From the NCBI RefSeq assembly GCF_004104075.1, contig NZ_QOVK01000018.1:1-64000 (forward strand): a stretch of 64,000 nucleotides of DNA, written 5' to 3'. Made by a program: the position numbers and the translations under genes. The DNA is from Leeuwenhoekiella polynyae. Lineage in GTDB: Bacteria; Bacteroidota; Bacteroidia; Flavobacteriales; Flavobacteriaceae. Under the pieces are notes generated by a model. That model did not search any database, was not told the origin of the DNA, and worked only from the letters and a program-made list of their open reading frames with translations. Positions 1 to 64,000 of this stretch are shown here, one piece after another (position 1 is the stretch's first letter; each line of letters opens with the position of its first letter).

Positions 1-2660
1 GTAGTGGTGCCATCATATTCTTTGTCATCTCCGGTGATTCCCGTAATAGTCAAGGCTTTTGTGGTGATATCAGCAGATAGACCAGGTTGGGTCAACGTAT
101 AGTTACCAGCATCAGCGCCGGAAATTGTATAACCTGTGGTAGTGATCGTGATACCGGTTCCTACATCAGCACTGCCAAAAGTAAAGACTGGTGTTCCGCC
201 TAAGCTTACAACATCTGTTGATTCTAATCCCCTTAATGAAGCAGTTCCAGATGCAGTGGCTGCAGTGGTACCGTCATATTCCTTGTTATCTCCCGTGATT
301 CCTGTAATGGTTACCGCTTTTGAAGTAATATCAGCAGACAAACCAGGCTGGGTCAAGGTATAGTTACCGGCATCAGCTCCTGAAATTGTATAACCTGTGG
401 TAGTGATCGCAATGCCGGTACCTACATCGGCACTGGCAAAAGTGAAGACCGGTGTACCGCCCAAGCTTACAACATCTGTTGTTTCTAATCCGCTTAGTGA
501 AGCTGTTCCTGAAGCTGTGGCTACAGTGGTGCCATCATATTCCTTATCATCTCCGGTGATTCCTGTAATGGTTACCGCTTTTGTGGTGATGTCAGCAGAC
601 AAATCTGGCTGAGTCAAGGTATAGTTACCAGCATCAGCTCCAGAAATCGTATAACCTGTGGTAGTGATCGCAATGCCGGTACCTACATCGGCACTGGTAA
701 AGGTAAAGACCGGTGTACCTGATAAGCTTACAGCATCTGTTGATTCTACACCACTTAGTGAAGCTGTTCCAGATGCAGTAGCTGCAGTGGTTCCGTCATA
801 TTCCTTGTTATCTCCGGTGATCCCTGTAATGGTTAGGGCTTTAGTAGTAATATCAGCAGACAAACCAGGCTGGTTCAAGGTATAGTTACCGGCATCAGCT
901 CCGGATAGCGTATAACCGGTTGTATTGATTACAATACCTGTACCTACATCGGCACTGGCAAAGGTAAAGACTGGTGTGCCTCCTAAGCTTACAACATCTG
1001 TTGTTTCTACGCCACTTAATGAAGCTGTTCCCGATGCAGTGGCAGCTGTAGTGCCATCATATTCCTTGTCATCTCCGGTGATTCCCGTAATGGTTAAGGC
1101 TTTAGTAGTGATGTCAGCAGATAAAGTTGGCTGGGTCAAGGTATAATTCCCAGCATCTGTCCCGGAAATCGTATAACCGGTTGTAGTGATCGCTATGCCT
1201 GTACTTACATCAGCACTGGCAAAGGTAAAGACTGGTGTACCGCCCAAGCTTACAACGTCTGTTGATTCTATACCACTTAGTGAGGCTGTTCCTGATGCAG
1301 TAGCTGCAGTGGTACCATCATATTCCTTGTCATCTCCCGTGATTCCTGTAATAGTTAAGGCTTTTGTGGTGATATCAGCAGATAGACCAGGTTGGGTCAA
1401 CGTATAGTTACCAGCATCAGCGCCGGAAATCGTATAACCTGTGGTAGTGATCGTGATACCGGTTCCTACATCAGCACTTCCAAAAGTAAAGACTGGTGTA
1501 CCGCCCAAGCTTACAACATCGGCTCCTACCACTCCACTTAGTGAAGCAGTTCCAGATGCAGTAGCTGCAGTGGTGCCATCATATTCCTTATCATCTCCCG
1601 TGATCCCTGTAATGGTTAGGGCTTTAGTAGTAATATCAGCAGACAAAGTTGGCTGAGTCAAGGTATAGTTACCGGCATCAGCACCGGAAATCGTATAACC
1701 TGTGGTAGTGATCGCAATCCCTGTTCCTACATCGGCACTGGCAAAGGTAAAGACCGGTGTGCCTCCTAAGCTTACAACATCTGTTGTTTCTACACCGCTT
1801 AGTGAAGCTGTTCCTGTTGCAGTAGCTGTAGTGGTGCCATCATATTCTTTGTCATCTCCGGTGATTCCCGTAATAGTCAAGGCTTTTGTGGTGATATCAG
1901 CAGATAGACCAGGTTGGGTCAACGTATAGTTACCAGCATCAGCGCCGGAAATCGTATAACCGGTTGTAGTGATCCCAATGCCGGTACCTACATCGGCACT
2001 GGCAAAAGTGAAGACCGGTGTACCGCCCAAGCTTACAACATCTGTTGTTTCTACGCCACTTAGTGAAGCAGTTCCTGAGGCAGTAGCTGCAGTGGTGCCA
2101 TCATATTCCTTATCGTCTCCGGTAAGCCCCGCAATGGTTACCGCTTTTGTGGTGATGTCAGCAGACAAAGTTGGCTGAGTCAAGGTATAGTTACCAGCAT
2201 CAGCTCCTGAAATTGTATAACCTGTGGTAGTGATAGCAATACCTGTTCCTACATCGGCACTGGCGAAAGTAAAGACTGATGTACCGCCCAAGCTTACAAC
2301 GTCTGTTGATTCTATACCACTTAGTGAGGCTGTTCCTGATGCAGTAGCTGCAGTGGTACCATCATATTCCTTGTCATCTCCCGTGATTCCCGTAATGGTT
2401 AGGGCTTTGGTTGTAATATCAGCAGACAAAGTTGGCTGAGTCAAGGTATAGTTACCAGCATCAGCTCCGGAAATCGTATAACCGGTTGTAGTGATCGCAA
2501 TGCCTGTACCTGCATCGGCACTGGCAAAGGTAAAAACTGGCGTACCTGATAAGCTTACGTCATCGGCTCCTACCACTCCACTTAGTGAAGCAGTTCCAGA
2601 TGCAGTAGCTGCAGTGGTGCCATCATATTCCTTGTCCTCTCCGGTAAGACCGGTGATGGT
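1..2660 (-). repeat. Tandem 261-bp repeat array encoding YDG domains
   Basis: The codons for the EYDG motif recur at plus-strand positions 9, 270, 531, 792, 1053, 1314, 1575, 1836, 2097, 2358 and 2619, always exactly 261 bp (87 codons) apart with no insertion or deletion. Copies are near-identical with patchy shared variants (for example the segment coding for VGADDVSL versus STDVVSL appears in non-adjacent units). This pattern is typical of arrays kept similar by recombination. The array continues beyond position 1. Confidence 0.95.
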
Positions 2661-4517
2661 GAGTGGTATTTTATTTTCAACTACAAACGTATTAGTATTA
2701 GTTCCTGTAGGTGTAGTATTAGTTAATGCATTACCAGCAACGTCGGATATGTCCTGACTTCCAGAAAACCCTAAGGTAACTGTCCCGTTTAAACCTGCTA
2801 AATCACCACCAGACACGGTTACCCTATAAACAGTTCCACTTGGATTTGTTACAGATGCTATTGTCGCAGTGGTTCCAGTTACTGTAAAGTCGTCTATGGA
2901 GGTATTACTAACAGCTTCACTAAAAGTTACGTCCCAGACTAATGCATCTGCATTGGTTGGACTGGTCGTTGGGTTTTGACGAACAATACTCGATACTCTA
3001 GGTGCTACGGCATCTACCAAAACATTTGTCGTCGCACCTATAGCGTTCAAGGTCAGATTTGCATCCTTACCTCCGGAATCTCTTAGAGTACCTCCTCCAG
3101 TTGCCAATGTTCCTATAGCTATACCATCTGTATCCAAATCTCCAGATTGAACGGTATATCTGAATTGCAAATTCGTTGTCCCACTTCCTCCCAAAAGAGT
3201 TGCCTGACGCGCTGTACCCCCTATTGTTAAAGACAGCTCAGGTGTTCCTCCTCCTGTGTTTACAGTAACAGCCTCATTAAAATTCACAGTAAAATCCAAG
3301 TTCTGACTAATGATATACGTGTCATTGCTAGGCACACTTACACTACTTACTGTAGGTGCAACTGCACTTGAGATTACTGTAGTGGTATTATCAATAGTAT
3401 TTTCTGTCCCATCATTAATAGTAACCGTAAAGATGGTTGTTTCTGAAGTAGCCGTTCTATTATCTGTTGAGTTAAAACTCAGGGATCTTAAAGCCGTTTG
3501 CATGGCCGCAGCTCCTCTGCTGGTAATGGTATACGGACCTGTTCCTGATGATGCTCCTGTAATAACTCCTTTGGCATTATTATCTAAAGAAATGGTCGCG
3601 GTAACATTGTCACCGTCTGCGTCTGTAATAGTTATTCCTGAAAATAGATTAATTGTAGCATTGTCATTAACAGTCTGCCCTGCAGTTGTGCCTCCAACAC
3701 TTGGAGCTGTGTTGGTAACTTCAGGAGTTATATTTGGAGAGCTAAAAGTTCCTGCAGCAAAATTATATGGACTTGTTGTGTTGTTAGTGCCGATGCCATC
3801 ATTAAAACTCCAATTGTTTCGATTATTAATTGCAATTCGAACCTGTTCAACTGTCCCGGTAAGTGTTCCGGTGTACTGTGCATTATCCTGTTCTAAAAAT
3901 GAATCTGGAAAAAGGGCAACAGCATTAACCCCATTAGTGAGTCCTGTAGGAAGATCTGAAGTTGAAACACTGGTTGTATTACAATCTACATTTATCTGAG
4001 TACAATTTTGACAATCAAACCATTTAGTTACCGAATCGTCACAGCCTGGTACACCTGCATAGTTATCATCCCCATATATTGCTGCTAAAAAGTTAGGATT
4101 AGGCGGTGCTGCTCCAGTCCCTGAGGTATAAGCGATCATACTATCTCCAGCAGATAATGAAAAACCGGAATACCCCGAAGCTAAATTTGCAGTCCCGTAA
4201 GAACTTGTAAAAGAGTCCGAAGTGCTCTCTACAACAGAAACAATCGTACCCATAGACAATCCTCCTGATGGAGCAGTCCAAATTATATGATCTTCACCGT
4301 TGGAATACCAAGTATTATTAAAAGAACTCCATCCCTGATCTGTAAAATAGATTATAGTCCCAGCAGGTATGTCTGTCAAAGTAATAAAAGCAAATCCATC
4401 CGGATTATCTGTATTATATCCTACAAAAGCAATATCTCCTGCAGCGAGACTTTGACTATTTAAGTTATAGCCAAAGCAAGAAGTAATAAGTAATAGCGTA
4501 AGTAATAATTTTTGCAT
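1..4517 (-). CDS. Giant secreted YDG/MBG-repeat surface protein (partial, C-terminus off window)
   Basis: The minus frame is open from ATG at 4517 to the left edge (1505 codons, no stop). Reading it gives a signal peptide (about residues 1-17, ending near NSQS), a lamin-tail-like domain (about 18-260), a cadherin-like domain with a TDADGD motif (about 263-385), two Ig-like domains (about 390-490 and 505-610, the second with DVTFSEAV), then from about residue 615 tandem repeats each carrying KEYDGTTAA and SADAGTGI motifs, the hallmark of YDG/MBG domains of bacterial adhesins. Such proteins usually end in a type IX secretion signal; that end is not visible. It is the last visible gene of a minus-strand unit, 47 bp after the binding-fold gene. 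An adhesive or surface role is inferred from the family. The short plus-strand ORFs over the repeats are shadows of this gene. Confidence 0.9.
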   Translation of the reverse strand, partial: MQKLLLTLLLITSCFGYNLNSQSLAAGDIAFVGYNTDNPDGFAFITLTDIPAGTIIYFTDQGWSSFNNTWYSNGEDHIIWTAPSGGLSMGTIVSVVESTSDSFTSSYGTANLASGYSGFSLSAGDSMIAYTSGTGAAPPNPNFLAAIYGDDNYAGVPGCDDSVTKWFDCQNCTQINVDCNTTSVSTSDLPTGLTNGVNAVALFPDSFLEQDNAQYTGTLTGTVEQVRIAINNRNNWSFNDGIGTNNTTSPYNFAAGTFSSPNITPEVTNTAPSVGGTTAGQTVNDNATINLFSGITITDADGDNVTATISLDNNAKGVITGASSGTGPYTITSRGAAAMQTALRSLSFNSTDNRTATSETTIFTVTINDGTENTIDNTTTVISSAVAPTVSSVSVPSNDTYIISQNLDFTVNFNEAVTVNTGGGTPELSLTIGGTARQATLLGGSGTTNLQFRYTVQSGDLDTDGIAIGTLATGGGTLRDSGGKDANLTLNAIGATTNVLVDAVAPRVSSIVRQNPTTSPTNADALVWDVTFSEAVSNTSIDDFTVTGTTATIASVTNPSGTVYRVTVSGGDLAGLNGTVTLGFSGSQDISDVAGNALTNTTPTGTNTNTFVVENKIPLTITGLTGEDKEYDGTTAATASGTASLSGVVGADDVSLSGTPVFTFASADAGTGIAITTTGYTISGADAGNYTLTQPTLSADITTKALTITGITGDDKEYDGTTAATASGTASLSGIESTDVVSLGGTSVFTFASADVGTGIAITTTGYTISGADAGNYTLTQPTLSADITTKAVTIAGLTGDDKEYDGTTAATASGTASLSGVETTDVVSLGGTPVFTFASADVGTGIGITTTGYTISGADAGNYTLTQPGLSADITTKALTITGITGDDKEYDGTTTATATGTASLSGVETTDVVSLGGTPVFTFASADVGTGIAITTTGYTISGADAGNYTLTQPTLSADITTKALTITGITGDDKEYDGTTAATASGTASLSGVVGADVVSLGGTPVFTFGSADVGTGITITTTGYTISGADAGNYTLTQPGLSADITTKALTITGITGDDKEYDGTTAATASGTASLSGIESTDVVSLGGTPVFTFASADVSTGIAITTTGYTISGTDAGNYTLTQPTLSADITTKALTITGITGDDKEYDGTTAATASGTASLSGVETTDVVSLGGTPVFTFASADVGTGIVINTTGYTLSGADAGNYTLNQPGLSADITTKALTITGITGDNKEYDGTTAATASGTASLSGVESTDAVSLSGTPVFTFTSADVGTGIAITTTGYTISGADAGNYTLTQPDLSADITTKAVTITGITGDDKEYDGTTVATASGTASLSGLETTDVVSLGGTPVFTFASADVGTGIAITTTGYTISGADAGNYTLTQPGLSADITSKAVTITGITGDNKEYDGTTAATASGTASLRGLESTDVVSLGGTPVFTFGSADVGTGITITTTGYTISGADAGNYTLTQPGLSADITTKALTITGITGDDKEYDGTT

Positions 4518-4564
4518 AGATTTTATTTTTTAGAGGTAAAGATCATTAAGTAATGTTGAGTTCG

Positions 4565-5659
4565 TTAAACACATAAATAAGCATTATGCCACCCCGAATT
4601 GGGATCGCTTACCTGAAAATTATGAGAATTGGAATATGTTAACGAATCTATCAAATCGTATTCATAAGATTCATTATTCCAATTAATTTCCCATAAACGA
4701 TGACTTACAACAACTCTATTTGTTTCTGAGTTTATTTTTAAAAGGCCTCTTGGACCGTGTAATTCTTCATAATTATCCCCTTCTAATTTTTGCTTCATCA
4801 ACAAGCCATTTTCATAACCAAGAATTGCAAACACACTAGGTTGCTTTTTATATTTTTGGAAATACTTTTGCATAAAATCAATATTAGCTCGTGATTGAGT
4901 ATCCTCCGGCAACCACGAACTTACGGTTCGGGTTTTATCAAAAAGAGCCGGAAATAAATCTAAAATCTGAGAAGTAACGGTAAAAGGGAGCGTGTATAGT
5001 GGTGTGTTCTCAAGTACTTTACTTGCTGCTAAAAATTCGGCGTGTTCTTTGGCAAAAGTGCCGTTATGAAATGCAAAGAGCACATCGGGAGTTGTTGCCT
5101 CTACAAACTCTTTGAGTAGTACTGCTTCATTTGACCTAGGATGTAAAGGAGTAATAAAATGCCCTGCAAAACTTCCTTGATTTTCTTTATAAAGTGTATT
5201 TTGAATAGCTTCAATAAAACCATAACCCGACTCGTAGTAACATGTTGAAGTCGCTACTTTAAATAATTTGTTATCTAAGAAATAGCGCCCTAATAATTCG
5301 GTTGCTCCATAAAGATCTAAAGAATTACAAAATACTCCTGACCTGCCAGATAAATCTAATGGGCAAGTTGCTCCAAAATCTGTATAAATTAGCTGCTCAC
5401 CTATTCGCTCGATGTGATCTAAAATTATTGAGAGATCTTTGTGACCTAAAATACCGGTAATGCAAGAGAGTTCGTTTTGATTTGATAATTTTTCAATCGC
5501 ATCAATAACGCGCTCGGAATTATTTCCAAAACCAATACCCTCTACCTTAAGTTGTAATTCTTCTTCATCAAATACTAAGCGAATGCCATTTATAAATTCC
5601 TTTCCCAGTTTTGGAAACTCTTTAGATTGAGGAAGCACGACTCCTATATTAAAATCCAT
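4565..5659 (-). CDS. Leaderless type-1 periplasmic-binding-fold protein
   Basis: This 364-residue protein begins DFNIGVVLPQSKEFPKLGKE and continues with an alternating beta/alpha pattern, including GRYFLDNKLFKVAT, GYGFIEAIQNTLYKE and TPDVLFAFHNGTFAKEHAEF. This matches the Leu/Ile/Val-binding (Peripla_BP_6) class of ABC substrate-binding proteins. Unlike those proteins it has no signal peptide or lipobox, and no permease or ATPase gene lies nearby, so a transport role is doubtful. It lies 49 bp downstream of the tail-collar gene and 47 bp upstream of the YDG adhesin gene, all on the same strand, suggesting co-expression. The real role is unknown; a cytoplasmic ligand sensor or a protein exported with its neighbours are both possible. 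Confidence 0.7.
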   Translation of the reverse strand: MDFNIGVVLPQSKEFPKLGKEFINGIRLVFDEEELQLKVEGIGFGNNSERVIDAIEKLSNQNELSCITGILGHKDLSIILDHIERIGEQLIYTDFGATCPLDLSGRSGVFCNSLDLYGATELLGRYFLDNKLFKVATSTCYYESGYGFIEAIQNTLYKENQGSFAGHFITPLHPRSNEAVLLKEFVEATTPDVLFAFHNGTFAKEHAEFLAASKVLENTPLYTLPFTVTSQILDLFPALFDKTRTVSSWLPEDTQSRANIDFMQKYFQKYKKQPSVFAILGYENGLLMKQKLEGDNYEELHGPRGLLKINSETNRVVVSHRLWEINWNNESYEYDLIDSLTYSNSHNFQVSDPNSGWHNAYLCV

Positions 5660-5708
5660 GATAAAAAAATATTAAAGGTTCATTAGAAGAAATGAACCTT
5701 TCTATAAA

Positions 5709-6275
5709 TTAGGATCTAGATGGGAATATACCTACTTCAGCTATACAAACATTTATACCTAGAAAAGGATTTCTGCTTTGTAAAGGAATGTTTCCTCCAC
5801 TAGCTGTAGTGGTACCTGATATACCAACACCTCCCAATTTATCTCCAGTTGTCCCATCTTCTCTGTAAATTTCTGGCATACTGCCTGATGTACCCAATAC
5901 ATTCGCTCCTCCATCAGTTTCTGAAGTTACACTCTCATTATTTGTAGTTGCTACCGTTACATTTGCTACACCATTTACTAATGCATGAGAGTGAGAAGGC
6001 ATATTAGCCTGCGTGATATAAAGTTGTTCTGCTCCGCCTCTTTCCCCCCAGCTAATTGCTGACAATCCGGGGCCGTGCCCGATATGGACGATACTTCTAC
6101 CGCGTAAATCGGGTAGCGCAAAAGTAGTTCTGCCATCTCCACCAAATGTAGTTCCCAGAAGGGAAAACAAAGCTGAATACGTAGCAATAGGTAAAAGTTG
6201 CCCGTCGCATTTAGCCCAGCCTCTAGGTGCGAAATTAAATCCGAAAGGTTGAATTTGACCAATAAAAGGTTCCAT
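5709..6275 (-). CDS. Phage tail collar domain protein (microcystin-dependent-protein family)
   Basis: The 188-residue product has the signature N-terminus of the tail collar family: GQIQPFGFNFAPRGWAKCDG, then LLPIATYSALFSLLGTTFGG and FALPDLRGR, then NMPSHSHAL and a C-terminal NPFLGINVCIAEVGIFPSR. This is the full length usual for the stand-alone bacterial form (about 180 residues). No phage genes surround it, so it is not evidence of a prophage. Stand-alone members are widespread in Bacteroidetes and of unclear function. It is the first gene of a minus-strand unit with the binding-fold protein and the YDG adhesin. A Bacteroidetes-type promoter lies 38 bp upstream. Confidence 0.9.
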   Translation of the reverse strand: MEPFIGQIQPFGFNFAPRGWAKCDGQLLPIATYSALFSLLGTTFGGDGRTTFALPDLRGRSIVHIGHGPGLSAISWGERGGAEQLYITQANMPSHSHALVNGVANVTVATTNNESVTSETDGGANVLGTSGSMPEIYREDGTTGDKLGGVGISGTTTASGGNIPLQSRNPFLGINVCIAEVGIFPSRS

Positions 6276-6312
6276 AATTCTCTTGATTTTTTGGTTAGTA
6301 TTTTATCTAGTA

Positions 6313-6340
6313 TAAAAGTAGTGTTCTAAAATAAATCAAA
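6313..6340 (-). promoter_or_regulatory. Bacteroidetes-type promoter of the tail-collar operon
   Basis: Reading the minus strand, a TTTG (-33) box at 6340-6337 is followed after 16 nt by TACTTTTA (-7, consensus TAnnTTTG) at 6320-6313, and the tail-collar ATG lies 37 nt further. The -33 box overlaps the edge of the hairpin at 6338-6362. Confidence 0.5.
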
Positions 6341-6362
6341 AAGGGGGTTATCCCCCTTTTTT
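6338..6362. terminator. GGGGG/CCCCC hairpin with A and T tracts
   Basis: A5-G5-TTAT-C5-T6 forms a symmetric rho-independent terminator that would work on either strand. It does not follow any recognisable gene: it sits in the gap between two divergent genes and directly abuts the -33 box of the tail-collar promoter. Confidence 0.75.
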
Positions 6363-6610
6363 GTTAAAATAAAATAATCACAAACACCTTATCTCCAAAT
6401 AAATGAAAAACATAAAGAATTATACTTGTTAAAAACAGACTACTATTTTAGATAAATATTAGTAAGAAAATATACACAAACAAAATAAAGATAACTAGAC
6501 AAAAAACCACAACAGGCTATCTTGCCACACAAAAAATTGTATTTAAAGTCATAAAAAACATCTTAAAATATCTAAAAACGATCAATATTGCATCTTAAAC
6601 CAAAGGGGGT

Positions 6611-6755
6611 TTCATTCGGGTCTCGTTCGGGTTTCCTTCGGTATTGGTTCGGGTATGCTTCGGAAGGGCTTTTGGGTGAATTCTGTACAGTTTTTAAAAA
6701 TTGCGTCGTTTACCGAACGAAATACGAACCATACTGGGAGTAGAACCGAAATTCT
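6611..6755. repeat. 11-bp-period TTCGG repeat with inverted arm
   Basis: TTCGG occurs at 6615, 6626, 6637, 6648 and 6659, exactly 11 bp apart, in units of the form NNTTCGGGTNN. About 50 bp further the complementary motif appears as CCGAA at 6713, ACGAA at 6724 and CCGAA at 6746, also in multiples of 11 bp. The block is intergenic and has no open frame. The whole gene-free stretch 6276-7010 otherwise shows only the promoter and hairpin listed separately. Confidence 0.8.
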
Positions 6756-7010
6756 TCCACATAAACTGAGCTAATATTAACACAACTCTAATGACCAATT
6801 ATCTAGTTTTCTATTAAACTGTAAAATTTTACTCCGCCAAACCATGAAATTCCATCTTCTTCCCGACTATCTTACTCTCGCACATTTTTTTTGCGATGTA
6901 TAGATTTAAAAATTATCATTTAAGCTTGTTAAATACCGTAAAGCAACTTCCTTTTTATTTGTAACAAATCATCCATTTTGTTAACCTATACGTCAAACTA
7001 GCATAACCCA

Positions 7011-8054
7011 ATGGCTTCTAAACGTACTACAACCCTAATTAGAGTCCTGCTTTTAGTAGGAACACTTATCTCTTTATATTTTGTTCCGTGGCCCATTGTA
7101 ACCGCTTGGATCAAACCTTTACCAGATAGCATTCAAGAACAGGTTAATAAAGCCCAAGACTACGGCTTTGACGGAATCATTGTCTATATCGATCAGACTG
7201 GTAAGAAGCCGCAATGGTTCACTGCCGGGACTCACAACAGAGAAACACAAGAACCGGCACGAGCAGATGCTCTATTTAAAATAGCAAGTGTAAGTAAACT
7301 CTACACAGCTGTAGCCATTACCAAGTTGGTGCGCGATAGACAGCTTGATTTAGATCAGACTTTAGCACATTATTTTCCAGAGTTGGCAGATCGTATAGAA
7401 TATGCTGAGGAGATCACCTTGCGTATGCTGGTACAGCACCGCAGCGGAATTCCTAATTTTACAGACACCTATATGTATTGGGCAAAGCCAAAAGACAATA
7501 ACCAAGAGCGGCTGGCATTGATTCTAGATCAACCGGCGGACTTTAAACCGGATATCGATTATGCCTATTGTAATACCAATTACCTACTGCTTCACGAACT
7601 CATAACAAAAGTGACCGGGAAAATTTCTTTCGCTTATGTAAAAGAGAATATTCTCGCGCCTCTTAACCTTGAGAATACCTATGGTTCTATTCACAATGTT
7701 GATCCAGATCGGGTAATGAGCGGGTATTATGTGGGCTATCCCAACGACTTAAAAACAGATGATAACGACCTAATGCTTGCTACAGCTCAGGATCTGGCCA
7801 CTTTTATTCGTGCTCTTAATGATGGTTCAGTATTTAGGGATGCTGAGGAACGTGCTATTTATAATTCTATTTATAAATTGAATCACACCGGACTTATTCC
7901 CGGTTATCAGACCATCGCTAAATATCACAAAGAGTTGGATGCAGTAGTGATTCAATTTACAAACACTGTAGATTTTGAAGGTTACAACTGGAATCTTTCA
8001 GAAATAATGTACAACAGGGTCGTAAAAATTTTAAACAAAGAGTCTTCCAATTAA
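7011..8054 (+). CDS. Beta-lactamase family serine hydrolase (class C / D-Ala-D-Ala carboxypeptidase-like)
   Basis: The 347-residue protein starts with a hydrophobic anchor or signal (about residues 9-34). It then shows the three motifs of the PF00144 serine hydrolase fold: SxxK at S93-V-S-K96 within LFKIASVSKLYTA, YxN at Y186-C-N188, and HTG in NHTGLIPGYQT near residue 283. The fold covers penicillin-binding DD-peptidases, class C beta-lactamases and esterases; sequence alone does not choose among them, and antibiotic resistance should not be assumed. The protein is expected in the periplasm, membrane-tethered or secreted. The DUF418 gene follows 41 bp later on the same strand. Confidence 0.88.
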   Translation: MASKRTTTLIRVLLLVGTLISLYFVPWPIVTAWIKPLPDSIQEQVNKAQDYGFDGIIVYIDQTGKKPQWFTAGTHNRETQEPARADALFKIASVSKLYTAVAITKLVRDRQLDLDQTLAHYFPELADRIEYAEEITLRMLVQHRSGIPNFTDTYMYWAKPKDNNQERLALILDQPADFKPDIDYAYCNTNYLLLHELITKVTGKISFAYVKENILAPLNLENTYGSIHNVDPDRVMSGYYVGYPNDLKTDDNDLMLATAQDLATFIRALNDGSVFRDAEERAIYNSIYKLNHTGLIPGYQTIAKYHKELDAVVIQFTNTVDFEGYNWNLSEIMYNRVVKILNKESSN

Positions 8055-8095
8055 ATCGAGTAGTTTTAAAGCATTGAAAATTCAACCGAGAAACT

Positions 8096-9292
8096 TTGAG
8101 TACGCTTCCTACAAAACCTAACACACGCATTGAAGTACTAGATATATATCGTGGTTTTGCAGTGCTGGGAATTTTTGTGGTTAATATTGTGATTATGCAT
8201 GCTACCTTTATCAATCAGGACGCATATCTTGCTCAATTTACAGCTCCTGCAGATCTAATCACTCAAAAAGTCTTGCAGCTTTTCTTTTATACTAAATTCT
8301 TTCCAATATTTTCCCTGCTCTTTGGGCTGGGGATTGCGATGCAAGTTTTAAAACGAAAAAATGAACACAAGCCCATAAAAGGATTTTTATCACGCAGAAT
8401 GTTCTTTCTTTTCTTGTTTGGTGTGCTTCACATCGTATTCATCTGGTCAGGTGATGTATTGCATCTTTATGCACTACTAGGCTTTTTTACATTTATTTTT
8501 ATCAAGCTTTCCAATAAAATTATAATTACGCTTGCGCTGATTTCATTATGCTTTCCCTTTTATGATTTCTTTTTAGAAAGCTTTTTTAATACTATTCATT
8601 TTGAGCCTTATGTGTATTTAAGTGATTATAATGGCGCCAAAATTAATGACATAATCATAACCGGAACCTATCTAGAAGGGCTACACTTGCGCTTTTTAGA
8701 ATATGTAACCAATCTTCCTATGCTCCTCGGCTTTCTTACACCTGTAGCTTTATCGATGTTTCTTTTGGGATTGTTTTTAGGTAAAAATAAAATCGTAAAT
8801 AAACTTGAGCTTTTTATTTTCAAGATCAAAACACCAATTCTTGTAGTCGCACTGATAACCAATTTATATCGGGTGCTTTTTTTAGAAGTTTTAACCGGTT
8901 TGAATAGTTACAAGACTGAACTTATACGCACGCTATTCATCAAATTGATGGTTATATGTGACGTAGCAATGGGGTTGTTTTATCTATGGCTCATTGGGTG
9001 GATCTGGTATTACACACCCTGGCAAAAAGTATTAAATCCTTTAAAATATGTTGGCCGTATGGCCTTAACGAATTACATTTTACAAAGTTTCCTAGGTCTT
9101 ATACTCTTCTCTTCAATAGGTTTCAAATTATATGAAACGTTAAAACCTGTTGAAACGCTTATCATTGCGCTTATACTATTTTGTATACAGGTAATATTGA
9201 GCAAAATTTGGCTGAAGCACTTCAAATACGGCCCCTTAGAATGGATCTGGCGCTGTCTTACTTACAAGAGACTAATTCCTATTTCTAATTGA
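8096..9292 (+). CDS. DUF418 (YeiB-like) multipass membrane protein, TTG start
   Basis: The 398-residue product is almost wholly hydrophobic, with roughly ten membrane segments. The N-terminal DIYRGFAVLGIFVVNIVI and the C-terminal VGRMALTNYILQSFLG are characteristic of the DUF418/YeiB family, whose biochemical role is unknown. The start is taken as TTG at 8096: the RGFAVLGI motif lies upstream of the first in-frame ATG, so that ATG would delete the conserved N-terminus. The gene follows the serine hydrolase by 41 bp and precedes a CPBP protease, probably as one transcript. Confidence 0.88.
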   Translation: MSTLPTKPNTRIEVLDIYRGFAVLGIFVVNIVIMHATFINQDAYLAQFTAPADLITQKVLQLFFYTKFFPIFSLLFGLGIAMQVLKRKNEHKPIKGFLSRRMFFLFLFGVLHIVFIWSGDVLHLYALLGFFTFIFIKLSNKIIITLALISLCFPFYDFFLESFFNTIHFEPYVYLSDYNGAKINDIIITGTYLEGLHLRFLEYVTNLPMLLGFLTPVALSMFLLGLFLGKNKIVNKLELFIFKIKTPILVVALITNLYRVLFLEVLTGLNSYKTELIRTLFIKLMVICDVAMGLFYLWLIGWIWYYTPWQKVLNPLKYVGRMALTNYILQSFLGLILFSSIGFKLYETLKPVETLIIALILFCIQVILSKIWLKHFKYGPLEWIWRCLTYKRLIPISN

Positions 9293-9332
9293 TCCATATA
9301 CGTATTCCTCATATAAAAACACTTAAAATAAA

Positions 9333-10193
9333 ATGACCGAACAAACCTCACGATTTAAGGGTTGGCAACGCATCCTGCTGTTTATTGCACCTTATCTATT
9401 TTGTGTTATAGCATTTCAACTTTTAGGAATGCTCGTCGCTCAAGTAGATTTTACAGATTCCTCACAAGCTAGAACCACGACTCAAAGTCTGATCATTCAT
9501 TTTTTTGATTTGCTGGGTACGCTACTTATACTTTGGCTTTTTATGCGCTTTGTAGATAAAAAACCCTTTATACAACTGGGCTTTCAAACCAAAAACCGAC
9601 TACACGAGTTTGCAATGGGTTTGCTTTTAGGACTGCTTATTATGAGTTTAGGCTATGGATTTTTATATACTGTAAACGAACTTATTTTTCTAAATTTCAA
9701 TATTGATTTTATAGAGTTGCTCCTTTCTGTGTTCTTTTTTCTCATCATTGCCGTAGTAGAAGAAAGTGTCTTTAGAGGCTACCTACAACGTAATTTAATG
9801 CTTTCGTTTAATAAGTGTGTGGCGCTGCTTATTTCAGCAGTTATTTTTTCATTAGCTCACGGATTGAACCCTAATGTAAGTGCTCTTGGACTTTTAAATA
9901 TTTTCCTTGCGGGAATTTTGCTGGGAATTTCATACACGTATACTAAAAACCTTTGGTTTCCAATTGCTTTGCACTGGAGTTGGAATTTATTTCAAGGCCT
10001 TTATGGTTTTAATGTAAGCGGCCAAAACTTTTACAACTTGATCAACTTTAAAATCGAAGAAGCAAATAAACTCAACGGTGGTGCCTTTGGTTTTGAAGGT
10101 TCGTATCTGTCCATCATCGCTCAAGCTGTTGCAATAGCCGCTATTTTTTATTACTATCAGAATAAATCTAAAGACTATGTCATAATCCCATAA
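9333..10193 (+). CDS. CPBP family intramembrane glutamic endopeptidase
   Basis: The 286-residue polytopic protein contains the CPBP/Abi (PF02517) motifs: E143-E144-xxxR148 in VVEESVFRGYLQRN, H176 in FSLAHGLNP, and H214-xxx-N218 in LHWSWNLFQG. These are the catalytic and metal/water-coordinating residues in characterised Rce1-type members. Substrate is unknown; bacterial members are implicated in bacteriocin self-protection or membrane protein processing. It is third in a plus-strand run after the serine hydrolase and DUF418 genes, 40 bp from the latter. Confidence 0.9.
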   Translation: MTEQTSRFKGWQRILLFIAPYLFCVIAFQLLGMLVAQVDFTDSSQARTTTQSLIIHFFDLLGTLLILWLFMRFVDKKPFIQLGFQTKNRLHEFAMGLLLGLLIMSLGYGFLYTVNELIFLNFNIDFIELLLSVFFFLIIAVVEESVFRGYLQRNLMLSFNKCVALLISAVIFSLAHGLNPNVSALGLLNIFLAGILLGISYTYTKNLWFPIALHWSWNLFQGLYGFNVSGQNFYNLINFKIEEANKLNGGAFGFEGSYLSIIAQAVAIAAIFYYYQNKSKDYVIIP

Positions 10194-10305
10194 GAACAAT
10201 GAGACTCCTGATTCTAAAAATTTGCTTTTACTAGGTTTTGCCTTCATCATTGGCTATCTCATTTTTTCCAATTGGGATGCACTGAAATCTTGGTTTATCT
10301 TTTAG
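10186..10305 (+). CDS. Possible small one-TM protein lacking an ATG start
   Basis: Between the CPBP gene and rhlE a frame is open from 10186 to a TAG at 10303. It would encode NETPDSKNLLLLGF followed by a hydrophobic stretch and SNWDALKSWFIF, which looks like a genuine small membrane protein rather than random sequence. There is no in-frame ATG; the ATG at 10199 is in another frame and ends after 11 codons. A TTG within the frame or a mutated start codon are possible. It may be a decayed small gene. Confidence 0.35.
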   Translation, partial: SHKNNETPDSKNLLLLGFAFIIGYLIFSNWDALKSWFIF

Positions 10306-10363
10306 GAAACCCTATTTAAAGACACTTAATATATTAAATATCAGTATTTTAAGTTAAATTAGG

Positions 10364-10392
10364 TTTATGCGTTTAAAATAACCGTATCTTTG
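10364..10392 (+). promoter_or_regulatory. Promoter of the rhlE-like gene
   Basis: A perfect Bacteroidetes -7 element TATCTTTG (TAnnTTTG) at 10385-10392 lies 16 nt before the ATG. A weak -33 match, TTTA at 10364-10367, is 17 nt upstream. It gives a very short leader. Confidence 0.5.
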
Positions 10393-10408
10393 CCGCTTAT
10401 TAGAATTT

Positions 10409-11713
10409 ATGACATTTAAAGAATTAGGTCTTATTGACCCTATCCTTAAGGCACTTGCCGATAAAGGATACACCCACCCTACCCCAATTCAGCAACAAGC
10501 CATACCGGTACTTCTTAAAGGAAAAGACTTATTAGGTTCGGCACAGACGGGTACCGGAAAAACGGCAGCTTTTACCATTCCTATCTTGCAACAGATTTAT
10601 AACAATATTGGTTCGGGTAAAGGCGGACGAAAGCTTAAAGCTTTAATCATTACGCCAACTCGTGAACTCGCTATACAAATTGACGATAACGTCGCAGAAT
10701 ACAGCAAATACACTGGTATAAAGAATACCGTGATTTTTGGGGGAGTAAAACAAGCTTCTCAGGTAAATGCGATGCGTAAAGGCGTAGATGTATTAACAGC
10801 TACACCGGGCCGTTTACTCGATTTGGTCAAGCAAGGTTTTATCAGCTTAAAAGATATTGAATATTTGGTGCTTGATGAAGCAGACCAGATGCTTGATATG
10901 GGCTTTATACACGACATTAAAAAGGTTTTAAAACTCGTACCGCACAAGCGTCAGTCGCTATTCTTTTCGGCTACGATGCCTAAAGCAATTATAGATCTTT
11001 CTAAACTCATTCTGGGCGACTTTGAAAAAGTGAGTATCGCTCCCGAGAAGCCTACAGCTGAGCGGGTCGATCAGTCGGTTTATTTTGTGAGTAAAAAGAG
11101 TAAAGCTAAATTATTAAAGCACCTCATTGAAACGGAAAAACCAGAAACGGCTTTGGTATTTTCACGTACCAAGCACGGAGCGAATAAGATTGTAAAAATC
11201 TTAGATAAAGCCGGTATCAATGCTGCTGCCATTCACGGTAACAAATCACAGGCTGCCCGTCAAAAAGCATTGAGTGCTTTTAAAGATGGAAAAACCCAGG
11301 TTTTAGTAGCAACTGATATCGCTGCGCGTGGTATTGATGTTTCAGAGTTAGAATTGGTAATTCAGTATGACCTTCCTAACGTTCCTGAAACGTATGTACA
11401 CCGTATTGGGCGTACCGGTCGAGCAAAAGCCAGCGGTATAGCGCTAAGTTTCTGTGCACAAGATGAGCGTCCCTATTTAAAAGATATCGAGAAACTGATC
11501 AAACAAAAAGTACATGTGATTGCAGAACATCCATTTTTAGTAGATGGGCCTGAGGACCCGTCTGAAGCTCCGGCTGCCAGACCACCTCGTAATAATAACC
11601 GCAACAGATCTAATAGATCACGCGGTAATTCAGAAAATAAAAGTCACAGACCAAAAAAGCAGACAGCGGGAAAGCCTAATAAGCGTTTCAACTCAAAGCC
11701 GAAGTCTGAGTAA
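10409..11713 (+). CDS. rhlE: DEAD-box ATP-dependent RNA helicase, RhlE type
   Basis: All DEAD-box motifs are present in order: Q motif TPIQQQAI, Walker A AQTGTGKT (residues 45-52), PTRELAIQ, TPGRLLDL, the DEAD box VLDEAD, SAT, VFSRTKHGA, TDIAARGIDV and HRIGRTGRA. After the two RecA-like domains (about 1-370) comes a low-complexity basic tail rich in Arg, Asn, Lys and Ser (about 385-434), typical of RhlE-like cold-shock and ribosome-assembly helicases that use such tails to hold RNA. The gene is monocistronic, with its own promoter and a strong terminator. RhlE is favoured over CsdA/SrmB from the overall motif pattern and the short basic tail. Confidence 0.93.
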   Translation: MTFKELGLIDPILKALADKGYTHPTPIQQQAIPVLLKGKDLLGSAQTGTGKTAAFTIPILQQIYNNIGSGKGGRKLKALIITPTRELAIQIDDNVAEYSKYTGIKNTVIFGGVKQASQVNAMRKGVDVLTATPGRLLDLVKQGFISLKDIEYLVLDEADQMLDMGFIHDIKKVLKLVPHKRQSLFFSATMPKAIIDLSKLILGDFEKVSIAPEKPTAERVDQSVYFVSKKSKAKLLKHLIETEKPETALVFSRTKHGANKIVKILDKAGINAAAIHGNKSQAARQKALSAFKDGKTQVLVATDIAARGIDVSELELVIQYDLPNVPETYVHRIGRTGRAKASGIALSFCAQDERPYLKDIEKLIKQKVHVIAEHPFLVDGPEDPSEAPAARPPRNNNRNRSNRSRGNSENKSHRPKKQTAGKPNKRFNSKPKSE

Positions 11714-11732
11714 AATTTATGATTATCCTATA

Positions 11733-11768
11733 AAAATCCGCTGTAGTTCATCTGTAGCGGATTTTTTT
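11733..11768 (+). terminator. Rho-independent terminator after rhlE
   Basis: AAAATCCGCT pairs with AGCGGATTTT around a 13-nt loop and is followed by a T tract. It begins 20 bp after the rhlE stop codon. Confidence 0.9.
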
Positions 11769-11858
11769 AGGATCATTTTTAAAATCTAACTATTATTTAA
11801 CAACCCACACACTACTTTCTTTTTTATATTTAATCTGTTAATTAAGGACACCGACACT

Positions 11859-12341
11859 ATGAAAAAATTAATCGTATTAGCAGCTTTTGCTGCAATACTT
11901 TTTGTGAGCTGCGACGATACCCGTAAAGCATTACACGAAAATTATTTAGAATTTGTAATGCATACTGATAGTCTTGAGGTCGTTCACGAGGCGATGACGG
12001 TTTCTCACGAGCAACTTAAAACAGATACCAGAACCTTAAGCGATAAATTGAAGGAAGTTGAAGAAACCGACTCTATTGCAATGGCTGATCTGCAAAAGCA
12101 TCAAATGTTGCTCAAACAACAAGCCGAAACGTTGAGCAAACTCAAAAGCACCATAGAAAGTCACAGCGAGCTAAAAGCATATTTTATGTCAGATAGTATT
12201 ACTGTAACGCAAATGGAACAACAGCTTACAGATATGGAAGCGAATAATGAGGAGATTGCAGCGCGTCTCAATCAAATCAAAACCGAATTGAAAACTATTG
12301 AAGCCGAGCAAGAGGCTTTAAAACAAACTTCAGATAAATAA
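11859..12341 (+). CDS. Small coiled-coil lipoprotein
   Basis: The 160-residue product has a lipoprotein signal peptide ending in the lipobox FVSC (Cys18). The remainder is a highly charged alpha-helical chain (many Glu, Gln, Lys and Leu, almost no Gly or Pro) predicted by eye to form long coiled coils, for example around residues 45-85 and 105-155. No enzymatic motif is visible. It stands alone between two terminators. The size and helical character resemble Lpp-like or spacer lipoproteins of the envelope, but no named family was recognised. Confidence 0.8.
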   Translation: MKKLIVLAAFAAILFVSCDDTRKALHENYLEFVMHTDSLEVVHEAMTVSHEQLKTDTRTLSDKLKEVEETDSIAMADLQKHQMLLKQQAETLSKLKSTIESHSELKAYFMSDSITVTQMEQQLTDMEANNEEIAARLNQIKTELKTIEAEQEALKQTSDK

Positions 12342-12399
12342 TAAACAATTACCCTATTGTTTTTTTTATCGTTCTCTAAACAGAATCAGTAAAATTGAG

Positions 12400-12433
12400 A
12401 AGTCCGTTGAAAATAAATTCAACGGACTTTTTT
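12400..12433 (+). terminator. Terminator after the coiled-coil lipoprotein gene
   Basis: A perfect 12-bp stem, AAGTCCGTTGAA with TTCAACGGACTT, encloses a 6-nt loop and is followed by T6. Confidence 0.93.
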
Positions 12434-12601
12434 CATTTGAAAAGTGCAGTTTAGATTAAATTCAAAGCGGTTTTTAGTAACTTGAAAATCGTAAACTACT
12501 TCGGGGCATCCCCGCGAAGCATTAAACTAAACAATATATTTTAAAACGAGATAAGTCTTGGAACATTTAAATCTCGATTATCGAGGAAAATCAATCAAAA
12601 T

Positions 12602-15600
12602 ATGGAAATCAAAAATCAAATCTTAAGTATAACAGCTGTACTCCTCTCTCTGAGTGGTTACTGCCAGATCGATCAAGTAGATACCCGGTTGCTAGACGAG
12701 CCGGCTATAAGCAAAGATCATATAGCTTTTATTTATGCAGAAGACCTTTGGGTCGCCAATAAAGATGGTTCACAACCGCGTAGGCTTACGATAGATGAAG
12801 GTGTTGAATATAACCCGGTATTTTCTCCTGATGGTAAAACCATCGCATTTAGTGCAGAATATGATGGAAATATGGATGTGTTTACGGTTCCCACCACAGG
12901 AGGTGTTCCTTCCCGGTTAACCTGGCACCCGTATCCTGATTATGTTCGGGGTTTTACTCCAGACGGCAAGCACGTACTTTTTGCATCACAACGGGCAATT
13001 TTCACCAATAGGTACACCGAACTTTTTACAGTTCCTGTAGAGGGTGGTCATGCTGCAGAATTAGAAATACCTAATGCTTTCTGGGCTAGTTATTCTAGTG
13101 ATGGAAAATACATCGCCTATACTCCAATTCCTGATCGTTTTAACCAATGGAAACATTACCGGGGTGGTACACAGACGCGTATATTTATTTTTGATACTGC
13201 AACTCAGGAAATTGTTGAAATCCCAAAACCAGCTTCAGGAAGTAATGACACCCAACCAGAATTCTTAGGAGATCTGGTTTATTTTAGAAGCGATCGAGAT
13301 GGTGAATTCAATTTGTACAGTTATGATATCAACACCAAAAAAGTTGAGCAATTAACTGATTTTAAAGACTATGGCTTACAAGATGTTTCGGTATCTGAAA
13401 CCGGGAATATCATCATGGAACAGGCTGGTTATTTACACACTTTTAATCCGGCTACAAAAACTTTAAAAAAGCTGACTATTGGTATTGCTACAGATTTGTT
13501 AGAGTTGCGTCCGCGCTTTGTGAGTGGGAGCGACTATGTGCGAAGCGCCGGTATCTCTCCTACAGGTGCACGTGTTGTTGTAGATTTTAGAGGTGAAATT
13601 GTTACCGTACCGGCAGAAAAAGGAGATGTTGCTAATTTAACAGAAACTCCGGGTGTTCACGAGACCTTCCCTAAATGGTCGCCAGACAGCAAGTCTATCG
13701 CTTATTTCTCTGATGCAAGTGGTGAGTATGAATTGCATATAAAAAATCAGAACAGTCTAGATGAGGCAAAAGCCATCCAATTAGATGGCACTGGTTTTTA
13801 TGCCCATTTACACTGGTCTCCAGATAGTAAAAAAGTGGCTTATGTAGATAATGGAAGAAATCTATATATCACAACAGTTGCTACCGGTAAAACTGAAAAG
13901 GTAGCACAAGATATCTTATATCAACCGGCAGATTATCGAGATCTTTTCGGAAGCTGGTCTGCAGATTCTAATTGGCTAGCTTATACCTTGATTACCGAAA
14001 CTAATTTTGAACAAGCCTATATTTTTTCGCTTAGCGAAAACAAATCCTATCCTATTTCAGACGGACTTTCAAATGTTACTGAACCTACATTTGACCCTAG
14101 TGGAAAATACCTTTATCTAACCGGCTCTACAGATGCAGGACCGGTTGTGAACTGGTTTGATCAATCTAATCAGGATATGGAATCTTCAAATGCATTGTAT
14201 TTAATCACCTTACAAAAAGATGTGAAATCTCCTTTTGCCAAAGAAAATGATGTAGAAGTTATTGCTGAAAAAGAAGAAGAGGCTGAAGAAAAAGAGGATA
14301 AAAAGGAAGAAATCCCTACTTTAAAAATAGACTGGGATGGCATTATGAATCGTATGGTTTCAATACCTGTAGGAACAGGACAATTTGGTTCGTTAGCTGT
14401 ACCAAAAGAAGGGATGTTGTATTATTTATCTTACCCTTCTCACGATGGAGAAACTACTATGTACCTCTATAATCTTGCTGAACAAAAAGATGAAGAATTG
14501 CTAGAAGCCTACTCCTTCGAAATTTCCGCCAACGGCGAAAAAATGCTATATGCCGATTCTGGTAGTTGGTTCGTTTCAGAAGTTGGTAAAAAAGCTGATA
14601 AAGCTCCTTTAAATTTAGAAGGTATTCAAGTTAAAATTGATCCTAAGAAAGAATGGAGAAACATCTTTAATGAAGCCTGGCGTGTAAACCGTGATTATTT
14701 TTACGATCCGGCAATGCATGGTGTTGACTGGGATGCAATGAAAGAAAAATACGAAATATTTGTACCTGATGCTGCTGCAAAAAGTGACTTGTATCGCTTG
14801 ATGAGTTGGATGTTTGCTGAACTATCTGTAGGGCATCACCGCTTTGATTATCGTGGGGATAACAGAGTGGAGAAAGAAAGCATAAGCGGTGGTTTACTGG
14901 GTGCTGATTATGTTGTGAACAATAACCGCTATCAGATTTCAAAAATATACGGCGGTCTCAACTGGAATCCAGATCTGCGTTCTCCACTTACCGAACCCGG
15001 AGTAAGTGCGAGTGTAGGTGATTATATCATCAAAGTAGATGGTAAAGAAGTGACTGCTTCAGATAACCTGTATCGTTTCTTTGAGAATAAAGCCGGCAAA
15101 CTGGTAACGCTTACTTTAGCTGCAAATGCGAACGGCGCTAATGCGCACGATGAAGAAGTCACAACTATTGCTTCTGATCGCGATTTAAGAAACCGGGACT
15201 GGGTAGAAGGTAATATTAAAAAAGTAAATGAAGCCACAAATGGTCAGGTTGCTTATGTCTATGTACCCAATACCGCAACCGGTGGTCACGAATACTTTAA
15301 GCGCTATTTCTATCCGCAGGCCGATAAAAAAGCGATCATTGTTGATGAGCGTTTTAACGGGGGCGGTCAACTGGCTGATTATGTAATAGATTTACTTAAC
15401 AAGCCAATGCAGAGTTATTGGAATTTTAGATATGGTAAGGATATGAAAGCACCCAGTGCTTCTATACAAGGACCTAAAGTGATGCTTATTGATGAAACTG
15501 CTGGTTCTGGTGGAGATTATTTACCGTATTTATTCCGAAGAAATAAACTGGGAACCCTTGTGGGTAAACGTACCTGGGGCGGACTCGTAGGCGTTTTGGG

Positions 15601-15847
15601 GTATCCAGAGTTTATAGATGGCGGAATGGTAACCGCACCAAACGTAGCTTTTTATAATGAAGAAGGTTTTGGAATTGAAAATGTAGGGACTCCACCCGAT
15701 GTGGAGGTAGAACAAACGCCAAAAGAAGTAATTGCCGGGAAAGACCCTCAACTGGAAAAAGCAATTGAGATCATTTTACAACAGCTGAAGGAAAATCCAC
15801 CAAAGACGTTGACTACTCCTGAATATCCAGATAAAACGAAAAATTAA
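12602..15847 (+). CDS. Tricorn-type S41 protease (exported)
   Basis: The 1081-residue protein has a signal peptide (about 1-20, ending GYCQ). Two beta-propeller regions follow, with repeated PD40 motifs such as FSPDGKTIAF and WSPDSKSIAYFSD (about 25-310 and 330-660), separated by an unusual Glu/Lys-rich linker near residues 555-575. A helical domain, a PDZ domain (about 770-860) and an S41 protease core complete it. The catalytic Ser969 is in GSGGD, and His745/His746 in SVGHHRF match the tricorn catalytic histidine region. Archaeal tricorn degrades peptides downstream of the proteasome; bacterial exported homologues are presumed periplasmic peptidases. The gene stands alone between terminators. 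Confidence 0.93.
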   Translation: MEIKNQILSITAVLLSLSGYCQIDQVDTRLLDEPAISKDHIAFIYAEDLWVANKDGSQPRRLTIDEGVEYNPVFSPDGKTIAFSAEYDGNMDVFTVPTTGGVPSRLTWHPYPDYVRGFTPDGKHVLFASQRAIFTNRYTELFTVPVEGGHAAELEIPNAFWASYSSDGKYIAYTPIPDRFNQWKHYRGGTQTRIFIFDTATQEIVEIPKPASGSNDTQPEFLGDLVYFRSDRDGEFNLYSYDINTKKVEQLTDFKDYGLQDVSVSETGNIIMEQAGYLHTFNPATKTLKKLTIGIATDLLELRPRFVSGSDYVRSAGISPTGARVVVDFRGEIVTVPAEKGDVANLTETPGVHETFPKWSPDSKSIAYFSDASGEYELHIKNQNSLDEAKAIQLDGTGFYAHLHWSPDSKKVAYVDNGRNLYITTVATGKTEKVAQDILYQPADYRDLFGSWSADSNWLAYTLITETNFEQAYIFSLSENKSYPISDGLSNVTEPTFDPSGKYLYLTGSTDAGPVVNWFDQSNQDMESSNALYLITLQKDVKSPFAKENDVEVIAEKEEEAEEKEDKKEEIPTLKIDWDGIMNRMVSIPVGTGQFGSLAVPKEGMLYYLSYPSHDGETTMYLYNLAEQKDEELLEAYSFEISANGEKMLYADSGSWFVSEVGKKADKAPLNLEGIQVKIDPKKEWRNIFNEAWRVNRDYFYDPAMHGVDWDAMKEKYEIFVPDAAAKSDLYRLMSWMFAELSVGHHRFDYRGDNRVEKESISGGLLGADYVVNNNRYQISKIYGGLNWNPDLRSPLTEPGVSASVGDYIIKVDGKEVTASDNLYRFFENKAGKLVTLTLAANANGANAHDEEVTTIASDRDLRNRDWVEGNIKKVNEATNGQVAYVYVPNTATGGHEYFKRYFYPQADKKAIIVDERFNGGGQLADYVIDLLNKPMQSYWNFRYGKDMKAPSASIQGPKVMLIDETAGSGGDYLPYLFRRNKLGTLVGKRTWGGLVGVLGYPEFIDGGMVTAPNVAFYNEEGFGIENVGTPPDVEVEQTPKEVIAGKDPQLEKAIEIILQQLKENPPKTLTTPEYPDKTKN

Positions 15848-15861
15848 TTTAAAAATTCAAA

Positions 15862-15890
15862 GCCTTCCCGTTAGACTGGGGAGGCTCTTT
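15862..15890 (+). terminator. Terminator after the tricorn gene
   Basis: GCCTTCCC pairs with GGGAGGC (one G-T wobble) and is followed by TCTTTT. It ends only 4 bp before the ATG of the DUF1684 gene, so it may also act as a leader hairpin of that gene. Confidence 0.6.
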
Positions 15891-15893
15891 TAT

Positions 15894-16502
15894 ATGAAAA
15901 AACAGTTATTAATCTTTGCCTTAATTTTAAACGGTTTTTCTGCTTTTGCCCAAACCGCTTATCAAACCGAAATTCTTCAATTTCAAAAAGACTTGAATGC
16001 CGAATATAAAAATCCCGAAGAATCCCCGCTAACCCCAGAAGAACAAAAAGTTTTTAAAGGACATCAATTCTATCCTATCGATTCTACATACCGGGTTATG
16101 GCTCAATTTGACCGTATTGAAAATCCGGTAACAATTGATTTTCCGACTTCTTCAGGTAAGATAAAGCAAGAAGAAACCTATGCAATTGCTTCGTTTGAAT
16201 TAAATGGAAAACCCTATCAACTTACTATTTATCAAAGTCCAGAATTAAGGGAAACTGAAGAATACTGGGATTATCTTTTCCTCCCATTTACAGATTATAC
16301 CAGTGGTGTAGAAACGTATGGAGCCGGGCGCTATATTGATCTAAGAATTCCTGAAGGGGAAACGATTGTCATTGATTTTAATAAAGCATACAATCCGTTT
16401 TGCGCGTATAGTCCTAACTATTCTTGCCCTATTCCACCGGAAGCTAATGATCTAAAAACAGAAATTAAGGCGGGTATACGAGGTCCTCAAGAACATAAGT
16501 AA
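15894..16502 (+). CDS. DUF1684 family exported protein
   Basis: The 202-residue protein has a signal peptide (residues 1-20, ending AFAQ). The DUF1684 signature lies in the C-terminal half: ETYGAGRYIDLRIPEGE, then DFNKAYNPFCAYSPNYSCP, then IPPEANDL and EIKAGI. The family is widespread in Bacteroidetes and its biochemical role is not established. The two Cys in the CAYSPNYSC motif are conserved in this family and may bind metal or form a disulfide. The gene lies 46 bp after the tricorn protease gene on the same strand, with a weak terminator between. Confidence 0.9.
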   Translation: MKKQLLIFALILNGFSAFAQTAYQTEILQFQKDLNAEYKNPEESPLTPEEQKVFKGHQFYPIDSTYRVMAQFDRIENPVTIDFPTSSGKIKQEETYAIASFELNGKPYQLTIYQSPELRETEEYWDYLFLPFTDYTSGVETYGAGRYIDLRIPEGETIVIDFNKAYNPFCAYSPNYSCPIPPEANDLKTEIKAGIRGPQEHK

Positions 16503-16650
16503 TATAATGAAAGTCAAAAAGACACCACTATACAGTATCTGTACATTCATATCAAAGTTCAAGCAAAAATATTAGTCTGAAGATTCGCGGAGTAATTAGG
16601 GAATTGAGAATAATTTGAAGTTTTTTAACTATCAAGAATTCTATAAATCA

Positions 16651-16684
16651 AAACGCACCTAAGGTATTAAAGGTGCGTTTAAAA
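16651..16684. terminator. Bidirectional terminator between convergent genes
   Basis: AAACGCACCT (16651-16660) pairs with AGGTGCGTTT (16671-16680) around a 10-nt loop, with A and T tracts on both sides. It serves DUF1684 on plus and the metallopeptidase on minus. Confidence 0.9.
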
Positions 16685-16734
16685 AATAGCAAAGCTAATT
16701 CTCCGGAAACTTTTATAATCCGGTTGCTATTCGA

Positions 16735-18567
16735 TTATTCAATCTGTATTTCGAAAGTGAACGTAGCCTGTACTGACTTTCCGCTTTCATATTCATAAAT
16801 CAAAGCCTGCTTGATCGTATAGCTGTCTCCCGTTGTTAAGCGACCGGGAAACTGCCCAATACTGAATTTTAATCCGGCCTCATCAAATTCTGAAAATAAA
16901 TATGCGGTATCACCCCAACTTACTACATCGCCAGCCGAACTAAACCAGTGCCCATAACCATTTGCTGTTGTTTCTGAAATCAAATCCCCATTACTGTTTA
17001 TAGCATAAAATTCAATAGCACCTCCAATATTGGCCGTGATTTCATTGGAAGAAAGCTGAAAAGCAGTAGCTAATTGATCTGCATCTACACTTACTGTCTT
17101 ACCGGAATAAGCCTCGGCATCTGCAGGAAAAGTAAGATTATACTTAAAATCTTTAGACTCCGGCGTTTCTTCTCCCGATGAATCAACATAACCTAATATA
17201 TTGGTATTGGTAAACTTAACCGCATACGGCCATTCTGCATCATTGCTGTTATCATCATCCCATGCGTGTGTACTATATTCAGTAGGCGCTCCGGTAATCG
17301 CAAGCCATAATTTCGAACAATTTTCGGGCACTGTAAAACCGTATTCACCTTCGGCTGAACTTTGCATAGTTCCGTAAACGCGTTCTCCTCCATTTTTAAG
17401 TGCAACAAAACCATAACGCCATCCTGCGATCGAAGCATCTACCGTATTGAATCCTGCTGCATTGGCCAAGCCTTTAAAATTTACCTTCACTTCTGTATTC
17501 GCTTCCGGTACTTTAAGTGGTATCACATTATATCCGGTTGTTTGTGGAGCATAGGTTTTAGCCACCATATGCGTACCATCTTCACGCGTGGTATAACCAA
17601 ATTTTTGAGCTCCTATATAATCTTCTCCTAAATCGCGTAATTCATCAAGATCCCATGTAACCATTTTAGATGCCGCATCATAAATCTCATCATTTAAGGC
17701 TTCGGTATCTATGCTGGTTAAGCGCATATAAGCCTGAATCGGATCTTCGGGCTGTTCGGCTTCACGCCATAGACGGCCTATAAAATCCTGCCCATGCAAT
17801 TGGGTCCAGTAATAATGGATGAAATAACTGGCATACCGGTAATTTTCATGATGAAGGTGCTTATTGTAATTTTCTATGTAAACGCTAAAATCATAGGCTG
17901 TAAAAACCTGTGACGGAAAAGCTTTAAATGCCTGCCACTGGGCCGTTTGTTCCCAAAAGCCATTACCACCATTTCCTCCAAAACCATAACGAAAACCGTG
18001 ACCATTACCTAAATCGGCAAACACTTGATATTGAAAACAGTGACCTATCTCGTGGGCCAATGTATGTCCTGCGGGTTGTGTAGTACCGGGACTGATCCAT
18101 AATGCACCAATAACATCATCATAACCAGCTCCTGTTGCCAGCCACTCATCCTGATAATACAAGAAAATCATCATCTTGTAGGTGTTGAGCTTGGTGTTTT
18201 CCAGATTCAAATCTGCAAATTTGAGCTGCTCTACATTTAAGGTATAAAACGCTTCGGCCTTTTCCAGAAGATTATCAATATTAACACGATATTGCTCAGG
18301 GATTGTAGTTGAGCCAGGGTCTACATCATTATATTTTGCGTCCCAAAAGATGATGAAATGTTCAGACTCGCGGCTGCGATCAAAACTCCATGTACTGGAA
18401 TCATCTTCATAATCCATATCACCAAACTCTTGAGGTTTGTATATCTCAAGATCTGATTCAACAGGTGGCTCCTGTGGATTTTCCTCTTCTTCAAAAGATT
18501 CTACTGTGCAAGACCAAAGACTAAAGGCTAAAAGAAATAGTGTAAGTATTCCGTTAATTTTTTTCAT
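16735..18567 (-). CDS. Zinc metallopeptidase-like lipoprotein (DUF6055 / DUF4859 type)
   Basis: The 610-residue protein is a lipoprotein with lipobox LWSC (Cys20) and an acidic spacer. Its N-terminal domain contains the gluzincin-type HExxH motif H172-E-I-G-H176 in TLAHEIGHCFQYQ, followed by GFWEQTAQWQA, consistent with DUF6055 putative metallopeptidases. A middle beta domain (about 330-460) contains WRYGFVAL. The C-terminal part (about 475-610) resembles DUF4859, with ANGYGHWFSS and VVSWGDTAY. It is expected on the cell surface or periplasmic face and to act on glycans or glycoproteins, by analogy with the domain partners. It lies 133 bp downstream of the EutBC-like gene. Confidence 0.82.
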   Translation of the reverse strand: MKKINGILTLFLLAFSLWSCTVESFEEEENPQEPPVESDLEIYKPQEFGDMDYEDDSSTWSFDRSRESEHFIIFWDAKYNDVDPGSTTIPEQYRVNIDNLLEKAEAFYTLNVEQLKFADLNLENTKLNTYKMMIFLYYQDEWLATGAGYDDVIGALWISPGTTQPAGHTLAHEIGHCFQYQVFADLGNGHGFRYGFGGNGGNGFWEQTAQWQAFKAFPSQVFTAYDFSVYIENYNKHLHHENYRYASYFIHYYWTQLHGQDFIGRLWREAEQPEDPIQAYMRLTSIDTEALNDEIYDAASKMVTWDLDELRDLGEDYIGAQKFGYTTREDGTHMVAKTYAPQTTGYNVIPLKVPEANTEVKVNFKGLANAAGFNTVDASIAGWRYGFVALKNGGERVYGTMQSSAEGEYGFTVPENCSKLWLAITGAPTEYSTHAWDDDNSNDAEWPYAVKFTNTNILGYVDSSGEETPESKDFKYNLTFPADAEAYSGKTVSVDADQLATAFQLSSNEITANIGGAIEFYAINSNGDLISETTANGYGHWFSSAGDVVSWGDTAYLFSEFDEAGLKFSIGQFPGRLTTGDSYTIKQALIYEYESGKSVQATFTFEIQIE

Positions 18568-18700
18568 ATATCAGCTATTATTGATTGAATTAGCTCAAAA
18601 TTAACAGGCTTCCACATCAAAAATTCATAGAATCTAAACCGGTATTAAACATAAGTTAACCTTTTTAACGAAACCTAGGGTCCACTCTGGGGATATAGTT

Positions 18701-21040
18701 CTACGCACTCTTCATCGCTTCCAGCTCTCTAAAATCCTTTTTCAGCAAATCTTTTAAAATAGATGCTGTTTGTTGTGCTGCTATTTTAGGATCAAGTGCT
18801 GTATCAGAAATACCAGATACCACACGGGTAATATCGTGATCTACCCAACGCTTTTGTGACCAACTTTTTGGAGGTGCCCCTGTGAGATAGGCTGAGAAAT
18901 TATGATGTCCACTGCCAGGACGCTCACCTATGATGTGTACAATGGCTTTATTCTGTTGGCCTCTAGTAGTTCCAAACAAATGCTCTCCACAGGCATAACC
19001 GGCACGTACGCGTCCATGGGTTACGACTAGATTTTTAGAACTGATGCTTAGACCAGCATTTTTTAATTCTTCTTTTAGTGCAATCAAAAAAGGGGCTAAA
19101 TGACCATCGTCCATTAAGGCGCGAGCATTTAAGCCATCAGAAATGATGATTTGTACATCTGGGACTGCAGCCCAACTTTGGCGTAATTTTTTAAGCTTGC
19201 TTGTGGCATTAAAGGATAGTTCTTCACCACTCTCAGGATGATATACATAGTCTTTGCGATCTTCAGAGCGTGTGTTTATCAATAATGCATTTTCAATACT
19301 AGTTGCAAATTGTTCAGCCATTGGCGTCCATAAGCTTTCTTTAGCATCCTCATAAAGCTTTTTAACCTCAGCTTCGAGTTGTGGATCTAAATCCCAAATT
19401 TGGTCCCCATATCCTTCTGCAATTGCTACACCACGATTTCGTATTTTCTGGAGTTGCAGTGACGCTTCCTGATCAATTTCAGCTTTGCTTCTGGAATCAC
19501 CTTTTGCTTGTCTAAACTTATAATACACCCACTTTGGGTCTCCAAAATGTTCAGTGGGCTTTCCTTCAGCATTTATAATTTCGAGATCTTTAAAGAATTC
19601 CCACATCGCATCATTTACTTTATAACCAAATTTTTCGCGGATGCGCACGTGGTCTGCAAAGGAGGTCGTCAAATAACTCAACATAGGGTCATTCTTTGTA
19701 GGCAATGCCATCAGATATGCAGGGTTAGCGGGCATTACCTGCTCAATACACCAACTCAAATCATCTAGCGAAACATCCATATGCAAGGTTGAGCAAATAT
19801 CAAGACCTATAGTGAGGCCGTGCAGTTTGCCCATTACCGTATCTTCAAGACAGCAACGTACTAATTGTTCTTTAGTCTTAAAAACTTCAGGACCTATAAA
19901 GCCTGCAACATCATTTACGTGAACCCAGGGCTGTGGTCCTTGTGGGTTTTGTTGCTTGAGTTGTTCTTGTAAAGCCCGAACAAAGCCATATTTTCTGGAC
20001 TCGTGTAAAACCATATCAAAACCGGCTCCATGCCCGTTTGTAAAATCAGCTCCCTGTCCGGTTTCTGCATACAAGCCATATTGCGCGTTACGCAGCTTCG
20101 TATACTCCTGCATCTTTTTTATAGTCACATCAAAAGTTTTATTGGCTGCTACTGTACCGGCAAGACTTTGAAACCAAATACCTGTGGTCCCGGGTTGACT
20201 TTGTTCTACTTTGGCCTGCACATCTATATGAGAAAGTACGCAGTTAGAAAGCGTTTCTTCTAAACGGAACGTTTGCAAAATATCATAAAGAGTAGCTTGA
20301 ATTTTTGCTACGGAAACCGGATCACTTGATACCGGATTAGTACCCAGAACCAAATCACCCACCGCATAAGACCAGGCATCAAAAACCTGCCACGCAATGT
20401 CATCCGGGTGATCTGTTGGTGAATTAGGTTGTACACGCGCGCTCATATAACCTTTACTACCAATCTTACTCCCGGCCAGAGGATTGAACACTTTTTGACC
20501 AACCAGAATCAATTCTTCATTAGACATCAATTTAACCACACAACCTATTACGTCGCTAGAAAGTGCCGGCATAATACGTTTGATCTCAGCTTCCGGTTGT
20601 TCTAAAATAAAAGTTTTTAATTCTCCTAAAGTGAACTCTTGAAGTGCTGAAGAAGGAATCTGTGTAGTTTGTTGCACTAGGTTATACAAGTCATCCTCGT
20701 AGATTAAGTGTGCATCTATGGCCTTAACTTTAGTATTACCCAAAAGTCCACGAGCCGTTTTTCTGGATGCCTCATCCGCCGCTGCAAGACCTAAAGTGAG
20801 ATCGCCTTCTTTAAATTCGTTTGCTGCACCAATTATTTTTCGATACCAATCAAAATCTAATTTACCTTGATTTCGCTGAATGTAACTGAAAATATCTTCA
20901 CCCTTTTTTGCTGTATCAAGCCTTACAGAATTTAAAGACTCACCTTGTTCTCCTGCAAAATTACATCCATTAAAAAGTAGTGTTGCCGTGCTCATAAGTC
21001 CCATTTGAATTAAAAAATTCTTTCTAGAAATTGCTTCCAT
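18701..21040 (-). CDS. Fused ethanolamine ammonia-lyase EutB-EutC with export/lipoprotein signal
   Basis: The 779-residue protein joins both subunits of adenosylcobalamin-dependent ethanolamine ammonia-lyase. EutB occupies about residues 50-490, with the substrate-binding R202-V-Q204 in SARVQPNSPTD, then SYAVGDLVLGTNPVSS, GFDMVLHESRKYGF and VNDVAGFIGPEVF. EutC occupies about 500-779, with IIISDGLNARA, GRVRAGYACGEHLFG and GERPGSGHHNFSAYLTG. The enzyme converts ethanolamine to acetaldehyde and ammonia, normally in the cytosol or a microcompartment as two proteins. Here residues 1-26 read as a Tat-like leader (SRKNFL) with hydrophobic stretch and lipobox LFNGC (Cys26). No eutA reactivase, other eut gene or cobalamin riboswitch is visible nearby. 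Fusion and leader are both directly visible; export is inferred. Confidence 0.9.
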   Translation of the reverse strand: MEAISRKNFLIQMGLMSTATLLFNGCNFAGEQGESLNSVRLDTAKKGEDIFSYIQRNQGKLDFDWYRKIIGAANEFKEGDLTLGLAAADEASRKTARGLLGNTKVKAIDAHLIYEDDLYNLVQQTTQIPSSALQEFTLGELKTFILEQPEAEIKRIMPALSSDVIGCVVKLMSNEELILVGQKVFNPLAGSKIGSKGYMSARVQPNSPTDHPDDIAWQVFDAWSYAVGDLVLGTNPVSSDPVSVAKIQATLYDILQTFRLEETLSNCVLSHIDVQAKVEQSQPGTTGIWFQSLAGTVAANKTFDVTIKKMQEYTKLRNAQYGLYAETGQGADFTNGHGAGFDMVLHESRKYGFVRALQEQLKQQNPQGPQPWVHVNDVAGFIGPEVFKTKEQLVRCCLEDTVMGKLHGLTIGLDICSTLHMDVSLDDLSWCIEQVMPANPAYLMALPTKNDPMLSYLTTSFADHVRIREKFGYKVNDAMWEFFKDLEIINAEGKPTEHFGDPKWVYYKFRQAKGDSRSKAEIDQEASLQLQKIRNRGVAIAEGYGDQIWDLDPQLEAEVKKLYEDAKESLWTPMAEQFATSIENALLINTRSEDRKDYVYHPESGEELSFNATSKLKKLRQSWAAVPDVQIIISDGLNARALMDDGHLAPFLIALKEELKNAGLSISSKNLVVTHGRVRAGYACGEHLFGTTRGQQNKAIVHIIGERPGSGHHNFSAYLTGAPPKSWSQKRWVDHDITRVVSGISDTALDPKIAAQQTASILKDLLKKDFRELEAMKSA

Positions 21041-21177
21041 AGTAAATTGTTCATCTACTTAAAGTTAGCTAAAAAGTAATCGGACTCTGTTTCTAATGCG
21101 TTAAATCAAGCTCATTTTGTAGATTTTATAAAATAGATTGTTTTTATTATCACAAACGAAATTTAAAACCTCGTTTA

Positions 21178-21222
21178 AACAAAAAAAGCCCTAAACCTAT
21201 TACAGTTTTAGGACTCTTTAAA
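21178..21222 (-). terminator. Terminator after the GH51-DUF5695-M1 operon
   Basis: On the minus strand AAAGAGTCCTAAAAC pairs imperfectly with GGTTTAGGGCTTTT and is followed by a T tract. It lies about 35 bp after the M1 peptidase stop codon. Confidence 0.75.
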
Positions 21223-21256
21223 TTATAAACCACCAAATTAAAGTTAGTTTTTAAAC

Positions 21257-22930
21257 CTAATCAAGCTTAGTTACCAGTTCAACGTTTAAATAGTACCTAT
21301 ACTCAATACGTGCCGGTGTAAACAAATATTGATTTTTATTGGTGATCGCTATACTTTTCCATTTGTTTGCAACCGGATAGATTTTAAGCTCTTCTGAAGT
21401 ACCAACCAAACTCAACGGAAGATTAAATTCGGGCAAAGAATTTACATACCTGTATTTCATTTCGTGATTCTTTGCATCAACATAGAGTTGTAAAGTGGGT
21501 ATCTCAATTTCAGTCAAATACTGCTGAAAAACATGTGAATAATCAAACCCGGCTTTTCTAGAAATATAGTCCTGTATCTGTTTGCCATCAACCGTTTGGT
21601 TATGAAACGTCTGATTCAAACCTGCCAGAATATTACGGAATAACTGATCATTATTAATGCTGTGGCGAATGCTATGCAGCATATTCCCGCCTTTTGGATA
21701 CATATCTCCACTACCTTGCGCATTCACACCATATGCTGGAATAATTGGTGTTTTGTTACCTATTCCCTGACGGATACCGTAGTTGTAATCATTTGCAGCC
21801 TCCGGGCCGTAATTGTAATCCACAAAAAGTGTCTCGCTGTAATTGGTAAAACTTTCGTGTACATACATATCGGCCAGATCGTTTGTCGTAATGTTGTTAC
21901 CAAACCATTCGTGACCACTCTCGTGTATGATTATAAAATCCCAAGTCAAGCCCAGACCAGTACCAGACCCATCACGACCACGATAACCACCTGCGTAATA
22001 ATTTCCGTAAGAAACTGCAGATTGATGCTCCATCCCGGTATTATTAACTTCTATCAGCTTATAACCGTCTTCGTAAAACGGATACGGTCCAAACCAATAC
22101 TCAAAAGCATTGAGCATATTGTGCACTTCATTGGGCATATAGTCTTTAGCTTTTTCCAGATTGTAATCCAGTACCCAATAATTGAGATCCAGATCACCCT
22201 TAACTCCCGGGTAAACCTCTTTAAAATTCTCATAATGGCCAATATAGGGTATGAGTGTATAATTACTAATTGGGTTCTCTACGCCCCATTTATAACTGGT
22301 TGTACCGTCTTTATGCTCGGTTTTATTCAATAATCTTCCATTTGCGATTGCGGTAAGCTCACCGGGAACACGCATGGTTAATGATGCTCCACGGTCTGGT
22401 TCATCACTCTGATGATCTTTATTAGGATACCAGATAGATGCACCAAGCCCTTGACACGTAACGGTCATTAAAGGTCTCCCCTCTTTATCTTCGGAAAAAG
22501 ACCAACCACCATCCCACGGTGGACGAACCGCAACATGCGGATTCCCACTAAAAAAAACTTTCACTGTATGCTCAGAATTCAATTGCTGTGGCTCGGTAAT
22601 TACCCAATACACATTTCCTTCTCGCCTAAATGTAAGCTCTGTTGAATCGTCAAAAAGAATACGATCTATAACAAGCGGTTCTTGCAAATCTAGTTGCATC
22701 ACATCCGGATGCTCTTCCTGAACCACTTTATACGTTATCTCATTATACCCGCTGGTATATTTGGTCTTATAAACCGGTTGCACAGCGATATCATAACGCA
22801 TTACATCCCACCAAGCGCGTTGTGGTGTTATGCTGCCGCGTAAAGTATCTGCCTTTGTAAATTGCTGAGCAAAACCTGCAAAGGAAGAGAGCCCCAGACT
22901 TGCAATGACTATTAATTTCCTGATTCTCAA
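21257..22930 (-). CDS. M1 family metallopeptidase (exported)
   Basis: The 557-residue protein has a signal peptide (about 1-21, ending GFAQ) and an M1 aminopeptidase-type catalytic domain. The zinc site is H336-E-S-G-H340 in IIHESGHEWFGNN, with the third ligand E359 in MYVHESFTNYSE at the exact HExxH-18-E spacing. The exopeptidase motif reads GMEHQ rather than the classic GAMEN, as in other Bacteroidetes M1-like proteins. It lacks the long C-terminal helical domain of PepN. It starts only 3 bp after the DUF5695-like gene, so the two are surely co-transcribed, an odd partner for glycan degradation. Confidence 0.92.
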   Translation of the reverse strand: MRIRKLIVIASLGLSSFAGFAQQFTKADTLRGSITPQRAWWDVMRYDIAVQPVYKTKYTSGYNEITYKVVQEEHPDVMQLDLQEPLVIDRILFDDSTELTFRREGNVYWVITEPQQLNSEHTVKVFFSGNPHVAVRPPWDGGWSFSEDKEGRPLMTVTCQGLGASIWYPNKDHQSDEPDRGASLTMRVPGELTAIANGRLLNKTEHKDGTTSYKWGVENPISNYTLIPYIGHYENFKEVYPGVKGDLDLNYWVLDYNLEKAKDYMPNEVHNMLNAFEYWFGPYPFYEDGYKLIEVNNTGMEHQSAVSYGNYYAGGYRGRDGSGTGLGLTWDFIIIHESGHEWFGNNITTNDLADMYVHESFTNYSETLFVDYNYGPEAANDYNYGIRQGIGNKTPIIPAYGVNAQGSGDMYPKGGNMLHSIRHSINNDQLFRNILAGLNQTFHNQTVDGKQIQDYISRKAGFDYSHVFQQYLTEIEIPTLQLYVDAKNHEMKYRYVNSLPEFNLPLSLVGTSEELKIYPVANKWKSIAITNKNQYLFTPARIEYRYYLNVELVTKLD

Positions 22931-22933
22931 AAT

Positions 22934-25633
22934 TTAGGGTTTTAGAGTAATACTGATCGTTTTGTTTTTTAATGGAATTTTAAAAGCTCCTCTTACTTTT
23001 TTGTATTTGAGCTCATAGCCTTCCGGAAGGTTTAAATACGCATCTGAAGTATAAGCATCTTTTGCAGCTAGCTTCAGTTTAACCTCTTTTGTTTTGGTGT
23101 TATAAATCACCGTTTCAACCTTTCCGGCATCAAGGGTTATCCATAATTTTAAAGGCTGAATGAATACTGCGTTTTTAGCAGCCGTTGTTAAGTGCATGCT
23201 CACTTCATTTTTAGATTCAGAAAGATTTCCGCCGAAGGGTAAATAACCTAAATCTTCATCCTTAACCAAATAGGCAGAAGAATTAACGGCATACCCATAA
23301 AAATTAGAACCGTAATCCCCTGAAAGGTAATCAATATCTAACGTAGATGGCCAACTGTGGAAAGCTGCCGCTCCAAAACCATCTTTAGTAATATTAGCAA
23401 CCGAACCCAGTAAACCACCATAACCTACTTTTAATAAATGTAGATCTTCTGGATTCTCGCGATAAGCATCTAAAACAGGAATTGCATTCAAGCCAGAACC
23501 GTAATGATGTATTTGTCGCTCTACGCGAGAAAGTTTACCTCCATACAAGAAATCCCAGTAACGACGGGCGTTACCGTTATATGCCCAGTGCGGCATTGTT
23601 GGCATATAGGCTAAAATGGCATTTAAAGTCACTGCTGCTTTTGCATCATAACCAAAATAATCTGACCACATATAAACCTCTTCCTGACCGGTAGAATCCC
23701 ATGGCATTTCACTACCAAAAGGATACGCCAAACTCTCCCAGTGATCAGTACGCTTTTTCATTTCAGCTTCTAGAACTGTCGCTTCCTCTTCAAGATTTTC
23801 TCGTTTTAGATCTTCTAAAACATATAAAAAAACGGAGCCTTCCATCTGCCCAAACTGCGCATAATACGGCGCATGATTAACCATTGCTAAAGTCGTTTCA
23901 TAAGCTTGCTCCAGATACCACTTCCAGTCTTTTTGCGTTACCAGATTTTGATGATATCGTGATAAGCGATACAGCGTCCAGTAAGCAGCTACAACGTGTG
24001 GATAGTTATAAGATCTACCAGGGTCTGCTGCACCTTCTTTATTCCAGGCAGCCCAAGTTTTCCAGTTAATTGTATCATTATACGTACCTGCCGGCATCTC
24101 TTCTGGCTCGTAATAGAAAACACTTTTACGCACACCGTACTTATGCTCGCCCTCATTATTTTGCAAAACTCCCCAAACGGTTTGATTTACAAAATCTTCT
24201 AATTTTGCTACTTGTTCCTGATCAGGTTGAATGAGTTCTTTCATTGCTCCTCCTAACCAACTTCCGGCTCCACCTTCGTCACTCAAACCAGCAATCCAGG
24301 CACGAGAATCCTGAGTTACTTGTCTCTTGTTTTCATAATCATAAGAGATTATTGATGGTGCCCTGTTAAACACATCGGTATCGTCATCAAACCATTGCTT
24401 TTCATATAAGAACTCACCAAAATCAGCAACGAGTTCTTCTTCTGCTTTGATTACTTTATAATTAATGGTTTGCGTTTTTCCATCTGTATATGTTAGCCTT
24501 AAACGGGCTCTCCCCCATTGGTTTCCGGTAACTTCGTAAACTGTATAACCTGTTTTGGTATCCTCTAATTGTTCTACCGAAAGTGATCCTGTAGGTTCAA
24601 TTGATACCGAAGCGACAGCTGCGTTGTATTTTAAAAACAGCTTTGCTTTTACATCCTGCGGAAGTACATAACCAGGAGCACTAACAGCAACCGGAATCTC
24701 TTGCTCTGTCAAGGTCTCAGACACCTCCTGAATAGCTGGAGATAAGGTTAATCGTATGGAGGACGTACGGGTCTCTCCAGGTTTTAAAACTATACTTGTA
24801 GGAATGTTCCACTGGTTTACGCCTTCCCATTCGTTAGTAGCATAAGCTTTACTCAAAGACATCCACTCGTGGTAACCTTCAAAAACAATACTACGTGGTG
24901 TAGGATCATCTAACAACGGGCGGTAGGCTTCAAATGGCATATTCTCTTCAGGAAGTACTAAAAGCACTTTACCCTTTCCGTCTAACTTTTTAACTTCAAG
25001 ATAACCTGCATCCTCTCCGATATACGGATCGAAAAATACATTTTTAGCGTGAGCTTGCTCCAGAGAATTTCCTTCTAAAATGTTATTAAAAATCATTGGG
25101 ATTCCCAGCGCTCCCAACTCAATTTTGTGGTCCGTTGTATTTTTAAAATCAAAAGCTAAGATCAGATCTCCATCTTCTACTTTATAATATCTAATAATTT
25201 CTAACGGAAGATCTTCTGGCAAAGTTGCCGCTAAGTCTGCAGCTGCAAGTGTTCCTGCCTTTGTTATAGCTTTAACCGGCTTGCGCTGGTATGCGGTAGA
25301 ATAAGAACTCCACGCTTCTGAATCTGAATTACGAATTCTAAAATTCACATCTCCTAACTGATATAAGCTATCTCGTGATCTGATAGCCAGGCGATCTCCC
25401 GGTGTAAAATCAAAATCCGGATTTCCTTTTGGGGATAAAGCTGCGACTGTTTGAGACGCTCTAACTAATTTTAAAATAAACTGACTGGTCTCATAGGTGT
25501 TAAAGCCCTGCTCCAGACCTAGAGTAGAATCTTTAGCCGTAATTTTATCCCAATATCCCTGAGCATTGACTGTGCTTGCAGCACATAAAAATACAAAGAG
25601 AAACCCCTTTATAGTGTTCTTATAATTATTCAT
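22934..25633 (-). CDS. Exported DUF5695-like glycoside-hydrolase-type protein
   Basis: The 899-residue protein has a signal peptide (about 1-24, ending VNAQ). It has an N-terminal beta-rich half (about 25-400) and a C-terminal half with repeated helical segments rich in Trp and Tyr, such as YNYPHVVAAYWTLYRLSRYH and QFGQMEGSVFLYVLEDLKRE, typical of (alpha/alpha)6 glycosidases and lyases. The overall form matches what is annotated as DUF5695 in Bacteroidetes; this name is from recall and not confirmed. It lies 14 bp after the GH51 gene and 3 bp before the M1 peptidase, so it probably acts on the same arabinose-containing glycan in the periplasm. Confidence 0.72.
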   Translation of the reverse strand: MNNYKNTIKGFLFVFLCAASTVNAQGYWDKITAKDSTLGLEQGFNTYETSQFILKLVRASQTVAALSPKGNPDFDFTPGDRLAIRSRDSLYQLGDVNFRIRNSDSEAWSSYSTAYQRKPVKAITKAGTLAAADLAATLPEDLPLEIIRYYKVEDGDLILAFDFKNTTDHKIELGALGIPMIFNNILEGNSLEQAHAKNVFFDPYIGEDAGYLEVKKLDGKGKVLLVLPEENMPFEAYRPLLDDPTPRSIVFEGYHEWMSLSKAYATNEWEGVNQWNIPTSIVLKPGETRTSSIRLTLSPAIQEVSETLTEQEIPVAVSAPGYVLPQDVKAKLFLKYNAAVASVSIEPTGSLSVEQLEDTKTGYTVYEVTGNQWGRARLRLTYTDGKTQTINYKVIKAEEELVADFGEFLYEKQWFDDDTDVFNRAPSIISYDYENKRQVTQDSRAWIAGLSDEGGAGSWLGGAMKELIQPDQEQVAKLEDFVNQTVWGVLQNNEGEHKYGVRKSVFYYEPEEMPAGTYNDTINWKTWAAWNKEGAADPGRSYNYPHVVAAYWTLYRLSRYHQNLVTQKDWKWYLEQAYETTLAMVNHAPYYAQFGQMEGSVFLYVLEDLKRENLEEEATVLEAEMKKRTDHWESLAYPFGSEMPWDSTGQEEVYMWSDYFGYDAKAAVTLNAILAYMPTMPHWAYNGNARRYWDFLYGGKLSRVERQIHHYGSGLNAIPVLDAYRENPEDLHLLKVGYGGLLGSVANITKDGFGAAAFHSWPSTLDIDYLSGDYGSNFYGYAVNSSAYLVKDEDLGYLPFGGNLSESKNEVSMHLTTAAKNAVFIQPLKLWITLDAGKVETVIYNTKTKEVKLKLAAKDAYTSDAYLNLPEGYELKYKKVRGAFKIPLKNKTISITLKP

Positions 25634-25647
25634 GCGTATGTTGATTT

Positions 25648-27987
25648 CTAATTTAATTTGAACTTATAAATCCCTGCTGATTCCTTTCTGATTAAAATAC
25701 TGTTATTGTTGACTTTAAATGCTTCTTCTAAAAGATAAATACGCTCCTTACCATCCACATCATTATACACCATATCATTTTCTCCGGTAATGATAAATGC
25801 GTGTCCTTCATCATCAATCTGTTGTTCTAAAAAGTCCAGTTTCAATCTATATTCCTGATGTGTTGCGTTAACTACCGAAAGTGTCAAATAATTTCCATCT
25901 TCCGTTAGGGTTGCGGCAATTTCTAAAGGTTGCGGAGCTCCACTAATAGCTAACGGTCTTGTACCGAATTCCTTTCGATACGTTTTTAAAACCAACCCGG
26001 TTCCTTCTAACCAGCTATCTGTATCTGTAGTTTTTATCGCTCCGATCACATTTACGGTCTGCGCATAATTTGCCATATAGTACATATCTGACTGGCGTGA
26101 AAATTCATTAAATCCTGCGGCGATACCCAGAGCATCTTTTAGAAAATATCTAGTTCCCAGCAAACCAAACTCATGAGGACCGTACCAATAATTCCATTCG
26201 TCTAATGCTATTTTAATATCACGATCTGCTATCTCTGAGATTTCCCTTCTGGCACGTTTGTGCTCTTCTGCAATTTCTCGAATCGCATCAGGTATTTGTT
26301 TTACGTGCGTCAATAGACCACCGGCGTGCCAATCCTGACGATAAAAATGCTCACTGATATAGGTCATATTTTCTGAAGTATTGGAGTACATCATATCATT
26401 CCATTCCCCCGGAAAACCTACAGCGATCAAGTCTATATGGGGATCTACAGCCCACATTGCTTCGGCAACCTTATTATGCTTTTTTACATAGTCTTCAACA
26501 GGCATATGCCCCAGTTGCCAATCGCCAAACATCTCATTTCCTACTGCCCAAAGCTTTACATCGTAAGGTTCTGCATGACCATTTTCTGCACGCCAGTTCC
26601 CCATTTTTGTCGAGGCATCGCCATTAAAATAAGCGACTTCATTAGCGGCCAATTCTGCATCTCCCAGACCGGTATTTACCGCTATATTAGCTTCTGCATT
26701 CAGAATTTCACAAAGCTTCATAAACTCGTGAATCCCAACATCGTTATATTCTAAACCATCCCAGGCACGTTCATAACGTGTGGGTCTTGCATCAGGATTA
26801 CCTAAACCGTCTTTCCAATCATACCCGGAAACAAAATTCCCACCCGGCCAGCGATAAATAGGCGCATCCAGTTCTTTTAATAAAGCGATCACATCAGAGC
26901 GGAAGCCGTCTATATTATCATTAGGCATTAATGAAACTGCAGCAATCGTGACTTTACCAACACCTTGAAAAGAAATATTCAGCTTTGCAAGATCCCCAAA
27001 ATTTGTAGTCGGTTTCAGTTCAAATTCTTTAGTTATAAAATTTTTACTTTCTGAGTTAATCAAGTCTAATGAGGTTGATGAATTAGAAGCTTCTAAATCA
27101 ATAGAGACACCTGTAATGGCGCCTTCAGCTTTATAAACAATGCGACCAGTATAAGATTTATCAGCGTATAAGGAAATGGAGTCCTGATAAATAAGAACTG
27201 AATCATCTCTGATATCAAAAACCGGTAATGCCATTTCTGAAAACCCGTTTTTAGCATCTAAAGCAATCTTGGTTGTATCTACTGTTGTTTCCCATGGAGA
27301 ATCGCTGGTTCCGGGCTTATGATAAAATTTTCGATCAGATAGCATTTCAGCCCATAAACCACCATAGATAGATTTACCCATATGCTCTATAAACTGTCCG
27401 TAGATATAGGGAGACATGGGCTCTTTTTCTTTTGATAAATCTATCAAAATTGCCGGTTGCAAAACTTGAGCAGAGATTTCTTCAACCTGAATTTCCTTAA
27501 AATAGGCTTTACCTTTTGCCGGGCCATTCTTACCCAATATACAGGCAATAATAAAACTATCATCACCTTCAGAATCAAATTCTATTGTTACAGGTGTCCA
27601 ATCTGTTGTACCCGTAAAAACCGTATCGTTCTCAATTTCAAAATTCCCCAAATCAAAACCTGCTCCTGCATCCGTTTTTTCTGCGAATACATTTTCGGTT
27701 TTTATAAATCCAGTAACCTTATAATGTGCATACGGTTTAATGTTAATCTTCTTAAATACACGTCCTGCCTGAAGCGTATCCTGTGTAATTATCAAAACAC
27801 GGGTCTCTGAATCGGCTAAACTCGTATCACTGTAATTCTCCTGATTACTCCAGTATTCGGTTTCCCAATTGGCTTCCTTAAAGTTTTGAGTAGTGGCTGG
27901 GGAGAGAATTTGTACAGTATCTGTTACAACTGTCTTAGAACAACTCAATGTTAAACAGAATAGCAAAAAAAATAAAGCCTTACGCAT
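25648..27987 (-). CDS. GH51 alpha-L-arabinofuranosidase lipoprotein
   Basis: The 779-residue protein is a lipoprotein (lipobox TLSC, Cys16) with an N-terminal carbohydrate-binding-like beta domain (about 35-170). The GH51 region follows: SPYIYGQFIEHMGKSIYGGLW, PIYRWPGGNFVSGYDWKDG, the acid/base Glu485 in AVGNEMFGDWQ and the nucleophile Glu597 in IALDEWNYWYG, then a C-terminal beta domain. GH51 enzymes remove terminal arabinofuranose from arabinan, arabinoxylan or arabinogalactan. It is the first gene of a three-gene operon and is divergent from an AraC-type regulator 440 bp away. The lipid anchor suggests action in the periplasm or at the surface. Confidence 0.94.
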   Translation of the reverse strand: MRKALFFLLFCLTLSCSKTVVTDTVQILSPATTQNFKEANWETEYWSNQENYSDTSLADSETRVLIITQDTLQAGRVFKKINIKPYAHYKVTGFIKTENVFAEKTDAGAGFDLGNFEIENDTVFTGTTDWTPVTIEFDSEGDDSFIIACILGKNGPAKGKAYFKEIQVEEISAQVLQPAILIDLSKEKEPMSPYIYGQFIEHMGKSIYGGLWAEMLSDRKFYHKPGTSDSPWETTVDTTKIALDAKNGFSEMALPVFDIRDDSVLIYQDSISLYADKSYTGRIVYKAEGAITGVSIDLEASNSSTSLDLINSESKNFITKEFELKPTTNFGDLAKLNISFQGVGKVTIAAVSLMPNDNIDGFRSDVIALLKELDAPIYRWPGGNFVSGYDWKDGLGNPDARPTRYERAWDGLEYNDVGIHEFMKLCEILNAEANIAVNTGLGDAELAANEVAYFNGDASTKMGNWRAENGHAEPYDVKLWAVGNEMFGDWQLGHMPVEDYVKKHNKVAEAMWAVDPHIDLIAVGFPGEWNDMMYSNTSENMTYISEHFYRQDWHAGGLLTHVKQIPDAIREIAEEHKRARREISEIADRDIKIALDEWNYWYGPHEFGLLGTRYFLKDALGIAAGFNEFSRQSDMYYMANYAQTVNVIGAIKTTDTDSWLEGTGLVLKTYRKEFGTRPLAISGAPQPLEIAATLTEDGNYLTLSVVNATHQEYRLKLDFLEQQIDDEGHAFIITGENDMVYNDVDGKERIYLLEEAFKVNNNSILIRKESAGIYKFKLN

Positions 27988-28426
27988 AAATATGAGTTTA
28001 ATAAGTACCTACTGGGTTTAAATATTCCTTATAACATGTTGTTTCTAAAACAATCTTTCTAAATAACCTCTGCATAAAAATTAATTTCTTAAGTATTGCT
28101 TATTGAGAATCTATTGACTGCTTCTAATCATAATTATATCTAATTGATAAAATAACAGATTTTTACAACAATAAAATTTGCTGATATTAGCTGTAGGTTA
28201 TTATATATTACCTAAAAAATACCGATAACTATTCCGTTGTAGTTAATAATGTATCAAATCAAACAAAAAGCGTTATAATAAAATGTTTTAATCAAAATGA
28301 AGTTTTATCAAATGTTAAAGTGACCTTTTAATGGTCTATAAGTAACCAATATTGATACGATATTACCCCTAAACTTGACCTGTATCTATTTTTAGTGCAA
28401 ACTTTATAGCATAATTGTTACATATC
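27988..28426. promoter_or_regulatory. Divergent control region between GH51 operon and AraC regulator
   Basis: This AT-rich 439-bp stretch has no open frame worth calling. It separates the GH51 operon (minus) and the AraC gene (plus) and must hold both promoters and, by analogy with AraC-regulated sugar operons, the regulator's binding sites. No clear long palindrome was recognised. Confidence 0.4.
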
Positions 28427-29272
28427 ATGAAAGTTCTCCCATTTAAAATCCCTAAGCCCGGAAAAGAAGCTCTGGTCTATCAAGAAGATCACGAAGACCG
28501 TTTTTATGACAAACTTCATGAACATGAAGAAATACAAATAAGCTATATCGCAAAAGGATCTGGAAGTTTGATCCTGGGTGATACCATCAATGAATATCAC
28601 GAAAATGACATACTTGTTATTGGTGAACACATTCCACACGTTTTTAAAAGTGATGACAATGCCACCGATAAATCTATTATGTATACCCTCTTTTTTACTA
28701 AAAATTCTTTTGGTAAAGAATTCTTTAAACTAACTGATCTTACCGGAATTGATAACTTTTTCAACGAGGCAGAATACGGTATGAAAATCTCTTCTAATTC
28801 TGATGAACTGATAAGAAAATTCTCCCGTTTAAAGAATCAAAACCGCATTGAGCGCCTGGCCACTTTTTTACAGATACTTGACCGCATTCAACAGTCTGAT
28901 AAAGTGCCTCTATCTTCTTTTGTATACCACAAAAAATATACAGAAATCGAAGGAAAACGAATGAATGATGTCTATGAGTATACCCTAAATCATTTTCAGG
29001 AAAACATCACATTAGACACGATTGCAGAAGTCGCTAATATGACAAAGAATGCGTTTTGCCGTTATTTTAAAAAGCGAACCAATAAGACCTTTTTACAGTT
29101 TTTAATCGAATTGCGAATTGAACATGCCTGTAAGTTGCTTTACAAAGAGCGGGAGCTTTCTGTTTCTGCAGTTTCTGAGCTTTGTGGGTTTCAGAACATA
29201 GCTAATTTTAATCGAAAATTTAAAGAGCTGAAGCACACTACGCCCACGCGTTACCGTATCAATGTAGCTTAA
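28427..29272 (+). CDS. AraC family transcriptional regulator (cupin plus HTH)
   Basis: Taken from ATG at 28427; a TTG at 28415 would add four residues without support. The 281-residue protein has an N-terminal cupin-type sensing domain (LHEHEEIQISYIAKGSGSL, then NDILVIGEHIPHVF) and a C-terminal double helix-turn-helix: LDTIAEVANMTKNAFCRYFK and VSAVSELCGFQNIANFNRKF, ending in the usual TPTRYR. It faces the arabinofuranosidase operon and is the likely regulator of it, probably sensing a sugar. Its stop codon overlaps the stop of the convergent M23 gene within TTAA at 29269-29272. Confidence 0.9.
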   Translation: MKVLPFKIPKPGKEALVYQEDHEDRFYDKLHEHEEIQISYIAKGSGSLILGDTINEYHENDILVIGEHIPHVFKSDDNATDKSIMYTLFFTKNSFGKEFFKLTDLTGIDNFFNEAEYGMKISSNSDELIRKFSRLKNQNRIERLATFLQILDRIQQSDKVPLSSFVYHKKYTEIEGKRMNDVYEYTLNHFQENITLDTIAEVANMTKNAFCRYFKKRTNKTFLQFLIELRIEHACKLLYKERELSVSAVSELCGFQNIANFNRKFKELKHTTPTRYRINVA

Positions 29273-29961
29273 TTGATCTTTAATAATAGTTGAGGATCAG
29301 GACAATTCTCCCGGTAGAAAGGCAGATTGTTGTGAGTAGTAACTCCCGGATAATCTCCCCTATAATGCTCGATATCTTTTATGATCTGAAAATGCAAATG
29401 CGGACTGTAATCACCGTTTTCACTTGGTTCCCCAAGGTGAGCGATTAAAGCTCCTGCTTTTACTTTTTGACCAACGGATAAGTTGTTTATAGATTCTCGC
29501 GATAGATGTCCGTAAAGGGTATAAAAGACCAAATCTTCAAATTGGTGTTTTAGCACAATACACGGGCCATAATCACCATAGTTACGGTTATCTTTAAAAC
29601 TATGTATAATGCCTTCCAAAGCTGCTAAAATTGCTGTACCGGCACCACACCATACATCAAGCCCCAGATGAATGTTGCGTTTCAAATCTGGATTATCATT
29701 ATTAAAATAAATGCTTCGGTCGTAGATGTTTCTTTTTTCTAAATATCCGCCGTAAGCTACCTGACCACCGGTCTTAGCTAAAAAAGTTTTGATGTAAACC
29801 TGTATCGCTTCCGCAGAAGTGGTATCAACTTCTGCTAAAACTGTATTGGTCACTGAAAGATCTAAAAAACGATAGGTATGTGCCTTATAAGCTGCATCCA
29901 CCACAGGAGTAAATGTAGTAGTCAACTTAGCTAAACGTTCTAAAAAAACTGCGTGTTCCAT
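29269..29961 (-). CDS. M23 family metallopeptidase (LytM-like)
   Basis: The M23 signature is clear: HLGLDVWCGAGTAI (HxxxD), then VFYTLYGHLS, GQKVKAGALIAHLGEPSENG and the HxH motif in SPHLHFQI. The start is placed at the ATG at 29961, giving MEHAVFLERL and 230 residues; the upstream ATG at 29988 adds nine residues (MCDNCIFGA) with no family support. There is no obvious signal peptide, unusual for a peptidoglycan peptidase, so either export is atypical or the protein acts on another substrate. Its 3' end overlaps the AraC gene stop by 4 bp. Confidence 0.88.
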   Translation of the reverse strand: MEHAVFLERLAKLTTTFTPVVDAAYKAHTYRFLDLSVTNTVLAEVDTTSAEAIQVYIKTFLAKTGGQVAYGGYLEKRNIYDRSIYFNNDNPDLKRNIHLGLDVWCGAGTAILAALEGIIHSFKDNRNYGDYGPCIVLKHQFEDLVFYTLYGHLSRESINNLSVGQKVKAGALIAHLGEPSENGDYSPHLHFQIIKDIEHYRGDYPGVTTHNNLPFYRENCPDPQLLLKIN

Positions 29962-30001
29962 CGCGCCAAAAATACAATTATCACACAACTATAAGGCATA
30001 A

Positions 30002-30032
30002 AAAAGTCCGTTCTGGCAGGAACGGACTTTGA
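30002..30032 (-). terminator. Terminator of the sigma-factor operon
   Basis: AAAGTCCGTTC and GAACGGACTTT form a long stem around a short loop, flanked by A and T tracts. It follows the DUF4097-like gene by about 20 bp on the minus strand. Confidence 0.9.
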
Positions 30033-30050
30033 AACAATTAAAACTAAAAC

Positions 30051-31772
30051 TCAATTAAGAGCAATATCACTGTACTTAGATGATATTGCAATTATACTGT
30101 CTGTATTACGGGATTTATAAAAACCGTTAACCATACTGCTGTTATAGCCTTCCATCACTTTTGCATCTAAACTTTTAGGGTAGTTTAAGCGGCTGCGGAC
30201 ACCGTTAAAATTAAAATGGAACGGTGTTTCCGGGAGATTAAGTACCACATCGCTATTCTCTACACTAATATTTAAGGTCTTAAAATTCTTGCCTAATTTA
30301 GGGATAGATAACTCTCCAAAACTTCCTGTGATCACAGCGGTATCTTCTAATTCTTTAATAACAATACTGCTTGCACGAGAATCTATATTGATACTCTTTG
30401 CTTTTTCAATCACACAATTTTTAAGGTAACTGGCTCGTAAAGTGCCGTAATCCCAAGATGCTACATCCACCGGGCTATATGCCACATTGATCAAAGTCTT
30501 ATCTCCAGAAATAGTCTCTGCGATAAAATCACCGTGAGCAAGATTCACACGTGCATTAGTAGCCGACTCAATCTGAATATTACCGTGACGCACATTGAGA
30601 TCTAAGCGTGCTTCTTTAGGCATATGCACAATTATCTTGCGCTTGTATGAACCTTTTGGTTTTGATGCTGTCACAGCCGGAGAATCACCACTAAAACTAT
30701 AGGTCATTTGAGTGCTCACATTCCCATTAGCATCACGGGTAACCGTTTTCTTTAAACTCCCGCCTTGCTCTTCTGCCATTTGTTGCAGTTTTTGAGCAAA
30801 ATCATTGCTCCATCCTTGCATTGCTTTACCTACATTTTGACCCATAGCGGCCATATCACTTTCTAATGCACGGCCGAAATTAGCTCCTAATGCTTCCGCA
30901 GAACCACCAAACTGCTTACCAAAGCGTTCTCCCCAGGCTTTCATATCATCACCAAAATCATCTCCCCAGTCCTCTATATCCTTACGCCATTTTTCTACCT
31001 GATTAAGATTTACGTTAGTACCGTATTTCTTATTCATAGCGGCTACATAGGCTTTTTTATTCTTGTTATATTGCGCGCTGTCAAAACTCATCTCTTTTCC
31101 GAAAGGAGATCTTGGCATACCTAAAAGGCTACTGCCTGCAATACCTTGACCAGCAGCTACTTTTTTCTTGTTGTTTTGCTCCCACTTCTTCATTACCACG
31201 TCAAAGTCTTCACCAAAAGTCTGTTCTACTTTACGCTTGTATTGCTCCAGATATTTGGTGCCATCACGTTTGTACGCCTGGTAATCAAAAGAAATCGCAT
31301 TCATTCCTTTATAGTATTCAGCGGGTAATTGCATTGAAGAAAACTGCTCAAGCATCGGGCTGATCATATTTTGCATCACCGGTTTCATCATTTGCATAGA
31401 AGAGGAAATGAGATCGTTTACTCCACGCATTTGCGTATTGCCTAAGGCAACAGTAACCGCTGCAGGTGCTCCCCTGCTAATGATGCGTACTCCAGAGCTA
31501 TTGCCCTGAACGCTTATTTGCCAGCTTTCTAAAAGCTGTTCGATTTCTTCTTTAGAAAGATCTTCAGATTCTATAACCGCTTCTACTGCTACTTCATTTT
31601 TGTTCCAGTCATCAAAAACCACATCTGCATATTGTGTATCTGCAATAATAGCAGCATCAGAACTCGTAGAAAAACGCTCATCAAGCTTCGTGGTCTTGGT
31701 CTGTGCAATCCCTTGCGGAATAACACAAACAGCAGCTAAAAGGGTTACATAAAAATTAACAATGATTCTCAT
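30051..31772 (-). CDS. Exported DUF4097-like protein of the ECF operon
   Basis: The 573-residue protein has a signal peptide (about 1-23, ending GIAQ). Residues about 30-110 and 385-573 form beta-helix-like strands of the DUF4097/adhesin type (IQIESATNARVNLAHGDF, INVAYSPVDVASWDYG). Between them lies a long helical, Met/Gln/Lys-rich segment (about 130-345) with repeated YKRxGTKY/YNKNKKAYVAAM motifs and a DDFGDDMKAWGERFGK section. It starts 2 bp after the putative anti-sigma gene, so it is likely controlled by the ECF sigma factor. Function is unknown; it may be an envelope-stress effector or sensor. Confidence 0.75.
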   Translation of the reverse strand: MRIIVNFYVTLLAAVCVIPQGIAQTKTTKLDERFSTSSDAAIIADTQYADVVFDDWNKNEVAVEAVIESEDLSKEEIEQLLESWQISVQGNSSGVRIISRGAPAAVTVALGNTQMRGVNDLISSSMQMMKPVMQNMISPMLEQFSSMQLPAEYYKGMNAISFDYQAYKRDGTKYLEQYKRKVEQTFGEDFDVVMKKWEQNNKKKVAAGQGIAGSSLLGMPRSPFGKEMSFDSAQYNKNKKAYVAAMNKKYGTNVNLNQVEKWRKDIEDWGDDFGDDMKAWGERFGKQFGGSAEALGANFGRALESDMAAMGQNVGKAMQGWSNDFAQKLQQMAEEQGGSLKKTVTRDANGNVSTQMTYSFSGDSPAVTASKPKGSYKRKIIVHMPKEARLDLNVRHGNIQIESATNARVNLAHGDFIAETISGDKTLINVAYSPVDVASWDYGTLRASYLKNCVIEKAKSINIDSRASSIVIKELEDTAVITGSFGELSIPKLGKNFKTLNISVENSDVVLNLPETPFHFNFNGVRSRLNYPKSLDAKVMEGYNSSMVNGFYKSRNTDSIIAISSKYSDIALN

Positions 31773-31774
31773 TA

Positions 31775-32374
31775 TTATAGGGTGTTGGTTTGAATCTCAC
31801 TAGATTGAGACTCTTGTAATTCATTCAATTTTTCTTTCAATTTGGTCAAAAGATCCAAGCGGAACTGCAGGTTATCTATTAAAGCCTGTATGTTCTGGTC
31901 GTTTACTCCGGTCTCTACTAAATCTGCGTTGAGACGATCGTATTCTTGGTTCAATTCTTCTAGCTGCCCCATAAAGGCATCTACAATTGCTTTGTTGTCT
32001 TCCGTTACGTTGAGTTGGGCCAGTTCCATATGAATACTCGCTAAATAGCGATCTTCAATCTGCTTGTATTCTGGTGAAAAATCACTCAGTTGAACTTTAG
32101 TGGTTTCTGTAGTTGCTACAGAATTGGCTTCTACTTGTTCTGGTTCTTGGGTAGTACCAGACAACGGGTTGTTAAGCAATAAGCCTGTTACTGCAATGAG
32201 TACAACAAGTACTGCTGCGATTTTCATCCAGAGATAACCTTCTGCCTTTGCTTTTTGTTGTGCGCCAAAGTTAGCATCAAGCCGCGCATTAAACCGCGCT
32301 TCATGACCTCTCTTAAGCCCTTCAGAAGGGATGCTTAAATCATTTTTAAACAGTTCTCTAATATCCTGTGCCAT
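31775..32374 (-). CDS. Putative anti-sigma factor (one-TM protein)
   Basis: The 199-residue product has a short cytoplasmic N-terminus with IRELFKNDLSIPSEGLKRGHE, one transmembrane helix (about residues 48-67, WMKIAAVLVVLIAVTGLLL) and an extracytoplasmic helical domain. Its start overlaps the 3' end of the ECF sigma gene by 17 bp, the classic layout of a sigma/anti-sigma pair. No CHCC zinc motif is present, so assignment rests on position and topology. Confidence 0.72.
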   Translation of the reverse strand: MAQDIRELFKNDLSIPSEGLKRGHEARFNARLDANFGAQQKAKAEGYLWMKIAAVLVVLIAVTGLLLNNPLSGTTQEPEQVEANSVATTETTKVQLSDFSPEYKQIEDRYLASIHMELAQLNVTEDNKAIVDAFMGQLEELNQEYDRLNADLVETGVNDQNIQALIDNLQFRLDLLTKLKEKLNELQESQSSEIQTNTL

Positions 32375-32903
32375 GATATTTTGTTTTTAATTTTTCCTGC
32401 AATTTTTTCTTTCCGCGGTGAACCAGCGTACGTGAAGCCACCTCGGTTATTTCTAATATTTCTGATATTTCCTGATGGTCATAGCCTTCTATTAAGAAAA
32501 GCATCACAGCATAGCGATACCGTTCTGGCAATTCTTCAATAGCTTCTTTGATCTGATCTAGCGTAATCCCATCATCTACAGACCAGTCATTATACTCATC
32601 TACAGTACCTAATACTTGTTCGTTGATAGCAACAAGCTCTAGCTTTTTGGCCTTCAGCATATCGATACTTTTATTGATCACGATACGTTTTAACCAGGCT
32701 CCAAAGGTTACTTCACCATTGTACTGATGCATCTTTGTAAAAGCCTTTACAAAGCCTTCTTGCATCGCTTCTTCAGCTTCAAACGAGTTCTTCAAAAACC
32801 GAAACGCCACGTAGTACATGCCTTCGCTGTATTTGTTATACAGCTGCATCTGCGCCCGCCGGTCGTTTTGCTTACATCGTTCAAGTATTTCGGTAATTTG
32901 CAA
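32358..32903 (-). CDS. ECF sigma factor (sigma-70 family), TTG start
   Basis: The 181-residue protein has sigma-70 region 2 (YNKYSEGMYYVAFRFL, EEAMQEGFVKAFTKMHQY, FGAWLKRIVINKSIDML) and region 4 (EAIEELPERYRYAVMLFLIEGYDHQEIS followed by EVASRTLVHRGKKKL), with no region 1 or 3, as expected of extracytoplasmic-function factors. No in-frame ATG exists upstream before a stop; TTG at 32903 gives a complete region 2. It is first in an operon with a putative anti-sigma and a DUF4097-like gene and is likely autoregulated. Confidence 0.93.
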   Translation of the reverse strand: MQITEILERCKQNDRRAQMQLYNKYSEGMYYVAFRFLKNSFEAEEAMQEGFVKAFTKMHQYNGEVTFGAWLKRIVINKSIDMLKAKKLELVAINEQVLGTVDEYNDWSVDDGITLDQIKEAIEELPERYRYAVMLFLIEGYDHQEISEILEITEVASRTLVHRGKKKLQEKLKTKYHGTGY

Positions 32904-33038
32904 AATGGTATTTGGTTAGTTGCTAATTCCTTTTATAAGGACGAACTGATTTCGTCTGCGTTGCAAAATTGTAATTAAATAATTTAGATAAACTATGAGT
33001 GGCTGGTTATTTGATTCTGAAATCGAAAATAGAATAGA

Positions 33039-33696
33039 ATGAAAGGACTTTATTTTGTGATTTTAATACTGCTTTTAGGACTGAATTCATGCGCTCCTAA
33101 CCCTTAGAGATTACCGAAGCTGCTCAAGATCCTAAAATTTTATATTTCCCTAATGAAGAACTTTTTAATTCATTATATCAAGAAAAAATAGTTCTGGATC
33201 TGGATAATTTTAAAACCTATAAAGATCTAGCCGCAGTAATGGATAAAAATTCCTGTAACGGAAAAACCAACATTCTAAGTTTTACAGACAACAATTATCA
33301 GTTAAAAATCGCTATTCATAAATCATGCTCATAGCGAAGTATAATGGCGTGCTACAGTCATGTAGATTTCTTTGATTTTCAAAATGACTCCTTAAGAGAA
33401 ACCTTCAAAAACAATATTTCTCCTGAATTATTTATTTTAAAAGTTCAAGAGACATTAAATACTCAAATTAAATCTAGATATTTCAGTAAAGAAGAATTAA
33501 GAAGTGTTTTGGTGAGTATTCACTATTCTAATGACAGGCAAAAACACTTCAATAGAAAATTTTAAAAACACGTTACACAAATACAATGACTGAGGATCAA
33601 GATGCCTATCGGTTACAAATTCCTTATTACTTGGAAATTGACAAAACCAATAGTATACCCCCGCCACCGCCAATTCCTAAAAATTATCACCCATAA
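33039..33696 (+). pseudogene. Decayed lipoprotein gene
   Basis: From ATG 33039 a lipoprotein signal is read (lipobox GLNSC) that stops at TAG 33105. Coding-like sequence then continues in another frame (EITEAAQDPKILYFPNEE to IHKSCS, TAG at 33332), runs on in the same frame past that stop (MACYSHVDFFDFQND, to a stop at 33563), and finishes in a third frame (MTEDQDAYRLQIPYYLEID to IPKNYHP, stop 33694). The pieces fit one lipoprotein of about 210-220 residues with two frameshifts and one nonsense codon. Family not recognised. The terminator at 33700 fits the old 3' end. Confidence 0.7.
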
Positions 33697-33697
33697 A

Positions 33698-33724
33698 AAA
33701 AACCCGCTCTTTAAGCGGGTTCTT
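33698..33724. terminator. Bidirectional terminator
   Basis: AACCCGCT pairs with AGCGGGTT around a short loop with A/T tracts, between the decayed lipoprotein gene (plus) and ohr (minus). Confidence 0.9.
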
Positions 33725-33745
33725 AATTCTGAAAATAAGCTTAAA

Positions 33746-34171
33746 CTACTCGTCTAAAAGCAGGTTTAATGTCACATCAATATTATCCATCGTAGCACGA
33801 GAATACGGGCAAACTTCGTGAGCCTCATTTACAAGTTCTTCGCCTTCTTCTACATTTACGGTAGGCAGGTAACAATCTAACACAACGGCCAATTGAAACA
33901 TCTCTTCTTCGTTTTTACCAATTTTTACAGTTGCAGTGACAGTATAATCACCAAGATCTACTTTTTTCTCACGAGCTACGTGTGCTAGTGCACTACCAAA
34001 ACAAGCCGAATAGCCGGCTGCAAAAAGCTGCTCAGGATTGGTTCCTTCTCCTCCTGCACCACCAAGTCCCTTAGGCACAGATAAATTAAAGTCTAAAGTT
34101 CCGTCGTCTGATGAAACACTGCTGTCGCGACCACCGGTTGCGGTAGCCTTCGCTTTATATAAAGCTTTCAT
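33746..34171 (-). CDS. ohr: Organic hydroperoxide resistance protein Ohr (OsmC family)
   Basis: The 141-residue protein has the complete Ohr active site with the usual spacing: Arg15 in GGRDS, Glu47 in TNPEQLF, peroxidatic Cys57 in AGYSACFGSAL and resolving Cys121 in HEVCPYSRAT. The Ohr subgroup (rather than OsmC) is indicated by the VPKGLGGAGGEGTNPEQLFAAG motif. It reduces organic peroxides through a thiol cycle, normally recycled by lipoylated proteins, in the cytoplasm. The gene is monocistronic; no OhrR gene is adjacent. Confidence 0.95.
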   Translation of the reverse strand: MKALYKAKATATGGRDSSVSSDDGTLDFNLSVPKGLGGAGGEGTNPEQLFAAGYSACFGSALAHVAREKKVDLGDYTVTATVKIGKNEEEMFQLAVVLDCYLPTVNVEEGEELVNEAHEVCPYSRATMDNIDVTLNLLLDE

Positions 34172-34318
34172 ATTTAGAATTTTTCATGGATTAATAGTTG
34201 AATATACCAATACTGCTTTGAGGAATCAACGCGATATTCTTAAAGATTTCCCAAAAATAAGTTTTACTCTTTTTTAGGGGATTATTTTAATTCACATTCT
34301 ATCTATCGTATTCTGACC

Positions 34319-34347
34319 TTTGTATTTTCAAATTTCTCCTACCTTTA
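34319..34347 (+). promoter_or_regulatory. Promoter of meaB
   Basis: TTTG at 34319-34322 and TACCTTTA at 34340-34347 are 17 nt apart, matching the Bacteroidetes -33/-7 pattern. The TTG start lies 22 nt downstream, which supports that start. Confidence 0.6.
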
Positions 34348-34369
34348 TACTGCTTAAAACAGATCAAGC

Positions 34370-35410
34370 TTGAAACCTAAAAAAACTAAACATATCCATT
34401 CCGCGTCTGCAGAAAAGATAATAGCGAAACGTAAAAAAATACTACAGGCTGAAGATCTTATTTCAAAAATAAGCAACGGAAACACCACAGCTTTGAGCCA
34501 GGCAATCACCCTTATTGAAAGTACTGCTGTTAAGCATCAGCAAGTAGGACAAGTCATTTTAAAAGGGTGTCTTCCTTATTCCGGTAATTCAGTACGCATA
34601 GGAATTACAGGTGTTCCCGGCGTGGGTAAAAGCACCTTTATTGAAGCGCTCGGCACACATTGTATTAATAAAGGAAAAAAACTAGCAGTCTTAGCTATAG
34701 ACCCCAGCAGCTCAATCTCGCACGGAAGTATCCTTGGCGATAAAACCCGTATGGAACAACTCGCTACTAACCCCAAAGCTTTTATCAGACCTTCTGCTGC
34801 GGGAGACTCTCTGGGCGGTGTAGCCCGCAAAACCCGGGAAGCAATCATACTTTGTGAAGCGGCCGGTTATGAGGTGATTTTTATAGAAACCGTAGGTGTA
34901 GGTCAGAGTGAAACAGCGGTGCATAATATGACCGATTTCTTTTTACTGCTGAAATTAGCCGGAGCGGGTGATGAATTGCAAGGCATCAAACGAGGTATTA
35001 TAGAAATGGCAGATGCGCTTATCATTAACAAAGCAGATGGAGAAAACCTAGCTGCAGCTAAAAAGGCTAAAACGGCATTTGCAAAAGCTTTGCATTTATT
35101 TCCGGCAAAAGCTAGCAAATGGCAACCCCGCGTTGCGTTGTGCAGCGCTCTCGAAAATCAAGGCATAACAAGCATCTGGGAACTTATTGAAGAATACCTC
35201 AACCTGGTAAAAAGCAATGAGTTCTTTGCTGAAAATCGAAAAAACCAAAATAAATACTGGTTGCAAACCAGTATTGAGAATGCGTTGAAAGATGATTTTT
35301 ATGGAAACGCTGAAGTTCAAAATCAATTACCAAAACTTCTAGGTGATTTGAATTCAGGTAAAATTACCGCTTTTCAGGCTGCGCAGGAATTGTTGAAAAA
35401 AGCTAAATGA
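34370..35410 (+). CDS. meaB: Methylmalonyl-CoA mutase-associated GTPase MeaB, TTG start
   Basis: The 346-residue protein shows the MeaB/ArgK G3E GTPase features: Walker A GVPGVGKST at 81-89, LAIDPSSSISHGSILGDKTRM, FIRPSAAGDSLGGVARKTREA, FIETVGVGQSE (base-II-type region), DELQGIKRGIIEMAD and the guanine-specificity NKADG. MeaB loads and protects adenosylcobalamin on methylmalonyl-CoA mutase. The mutase genes are not in the window. The TTG start at 34370 is placed by the promoter and the full-length N-terminus; the nearest ATG would be well inside the conserved region. Confidence 0.95.
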   Translation: MKPKKTKHIHSASAEKIIAKRKKILQAEDLISKISNGNTTALSQAITLIESTAVKHQQVGQVILKGCLPYSGNSVRIGITGVPGVGKSTFIEALGTHCINKGKKLAVLAIDPSSSISHGSILGDKTRMEQLATNPKAFIRPSAAGDSLGGVARKTREAIILCEAAGYEVIFIETVGVGQSETAVHNMTDFFLLLKLAGAGDELQGIKRGIIEMADALIINKADGENLAAAKKAKTAFAKALHLFPAKASKWQPRVALCSALENQGITSIWELIEEYLNLVKSNEFFAENRKNQNKYWLQTSIENALKDDFYGNAEVQNQLPKLLGDLNSGKITAFQAAQELLKKAK

Positions 35411-35415
35411 AATTA

Positions 35416-35691
35416 TTATTTGCCGGACTTCAATCTTTTATACCGTTTTTCATTCATACGATATTTTAAAAATGCCATTACCAGTCCTAAAACCAATCCA
35501 AAGATCGCATATTCTAAAAATATATACAGATCAAAAATTTCCTTAAAGATAAAAGTGAGAACTAATTTATAAGTCACGGTCAGCAGTACGATCTGGAGAA
35601 TTACACCTAAGAAAAAGGATACTTTAGACGCGCGTTTTACTTGCCAATCTTTTACGAACTTTCGGTCTTTTTCATTCAATCTCATACGCAC
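35416..35691 (-). CDS. Small two-TM hypothetical protein
   Basis: The 91-residue product has a charged N-terminus (MRMRLNEKDRKFVKDWQVKR), two hydrophobic segments (about 25-47 and 56-76) and a basic C-terminus. No family was recognised. It follows the epimerase gene by 21 bp on the same strand and ends 5 bp from the meaB stop codon (convergent). Confidence 0.75.
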   Translation of the reverse strand: MRMRLNEKDRKFVKDWQVKRASKVSFFLGVILQIVLLTVTYKLVLTFIFKEIFDLYIFLEYAIFGLVLGLVMAFLKYRMNEKRYKRLKSGK

Positions 35692-35712
35692 TAAACCTCT
35701 TTAGTTTTAAAA

Positions 35713-36657
35713 CTAGTCTACAAATTCTTTACGGTACCAGGCAATCTGCTTTTCTAAACCTTCCTTCAATGTGGTAGACGGATTGTAATTCAGCAAACGG
35801 CGGGCTTTCTCAATATTGGCTTTGGTAAACATCTGGTCTCCACCACGTTTAGGTACAATATCTTTACGGATCTTGGTATCTAATAATTCTTCAACAATTG
35901 TAAAACCTTCTGCAGTAGTGTGCTCCTGCTCTGTCCCCAGATTGATCACTTCGCCATCAATGGCATCTTCTTTACCAATCACACTTACCACGCCGTCTAT
36001 AATATCATCTACAAAAGTAAAACTACGTACGTGCGCTTCACTTCCTTCAAATAGAGGAAATTCCTGATGAAAAAAACCACAGCCTATCAACTTGGTATAC
36101 AATTTCTCAGGCCGTTCTCGTGGACCGTAAACTGAAAATAAACGCAGCGAACAGGCTTTCATCTTTTGCTCCCGCGTTTTAGACAATACGATTTGCTCAG
36201 CAGCAAGTTTGGTAACACCATAAAAAGAAGCCGGCTCTGGTGCTGCATCTTCAGTTAAGGTTGCACGTAAACCGTATATAGAAGAAGTAGATATATTAGT
36301 AAACAGCTTTAACCCCTCACATTTTAATGCAAAATCTATCAAATTCTTGGTCGCTACCAGGTTATTCATCAGATAATCTTCAAAACTAGAAGTCGCTGCT
36401 ATACCGGGTTGTGCTGCAAAGTGAAAGATGTAATCAAAATCAGTATCCAGCTTTTTATAATCTTTAGGCTCTCGCAGATCTACCATCACAATTGGGATTC
36501 CTGCTTCCTTAAGATCTTTGGCATTTCGATCCTTTAAATCCGGACTGTAATACGGTGAGAAGTTGTCTATTCCAACTACTTCAAAATCCATTTTTTTTAA
36601 ACGTTCGGCACAATGCGAACCTATAAAACCGGCTGCACCGGTTACTAATGCTTTCAT
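35713..36657 (-). CDS. NAD-dependent epimerase/dehydratase (UDP-glucuronate 4-epimerase-like)
   Basis: The 314-residue extended SDR has the NAD-binding GAAGFIGSH at 7-15, DLREP, FHFAAQPGI, the Ser/Thr and YxxxK catalytic motif in SIYG and YGVTKLAAEQ, and SLRLFSVYGPRERPEKLYTK. This pattern is close to UDP-glucuronate or UDP-glucose 4-epimerases used for surface polysaccharides. Exact substrate is not certain. It starts 1 bp after the PAP2 stop codon, so the two are translationally linked. Confidence 0.9.
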   Translation of the reverse strand: MKALVTGAAGFIGSHCAERLKKMDFEVVGIDNFSPYYSPDLKDRNAKDLKEAGIPIVMVDLREPKDYKKLDTDFDYIFHFAAQPGIAATSSFEDYLMNNLVATKNLIDFALKCEGLKLFTNISTSSIYGLRATLTEDAAPEPASFYGVTKLAAEQIVLSKTREQKMKACSLRLFSVYGPRERPEKLYTKLIGCGFFHQEFPLFEGSEAHVRSFTFVDDIIDGVVSVIGKEDAIDGEVINLGTEQEHTTAEGFTIVEELLDTKIRKDIVPKRGGDQMFTKANIEKARRLLNYNPSTTLKEGLEKQIAWYRKEFVD

Positions 36658-36658
36658 A

Positions 36659-37231
36659 CTAATACGTTTCTTTTAAAAATTTAGCGTAGCTAAAACGATG
36701 CAACAGTTGCATTAACCAGCCAATGAGCGCACCGATCAACATCCCCGTCAACACATCTCCGGGATAATGCACACCCACATATATACGACTGTATCCTACT
36801 AAAATTGCCCAAAACAACAAAAGGGGAAATATCCATTTGTATTTTGCCTTAAGCAACAAGCCTACAAAAACAGCTAAAGCCATTGAGCTTGCAGCGTGTG
36901 CCGAAAAATACCCAAAACTTCCACAACGAACAGCTATAAAGCGCGCTTGCTCCATAATGCCTTCTTGACCGCAGGGACGCAAACGCTCAAAACCATGCTT
37001 AAAAACATTAGCAAGTTGATCTGTAGCTGTTATCAATAAAGCGACTGTTACTAAAGTAAGAAGTGTTCCTTTAACGCCAAAGCGTTTAAAAATCAAGAAC
37101 AATAAAACTGCATAAAGCGGGATACTCGACCATTTATCGGTAAGAAAAAGCCAAAACGGATCCCAAGTCTCTGTCCCCAGATTATTGAGGTAAAGAAACA
37201 GTTCGTAGTCCAGTTGCTTCAACGCGTTCAT
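36659..37231 (-). CDS. PAP2 family phosphatase
   Basis: The 190-residue membrane protein has five to six hydrophobic segments and the three PAP2 motifs: KHGFERLRPC (KxxxxxxRP), SAHAASS (in place of the usual PSGH) and SRIYVGVHYPGD (SRxxxxxHxxxD). Such enzymes dephosphorylate undecaprenyl pyrophosphate, lipid A or phosphatidate. It begins directly after the stop of the small acidic protein and is followed directly by the epimerase, suggesting an envelope or polysaccharide role. Confidence 0.92.
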   Translation of the reverse strand: MNALKQLDYELFLYLNNLGTETWDPFWLFLTDKWSSIPLYAVLLFLIFKRFGVKGTLLTLVTVALLITATDQLANVFKHGFERLRPCGQEGIMEQARFIAVRCGSFGYFSAHAASSMALAVFVGLLLKAKYKWIFPLLLFWAILVGYSRIYVGVHYPGDVLTGMLIGALIGWLMQLLHRFSYAKFLKETY

Positions 37232-37462
37232 CTACTCTTCTTCGTAGCGTGCAACCTCCCTGTCGTAAAAATCTGTTGCTGCCTGAATTAATCCTTCTGC
37301 TTCTGTTGCGAGTTCGTCCTCATCATTTTTATCAAAATCTTCAAACCACTCTACATCATCGGTTTTCAAATCGATTATAAATCGTGGAAAATCGGTGTGC
37401 AAAACAAAAATAGATTCGGGATAATCTGTATTATCGCCCAGTATAAACTTAGGAAGTTCCAT
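37232..37462 (-). CDS. Small acidic conserved hypothetical protein
   Basis: Taken from ATG at 37462 (MELPKFILGDN), giving 76 residues; the ATG at 37486 would add MFKNNNLT without support. The protein is strongly acidic (DDVEWFEDFDKNDEDELATEAE). It appears to be a complete small cytosolic protein with no recognised domain. First gene of the four-gene minus operon with PAP2, epimerase and a two-TM protein. Confidence 0.8.
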   Translation of the reverse strand: MELPKFILGDNTDYPESIFVLHTDFPRFIIDLKTDDVEWFEDFDKNDEDELATEAEGLIQAATDFYDREVARYEEE

Positions 37463-37755
37463 AGTTAAGTTGTTATTTTTAAACAATCCGCCAGACCAGC
37501 GAAGTATTCAATTGCTGTTGCCGTTTCCATTCCTGATAAAAAAACACGAATCAGAAATGGGACTGCAAAGGTAAGTTTAGTTTACAGAATTCACCCAATA
37601 ATCAAGATTTTAATACGAACTGATCAGTCCACATCTCAAGCTAGAATTCTAGGAAAATCTTACAGCGTTGCCTCACTTGATCAGAAATAAATAAGATGAA
37701 GTTTTTATATCTTATCTTCGTCCACAGTTTTACAAATCCTATTTTTTTACGTTTT

Positions 37756-39201
37756 ATGCAGCCCACAACCATTTTACTACTCATTGCAGGCTACTTTATC
37801 ACCTTAATGCTGGTTTCTTATTTTACCGGTAAAGGCGGATCTAACGAAGACTTTTTTAAAGCAAGTAAACAATCGCCGTGGTATTTAGTCGCTTTCGGAA
37901 TGATTGGCGCTTCGCTTTCAGGTGTTACGTTTATTTCAGTTCCGGGTTGGGTAGAAGCCTCACAATTTAGCTATTTTCAGGTGGTCCTGGGATATACAGT
38001 GGGTTATGCCGTGATCAGTTTAGTATTGCTGCCGCTGTATTACAGACTCAACTTAACCTCTATCTATACGTATTTAGAAGGTCGCTTTGGTACTGCATCC
38101 TATAAAACCGGCGCTTCCTTCTTTTTATTAAGTCGGGTAGTTGGTGCAAGTTTTAGGCTATATCTCGTGGCTAATGTGTTGCAATTGTTGGTTTTTGACA
38201 GTATGGGCGTCCCGTTTTGGGTTACGGTTACCATCACGATTTTACTCATCTGGTTGTACACCTTTAAAAGCGGAATTAAAACCATTGTATGGACAGATAC
38301 GCTGCAAACCCTTTTTATGCTTACTGCACTGGGAGTTGCAATCTATTTTGTCTCTGCTGATTTAGGGCTGAATGCCGGATCTATATTCGATTTTATTGCC
38401 GAAAGCAATAGGAGTCAAATGTTCTTTTTTGACGACTGGAAGAGTCAGGATTTCTTTTTTAAACAGTTTATTAGTGGAGCTTTTATTGCAATTGTAATGA
38501 CCGGTCTTGATCAGGATATGATGCAAAAAAACCTCACCTGCCGAAGCCTTAAAGATGCTCAGAAAAACATGTTCTGGTTTACACTGGTACTCACCGTAGT
38601 AAATTTTATATTTCTTGCTCTGGGTGTGCTGCTTACCGTTTACGCACAGAAAAACGGCATTGAAGCTTCTAAAGATGATCTTTTCCCTTTTATAGCAACA
38701 AAAAGCGGACTTGGGTTCGGGATTGCTATTTGTTTCATTCTGGGGCTTATTGCTGCCGCATATTCTAGTGCAGATAGTGCGCTCACCTCGCTTACCACAT
38801 CTTTCAGTATAGATATTTTAGGTATCGAAAAGAAATACGATCAGGCCAGACAGGTAGCCATCAGAAAAAAGATTCATATCGCTGCTTCAGTAATTCTGGT
38901 GCTGGTAATTATTGGATTTAAATATTTAATTGCAGATGAAAGCGTGATCGCAAAACTCTTTGTTTTTGCCGGTTATACGTATGGACCATTATTAGGGTTG
39001 TACGCTTTCGGTCTTTTTACAAAATGGAATGTCAAAGACAAATGGGTTCCACTCGCCGCAATAGCCAGTCCTATACTAGGCTACATAATCAGCGATCTGA
39101 GTATGCAGTATCTCAATTTTGAATTTGGTTTCTTTATTTTAATCCTCAACGGATTACTAACCTTTTTGGGTCTAGTAGCTATTCGTACTCAAAAGCACTA
39201 A
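37756..39201 (+). CDS. Sodium:solute symporter (SSS family)
   Basis: About 13 transmembrane segments are visible, with the SSS family features GGSNEDFFKASKQSPWYLVAFGM, GASLSGVTFISVPGWV near the first sodium site, and LGLIAAAYSSADSALTSLTTSFSIDILG, the SSxDS-type motif of TM8. The start is taken as ATG at 37756 (MQPTTILLLIAGYF), 481 residues; the ATG at 37696 adds 20 residues and would disturb the first membrane segment. The solute is unknown. Its 3' end overlaps the convergent CoA-binding gene by 30 bp. Confidence 0.92.
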   Translation: MQPTTILLLIAGYFITLMLVSYFTGKGGSNEDFFKASKQSPWYLVAFGMIGASLSGVTFISVPGWVEASQFSYFQVVLGYTVGYAVISLVLLPLYYRLNLTSIYTYLEGRFGTASYKTGASFFLLSRVVGASFRLYLVANVLQLLVFDSMGVPFWVTVTITILLIWLYTFKSGIKTIVWTDTLQTLFMLTALGVAIYFVSADLGLNAGSIFDFIAESNRSQMFFFDDWKSQDFFFKQFISGAFIAIVMTGLDQDMMQKNLTCRSLKDAQKNMFWFTLVLTVVNFIFLALGVLLTVYAQKNGIEASKDDLFPFIATKSGLGFGIAICFILGLIAAAYSSADSALTSLTTSFSIDILGIEKKYDQARQVAIRKKIHIAASVILVLVIIGFKYLIADESVIAKLFVFAGYTYGPLLGLYAFGLFTKWNVKDKWVPLAAIASPILGYIISDLSMQYLNFEFGFFILILNGLLTFLGLVAIRTQKH

Positions 39202-39537
39202 AGTACAGGCAGACTCGGCTTCAATCCCTGCAGTTTCCAAAATTTTATAAAATTCCGGGTTTTCAGTACCGGGATTAAAAATCACCCGTTTGGGCTTAAG
39301 CTCTAACAGATACTCGTAATATTCTTCTTGACGCTGCGCATTGAGGTACAATATCACCGTATCTATACCTTTCAGATCAGGTTTTCCGGTTTGAATGGTT
39401 ATCCCCGCAACGGTACCTTCTCGCAAGCCTATTGCAACTACAGGCTGTTCCTTTTGTACCAAACGATTGATCGCCATATAAGAATAACGAATGGGTTTTA
39501 AGGAAGCACCCAGAACCAGCGTTTTTTTTGCTTTCAT
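39172..39537 (-). CDS. CoA-binding domain protein
   Basis: The 121-residue protein is a single Rossmann-type CoA_binding_2 domain: KTLVLGASLKPIRYSYMAI, VVAIGLREGTVAG, DTVILYLNAQRQEEYYEYLL and KRVIFNPGTENPEF. Homologues are stand-alone small proteins of unknown role (YccU-like). It is convergent with the symporter and overlaps its last 30 bp. Confidence 0.92.
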   Translation of the reverse strand: MKAKKTLVLGASLKPIRYSYMAINRLVQKEQPVVAIGLREGTVAGITIQTGKPDLKGIDTVILYLNAQRQEEYYEYLLELKPKRVIFNPGTENPEFYKILETAGIEAESACTLVLLSTNSY

Positions 39538-39672
39538 AAATCAAAGTTAAATGATTATAGCAGGTGTAACAATATCTTTTTTAAATGGTCTATGTAATAG
39601 AAGTCGACTTCCAAGTTTGAATCGTTTAAAATTAGTTTTGATGGTTAGTGTTAATTTCTAACGTTCAGGCTT

Positions 39673-39710
39673 GAAAACCCGGGATTTAGCGGTCCCGGGT
39701 TTTCTTTATT
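39673..39710 (+). terminator. Strong orphan terminator between divergent genes
   Basis: GAAAACCCGGGA and TCCCGGGTTTTC form a 12-bp stem around an 8-nt loop, followed by a T-rich tract on plus only. Neither flanking gene ends here: the CoA-binding gene is transcribed away and the TonB receptor begins at 39942. It may end a long 3' UTR of the symporter mRNA or a small RNA. Confidence 0.85.
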
Positions 39711-39941
39711 TTATAACCAAGTACTTTTATACGCAACTTTAAATTCCACACCCTTCACAAATTCTTTAAATTCAAGATATTAGCATATATAAAATTTAGA
39801 TTCTCAAATAAATTTAAATTTTACTGTAACAGATTTAGAACATGTTCGTCTTTTAATAAACCGCTAATCACGGGATACTTTGTTTCTGCTAATATGCATT
39901 ACAAAGTATTATGTTAAATCATCTATCAAAATCGAACAGTT

Positions 39942-42389
39942 ATGAAATCTAACCAAGGGCTATTCAGCCTACTTTTTATTTTATGTACAACGTTGCTTTT
40001 TGCACAGCCCAAACCCACAGATGTGGTAACCGGTTCTGTAACGGGAGTTGTCATAGACGCAGACCTCAATCAGCCCATTCCTTATGCTACTATCGTCATT
40101 AGTAAATCAAATGGCGAAACGCTTACTGGTGGAATCACCAACGATGATGGCGTATTTGAAATCAAAAAAATACCGGAAGGGATCTACACGCTAAAAGTTC
40201 AGTTTATAGGCTATGAAGCTTTTGAACGTGACTTAAAAATTGACCGTCAGCACCGAGAGCACGATATGGGCAAACTCAATTTGAGTCCGGTTGCAGCAGA
40301 ACTAGACGCGGTAAATATTGTTGCAGAACGCACTACCATTGAGCAAAAAATTGACCGCAAGGTTATTAATGTGGGAAAAGATCTCACGACTGCAGGAGCT
40401 TCTGCTGCAGATATTATGAATAACATTCCCTCAGTAAATCTTGATCAGCAATCCGGAGCACTTACGCTGCGCGGAAACAGTAATGTACAGGTTATGGTTG
40501 ACGGTAAATTATCTAACATTCCACCAGACCAATTATTGAAGCAATTGCCTTCTAATTCGATCAAAAAAATAGAATTGATCACCAATCCTTCAGCCAAATA
40601 CAATCCTGATGGAATGAGCGGGATCATCAATATTGTATTGCACAAAAATGTGAACATAGGTTTTAACGGAGACGTGAGTGCCGGATTAGCTTACGAGAAA
40701 AATCCACAATTCAACAGCGGTTTAAATCTAAACTACCGCAACGGTAAATTCAACCTGTATTCTAATTACAGTAATACCATCGCAAAGCGCGCTAATTATG
40801 GTACTATTTTTCGTGAAGGTGATAATTCTACTCAGTTTTTTGATATGCTAAATGATCAAAACTCACACCTATTAAAAGTGGGACTGGATGTATATTTAAA
40901 TGACAAAAACACAATTTCGTTATTTACTTCTCAAAACAGCTTTAAAGGCGAGCCGGGCGGAACCATCAACATTGTGTATGCTGATGATGCTACGCGTAAT
41001 TTGCTTCAGGATTTTGGAGCGGATATGGACAATTATTCTCAACAGTATAACTTTGACTACAAATTGGATTTTGAAAAAGAAGGTCACAATATTGAGTTTG
41101 AGGCAGACTACAACACTTTTGATGCTGATGAAGATACTTATTTTGATTTTACAGGAGCCACTCAGCTTTCTGACTACGAAGATTTTGTAGATACTAAAAG
41201 AGACCGAACGACTCTAAATCTGGATTATGTAAATCCGTTATCTGATAGTGAAAAGTTAGAATTGGGACTTCAGGCGATCTTGTTCAATACAGATATTGGC
41301 TACAGCAGTACGGGTCAATCATTTAACGCAAGCGGAAACCTCATCCCTACTCCTAATACACAGTTTGATTACAGCAGAGATATTTATTCGGCTTATGTGA
41401 CCTATGGTAAAAGTTATGAAAAATGGTCTTATCAGGCAGGCGTGCGTGCAGAGCAGGTAAATGTTGCCGCAGATACCAATAGCGTAAGAGCATTTACTAA
41501 TGATTATTTTGAGTTGTATCCTTCGGCTTATGTGACCTTTAATCCTTCGGAAAAAAACCAATATCAGGTAAGTTACAGCAGGCGTATAGACCGCCCTGGA
41601 GTTGGACAAGTAAACCCGATTAGAGAATGGAGTTCGCCTTTGGTTACCGAATATGGTAACGTAAACCTAAGACCGCAGTTTACCAACTCCATTGAAGCAA
41701 ACTATACCCGTTCTTTAGAGAAAGGTAGCATTACAGCCGGCGTTTTCTACCGAATGATAGACGACCTGATCAATCAAGCAGTATATGTAGACCGTTTTAA
41801 TCTGGATCGGATGGTGTTGACCAATGACAATTTTGATGCTACGACTGCCTATGGTTTTGAGGTAAGCAGCAATTACAAGCCGTTAGAATGGTGGAGTATT
41901 AATGCTAGTTTTGATTTGTTTAATCAAACACAAATGGGCATCACAGAATCTTTAGATCCTAATATTGAAAACCCAACAACTGCAGATATCACACAGAACA
42001 CTAAAGAGATTGAAAATACGGTTTATAATGTACGTATGATCAACAATTTTACCGCAACCAAGCAATTGACATTTACTGCTTTTGCGATGTTTAGAGGGCC
42101 ACAAAAAGGTATTCAGTTCTCTAACAAGTCGATGTTTATGACAAACATAGGGGCTCGCTACTCCATTTTTGAAGGTAAAGGAACAGTAAGTTTAAATTAC
42201 AACGACATCTTCAATACGATGAAAGCACGCTTTACAGCTACCAATCCTTACGCACTACAGGGACAATTTAACTGGGAAAGCAATACGGTTTATGTAGGGT
42301 TTAACTACCGTTTTGGCGATAGTAAGTTCCGTGCTAAAAAACGTAAAAGCCGGGAAGACAATGTAAAAGACGACAACGGAATGTTTTAA
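39942..42389 (+). CDS. TonB-dependent receptor, outer-membrane beta-barrel family
   Basis: The 815-residue protein has a signal peptide (about 1-22, ending LFAQ), a carboxypeptidase-regulatory-like domain (about 30-115, with DLNQPIPYATI and GVFEIKKIPEGIYTL), a plug (ADIMNNIPSVNLDQQSGALTLRG, SAKYNPDGMSGIINIVLHKN) and a long beta-barrel ending FNYRFGD plus a basic tail. The variant belongs to the family with an abbreviated plug annotated as outer membrane beta-barrel family protein. No SusD partner follows, so it is not a typical PUL transporter. Ligand unknown. Confidence 0.92.
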   Translation: MKSNQGLFSLLFILCTTLLFAQPKPTDVVTGSVTGVVIDADLNQPIPYATIVISKSNGETLTGGITNDDGVFEIKKIPEGIYTLKVQFIGYEAFERDLKIDRQHREHDMGKLNLSPVAAELDAVNIVAERTTIEQKIDRKVINVGKDLTTAGASAADIMNNIPSVNLDQQSGALTLRGNSNVQVMVDGKLSNIPPDQLLKQLPSNSIKKIELITNPSAKYNPDGMSGIINIVLHKNVNIGFNGDVSAGLAYEKNPQFNSGLNLNYRNGKFNLYSNYSNTIAKRANYGTIFREGDNSTQFFDMLNDQNSHLLKVGLDVYLNDKNTISLFTSQNSFKGEPGGTINIVYADDATRNLLQDFGADMDNYSQQYNFDYKLDFEKEGHNIEFEADYNTFDADEDTYFDFTGATQLSDYEDFVDTKRDRTTLNLDYVNPLSDSEKLELGLQAILFNTDIGYSSTGQSFNASGNLIPTPNTQFDYSRDIYSAYVTYGKSYEKWSYQAGVRAEQVNVAADTNSVRAFTNDYFELYPSAYVTFNPSEKNQYQVSYSRRIDRPGVGQVNPIREWSSPLVTEYGNVNLRPQFTNSIEANYTRSLEKGSITAGVFYRMIDDLINQAVYVDRFNLDRMVLTNDNFDATTAYGFEVSSNYKPLEWWSINASFDLFNQTQMGITESLDPNIENPTTADITQNTKEIENTVYNVRMINNFTATKQLTFTAFAMFRGPQKGIQFSNKSMFMTNIGARYSIFEGKGTVSLNYNDIFNTMKARFTATNPYALQGQFNWESNTVYVGFNYRFGDSKFRAKKRKSREDNVKDDNGMF

Positions 42390-42525
42390 CAAAATTTTAA
42401 ATAAATTGTTATATTATCATTTTTTTTTACCATATTTGATAATATTACCAACCAACCTGTTAAAAACTACGGTTATTGTTTATTAGATTTAGCCGTCTTC
42501 GTATAAATAACCATTTAATAGGTAT

Positions 42526-42557
42526 AAAAAACCCGAAGCGCTTGCTTCGGGTTTTTG
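42526..42557. terminator. Bidirectional terminator
   Basis: AAAACCCGAAGC pairs with GCTTCGGGTTTT around a 4-nt loop, with flanking A and T tracts, between the convergent TonB receptor and ytxJ genes. Confidence 0.93.
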
Positions 42558-42579
42558 CATGTATATACACTGTGTATTT

Positions 42580-42972
42580 CTAGAGTTTAGAACGCAGGCT
42601 TTCTGCATCAATAGCTCCGTGAGAAGTATGATACACCGCTGTTCCGTTTTTGATAAGTAAAATTTGCGGACTCTCATGCTGTACATTAAATTTTTCTGCT
42701 ATTGCACTGCTGATATCACGATGTGCTTTTAAGTCTAAGAAATAAGGTTCTATTTCCTTCTTATCATAATCATACGCACGCTCAAAACTACGCAACGCCA
42801 TTTTACTGATTCCGCAGGTGGTGCTGTGTTTAAAAATTAAAACCGGTACAGCATTAGAAACCTCAACAATCTCTTCCAACTGTTGCTCACGTTCTAGCTG
42901 AATCCAGTTCATTTCTTTTAGTTCTTCTTTTGCGATATCTCTCGCACTTTTAAACTTGTCAAAAAATCCCAT
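42580..42972 (-). CDS. ytxJ: YtxJ-type monothiol bacilliredoxin
   Basis: Starting at the ATG at 42972 (MGFFDKFKSA), the 130-residue protein has a thioredoxin-like fold with VLIFKHSTTCGISKMALRSF as active site (TCxxS monothiol form), then EPYFLDLKAHRDISSAIAEKF, the cis-Pro HESPQILLIKNG and HTSHGAIDAESL. This matches the DUF2847/YtxJ family, bacilliredoxins in bacteria that make bacillithiol. The ATG at 43011 adds 13 unsupported residues. Confidence 0.9.
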   Translation of the reverse strand: MGFFDKFKSARDIAKEELKEMNWIQLEREQQLEEIVEVSNAVPVLIFKHSTTCGISKMALRSFERAYDYDKKEIEPYFLDLKAHRDISSAIAEKFNVQHESPQILLIKNGTAVYHTSHGAIDAESLRSKL

Positions 42973-43163
42973 AACACTATTCTTTTTAATTTCATTAACG
43001 CTCATTATCATAAAGCGTGGGTAACTTTACTTAAGGTCAATCTCAAAAAACAAAGCGTTAAGCCTGTAACTTCGATTAAAGACTCCAAGTATTTTAATCC
43101 CTATTAACGGGCAAATTTAAAGAAAGAAACCGGGCTTTTCTACTAAGAAAATCCAAACACTCC

Positions 43164-43214
43164 AACCGACAAAAAGTCGGTTAAAATCAGGCAAAAACTG
43201 ACGAAAAGTCGGTT
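43164..43214 (+). promoter_or_regulatory. Two inverted-repeat operators upstream of clpB
   Basis: AACCGAC-AAAAA-GTCGGTT at 43164-43182 is a perfect 7-bp inverted repeat with a 5-bp spacer. A second copy, AACTGAC-GAAAA-GTCGGTT, with one mismatch, lies at 43196-43214. The centres are 32 bp apart, about three helical turns, and the second ends 83 bp before the clpB ATG. The motif is not CIRCE or a CtsR box. Confidence 0.7.
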
Positions 43215-43296
43215 AATTTCTATGGTATAGTAGTTGCCATTGCTTAGCAGAAATCAATACAGTAATCCTCTCAAGAGGCACAAACATATAGACACG

Positions 43297-45900
43297 ATGA
43301 ACTTTAATAATTTTACAATCAAATCACAAGAAGCCATACAGCAGGCTCAGGCGCTTGCCCAGGGGTATGGCCATCAGCAGATTGAGAATGAGCATATTTT
43401 TAAGGCTATTCTTGAAGTTGATGAGAATGTAACTCCGTTTCTATTGCAGAAACTGGACGTGAATATCAATTTGCTCAAACAGATATTAGAAAGCACACTT
43501 ACCAGCTTTCCTAAAGTAAGCGGTGGCGATATTATGCTGTCTCGCGAAGCCGGTAAAACGGTGACCGAAGCGGGTAACATCGCCAAGAAAATGAATGATG
43601 AGTATGTTTCGCTGGAGCATCTTATTCTCGCGATTTTTAAATCGAGTTCTAAAATAGGGCAGATCTTAAAAGATCAGGGCGTTACCGAAAAACACCTCAA
43701 AGCAGCGATTGAAGAATTGCGTAAAGGCGACCGCGTGACTTCGCAAAGCGCTGAAGAAACCTATAATTCGTTAAGCAAATACGCTAAAAACCTCAATCAG
43801 TTAGCGCGTGATGGAAAGCTGGATCCGGTAATTGGTCGCGATGAAGAGATTCGCAGAATTTTGCAGATCCTTTCGCGTAGAACCAAAAACAACCCGATTC
43901 TTGTAGGAGAACCCGGTACCGGTAAAACTGCAATTGCAGAAGGTCTTGCCCACCGTATTGTTGACGGGGATGTTCCCGAAAACCTTCAGGAAAAACAGAT
44001 CTGGGCGTTAGATATGGGTGCGTTGATTGCCGGAGCCAAGTATAAAGGCGAATTTGAAGAGCGCTTAAAAGCCGTGATCAAAGAAGTGACTGAAAGTGCA
44101 GGAGATATCGTCTTGTTTATTGACGAGATTCATACGCTAGTTGGTGCCGGTGGCGGTCAGGGTGCAATGGATGCGGCAAATATCTTAAAACCTGCTCTCG
44201 CTCGTGGCGAATTGCGTGCGATAGGTGCCACCACTCTTGATGAGTACCAAAAATACTTTGAAAAAGACAAAGCTTTAGAAAGACGTTTTCAGAAAGTAAA
44301 TGTAATGGAACCGGATAATGAATCTGCGATTTCCATTTTACGTGGAATTAAAGAGAAATACGAGACCCATCATAAAGTTCGCATTAAAGACAATGCGATC
44401 ATTGCAGCTGTGGAGCTTTCACAGCGCTATATCACCAACCGGTTTTTACCCGATAAGGCGATTGACCTAATGGACGAGGCGGCTTCAAAAATGCGTATGG
44501 AAATCAACTCTAAGCCGGAAGAGCTCGATGTTTTAGACCGAAAGATTATGCAGCTAGAGATCGAGATCGAGGCGATTAAACGTGAAAAGGACGAGAGCAA
44601 ACTCAAGTCCCTTCACGCAGATTTGGCGAACTTAAAAGAAGAGCGCAACGAGATCAACGCCAAGTGGAAAAGTGAAAAAGATGTGGTTGACAATATTCAG
44701 AATGCAAAACAGGATATTGAAAACTATAAGCTCGAAGCGGAGCGTGCTGAGCGCGAAGGAAACTACGGTCTGGTAGCAGAATTACGCTACGGCAAGATCA
44801 AACAAGCTCAGGAAGAACTTGAGAAATTGCAGGTAGCTTTGGCCGGTCAGGGGGAGAATACCTTGATCAAGGAAGAAGTTACCAGTGAAGATATTGCAGA
44901 AGTTGTCGCAAAATGGACCGGAATACCGGTGACCAAAATGCTGCAAAGCGAGCGCGAGAAACTCCTTCATCTTGAAACCGAACTCCACAAACGTGTGGTT
45001 GGGCAACAGGAAGCGATTGTTGCAGTGAGTGATGCGGTACGCAGAAGCCGTGCCGGCCTGCAGGATCAAAAACGACCTATTGGTTCGTTCTTATTCCTCG
45101 GGACCACCGGTGTGGGTAAAACCGAACTTGCAAAAGCGCTGGCAGAATACCTGTTTGATGACGAAAACAACCTGACCCGTATTGATATGAGTGAATATCA
45201 GGAGCGTCACAGCGTGAGCCGTCTGGTAGGTGCGCCTCCGGGATATGTGGGTTATGATGAAGGCGGACAATTAACAGAAGCCGTACGTCGCAAGCCTTAT
45301 TCGGTGATTTTACTTGATGAAATTGAAAAAGCACATCCCGACACGTTTAACATTTTATTGCAAGTACTTGATGAAGGTCGACTTACAGACAACAAAGGCC
45401 GCTTAGCCGACTTTAAAAACACCATCATCATTATGACCTCTAATATGGGAAGCCACATCATACAGGAGAAATTTGAGAGCATCAAAGATCCCGAGACTGC
45501 GATGGAAGGTGCTAAAGTAGAAGTACTGGGGATGTTGAAACAGACCATACGACCAGAGTTTATAAACCGTATTGACGATATTGTGATGTTTACACCGCTT
45601 ACGCGAAAAGACATCAAGAATGTTGTTGGTTTACAACTCAAAGGCGTGACTAAAATGCTGAGCAAACAAGGCATCACCTTAGATGCTACGTCTGAAGCTA
45701 TTACCTATCTCGCAGACAAAGGCTTTCAGCCGGAGTTTGGGGCTCGCCCGGTAAAACGTACGATTCAGAAAGAAGTGCTCAACCAGCTTTCTAAAGAAAT
45801 CCTGAGTGGTAAGGTAACTACAGACAGTATCATTTTACTGGATGCCTTTGATGACGAACTCGTGTTCCGCAATCAAAACGATCTGGTCAATAACGACTGA
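43297..45900 (+). CDS. clpB: ATP-dependent chaperone ClpB
   Basis: From ATG at 43297 ([18 protein letters not shown]) the protein is 867 residues, the usual ClpB length; upstream TTG at 43234 would add 21 non-homologous residues. The N-domain is followed by NBD1 ([15 protein letters not shown]), the long coiled-coil middle domain (about 400-525, [20 protein letters not shown]) and NBD2 ([29 protein letters not shown]), with GYVG pore loop [14 protein letters not shown]. It disaggregates proteins together with DnaK. An inverted-repeat pair upstream suggests stress control. Confidence 0.97.
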
Positions 45901-45926
45901 AGAGCTCTGGTTGTCTAATAACTTAA

Positions 45927-45959
45927 AAGCGGTCACTGAATAGGTGGTCGCTTTTTTTA
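45927..45959 (+). terminator. Terminator after clpB
   Basis: AAAGCGGTCAC pairs with GTGGTCGCTTT (with G-T pairs) around a 7-nt loop and is followed by a T tract. Confidence 0.85.
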
Positions 45960-46157
45960 GTATTGGGTTGTGGCGTTGATAACTTTGGATTAAAAAACAC
46001 TGATAACCTGAATGTTGAGTAGTTAAATTGATAGTTTTAAATGATTCGTAAAGTATTGCGATTTAAGAGCAACTCTAAAAATGGAAAAAAATCGGCTTCA
46101 AATAAATAAACCGTGACTAATAAGAAAAAAAATCTCGATTAGCTAATCAAAAATTAT

Positions 46158-46542
46158 ATGCCCTTCTTCAATGAATTTGGTATGCCCGAGAAGAACATTG
46201 TCAATCATTATGAAGTTTGGAAAAAAGAATGCTCCATAAGTATAGAAAATTATTTATGGTATTTATTCAATATTCTACTAGATGAAAATGCCAAACAGAC
46301 AACCAACCTTATAGATTTTTACAAGCGAAATGCGAAAATTTATTCTCAAATGATTTTCATTTAGGAGAAAGGTTGAAAATAAAAAAGCTAATGAGATTCA
46401 GAAAGCGTACAACTTTAATCAACTAAATCTTGACTTAGAATCAATGAAAGATTCAAGACTAGAAATTGAATTTATAATTGTTGGCGTAAATGATTGTAAA
46501 CAAAGTGAACGAATCTCAAATAAACTAATTACGAAAGAATAG
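46158..46542 (+). pseudogene. Decayed gene of unknown family
   Basis: An ATG frame encodes MPFFNEFGMPEKNIVNHYEVW to IYSQMIFI and stops at 46364. Coding-like sequence resumes in a different frame, with KKANEIQKAYNFNQLNLDLESM and ending RISNKLITKE at a TAG at 46540. The protein would have been about 125 residues. At least one frameshift separates the parts. Composition (Asn/Lys/Ile rich) resembles accessory genes. The short perfect palindrome GATTAGCTAATC lies just upstream at 46137-46148. Confidence 0.5.
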
Positions 46543-46682
46543 GCCTTACTAAATAATACGATTCCTTATGAAGCATGCTCAAGGAATACAGGCTGTGTTT
46601 GCCTTGTTACAATCAGGCCCAAACGACACTCTAATGGAAAATTAATTTGGAGAGAATGACACTTTGATTTCCTATATTACCT

Positions 46683-46699
46683 CACGATTGTATCTTGTG
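46683..46699 (+). repeat. Degenerate REP palindrome
   Basis: CACGATTGTATCTTGTG is a decayed form of the CGCGAT-TGT-ATCGCG palindrome seen repeatedly downstream. Confidence 0.5.
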
Positions 46700-46743
46700 A
46701 TAAATAATTAAAATTAGAGCACTAAGTAAAAAAAGTTCCCCTA

Positions 46744-46771
46744 GTTGCCGCGCGATTGTATCGCGTGGTAA
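46744..46771 (+). repeat. REP palindrome, orientation A
   Basis: GTTGC-CGCGCGAT-TGT-ATCGCG-TGGTAA; the stem spans 46751-46765. It is an intact, unpaired member of the family associated with the nearby RAYT. Confidence 0.85.
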
Positions 46772-46839
46772 TTAGTTACAATTATCTAAACCGAAACAAC
46801 GCTATCATACATTAGGCACAATCTCAAAACAGTATTTTC

Positions 46840-47133
46840 TTGAAAAAATCTATTTACTTTTTACTGTTGATCCTGTTTTTAATAGGAATTCCGTTGTTTT
46901 ATTTGATGGGAATAAATACTTCAGTAAGTCTGAAATATGAGACCGAATCAGAGGGTTGCATTTCACAAGTATCTGGAACGGATTTATGCTTTCAACATGA
47001 CGTGTTTGTTGCTCTATTTTATTTATGCATTTTATTAGTATTCTCATTGCTTATCTTTTCAAGAAGGCTGCTAATAAGAAAATCTGAAACCTTAAGATGT
47101 TTCCGCGCATTTGCATCGCACGATAAAAACTAA
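46840..47133 (+). CDS. Small two-TM hypothetical protein, TTG start
   Basis: TTG at 46840 starts MKKSIYFLLLILFLIGIPLF, a signal-anchor-like segment. A hydrophilic loop with three Cys (EGCISQVSGTDLCF) follows, then a second hydrophobic segment (about 65-83) and RRLL. The last residues (CFRAFASHDKN) are read through a degenerate REP copy at 47100-47125, so the original C-terminus may have been replaced. No ATG is available. No family recognised. Confidence 0.5.
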   Translation: MKKSIYFLLLILFLIGIPLFYLMGINTSVSLKYETESEGCISQVSGTDLCFQHDVFVALFYLCILLVFSLLIFSRRLLIRKSETLRCFRAFASHDKN

Positions 47134-47160
47134 CCAAGCCAAAACTTAACCTTAACCCAA

Positions 47161-47264
47161 CTACCCTAAAAACCCAATACGTTAAGGGGCATTTCCTGTA
47201 AAAAATTAAGAGCGATTCCGTTTTTAAAAAGGGTTAACTACACTGATTCTATTATATAGCCTCA
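47161..47264 (+). repeat. 104-bp direct repeat, copy 1
   Basis: Begins CTACCCTAAAAACCCAATAC and ends TATAGCCTCA. A close copy (only scattered mismatches and 1-2 bp indels) is at 50727-50832, where it directly precedes a small gene. Here it is followed by REP palindromes instead of a gene. Confidence 0.8.
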
Positions 47265-47267
47265 CAG

Positions 47268-47330
47268 GTTGCCGCGCGATTGTATCGCGTGGTAAGCAGT
47301 TAGAATCATCTAAGCGCGATGCAATCGCGC
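47268..47330 (+). repeat. REP pair, A then inverted B (REPIN-like)
   Basis: Copy A has its stem at 47275-47289 (CGCGATTGTATCGCG), followed by TGGTAAGCAGTTAGAATCAT. Copy B, GCGCGATGCAATCGCGC, spans 47314-47330 in inverted orientation. Confidence 0.9.
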
Positions 47331-47361
47331 AATAGCCTAGAAAAAAGGCAATCTTAGCGCA

Positions 47362-47438
47362 AGAAAATTTCTAAGACTATGCTTAAATTTCAGTATTTTA
47401 GATAGACTGATGTAATAAGCCGCGCGATGCAATCGCCC
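47362..47438 (+). repeat. 75-bp direct repeat, copy 1, ending in a REP
   Basis: Starts AGAAAATTTCTAAGACTATG, contains TTTCAGTATTTTAGATAGAC and ends in the REP CGCGCGATGCAATCGCCC at 47421-47438. A second copy is at 47743-47820. The internal frame reads KFQYFR-stop, resembling the FQYFG C-terminus of the RAYT. Confidence 0.75.
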
Positions 47439-47442
47439 TTAG

Positions 47443-47470
47443 CTGCCGCACGATTATATCATTTGAAAGA
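47443..47470 (+). repeat. Degenerate REP, orientation A
   Basis: CTGCCGCACGATTATATCATTT is a mutated form of the orientation-A palindrome. Confidence 0.55.
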
Positions 47471-47486
47471 AGCTTGAATAATCAAT

Positions 47487-47503
47487 GCGCGATGCAATCG
47501 CGC
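47487..47503 (+). repeat. REP palindrome, orientation B
   Basis: GCGCGATGCAATCGCGC, perfect 7-bp arms with a 3-nt loop, followed by the conserved AAAAGCAACG spacer. Confidence 0.9.
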
Positions 47504-47532
47504 AAAAGCAACGTAAAAAAAACTAATCTCAT

Positions 47533-47617
47533 GTTGCCGCGCGATTGTATCGCGTGGTAAGCAGTTAGAATTACCCTGGCAAACAGTTAGAATAAACTCT
47601 GCGCGATACAATCGCGC
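47533..47617 (+). repeat. REP pair, A then inverted B (REPIN-like)
   Basis: A stem at 47540-47554 and B (GCGCGATACAATCGCGC) at 47601-47617. The inter-REP spacer contains a duplicated GGYAARCAGTTAGAAT segment. Confidence 0.9.
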
Positions 47618-47649
47618 AAAAGCAAATTAAAAAACAAACTAACCTCGTG

Positions 47650-47678
47650 TTACCGCGCGATTGCATCGCGTGGTAAGC
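47650..47678 (+). repeat. REP palindrome, orientation A
   Basis: Stem CGCGATTGCATCGCG at 47656-47670, followed by TGGTAAGCAGTCAG. Confidence 0.85.
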
Positions 47679-47742
47679 AGTCAGCCTCACTCCTAATTAA
47701 TAAAACTGTACAGAAGCAAATAAAACCGTTAACCCAAGCGAC

Positions 47743-47820
47743 AGAAAATTTCTAAGGCAACGCTTATATTTTCAGTATTTTAGATAGACAGTTGTATCAA
47801 TCAGCGCGATACAATCGCGC
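47743..47820 (+). repeat. 75-bp direct repeat, copy 2, ending in REP B
   Basis: Second copy of the 47362-47438 repeat; its REP GCGCGATACAATCGCGC lies at 47804-47820, 56 bp before the RAYT ATG. Confidence 0.8.
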
Positions 47821-47876
47821 TGAAGCAACAGCAATAATGCTAGAGCAGCTTTTTGACTGAAAGAATCCTATGTAAC

Positions 47877-48440
47877 ATGAGCCGAAATTATAAGTTTCAT
47901 AATCCCGATGGTTTATACTTTGTAAGCTTTGCCGTGGTGGAATGGCTTGATGTTTTTAGCACGGACAACTATAAAGATATTTTAGTAGACAGCCTTCGTT
48001 ATTGTCAGACCCATAAGGGTATGGAAATCATTGCCTGGTGTATTATGACCAATCACGTGCATTTAATTTTCAGGAGTATTGCAGGACAAAAGCCGGAACA
48101 GCTTTTAGGAAATTTTAAACGCTTTACCAGCAAAGCGGTGGTAAAGGCCATTCAAAAAAATACAGAAGAAAACAGAACAGCGTTTTTACTGCAACAGTTT
48201 AAAAAGGCAGCCGAAAAATCATCTAATGTCAACAGATATCAATTCTGGAGGCACGACAACAAACCTATTGAATTGTGGAGCAACCATGTAATTTGGCAAA
48301 AAATAAATTATGTTCACAACAATCCTGTAAAAGCAGGTTTTGTTGAAAACGCGGAAGACTATAAATACAGTAGTGCCGCAGATTATAACGATGAAAAAGG
48401 GATTTTAGATGATGTTCTGATATTTCAGTACTTTGGATAA
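47877..48440 (+). CDS. REP-associated tyrosine transposase (RAYT, Y1/IS200-like)
   Basis: From ATG at 47877 (MSRNYKFHNPDGLYFVSFAV) the protein is 187 residues. It has the HUH nuclease motif in CIMTNHVHLIF and the catalytic tyrosine region INYVHNNPVKAGFV, the pattern of single-copy TnpA-REP proteins. RAYTs nick and process REP palindromes; here many REPs of one family flank it, as expected of a cognate pair. The upstream TTG at 47853 is not preferred. No terminal inverted repeats of an insertion sequence were seen, so it is probably a domesticated or vertically kept element. Confidence 0.93.
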   Translation: MSRNYKFHNPDGLYFVSFAVVEWLDVFSTDNYKDILVDSLRYCQTHKGMEIIAWCIMTNHVHLIFRSIAGQKPEQLLGNFKRFTSKAVVKAIQKNTEENRTAFLLQQFKKAAEKSSNVNRYQFWRHDNKPIELWSNHVIWQKINYVHNNPVKAGFVENAEDYKYSSAADYNDEKGILDDVLIFQYFG

Positions 48441-48576
48441 AATTTTAAAACAAGAATTTGGATTAGGTAAAACAATTGTGAGTCTGAAATTAGCTCAGTA
48501 AATGGTTTAAAAAAACAGCAATAAAAACAAAATAACAAACCGGTAACTGGTCAACCTATTTCATTATAAGATACAA

Positions 48577-49440
48577 TCATAGTTTTTCTAATTTGGCAAA
48601 ACCAACTGTCTTTCTATAATTATCAGGAGAAACACCTACTTTCTTTTTGAAAAACCTACTAAAATAAAATTCATCATCATAACCTAGATTTGCTGCAATT
48701 TGTTTTAAAGGTTTTGAGGTTAAATAAAGTTCCCGTTTGGCTTCTATTATTATTCTATTGCTAATCAAAAAGCTAGGTGTTTGCTGCAAATATTTTTTTA
48801 CAATCTTTGCTAATGTTTTTGTGCTAACACATAAAGCATCAGCGTATTCTTTTGGTGAATGTAATTCGCAGTAATTATTTTCAATAGAATCTACCAAATT
48901 TTGTAATATTTCGGATTGACTATCAGAAAATTTGGGAACAATATCTTTATCAAATTCCTTTTTTTGTCTCACTGCTTCTATTAAAAACACCTTTAAAAAA
49001 GCCACTAGAACTTCATGTTGAGCAATAGAATCTCTATCCATCTCTTTTGAGATTTGGTCTATGAGATTGAAAAACAAGGCTTCTTCAGAAATCTTAAAAT
49101 GAGGTAAGCCGTGAAAGTTATTAAACAAAATTCCTTCTGTTTCGATTTCGTTCTGATGACGATACGTGCAAAAAAAATCAGGATGAAAATTTAATAACCA
49201 GCCCGAACAAGATTCTTTAGAAGAAATCATAAAGGGTTGGTATGGCGACAAAAAAATCATTTGGTTGCCTTGCAGTTCATAATGAGAAAGATCTACGTTT
49301 AACGTATAGTTGCTTCCGTGTAGCAAAATAATAGAATAATAATTTTTTCGCTGTAAATGGTCAAATTGATTAAGATTTTCAAACCGTTCTAGTCTAAAGG
49401 CTAATTCACCATTTTGCTTATCAATAATAATCTGAGCCAT
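48577..49440 (-). CDS. AraC family transcriptional regulator
   Basis: The 287-residue protein has a C-terminal AraC-type DNA-binding domain: HSPKEYADALCVSTKTLAKIVKKYLQ for the first helix-turn-helix and LKQIAANLGYDDEFYFSRFFKKKVGVSP for the second. The N-terminal half (about 1-170) is a cupin-like effector domain (YYSIILLHGSNYTLNVDLSHYEL). It lies 70 bp downstream of the tandem-ABM gene on the same strand, so it may control that gene. Confidence 0.92.
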   Translation of the reverse strand: MAQIIIDKQNGELAFRLERFENLNQFDHLQRKNYYSIILLHGSNYTLNVDLSHYELQGNQMIFLSPYQPFMISSKESCSGWLLNFHPDFFCTYRHQNEIETEGILFNNFHGLPHFKISEEALFFNLIDQISKEMDRDSIAQHEVLVAFLKVFLIEAVRQKKEFDKDIVPKFSDSQSEILQNLVDSIENNYCELHSPKEYADALCVSTKTLAKIVKKYLQQTPSFLISNRIIIEAKRELYLTSKPLKQIAANLGYDDEFYFSRFFKKKVGVSPDNYRKTVGFAKLEKL

Positions 49441-49510
49441 AAGAATCTATTTCCTTTTTTAGTATCCTTAAAAAGAAAGGAGTGTTTACTACACTCCTTT
49501 CTAAAGATAA

Positions 49511-50137
49511 TTACTTTGAAGCTATAATGTCTATTTTCTGAATTGCCGATGCTTGAAAACCTTCTAAAAGAACGGGAGCATTTTCCATAAGTGCTGCAGC
49601 AACTTTACCCGTTAAGTGGGCGTCTCTACCTGAATCATCTCCAAAAGTATCAAAGATTGCATAAGTTGTTGCATCTATTTTTAGAGCATACCAGGATACT
49701 GTTTTTGGCTCATCACTAACTAGTTGTTTTCCTGCATTAAGAAAGTTTTCGACATCTGCTGTCTTTGTTTCTTTAGATTTCATGATTACAAGCAAGCCTT
49801 TGTTTTGTAATCCAGACTTATGATTAGATGCCAATACATCTATTGCTTGAATATCTGTGTCAGCATTAAAATCTTCCAATAAATCACCTGCATTTGCTAA
49901 TAATGCCTTGGCAACTTCTCCTTGTAAATGTGCTTGCCTTCCTTCTTCAACTTGAAAGGTGTCATAGATACCAAAAGTTTTACTATCTACCTGAAAGGCA
50001 AACCAGGATACTGTTTGAGGTTCTTGATTGACAAGTTCTAATCCATCAAGCAAAAAGTTTTTGACGTCTTGCTCTTTTCCTGATTTTGCCTTCATAATTA
50101 CTAATAATCCGATTGTTTCATTTTTTGTACTGTTCAT
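49511..50137 (-). CDS. Tandem antibiotic-biosynthesis-monooxygenase (ABM) domain protein
   Basis: The 208-residue protein is an internal duplication: residues about 8-105 and 112-206 align closely (LLVIMKAKSGKEQDVKNFL versus LLVIMKSKETKTADVENFL; PQTVSWFAFQVDSKTFGIYD versus PKTVSWYALKIDATTYAIFD). Each half is a ferredoxin-like dimeric alpha-beta barrel (ABM/YgiN type), which normally form homodimers, so this is a fused dimer. Members include quinol monooxygenases and heme-degrading enzymes, but many are uncharacterised. No heme-binding residue can be named. Confidence 0.88.
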   Translation of the reverse strand: MNSTKNETIGLLVIMKAKSGKEQDVKNFLLDGLELVNQEPQTVSWFAFQVDSKTFGIYDTFQVEEGRQAHLQGEVAKALLANAGDLLEDFNADTDIQAIDVLASNHKSGLQNKGLLVIMKSKETKTADVENFLNAGKQLVSDEPKTVSWYALKIDATTYAIFDTFGDDSGRDAHLTGKVAAALMENAPVLLEGFQASAIQKIDIIASK

Positions 50138-50270
50138 AATATTTTTGTTTTTAGCTTTAAAATGTTTGATTTGAAAACCCCGGTAAAAAAACCAGGAGCG
50201 TTAATTATAATGAAACCATAGTTTTCATTCTTTCTTGTTATAATACAAATTTGGGAGGAAATAAGGAACT

Positions 50271-50564
50271 GTGGAATGGATGTTTATTACTATGGCATGG
50301 ACGATTTTCAGAAAAGCAATACTATTATTGCAATATGCACATACGTTTGTTCATTGGAAAATGCTGCAGTTCGGGTTTAAAATCAAAAGCACAAAGGAAG
50401 TTATTGGGCAAATCCCACGATTAGTAGTTGGTGGTGTAAAATCATTTGTGGGTAAAATACCTGTGGGAAATCCCGGAGGCGCTAATGTCCCGCCTTTAAA
50501 AGCATTTCCCATAGACAGCGAACTTCAAAGCATCTTTGCAAAAGCAGGAATAAACGTACACTAA
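50271..50564 (+). CDS. Unrecognised small ORF, GTG start, possible gene fragment
   Basis: GTG at 50271 opens 97 residues: an aromatic/hydrophobic N-terminus (about 1-35) and a soluble C-terminus with GGVKSFVGKIPVGNPGGANVP and IDSELQSIFAKAGINV, which reads like the end of a longer conserved protein. Alternative ATG starts lie at codons 4 and 8. It is divergent from the ABM gene and ends just before REP sequences. It may be a 3' fragment of a lost gene. Confidence 0.4.
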   Translation: MEWMFITMAWTIFRKAILLLQYAHTFVHWKMLQFGFKIKSTKEVIGQIPRLVVGGVKSFVGKIPVGNPGGANVPPLKAFPIDSELQSIFAKAGINVH

Positions 50565-50580
50565 AAACACCCCCGTTGGT

Positions 50581-50637
50581 GCGCGATTGCATCGCGTGAC
50601 CTCTAGTTAGAATCATCTCAGCTCGTTACAATCGTGC
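50581..50637 (+). repeat. REP pair, intact A plus decayed B
   Basis: GCGCGATTGCATCGCG at 50581-50596 is intact. The partner GCTCGTTACAATCGTGC at 50621-50637 is decayed. The spacer TAGTTAGAATCATCTCAG matches that of the pair at 47268-47330. Confidence 0.8.
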
Positions 50638-50667
50638 AGAAGCAACGAAAAAAACTAATCTCATGTT

Positions 50668-50709
50668 GCCGCGCTACCTGTCCCAATGCATTTAGGGAAT
50701 TGCATCGCG
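50668..50709 (+). repeat. REP interrupted by a 24-bp insertion
   Basis: The orientation-A REP is split after GCCGCGC (50668-50674) by about 24 bp containing CCCAATGCATTTAGGG, and resumes as ATTGCATCGCG at 50699-50709. The inserted 16-mer resembles CCCAATACCTTTAGGG of the nearby 104-bp repeat. Confidence 0.75.
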
Positions 50710-50726
50710 TGTGAAGATCCAACCTC

Positions 50727-50832
50727 CTACCCCAAAAACCCAATACCTTTAGGGGCATTTCCTGTAAAAAATAAGAGCGACTCCCTTTTTAAAAAAGGGT
50801 TTACTACACTGATTATCTAACACATAGCCTCA
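50727..50832 (+). repeat. 104-bp direct repeat, copy 2
   Basis: Close copy of 47161-47264 (CCCAATACCTTTAGGGGCAT core). It ends 42 bp before the ATG of the 84-residue gene and may carry its promoter. Confidence 0.8.
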
Positions 50833-50874
50833 TTAAGTTTACTTAACAGTAATATTCATTAAAACTTTTAAGCT

Positions 50875-51129
50875 ATGCCACATTATGCACAGGGAACTTC
50901 AGGATGGACAAAATTAAAAGGGTATCAGGCCCTATGGGATCCTAAAATTGATTTGGGTAAATTCTATTTTACCACATTTAAAGGAAAAAGAGAGGAAACT
51001 CCTTATATGACCGCAGAAAATTTCGCCCGGGTTATCGATATCCTTAGAAACGAAACCCCGGTATATGGAAACGCCAGTACAGGATCTGTAACCACTCAAG
51101 CCGAAGAAGTTGGTGAAGAAGAGAGTTAG
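50875..51129 (+). CDS. Small soluble hypothetical protein (84 residues)
   Basis: ATG at 50875 encodes MPHYAQGTSGWTKLKGYQAL, then a compact charged and aromatic region (KFYFTTFKGKREETPYMTAENFARVIDILRNE) and a disordered acidic tail (EEVGEEES). Codon use and the well-formed terminator downstream indicate a real gene. No family recognised. It is preceded by the 104-bp repeat and flanked by REPs. Confidence 0.7.
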   Translation: MPHYAQGTSGWTKLKGYQALWDPKIDLGKFYFTTFKGKREETPYMTAENFARVIDILRNETPVYGNASTGSVTTQAEEVGEEES

Positions 51130-51177
51130 TAGCAAGAAACGCTCAGATACTCTTTATCTGCCAACCAGAACTTAAGC

Positions 51178-51212
51178 TAAGCCTACATGAAATGTGTAGG
51201 CTTATTTTTTCA
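51178..51212 (+). terminator. Terminator after the 84-residue gene
   Basis: TAAGCCTACA pairs with TGTGTAGGCTTA around a short loop and is followed by T6. Confidence 0.88.
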
Positions 51213-51260
51213 CACCTTTTGCTGCGCCGGTATCACCTCGAAAAAGATAGAATAAGCTAA

Positions 51261-51277
51261 GCGCGATACAATTGCGC
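51261..51277 (+). repeat. REP palindrome, orientation B
   Basis: GCGCGATACAATTGCGC, one mismatch from the perfect palindrome. It is the rightmost member of the cluster seen. Confidence 0.8.
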
Positions 51278-51304
51278 AGGCATTAATCGTATTTTAATTA
51301 AGAA

Positions 51305-51748
51305 TCACCCCTTCCCCTGATACTTCGGGTCGTAATCAATCATCCATTCAATACCGTATTTGTCGCGAAACATCCCAAAATAAGAATCCCAGACACTATC
51401 GGCAAGTGGCACTTCAACCTCTCCGCCTTCAGACAGTCCGTTATACAGGTGGTCTGCTTCTTCCCTACTGGCAGCACTGATTGAGATTTTACTTCGGTTT
51501 TCTTTGATGTTTAAAGGTCCAATGGCAGGATGAATATCACTGGCCATTAAAATATCGTCTTGACCTATGGGTAGCGCGATGTGCATAATGCGGTCGCCAT
51601 CTTCCGCGCTAAACGGAAAATCAGGATTGGGAGGCATATCTTTAAAGCGCATCACCATTACAAACTCCCCTCCAAAAACCGATTTGTAAAAATAGAATGC
51701 CTCCTCGGCATTACCGTCAAAATGAATGTATGGATTGATTGAAGCCAT
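51305..51748 (-). CDS. VOC family protein, PhnB-like
   Basis: Taken from ATG at 51748 (MASINPYIHFDGNAEEAFYF), 147 residues; the ATG at 51790 adds 14 hydrophobic residues without family support. Features are FYKSVFGGEFVMVMRFKDMP, DRIMHIALPIGQDDILMASDIHP and DSVWDSYFGMFRDKYGIEWMI, a glyoxalase/VOC fold of the 3-demethylubiquinone-like or PhnB type. Substrate unknown. A decayed paralogue lies at 53998-54431. Confidence 0.92.
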   Translation of the reverse strand: MASINPYIHFDGNAEEAFYFYKSVFGGEFVMVMRFKDMPPNPDFPFSAEDGDRIMHIALPIGQDDILMASDIHPAIGPLNIKENRSKISISAASREEADHLYNGLSEGGEVEVPLADSVWDSYFGMFRDKYGIEWMIDYDPKYQGKG

Positions 51749-51957
51749 AATGTTTAAGAAATTGGTTGATATTAAACTTAAAATCAGCAAATACTGCTAC
51801 TCTAAAATACTTAAGATTTTGATACGTTTAATCGAAGTTTCTCAATAAATAGAACGCTTTCGGTTAGTAAGCATTTGTCTTCTTTCAATTACTAGAAAAA
51901 ATTGACGGCGCTTAACCTGATAAATTCTGATGTAATGGAATCACACTAATGTAAACC

Positions 51958-53424
51958 TTACTGAACGCTGTCCCCTTTAAAAGCCTTCAATTCCAGCAAC
52001 TCAAATTCTGCTTTCAACGCTTCAATATCAACGTCCTCTTTATGTCGCAAATGCCGGTCAAAAAAGGCGGTGACCAGTTTAGTGGTGATTTCCATTCCCA
52101 GTTCTGGATCAATGCTTCCGCATCCGGTAAGAGATGCTACGGGAATCATAAACGGGATGTCCATAAAATTAGGATGGCCGGTATTCAATATTTTGGCCTC
52201 ATAAAAATAATCGGTACTCTTTTTTCGGTATACGTGACTGTTGATGTCTTCGTGCTCCGTCGGCCAATCTGCCGATAGGTACAAAAAGGGTTTTTGAAAC
52301 ACCGTATCGATCTTAGTGCCCCATTGTATTCCGTCTAAATTAACTCCTGCCCTAATGCGCTCATCTGTAAGAGCAAGCTTCCCCGCCGCACCCCCACCCA
52401 CCGAATGTCCAAATACGCCTAGTTGATTAAGCCGCATGCTTCCTTTTAAAAACCCTTCGGTATTCCACTCGGGTAACAAATCAAGTATGTTTTGCATATC
52501 TGTAACCCAGCGGTTTTGAATATCGTTTTCAAAATAATCTTGTATCGCATCACGCACAATAGGATGCCGCTGCTCAAAGTCAAGCTTCCCTTTAAAAGCC
52601 TCTTGAATAGGCGTTATGGTTTGCATCTGATCTGCTGCAATTTGCTGCTGGTAGGCGTAATCAAAATAGGCTGCTTCCCCATTGGGAAAGGCAGTGCCCA
52701 GGCTCTCATAAGTATGATTCATATTGATAACAACATAACCCTGGCTGGCCAGTTCACTGAGCAAGGCATAATAACCGGTTGCTTTAGAACCATAGCCGTG
52801 TGAAAATAACAAGACCGGAAACGAACCTTGGGCAACCGCAACTTTAGGATACGCATAGGTTTTGACATAATCAAGATAGTTGAGCGCTGAAGCAGGAAGT
52901 CCGTATTTGTTCGCAAAACCCACCCGGCTTACGGAATCCACATACGAATCCCGTTTAGCGTTTGTAGCAACCGAATCTGCGGGATACCAAATTTTTAAAA
53001 CCAGTTTTCTGGTGTCGTTAGGATCGGCTGTGATGGGTTCGTCACGGTTAGTATTCACATAAACCGTATCTGTACCCACGGCATAAGCACCCCGAGGCTC
53101 GGGCAAATCAAAAACCGGAAGCGCAGCCGGTAAGATCCAGGCAGGAATTAGTAAAACCGGAAACAGTACAAATCGTAATACACTTAAAACAGAAACTTTA
53201 AAGGCTTTAGAAGCATCTGCCGTATATATACGAATAACTAATAGTACTGCTAAAACATAAGCCGGTAAGAGTTGCCAACGGTAGCCTTCTAACACAAGTT
53301 GAAGTACAACCACGGCAAGCAAACCAAAGAGTATATATTTTGGACTAAAACGCAGCGCAAGCCTTTTCCAGACAAAAGGCAATAGGGTAAGCGTGATTAA
53401 CAGGATGATTTCAAAAAGTCTCAT
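51958..53424 (-). CDS. PAF-acetylhydrolase-like alpha/beta hydrolase with membrane domain
   Basis: The 488-residue protein has about four N-terminal membrane segments (residues 5-120) and then an alpha/beta-hydrolase domain: FPVLLFSHGYGSKATGYYALL (oxyanion region), GYVVINMNHTYES, the nucleophile elbow GVFGHSVGGGAAG, NLDGIQWG and GHPNFMDIPFMIP containing the catalytic His. The arrangement is that of the platelet-activating-factor acetylhydrolase (PF03403) family of lipases. Likely an inner-membrane protein with a periplasmic esterase domain. Confidence 0.9.
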   Translation of the reverse strand: MRLFEIILLITLTLLPFVWKRLALRFSPKYILFGLLAVVVLQLVLEGYRWQLLPAYVLAVLLVIRIYTADASKAFKVSVLSVLRFVLFPVLLIPAWILPAALPVFDLPEPRGAYAVGTDTVYVNTNRDEPITADPNDTRKLVLKIWYPADSVATNAKRDSYVDSVSRVGFANKYGLPASALNYLDYVKTYAYPKVAVAQGSFPVLLFSHGYGSKATGYYALLSELASQGYVVINMNHTYESLGTAFPNGEAAYFDYAYQQQIAADQMQTITPIQEAFKGKLDFEQRHPIVRDAIQDYFENDIQNRWVTDMQNILDLLPEWNTEGFLKGSMRLNQLGVFGHSVGGGAAGKLALTDERIRAGVNLDGIQWGTKIDTVFQKPFLYLSADWPTEHEDINSHVYRKKSTDYFYEAKILNTGHPNFMDIPFMIPVASLTGCGSIDPELGMEITTKLVTAFFDRHLRHKEDVDIEALKAEFELLELKAFKGDSVQ

Positions 53425-53785
53425 AAACTCGTATACAATTGATTAAAAAGAGTTTATAAAATTAAATGATCCCTCAGTTGATTACGAGGTAGAATCCCTG
53501 TCAGAATACGTTGTCTACCGCTTAAAATCAACATGATCAAAGAGACAGGCTCTGGCCAACTTAAATATTCCTTTGTTGCCATACAGTTGCATCTCCTGCT
53601 AATACATGAATAGCACGGTATGATAAATGCTTCCCTCTTGACATAAGACACAAATTGTAGTATATTAGCCGTACACGATTCAAAATCAAACCACTACGTA
53701 TGCTTACGCATCAGCGTATGGCGGGTTCAGTGCCCACTAAGGTTTTCATCCTTCAACGTGCTTATAAACTTCCTTAAAAACATAC

Positions 53786-53917
53786 GTTCACCCGAGGTTC
53801 ACCCGCAGTTCACCCGTAGTTCACCCGTGGTTTACCCATACATACCCTATGGATAAGGCATAGATAGAGCATAGATAGCGCATAGATAACGTATAGATCA
53901 TTCATAGATAACCGCCA
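53786..53917. repeat. 12 x 11-bp periodic array
   Basis: Twelve consecutive 11-bp units with no slip: GTTCACCCGNN at 53786, 53797, 53808 and 53819, GTTTACCCATA at 53830, CATACCCTATG at 53841, then GATANNGCATA-type units at 53852, 53863, 53874, 53885, 53896 and 53907. The consensus drifts from GTTCACCC to GATA...ATA through intermediate units. The surrounding stretch 53425-53997 shows no gene. Confidence 0.9.
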
Positions 53918-53997
53918 CATGACCAGAGGTCGTACCAAGATTTTGGGTAACAACGTCTAATATTAAAGTGTGAAACAATCGCCCGAAAGCCTATCTT

Positions 53998-54431
53998 TTA
54001 TAAGTTATCCTGAAATTTAGGATCAAAAAATACCATCCCCTCCATCCCATATGTATCACGGAACACCTCAAAATACGAACCCCAAACACCTGATCAACAA
54101 ACACGTATCCCCTTCCACCTTTAAAAAGAGCTTTAAATAAAATTTCGGTCTCTTTTTGGGTTTAGACTGATTGCGATTGTACTTCGGTTTTAATGGATTT
54201 TTAATGACCTTAACAGGGTAATAACGTGTGCTATTAAGATATAATCCTGTTAATAAGCAATGTGATAGGCATCATGCGGTTTGCATGTTCCGAACTAAGT
54301 GGTAAATCAGGATTTTCGGGCACATCTTTAAAGCGCATCACCGCAAATGCTTCACCCAATACCGATTTTTAAAAATCAAACACCTGTTATTCATGACCAT
54401 CAAAAGAAGTGTGTGGATGGATTGAAGCCAT
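53998..54431 (-). pseudogene. Decayed paralogue of the PhnB-like VOC gene
   Basis: On minus, MASIHPHTSFDGHE at 54431 matches the start of the intact gene (MASINPYIHFDGNAEE). MRFKDVPENPDLP and YFEVFRDTYGMEGMVFFDPKFQ match MRFKDMPPNPDFP and YFGMFRDKYGIEWMIDYDPKYQ. Several in-frame stops and shifts are present, so the copy is dead. It lies about 2.7 kb from the living copy, with the lipase gene between. Confidence 0.85.
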
Positions 54432-54640
54432 AATTTGAAGCTTAAAAGGTTCAAATTAAGTCAGATTTTAAAGATACACGGTAGTGTTACAGCTGTAGCA
54501 TTCCGAAAAAATTAGGATTAACCTCCTACGGTCGTGCCTGTTATAAACTCCTATATAAAATATTTTTATTTTTATTTATTCTAAATAAAAACGTTTAGTA
54601 CATTCGCATCGTTATTTATAATCAATCTAATCAATATACG

Positions 54641-56956
54641 ATGAAAAAATCCATACTCATGCTGCTGATCCTCCTGCAAACAGCTCTCTTTGCGCAGCAG
54701 TCTCACACGCTCTCCGGTACGGTGCTGGATGCTAACGGCAATGCGCTCACCAACGCCAATGTATATCTCGAAAACACCAATTACGGTACTTCGACAAATG
54801 CTTCTGGATTGTACAAACTGAGCAATGTGCAGCCGGGAAACTATACACTTATCATTTCTGAAATGGGCTTTAAAACCTTTCGAAAAGCAAACATTAACGT
54901 AAATGGAGATCTTACTTTTAATGTAGAACTTCAGGAAGATGTGAGCGCATTAGATGACATACTTATTTCCGGTCACGGTAAGACCGAATATGTAGAACGC
55001 AATCCTTCATCTTCGCTGCGTTTACAGCAAGAGCTTAATAAAGTGCCGCAAAACATTCAGGTTATTAGCGCTGACGTCATAGAAGATCAGCAAGCCATCA
55101 GTATGATGGAAAATATTACCCGTAATGTAAGTGGCGCCCAGATGATCGAACACTGGGGGAATTTTGCCCGTATCAATATGCGTGGTTTCAGAATTCCTCC
55201 CTTTAGAAATGGCCAAAATGTACTTTCTACCTGGGGGCCACTCGCCGAAGATATGGCGCTGGTAGAGCGTATTGAAGTGGTAAAAGGTCCGTCTGCTTTT
55301 ATGTTATCCAGCGGAGAACCCGGTGGACTTTACAATGTGGTGACTAAAAAACCAACCGGGGTTTCTCACGGAGAAGTTGGCCTGATGACCGGAAGTTACA
55401 ACACCTTACGCGCCACCCTTGATGTAGAAGGTAAACTTTCTGAAAACAACAAACTACAATACCGTTTTGTAGGTGCAGGAACCACTCAGGAGGCACATCG
55501 TGCTTTTGAAGAACAAAATCGTTACACCCTTGCGCCTTCCGTGAAATATCTAATTGATGAAAAAACTTCGGTTACCGCTCAGTACACCTATCAATATTAC
55601 AAAACGCGTTTAATCGGTTCGGCTTACGTCTTTGCTCCCAGTGAGTATGCCAGTCTTGACCGTGATTTCACCCTATCTGATCCCAAGTTAGGTCCGGCTA
55701 TTATGCAAGAACATTACGGACTGATAAATTTTGAACATCAATTAGATCTCAACTGGACTGTAAATGCCCAACTAGCCTATCTCAATTACCAGCACAGCGG
55801 TTCCAGTTTATGGCTTGACAGTACTTTTGGCGTTCAGGAAAATGGTGATTTAATACGTAGCGTAAGTATCTGGGACGCTAAAGAAGAAAAAAAATTGGGA
55901 CAGGTTTTCATAAACGGTAAAGCTAAGACCGGTGCGGTAAGTCACAAAGTTCTAGCTGGACTGGATTTCGGTAAAAATGAATATATAGCAGACTGGTCAC
56001 AGGCGATCAATATTGATACAGAAGAAAATCCATATAATATTTACAATCCGCAGCCGCTTGCTATAGCACCAGTCTTTGACCGCTCGGTACCCTTAACACA
56101 ACGTACCGCAGGTTTTATAAGCAGCGAGTACTTGGCATATTATGTTCAGGATGAGCTCGGGTTTTTTAATGATGATTTAAGACTAACACTGGCGGGAAGA
56201 TACACAGAGATGAAAACCAACTCGTATGGCTCTACCTCAACCGATAAAGTAGTTACCCCGCGCGTTGCTGCTTCTTATTCTATACTGGATAATTTAAGTG
56301 CTTATGCCATGTATGACCAGTCGTTTTTACCTACTCAGGGAGCAAATGCCGATGGAAATGCTTTTGATCCGGTTACTGCTCAAGATATTGAAGGAGGATT
56401 TAAATATGAGTTTGGCGATGGAAAGTGGAATGCTACCGCAGGGTATTTCAACATTCAAAAAGATAAAATCTTAGTACCGGGACCAGATCCTAACTATTCC
56501 ATTCAAATCGATAGCGATGTGACTTCAAAAGGTTTCGAATTTGATCTGAGAGGAGAAATCATCAACGGTCTGGGTGTGGTGCTGAACTATGCGAATACCA
56601 ATGTAGAAGACGCAGACGGAAACAAAGTGGTAGGCTTCTCCAAACACATCACAAACGGGTGGTTCAACTATAAGTTTCAAGAACGTACTTTAGAAGGATT
56701 TGGAGTTTCGTTGGGTTATCAATACCTCGTAGAGCGTTCAACCTGGGCTTGGGGCGCTGATGGAGAAACCGATCTTCCGGACTACTTTAGAATGGATAGC
56801 GCATTGTCTTGGGAAAATAACAAATTCCGTGTGGCGCTTAACATCAACAATGTGTTGAATGAATACCTATACAGTGGAGCCGATTATGGTTCTTATGTAT
56901 ACTGGCAAAGTGAGCCGGGGCGTAATTTCAGACTCAGTTTAAATTATAAGTTTTAG
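54641..56956 (+). CDS. TonB-dependent siderophore receptor
   Basis: The 771-residue protein has a signal peptide (about 1-19, ending LFAQ), a carboxypeptidase-regulatory-like domain (about 22-105, GTVLDANGNALTNANVYLENT), a plug (VPQNIQVISADVIEDQQAIS, INMRGFRIPPFRNGQNV, VERIEVVKGPSAFMLSSGEPGGLYNVVTKKP) and a 22-strand-type barrel ending in RNFRLSLNYKF. The plug pattern is of the FhuA/FpvA-type ferric siderophore class. It is monocistronic; no synthesis genes are adjacent, suggesting use of foreign siderophores. Confidence 0.93.
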   Translation: MKKSILMLLILLQTALFAQQSHTLSGTVLDANGNALTNANVYLENTNYGTSTNASGLYKLSNVQPGNYTLIISEMGFKTFRKANINVNGDLTFNVELQEDVSALDDILISGHGKTEYVERNPSSSLRLQQELNKVPQNIQVISADVIEDQQAISMMENITRNVSGAQMIEHWGNFARINMRGFRIPPFRNGQNVLSTWGPLAEDMALVERIEVVKGPSAFMLSSGEPGGLYNVVTKKPTGVSHGEVGLMTGSYNTLRATLDVEGKLSENNKLQYRFVGAGTTQEAHRAFEEQNRYTLAPSVKYLIDEKTSVTAQYTYQYYKTRLIGSAYVFAPSEYASLDRDFTLSDPKLGPAIMQEHYGLINFEHQLDLNWTVNAQLAYLNYQHSGSSLWLDSTFGVQENGDLIRSVSIWDAKEEKKLGQVFINGKAKTGAVSHKVLAGLDFGKNEYIADWSQAINIDTEENPYNIYNPQPLAIAPVFDRSVPLTQRTAGFISSEYLAYYVQDELGFFNDDLRLTLAGRYTEMKTNSYGSTSTDKVVTPRVAASYSILDNLSAYAMYDQSFLPTQGANADGNAFDPVTAQDIEGGFKYEFGDGKWNATAGYFNIQKDKILVPGPDPNYSIQIDSDVTSKGFEFDLRGEIINGLGVVLNYANTNVEDADGNKVVGFSKHITNGWFNYKFQERTLEGFGVSLGYQYLVERSTWAWGADGETDLPDYFRMDSALSWENNKFRVALNINNVLNEYLYSGADYGSYVYWQSEPGRNFRLSLNYKF

Positions 56957-56984
56957 AATTTAGTGCTCTTTATTCTAGACTTTA

Positions 56985-57014
56985 GATGCGATCACCTGCG
57001 GGTGGTCGCATTTT
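56985..57014 (+). terminator. Terminator after the siderophore receptor gene
   Basis: ATGCGATCACC pairs with GGTGGTCGCAT around a short GC loop and is followed by TTTT. It is shared with the convergent MutS-like gene. Confidence 0.8.
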
Positions 57015-57034
57015 ATGGTATAACTAGTTTGACT

Positions 57035-58687
57035 TTAGTCTGAAATATTCTTAAAATCATCAAAGTCAGCAGCTAGCTTTTTAGCTTCTTCAATAAGTGT
57101 AACAGGATATTTATTCAACTCTAATATGCGAATTGCATTCCGGTTCTTAAGTTTTCCGGCTTTGAGTTTGTAATCAAAAATAATACGCTCCTCCGCTACA
57201 AATTCACTAAAATGATACAATTCATATGTTTCAGTAAGTAAGTCTGTTAATTCTATATCGTGTGTAGACACCAATACCGTATTTCCATGCTGAGCCAGAT
57301 TAGAAAGTACCGCTTTTCCTGCCGCAATTCGCTCCGCTGTATTGGTTCCTTTAAAAAGTTCATCAAGTAAAAAAAGATTAGGTACAGTTTCCTCTCCTGC
57401 CACTACAAGGGCTTTAATCCTAAGTACTTCTTCAAAATAATAACTCTTATCATTCATCAAATCATCGCTAATACGGATGGCTGAAAGAATACGCATGGGT
57501 CTAAACTGCATCTGTTTTGCAAAGCAAGTATTAAGCGTTAATCCAGAAAGAATATTGATGCCTATCGTGCGAATAAAAGTAGTTTTACCAGACATATTAG
57601 ACCCGGTCAACAAGACTGATCGCTCACGGGTTTCAATTGAATTTACCTGACAATCTGAAATAAGCGGATGATAAATTTCTTTTGCAACAACTCCTGTATT
57701 TACGTCTGATAGATGAGGGGTGCACCAACTATTGAGTCCGTTGCGCAGTAAGGCTACAGACAATAAAGAATCTATACGACCTACATACTTAAAAACAGTT
57801 TCTACTTCTACGCGTTCTCTATCTAAACGTTTTAAAGCACCAAATAGAAAAAGAGGTTCGAGTAGAAAAAGGGTTTTTATAATATCTAAAAGAAACCATA
57901 GTACAATTTCAAAATCTCCTTGTATTCCCGCTTCTATCTGAAAAAAAAGCGTACGGTTTTTAAGTTGGTTTATACGGGATACAGCTTTTAAAATCTTTGA
58001 ATCATCTGGCTTTGTGTATTCGATTTTAAGTAATTGATTGGCTACTTTATTGAGTTTTAATAACTGTGGAATAGAGCTTACATACTTAACTAAGTTACGT
58101 TTATTCCAATAATGGATTACAAAATTTACGCAAAAAACACCTAAAAGAACAGCGAAGAATACCGGATTAAAAAAGGTTAATATCAAAGTGCAGAAACTTG
58201 TAAAGGAAAGCAGTTTAATCGCTAAAAACCACGAGGGTACTTGTATATGTTCTTCTTGAAATAAGCTCGAAATATAGTAGGCTTCTTTATGCTTTAAACG
58301 GTCTAATTCTTTTTGGATTTGACTTCTCAATACAGCATCTTTACTCAGTCGCTCTATAAGCACCTCATCTTCTTGAGTCTGTGCTTCGTCAAGTTTAATG
58401 CATCTTAATTTGTCATATAAGTATTGCTGCCCCACTCTGGATTGGGTACGGTCTAAAAACTGAAACACTTCATCAAAATCAAGATCATTACACGTATGAT
58501 CTGATAAAACCTGAAAAGCATTATGTGTTTTTTTATTGCTGAAATATAGTGCTATGTGTTCAAAATTAAAGAGCTCTTTTTTAATCGTGTTTTTAGTTTT
58601 TTCAGGTTTAGTTTGACTGCGGCTCTTTACACCTAAACCTATTTTAGAGAGACCTTCTTTAAATCTAAAAGCATAATAATTCAGCAT
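57035..58687 (-). CDS. Membrane-anchored MutS-family ATPase
   Basis: The 550-residue protein has a helical N-terminus resembling the MutS clamp and lever region (FDEVFQFLDRTQSRVGQQYLYDKLRCI), two membrane segments (about residues 165-210) and a C-terminal MutS ATPase domain with Walker A TGSNMSGKTTFIRTIG, FRPMRILSAIRISDDL, YYFEEVLRIKALV, Walker B LFLLDELFKGTNT and the switch VSTHDIEL. It lacks the mismatch-recognition domain of MutS1. Such membrane-bound MutS-like proteins are common in Bacteroidetes and uncharacterised; a mismatch repair role should not be assumed. Confidence 0.9.
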   Translation of the reverse strand: MLNYYAFRFKEGLSKIGLGVKSRSQTKPEKTKNTIKKELFNFEHIALYFSNKKTHNAFQVLSDHTCNDLDFDEVFQFLDRTQSRVGQQYLYDKLRCIKLDEAQTQEDEVLIERLSKDAVLRSQIQKELDRLKHKEAYYISSLFQEEHIQVPSWFLAIKLLSFTSFCTLILTFFNPVFFAVLLGVFCVNFVIHYWNKRNLVKYVSSIPQLLKLNKVANQLLKIEYTKPDDSKILKAVSRINQLKNRTLFFQIEAGIQGDFEIVLWFLLDIIKTLFLLEPLFLFGALKRLDRERVEVETVFKYVGRIDSLLSVALLRNGLNSWCTPHLSDVNTGVVAKEIYHPLISDCQVNSIETRERSVLLTGSNMSGKTTFIRTIGINILSGLTLNTCFAKQMQFRPMRILSAIRISDDLMNDKSYYFEEVLRIKALVVAGEETVPNLFLLDELFKGTNTAERIAAGKAVLSNLAQHGNTVLVSTHDIELTDLLTETYELYHFSEFVAEERIIFDYKLKAGKLKNRNAIRILELNKYPVTLIEEAKKLAADFDDFKNISD

Positions 58688-59143
58688 AAAATATAGGTAT
58701 ATTTTTATTGAGATTGTTACAAATACAAGTTACCTCACTATTTTAAAAATGAATATGCTCTAAATAAATAAAAATTAATTATCTGTATGTCATTGATGGC
58801 TTATATAAATTATTTAAAAAAATCTAGTATTCTAGAGCTTTTACAGAAAGGTTTATGGATCTAGATAGTAAAGCTTACAGGGACCAGCAAAGGTTTTCAT
58901 GAAAGGGGTTTTAACCACCACTACCCAAAAACATCTAAAAGATTTAACTGGCAATAGAATCGGGATATACCACAACAAATTTTAACAACGGAAGTTTCCA
59001 CTTGTTTTATCATCAAACAAACCTTCCTAGATGTGTACACGCCTGCCAGAAAGTTTTTCAGTGATAATGCTGAAAGGATTCCGTGGTAAAATCACAGTTA
59101 AACTAAAAAGCAGTAATTTTCAATAATTGATATAACAATTCTT
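58688..59143. other. Gene-free stretch
   Basis: This 456-bp AT-rich interval contains no open frame with coding character on either strand, no clear terminator and no repeat. It separates the divergent MutS-like gene and the methyltransferase gene. Confidence 0.5.
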
Positions 59144-59725
59144 ATGGACGATTCACCTGTTTTAAACCTTCCTGATAAGCATTCAGCAATTGAAAAAAAA
59201 TCGAAAGAAATCGGTTTTACAATGCCATCAGATCTGTATATCGGGTCACTTTTAAAAACCTTGATAACTGCTAAACCGAAGTCTAATATACTAGAGCTGG
59301 GAACCGGAATTGGGCTTTCCTTATCTTGGATGATAGACGGGATGGATGCCAAATCAAAAATAACATCGATTGATAACAACCCGGAGCTCATCAAAATAGC
59401 TGAAGATTTTTTTGCTCAAGACGCACGAGTAGAATTGATTTGTGCTGATGGATCAACGTGGATAAAAAACTATAACGGCGAAAAGTTTGATCTGATTTTT
59501 GCAGATGCCTGGCCAGGAAAATACAGTGAAATAGATCAAATTTTAGAACTTGTGAAAATGGGTGGTTTCTATATTATTGACGATATGAAGGCACAACCCA
59601 ATTGGCCTGAAGGGCATCAGGACACTGTAGATCAACTCGTTAAATATTTAGAGAACAGAAAAGACTTTAACCTTACAAAAATGAATTGGTCAACCGGAAT
59701 CATTATTGCTACAAAAAAGCAGTAA
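59144..59725 (+). CDS. Class I SAM-dependent methyltransferase (O-methyltransferase-like)
   Basis: The 193-residue protein has the SAM-binding motif I LELGTGIGLS (about residues 51-60), motif II ITSIDNNPELIKIAEDFF, LICADGSTW, FDLIFADAWPGKY and the post-motif GGFYIIDDMKAQP. This resembles small O-methyltransferases of the caffeoyl-CoA/catechol type. The acceptor is unknown. The start is the ATG at 59144. Confidence 0.88.
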   Translation: MDDSPVLNLPDKHSAIEKKSKEIGFTMPSDLYIGSLLKTLITAKPKSNILELGTGIGLSLSWMIDGMDAKSKITSIDNNPELIKIAEDFFAQDARVELICADGSTWIKNYNGEKFDLIFADAWPGKYSEIDQILELVKMGGFYIIDDMKAQPNWPEGHQDTVDQLVKYLENRKDFNLTKMNWSTGIIIATKKQ

Positions 59726-59814
59726 AAGCGCAGTAAAATATTGAAGATATAATCATAACTAATAAGGTATGCTTCTATATATTTACCAAATCAATCGAAT
59801 AACTACAATCACAC

Positions 59815-60351
59815 ATGAAGTACATTCTATTTTTAAGCTTCTCTTTTTGCACTCTTTTTGCGGTTAATGCTCAACAACAAACCGGTGTAGAAAAAAGGCT
59901 GTTTTCAGTAAACATTTTGACTCCGGGCTTAGAATACGAATTTGGGCTAACCAATACAACCACATTAGATCTTAGATTAGGTACTGGCTTCGCGTATCGC
60001 AAGGGCTTTTTTGGAGAAGGCTATGGTGTTTACCCTATTTTTAACATACAATACCGCTATTATTACAATTTTAAAAAAAGGAATACTAAAGACAGAAACA
60101 CTACAAATAACAGCGCTAATTACCTGGCTTTAAGTGGTGCATTACAAACTGGCAAACCTATAATTGGTAATCTGGAGTATTATGAAGATTACTTTGGCGT
60201 GATTGGGCCAATCTGGGGATTGCAACGATATTACAAGAGCGGGTTTAAGTTAGATCTCAATTTAGGAGGCGGTCTTGGTTTTAATGATTATAATAAAGCG
60301 TATTTCTCTCCAATTTTAGGCTTTCGCTTGGGGTGGTTACTTTTTAAATAG
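59815..60351 (+). CDS. Small outer-membrane beta-barrel-like protein
   Basis: The 178-residue protein has a signal peptide (about 1-19, ending VNAQ). Alternating aromatic/polar strands follow, such as LEYEFGLTNTTTLDLRLGTGFAYRKGFF, YPIFNIQYRYYYNF and KLDLNLGGGLGFNDY, ending in GFRLGWLLFK, the pattern of an 8-strand outer-membrane barrel. No named family beyond that. Confidence 0.8.
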   Translation: MKYILFLSFSFCTLFAVNAQQQTGVEKRLFSVNILTPGLEYEFGLTNTTTLDLRLGTGFAYRKGFFGEGYGVYPIFNIQYRYYYNFKKRNTKDRNTTNNSANYLALSGALQTGKPIIGNLEYYEDYFGVIGPIWGLQRYYKSGFKLDLNLGGGLGFNDYNKAYFSPILGFRLGWLLFK

Positions 60352-60474
60352 ACTGCAAGTCAGCATTTAATCAATCAGGATATAAGGTGATTCAGCTTAA
60401 AAATTAGGATTTCCTTATATATTGAGTTGATTTTTTTCAGTTTGTAAAAGGCTATTTTTACCTGAAAACATACT

Positions 60475-61662
60475 ATGCCGAGAAAATTATGTTTCCTAGT
60501 GCTAAAGTTTAGCTTAGTTCTCTTTCTGGGTCTCAAGATGCAAGCACAGGATACAGAATCTAAAGTTGAAAAACCAAAAAGAGGATTCATTTCCCGTTAC
60601 ATCAACAGCATCTTTAAGGATACCACTTCGCAAGAAAAAGCACAATTCCTTGTCTATCCCGTTATGGGGTACCGCCCGGAAACTGGCGTTGAATTTGGAG
60701 TAGTACCGCTTTATGTCTTTTATGCCAATGAAGATATCAACAACAGGCTTAGCGAAATAAACGCCTATGCCTTTTTCACCTTTAATGGGCAATACGGTCT
60801 TCGCATCAATCACGCTGTATATGCTGATCAGGATAAGTGGTTTTTTCTGGGTGATTTAGATTTTGAACAATTTCCGCTTAAATATTACGGGATAGGTAAT
60901 GAGGTTCCAAAAGAAAATATTGCTCTGGTTGATGCCACTCAAATACGGATCAAAGAACGGGTTTTAAGAAACGTGGCAAAAAACTTTTACATCGGTTTAG
61001 AAACCGATTTTAGAAGTCTGAGTAACATAACCTTTAAAAGTCCGGATGAAGAAGAACCTTTAGTTGATTTTGATTTACCATTCGGAGCCGAAGGCACGAC
61101 CAGCTTTGGTATGGGATTAGGATTGGTTTATGACGAGCGGCATAATGTATTGAATGAGCGCGATGCATTTTTCAGTGAGTTTGCCTATATCAACTACAAT
61201 CCGTTCTGGAAAAGCGATGTGAAATATCAAATCATCACGACTGACAACCGGTTTTTCAAAAAAATAGGCAAAAACGATGTGCTTGCTGCACAGCTTTTGG
61301 GTGAGTTTAATTTTGGAGGCGATGTCCCGTTTAATCAACTCTCCTATATGGGTGGAGAAAGCATGATGCGCGGTTATTTTAAAGGAAGATTTAGAGACCG
61401 AAATCAGCTTGCTGCTCAAATTGAATACCGTTTCTTACCGCTCAAATTAGGGTTTACGAATCGTATTGGCGCAACGGTATTTACCGGTGTAGGCGAAGTT
61501 TTTGATGGGTTTGATGAAATCAAAATGAACAATCTAAAATGGTCTGCCGGTGCCGGTGCCCGTTTTTTACTCTTTCAGAAAAAGGATATTTACTTACGCT
61601 TTGACTATGCGTTTACTCCAGACGGAAATAATTTCTATTTAAGTATCGGTGAAGCTTTTTAA
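60475..61662 (+). CDS. Omp85/BamA-TamA family surface antigen
   Basis: The 395-residue protein has a signal peptide (about 1-24, ending MQAQ). No POTRA domain is apparent. The rest is a barrel of the bacterial surface antigen (PF01103) type, with PVMGYRPETGVEFGVV, GLGLVYDERHNVLNERDAFF, a GGESMMRGYFKGRFRDRN motif that matches the conserved RGY/VRGF loop of Omp85 proteins, and the C-terminal LRFDYAFTPDGNNFYLSIGEAF. It resembles patatin-independent stand-alone 16-strand members. Function unknown. Confidence 0.9.
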   Translation: MPRKLCFLVLKFSLVLFLGLKMQAQDTESKVEKPKRGFISRYINSIFKDTTSQEKAQFLVYPVMGYRPETGVEFGVVPLYVFYANEDINNRLSEINAYAFFTFNGQYGLRINHAVYADQDKWFFLGDLDFEQFPLKYYGIGNEVPKENIALVDATQIRIKERVLRNVAKNFYIGLETDFRSLSNITFKSPDEEEPLVDFDLPFGAEGTTSFGMGLGLVYDERHNVLNERDAFFSEFAYINYNPFWKSDVKYQIITTDNRFFKKIGKNDVLAAQLLGEFNFGGDVPFNQLSYMGGESMMRGYFKGRFRDRNQLAAQIEYRFLPLKLGFTNRIGATVFTGVGEVFDGFDEIKMNNLKWSAGAGARFLLFQKKDIYLRFDYAFTPDGNNFYLSIGEAF

Positions 61663-61753
61663 GCAAACTACTTCAGGTCAAGCCAGTCAGGCCCACAAAG
61701 CATGAAACGGAACACTACATTTTTAGAACAGGAAAAGCCTCGGTGTATTTAAT

Positions 61754-61766
61754 CTCGATTATCGCG
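61754..61766. repeat. Short CTCGATTATCGCG motif shared with 12573-12585
   Basis: The context TTTAATCTCGATTATCG here nearly repeats TTTAAATCTCGATTATCG near 12573, where the core is the perfect palindrome CTCGAT-T-ATCGAG. Both are in upstream regions of genes (SDR and tricorn). Confidence 0.4.
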
Positions 61767-61901
61767 TAAAGTTAGCTGTCAAATCTCACCTCAATCTGAA
61801 ACAAACACATTCAGTATTTAAGGTTATTCAATTTAAAGTATACCCTAAAACCGAAAGTGCTGCATTATTGAGTACCTTCAAAAGAAAAAAATAAAGCTAC
61901 T

Positions 61902-62720
61902 ATGCAAAAAGTTATTTTAATCACCGGAGCGAGTTCAGGTATAGGAAAGTCTACTGCCAAAAATTTACTTGAAAAAGGTCACACCGTTTATGGGGCAGCA
62001 CGCAGAATTGAAGAAATGCAAGATCTCGAAAAAGTAGGTATGCATACGCAGTTTCTCGACCTGACCGATGAGGAATCTATAAAAACTTGTGTAAATGCTG
62101 TTCTTGAACAAGAAGGACGTATTGACGTGCTGATCAACAATGCCGGTTACGGATCTTACGGAGCCGTAGAAGATGTTGCTATTGAAGAAGCAAAACGGCA
62201 GTTTGAAGTGAATCTTTTCGGTCTGGCGCGCATCACACAATTGGTTCTCCCAGGTATGCGAAAAAATAAACAGGGTAGGATTGTAAATATCTCCTCAATG
62301 GCAGGAAAAATATACACCCCTTTTGGTGCTTGGTACCACGCTACAAAACACGCACTTGAGGGCTGGAGCGATTGTTTACGCCTTGAATTGAAAGCTTTTG
62401 ATATAGATGTGGTGATCATACAACCGGGAGCCATAAAAACCGATTGGGGAACCATTGCGGCAAAAAACCTGAAAGAAAATTCAGGGTCTGGTGCTTATGC
62501 TGATTTTGCCAATGCTGCAGCAGACAGTATGCACGATGCCTACACCAGTGATCGCTTAACCGATGTATCAATTTTAGGAAAAACCATTGCTAAAGCCGCA
62601 ACAGTAAAAAATCCAAAACGCCGATATGCAAAAGGTTTTATGGCAAAACCTGCGATGGCCTTACGCAAATGGCTAGGAGATGGGATTTATGAAAAGATTA
62701 TTATGTCGCAGTATAAGTGA
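61902..62720 (+). CDS. Short-chain dehydrogenase/reductase (SDR family)
   Basis: The 272-residue protein has the Rossmann motif TGASSGIGKS (residues 7-16), NNAGYG, the catalytic Ser in ISSMAG and YxxxK in WYHATKHALEGWS. This is the classical SDR family 1 type; substrate is not determined. The start is the ATG at 61902. Confidence 0.95.
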   Translation: MQKVILITGASSGIGKSTAKNLLEKGHTVYGAARRIEEMQDLEKVGMHTQFLDLTDEESIKTCVNAVLEQEGRIDVLINNAGYGSYGAVEDVAIEEAKRQFEVNLFGLARITQLVLPGMRKNKQGRIVNISSMAGKIYTPFGAWYHATKHALEGWSDCLRLELKAFDIDVVIIQPGAIKTDWGTIAAKNLKENSGSGAYADFANAAADSMHDAYTSDRLTDVSILGKTIAKAATVKNPKRRYAKGFMAKPAMALRKWLGDGIYEKIIMSQYK

Positions 62721-62739
62721 TATTTTATAAACCCTAAGA

Positions 62740-63099
62740 TTAATCGTTTATATCAACTCTTATTTCTTGCACTCCATCTTCCGGTGGCCCAAACCTTAGT
62801 AATGCGGTTGCTTCGTTCATAAACGCAGTTTGTTGCAGTAAAGGACGAACTACTTTGTAAAGCAACTCTGCATTAGGTCCATACATATACAAGAATCCAT
62901 CACTTAAATCTAAAGCTATTTCATGACCGTCAAACTCCCCTACACCCTCATTTTCTATCAATTTTTCAAGTTTGTCCTCCAGGTTATAGAGTGGCTGTAA
63001 ATCATCCAGAGCATATTGAAAACTCACGATTACAGCGTGCTGGTTCATTTCTATCTTTTTAGTGTTCGCCTTACCCAAAAACCTATCAAATAATCCCAT
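62740..63099 (-). CDS. Hypothetical protein (119 residues)
   Basis: The protein begins MGLFDRFLGK and continues as a soluble alpha/beta chain with FQYALDDLQPLYNLEDKLEKLI, GEFDGHEIALDLSDGFLYMYGPNAELLYKVV and a C-terminal FGPPEDGVQEIRVDI. No signal peptide or known domain was recognised. The start motif (MGLFDRF) resembles small uncharacterised Bacteroidetes proteins. It is convergent with the SDR gene, 19 bp away. Confidence 0.8.
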   Translation of the reverse strand: MGLFDRFLGKANTKKIEMNQHAVIVSFQYALDDLQPLYNLEDKLEKLIENEGVGEFDGHEIALDLSDGFLYMYGPNAELLYKVVRPLLQQTAFMNEATALLRFGPPEDGVQEIRVDIND

Positions 63100-63296
63100 G
63101 AAACCTAATTTACTAGTAGCTTAAAATTACTGCAAAAAGTTCTATTGGTTTTGATAGTCATGTAAAAGTGAGTTTCAGCCCAATCAATAAAGCTTAACCT
63201 TTCAATTATTACCTATTTTACCTTAAATAACCCTCCCGTTCTACTTATCAATTTTTGTAACTTCGACTTTCCTCCTACGCGATTAAAAACGGGCAC

Positions 63297-64000
63297 ATGA
63301 AAATCCTGCATACCGCCGATTGGCACATCGGAAAAAAATTACACAAGCATTATTTACACGCAGATTTTGAGCTGTTTATCAATTGGCTCATTCCCCTTAT
63401 GCGTGAAGAAGAAATAGAATTGCTCTTGATTTCAGGGGATGTCTTTGATCTGGCCAATCCATCTGCAGAAGCCCGCCGGCAATATTACCTTGCACTTAAG
63501 AAATTGAGTTCGCTCAACTGTAAAATCATCATTACCGGAGGGAATCATGATTCGCCCACGATGTTAGACGCACCCCGTGAAATCCTGGAAGCCCTCAATG
63601 TTCACATCATTGGGGGGTTGCCCCAGAATCTTGCGGACTGTCTCATCCCGGTGCCCAACAAAGCCGGTGAAACCGAACTTGTGATCGCTGCAATTCCGTT
63701 TTTGCGGGACAGCGACATACGCAGTGTCGAAACCGGCGTTACCTATGATAACCGCATTGAAGCCATTCGCAAAGGGATTGAAGCCACGTTTGCACAAGCA
63801 GCAGACCTGTGTAACCAAAACTATCCCGGTCTGCCCGTGATAGCAATGGGACATGTGTATGCAGCAGGAATTGAATCCTCAGACAGCGAACGCGATATAC
63901 AAATCGGGAATCAGGCCGCTTTTCAGGCGAGTCAGTTTGGGGATTATTTCAGTTATGTGGCGCTGGGACATATTCATAAACCCCAACGCGTGAGTGCTGC
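63297..64000 (+). CDS. sbcD: Exonuclease SbcD (partial, cut by window edge)
   Basis: From ATG at 63297 the frame is open to the edge (234 codons). It contains the calcineurin-type phosphoesterase motifs in order: ADWHIGK (D-x-H), SGDVFD (GDxxD), GGNHDSP (GNHD), MGHVYA and GHIHKP (GxxH). These are the Mre11/SbcD metal-binding motifs. SbcD is the nuclease subunit of SbcCD, which cuts hairpin and palindromic DNA; the SbcC gene is expected to follow outside the window. Confidence 0.96.
   Translation, partial: MKILHTADWHIGKKLHKHYLHADFELFINWLIPLMREEEIELLLISGDVFDLANPSAEARRQYYLALKKLSSLNCKIIITGGNHDSPTMLDAPREILEALNVHIIGGLPQNLADCLIPVPNKAGETELVIAAIPFLRDSDIRSVETGVTYDNRIEAIRKGIEATFAQAADLCNQNYPGLPVIAMGHVYAAGIESSDSERDIQIGNQAAFQASQFGDYFSYVALGHIHKPQRVSA

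Follow-up and report, generated by a model that had tools for sequence, protein, structure and literature searches.

Where in the cell would an ethanolamine ammonia-lyase work if both of its subunits were fused into one chain behind an export leader, and how would its cofactor be maintained there? The question is raised by a gene of Leeuwenhoekiella polynyae (contig NZ_QOVK01000018.1), found within the window, by which we mean the whole stretch of 64,000 nucleotides that was analysed. To our knowledge, adenosylcobalamin radical enzymes are treated as residents of the cytoplasm or of microcompartments, with the cofactor made and repaired using ATP, and an extracytoplasmic place is unexpected for a B12-dependent enzyme of the EutBC kind. 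The reading we favour, with a probability of roughly 60%, is that eutBC encodes an extracytoplasmic, adenosylcobalamin-dependent ethanolamine ammonia-lyase in a single polypeptide, which in the lineage of the window would be preloaded with cofactor, exported by Tat and anchored by lipid. A first-pass annotation, made from the sequence alone, had proposed a similar Tat-exported holo-enzyme; the fusion, the leader, the substrate-site residues and the lack of EutA stood up to closer analysis, while the Tat route and lipid anchoring as a general trait did not fare as well.

The gene (18701..21040, minus strand) is an open reading frame of 779 codons with an ATG start, in which leader, EutB and EutC follow one another, so the fusion of both subunits in one frame is borne out. 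Pfam places EutB at residues 63-497 (19550..20854, minus strand; E 5.2e-134) and EutC, with its SDGL and GERPG motifs, at residues 538-768 (18737..19429, minus strand; E 1.5e-33), and the gap separating both matches defines a linker of residues 498-537 (19430..19549, minus strand). The protein passes the EutB models of Pfam (447.8 bits, cut-off 25) and NCBIfam (NF011649; 583.7 bits, cut-off 554) and the EutC model of Pfam (116.5 bits, cut-off 25.8), and stays under the cut-off of the NCBIfam EutC equivalog (82 bits against 230). Foldseek agrees on both domains: an AlphaFold model built with 18 sequences (mean pLDDT 77.5, pTM 0.75, residues 1-35 below 50) matches E. coli EutB (3abo_A) with a TM-score of 0.84 and E. 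coli EutC chains (3abo_B/D, 5ysr_D, 7xrm_B) with 0.72-0.77, each by target length. Identity is 95% with the protein of L. aestuarii and 82% with that of L. blandensis, in keeping with a Leeuwenhoekiella genome. Between eutBC and the upstream M1 peptidase gene lies a terminator-like hairpin with a T run (21181..21215, minus strand), recognised by eye with 9 pairs, including one G-T, and a loop of 11; an automatic scan with a loop limit of 8 did not list it. The hairpin suggests that eutBC is transcribed separately from the peptidase gene.

The protein begins with MEAISRKNFLIQMGLMSTATLLFNGC. Its leader (residues 1-26; 20963..21040, minus strand) contains the SRKNFL motif, a hydrophobic stretch and a lipobox-like FNGC end, loose at -3, which closes with Cys26 (20963..20965, minus strand) as the candidate lipidated residue. 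All the elements named at first pass are present, but the motif is RK, and the leader lacks the twin arginine expected of Tat substrates. A wrongly chosen start codon is an unlikely source of the leader, since after possible starts at codons 1, 13 and 16 the next one is codon 100, within EutB, and since the leader is nearly unchanged in L. aestuarii: codons 1-26 differ by one synonymous and no non-synonymous change, compared to 55 synonymous and 17 non-synonymous changes in codons 48-500.

We sought relatives by a search of genome contigs (the best 80 of 192) and in samples of the class (EutB in 17 of 395 genomes), of the window's own phylum (13/395), of the phylum of a Pelobacter-like record, G452, here termed Desulfobacterota (36/395), and of the phylum of a Planctomycetaceae record, G457, here termed Planctomycetota (22/294), taking at most 30 loci from each of these four. 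After removal of duplicates the aligned set held 147 proteins, 113 of them at least 50% identical to the window protein. The single-chain EutBC clade that these 113 form spans Bacteroidota, Desulfobacterota and Planctomycetota; three members are truncated at the 5' end (L047, L128 and L059, the last from a MAG named Anaerolineales yet placed among Bacteroidota in the tree), which leaves 110 intact. An export-type leader, meaning a charged start and a hydrophobic stretch, is carried by 108 of the 110: 41 RR, 39 RK, 6 with a single Arg and 22 of Sec type, according to a simple hydrophobicity and motif rule with final labels assigned partly by eye. For instance, L065, L080, L083, L122 and L126 matched a loose RR/RK pattern and were relabelled Sec-type by eye (L126 has RR but, by eye, no Tat consensus), some others were relabelled by eye as well, and the leader of L041, missed by the automatic rule, was accepted by eye. 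The two leaderless members, L185 and L188, are deep-branching Planctomycetota, and about 450 bases upstream of their genes, read in all three frames of the same strand, show no hidden leader.

A leader is missing from all 34 other EutB proteins, whether split or fused in another way, and the three of them with some upstream sequence have hydrophobicity scores of zero or less. Among these 34 are split EutB proteins as well as three kinds of leaderless fusion; a leader thus does not come with fusion alone, and the contrast of 108/110 with 0/34 points to more than chance. The first-pass annotation had looked to homologues sharing both leader and fusion for support, and such homologues occur in three phyla; it had also counted homologues without a leader as evidence against its reading, and within the clade there are just the two deep-branching ones.

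Catalytic residues were likewise to be compared with E. coli EutBC, and here the eight EutB residues that we take, from E. coli structures, to form the substrate site are all kept in the window protein. By alignment, E. coli R160, Q162, N193, E287, F329, D362, M392 and L402 correspond to R202, Q204, N235, E326, F381, D414, M444 and L454. Equivalents of the first four are found in all 112 clade members read (L128 is truncated), those of F329, D362 and L402 in 113/113, and that of M392 in 111/113, with Ile in L039 and L119. In EutC, GERPG, R677 and Y718 are common to 109/109 clade members and to 30/30 other EutC proteins aligned. Identity to canonical EutB is only about 30% in the EutB part, where the window protein has GTVAA in place of GSEKG, and five EutC positions conserved in canonical EutC (606, 638, 682, 743 and 748) hold clade-specific residues. 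Together with the score under the EutC equivalog cut-off, these EutC residues suggest that cobamide binding may differ from the canonical mode. The idea that loss of E257 marks an inactive cofactor site was rejected, as this position varies in other EutB proteins as well.

The leader changes class, being Tat-like or Sec-type and with or without a lipobox Cys, yet stays an export signal. The Bacteroidota clade, which counts Balneolales and Melioribacteraceae records among its members, has 72 intact sequences. All 72 keep the first Arg and the F at +3; at the second motif position 27 have R and 39 have K, and the 6 with a single Arg have some other residue there. A lipobox-like Cys is present in 36/72, two of them doubtful (L063 and L071); thus the proposed lipid anchoring has its Cys26 in place in the window protein but is not general. 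Seven other Tat-like leaders in the same loci were judged credible and six of these are RR, so that RK is a peculiarity of the EutBC family in these loci. TatC is encoded in the window's own genome (G000:C3, E 2.7e-67) and in 20 of the 21 genomes tested. For the window protein, export by Tat and lipidation are plausible, though use of Tat is uncertain owing to the RK motif, the single-Arg leaders in 6/72 and the predominance of RR in the other credible leaders; with a sister clade of Sec type besides, the route proposed at first pass is no more than a candidate. All 22 Sec-type leaders belong to one Desulfobacterota clade, and 16 of them have an AxA-like site.

A quick tree (LG+G4 on EutB columns, excluding L128 as too short) places three leaderless proteins first, L159, L188 and L185, followed by RR members of Planctomycetota with three from the Desulfobacterota sample, and then by a clade of 22 Sec-type members that also holds one RR member (L119) and whose sister is the Bacteroidota clade. 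Most simply, fusion would have come first, a Tat-like leader would then have been gained, and one clade would have changed from Tat to Sec, as read from a quick tree with flags for long branches (L159 among others) and for odd letter make-up (L185 and L188 among others).

The enzyme, the damage to its cofactor and EutA have been reviewed (PMC5821096). Cofactor maintenance remains the puzzle that it was at first pass, for both loading and repair outside the cytoplasm. EutA was not found in the window's own genome, the sole partial match being FtsA, so the earlier remark that no eutA lies nearby holds genome-wide. Full-length matches occur in one of 36 genomes, with only partial ones in 29 (their identity established for the own genome's, FtsA) and none in 6. 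As a special mark of the exported enzyme this absence is weakened and is not diagnostic, because 11 Bacteroidota genomes with split EutB likewise have no full-length EutA. In G454, the one genome with a full-length match, that EutA adjoins EutH and a fused EutBC-like gene without leader, and the exported copy (L073) lies on another contig. An adenosyltransferase of the PF01923 type, which we take to be cytoplasmic, is found in the own genome and in 13 of 14 genomes tested, and a search of the own genome for CobA/BtuR gave no match. The window gave no match to any Rfam family, cobalamin riboswitches among them, and none of 36 further locus records (a set that excludes L175) has a cobalamin riboswitch at the gathering score; two such riboswitches occur in the own genome, on contigs other than that of the window, and one in G452, some 1.1 kb downstream of that genome's second copy of eutBC. 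As had been noted at first pass, no aldehyde dehydrogenase family was seen for 39 of the 42 window ORFs, scanned with Pfam, among the first 25 of 65 families listed, and no eut cluster family appears elsewhere in the window among the Pfam matches listed. The accompanying claim that no eut regulator is near agrees with the lack of an EutR match for one AraC-family protein in the window, the one scanned further, but the window contains a second.

Under the favoured reading, a PduO/EutT-type adenosyltransferase would make adenosylcobalamin in the cytoplasm, the fused enzyme would fold around it on that side of the membrane, and the Tat system would export the holo-enzyme; the window lineage fits this order because the adenosyltransferase found is of a type taken to be cytoplasmic. 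Lipidation of Cys26 would then tether the enzyme at the periplasmic side, where it could split phospholipid-derived ethanolamine into acetaldehyde and ammonia, products that would cross the membrane with no need of an ethanolamine permease. With no EutA, each enzyme molecule would presumably work until its cofactor is damaged. This suggests ethanolamine use in marine Bacteroidota without permease, reactivase or microcompartment, and a leader kept over three phyla through a change from Tat-like to Sec-type makes periplasmic adenosylcobalamin chemistry, with cofactor loading and replacement there, testable.

Neighbouring genes differ between the leader classes. Among 36 loci with eutBC located (20 Sec-type, 14 Tat-like, 2 leaderless), many of them shortened by contig ends, we compared neighbour clusters named by Pfam on one member each. 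The 20 Sec-type loci have a membrane protein without Pfam match in 14, an ABC ATPase in 11, a Gcw_chp-like protein (weak, under cut-off) in 11, SBP_bac_6, Peripla_BP_2 and FecCD proteins in 8 each, aldehyde:ferredoxin oxidoreductase in 7, MoxR in 7 and DUF58 in 5. Two of these clusters also occur at one Tat-type locus each, the ABC ATPase at L169 and the oxidoreductase at L168. In Desulfobacterota, the oxidoreductase cluster lies within about 6 kb of eutBC in 8/36 loci (7/20 Sec-type and one Tat-type) and 31-34 nt downstream in three. The membrane protein (e.g. L175:12235-13059; L066:12356-13174) directly follows many Sec-type eutBC genes on the 3' side and, by a hydrophobicity count, has 4-6 hydrophobic segments in 13 of 14 members, the other, L080, having 2 at a contig end. 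Across 37 genomes it occurs in 11/15 with Sec-type and 0/22 with Tat-like leaders, a difference for which shared ancestry is a confounder; the 22 include G743, a Tat-type genome nested in the Sec clade. For genomes with Tat-like leaders it was rejected as a general partner of EutBC.

A protein of the Sec clade, being unfolded at export, must meet its cobamide outside the cytoplasm, which leads to a more tentative and, in our view, somewhat unlikely extension: a periplasmic adenosylcobalamin radical enzyme whose cofactor is supplied and repaired by a dedicated system outside the cytoplasm. Sec-type enzymes would be loaded outside, served by the multi-helix membrane protein and the cobalamin-type ABC transporter, with MoxR/DUF58/vWA proteins encoded at their loci taking the place of EutA, while Tat-type enzymes would be preloaded and lack the membrane protein. 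In other enzymes, MoxR/vWA pairs drive the insertion of metal (PMC13036017, PMC9976466), which makes these neighbours candidate stand-ins for EutA.

Several alternatives have to be weighed against the favoured reading. The protein could be exported unfolded by Sec throughout, Bacteroidota included, and could fold in the periplasm around imported cobamide. The 22 Desulfobacterota members with Sec-type leaders fit this, as do the 6 single-Arg and 39 RK leaders in the Bacteroidota clade and the cobalamin/siderophore-type ABC transport genes and membrane protein adjoining many Sec-type genes; it is nevertheless unlikely given the invariant first Arg and F at +3 in 72/72 Bacteroidota leaders, the RR leaders in the next lineages to branch off behind the leaderless members, a presumably cytoplasmic PF01923 enzyme as the sole adenosyltransferase type found in the own genome, and the lack of the membrane protein in all 22 genomes with Tat-like leaders.

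Less probable still is a cytoplasmic enzyme whose leader serves as a membrane tether or has become an unused remnant. Cofactor repair would be easier in the cytoplasm and two members, L185 and L188, have no leader at all, but the leader has been retained over three phyla despite its change of class, has positive charges before the hydrophobic stretch, and has a lipobox-like Cys in half of the Bacteroidota clade and AxA-like sites in 16/22 Sec-type members, features that fit mainly processing outside. We consider it just as improbable that the exported protein has ceased to be an ethanolamine ammonia-lyase and instead binds cobamide or acts as a lyase on a different amino alcohol. The low identity of EutB, its GTVAA sequence and the clade-specific EutC residues would allow for such a change, but seven of the eight substrate-site positions are invariant in the members read and M392 alone varies, in two, whereas the leaderless L192/L197 kind, without D362, shows that the site can be lost in the superfamily. 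An acetaldehyde-type oxidoreductase also adjoins the gene in some Desulfobacterota, and Pelobacter carbinolicus strains grow on ethanolamine (PMC3543383).

Parts of the preferred picture, of an exported single-chain lyase, have precedents. With canonical EutB and EutC (E. coli 3abo; Listeria EutB 2qez) the window protein shares both domains, the fold and the substrate-site residues tabulated, and it differs in its single chain, its leader, an EutB identity of about 30% and remodelled EutC positions; compared to canonical eut systems, its genome has no EutA found and the window no eut cluster family among the Pfam matches listed. Reductive dehalogenases are Tat-exported corrinoid enzymes that are not known to use adenosylcobalamin radicals; they likewise combine a cobamide enzyme with a Tat leader and differ from EutBC in fold and chemistry. 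The fusion and the missing eutA are already known for P. carbinolicus, for which the sections of the account used here report fused eutBC1 and eutBC2, no eutA, growth on ethanolamine and a gene order of substrate-binding protein, multi-TM protein, corrinoid-type ABC transporter, VWFA proteins and ATPase that resembles our Sec-type loci; export is not mentioned in those sections (PMC3543383). Its relatives in our set (Pelobacter sp. records L066 and L088) have Sec-type leaders, unlike the window protein. Searches of the open-licence literature for ethanolamine ammonia-lyase with twin-arginine or with MoxR found no paper, though export may have been noticed earlier.

The leaderless fused EutBC-like proteins (L131/L132/L134; L192/L197 with the G454 gene; L159) share the fusion without the leader and fall in separate places in the EutB tree. 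In the kind formed by L192, L197 and L234:4273-6483, to which the gene beside EutH and EutA in G454 is similar, the D362 position is Ala, and the substrate may be different.

Within the genus the eutBC gene is accessory: of the 13 genomes searched, 3 have an intact copy, the own included, and in G006 (L006/L008) decayed EutC-end fragments with stops lie between the same neighbours, M1 peptidase and DUF6055. No conserved neighbourhood was seen in Bacteroidota, the largest neighbour cluster comprising 7 of 78 located loci from all phyla, many with short flanks. Planctomycete loci have DUF1501 and a cytochrome-like gene (the latter by eye) as neighbours, both common in planctomycetes. In the window, the upstream genes on the same strand (22934-27987) encode a DUF5695 protein and an arabinofuranosidase-like protein and resemble a small carbohydrate cluster. 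MeaB, the chaperone GTPase of methylmalonyl-CoA mutase, is encoded at 34370-35407, some 13 kb from eutBC, and is probably unrelated to it. Finally, a MutS-like ATPase encoded at 57038-58687 also matches KamC, the lysine 5,6-aminomutase reactivase, far under the cut-off (66 bits against 300).
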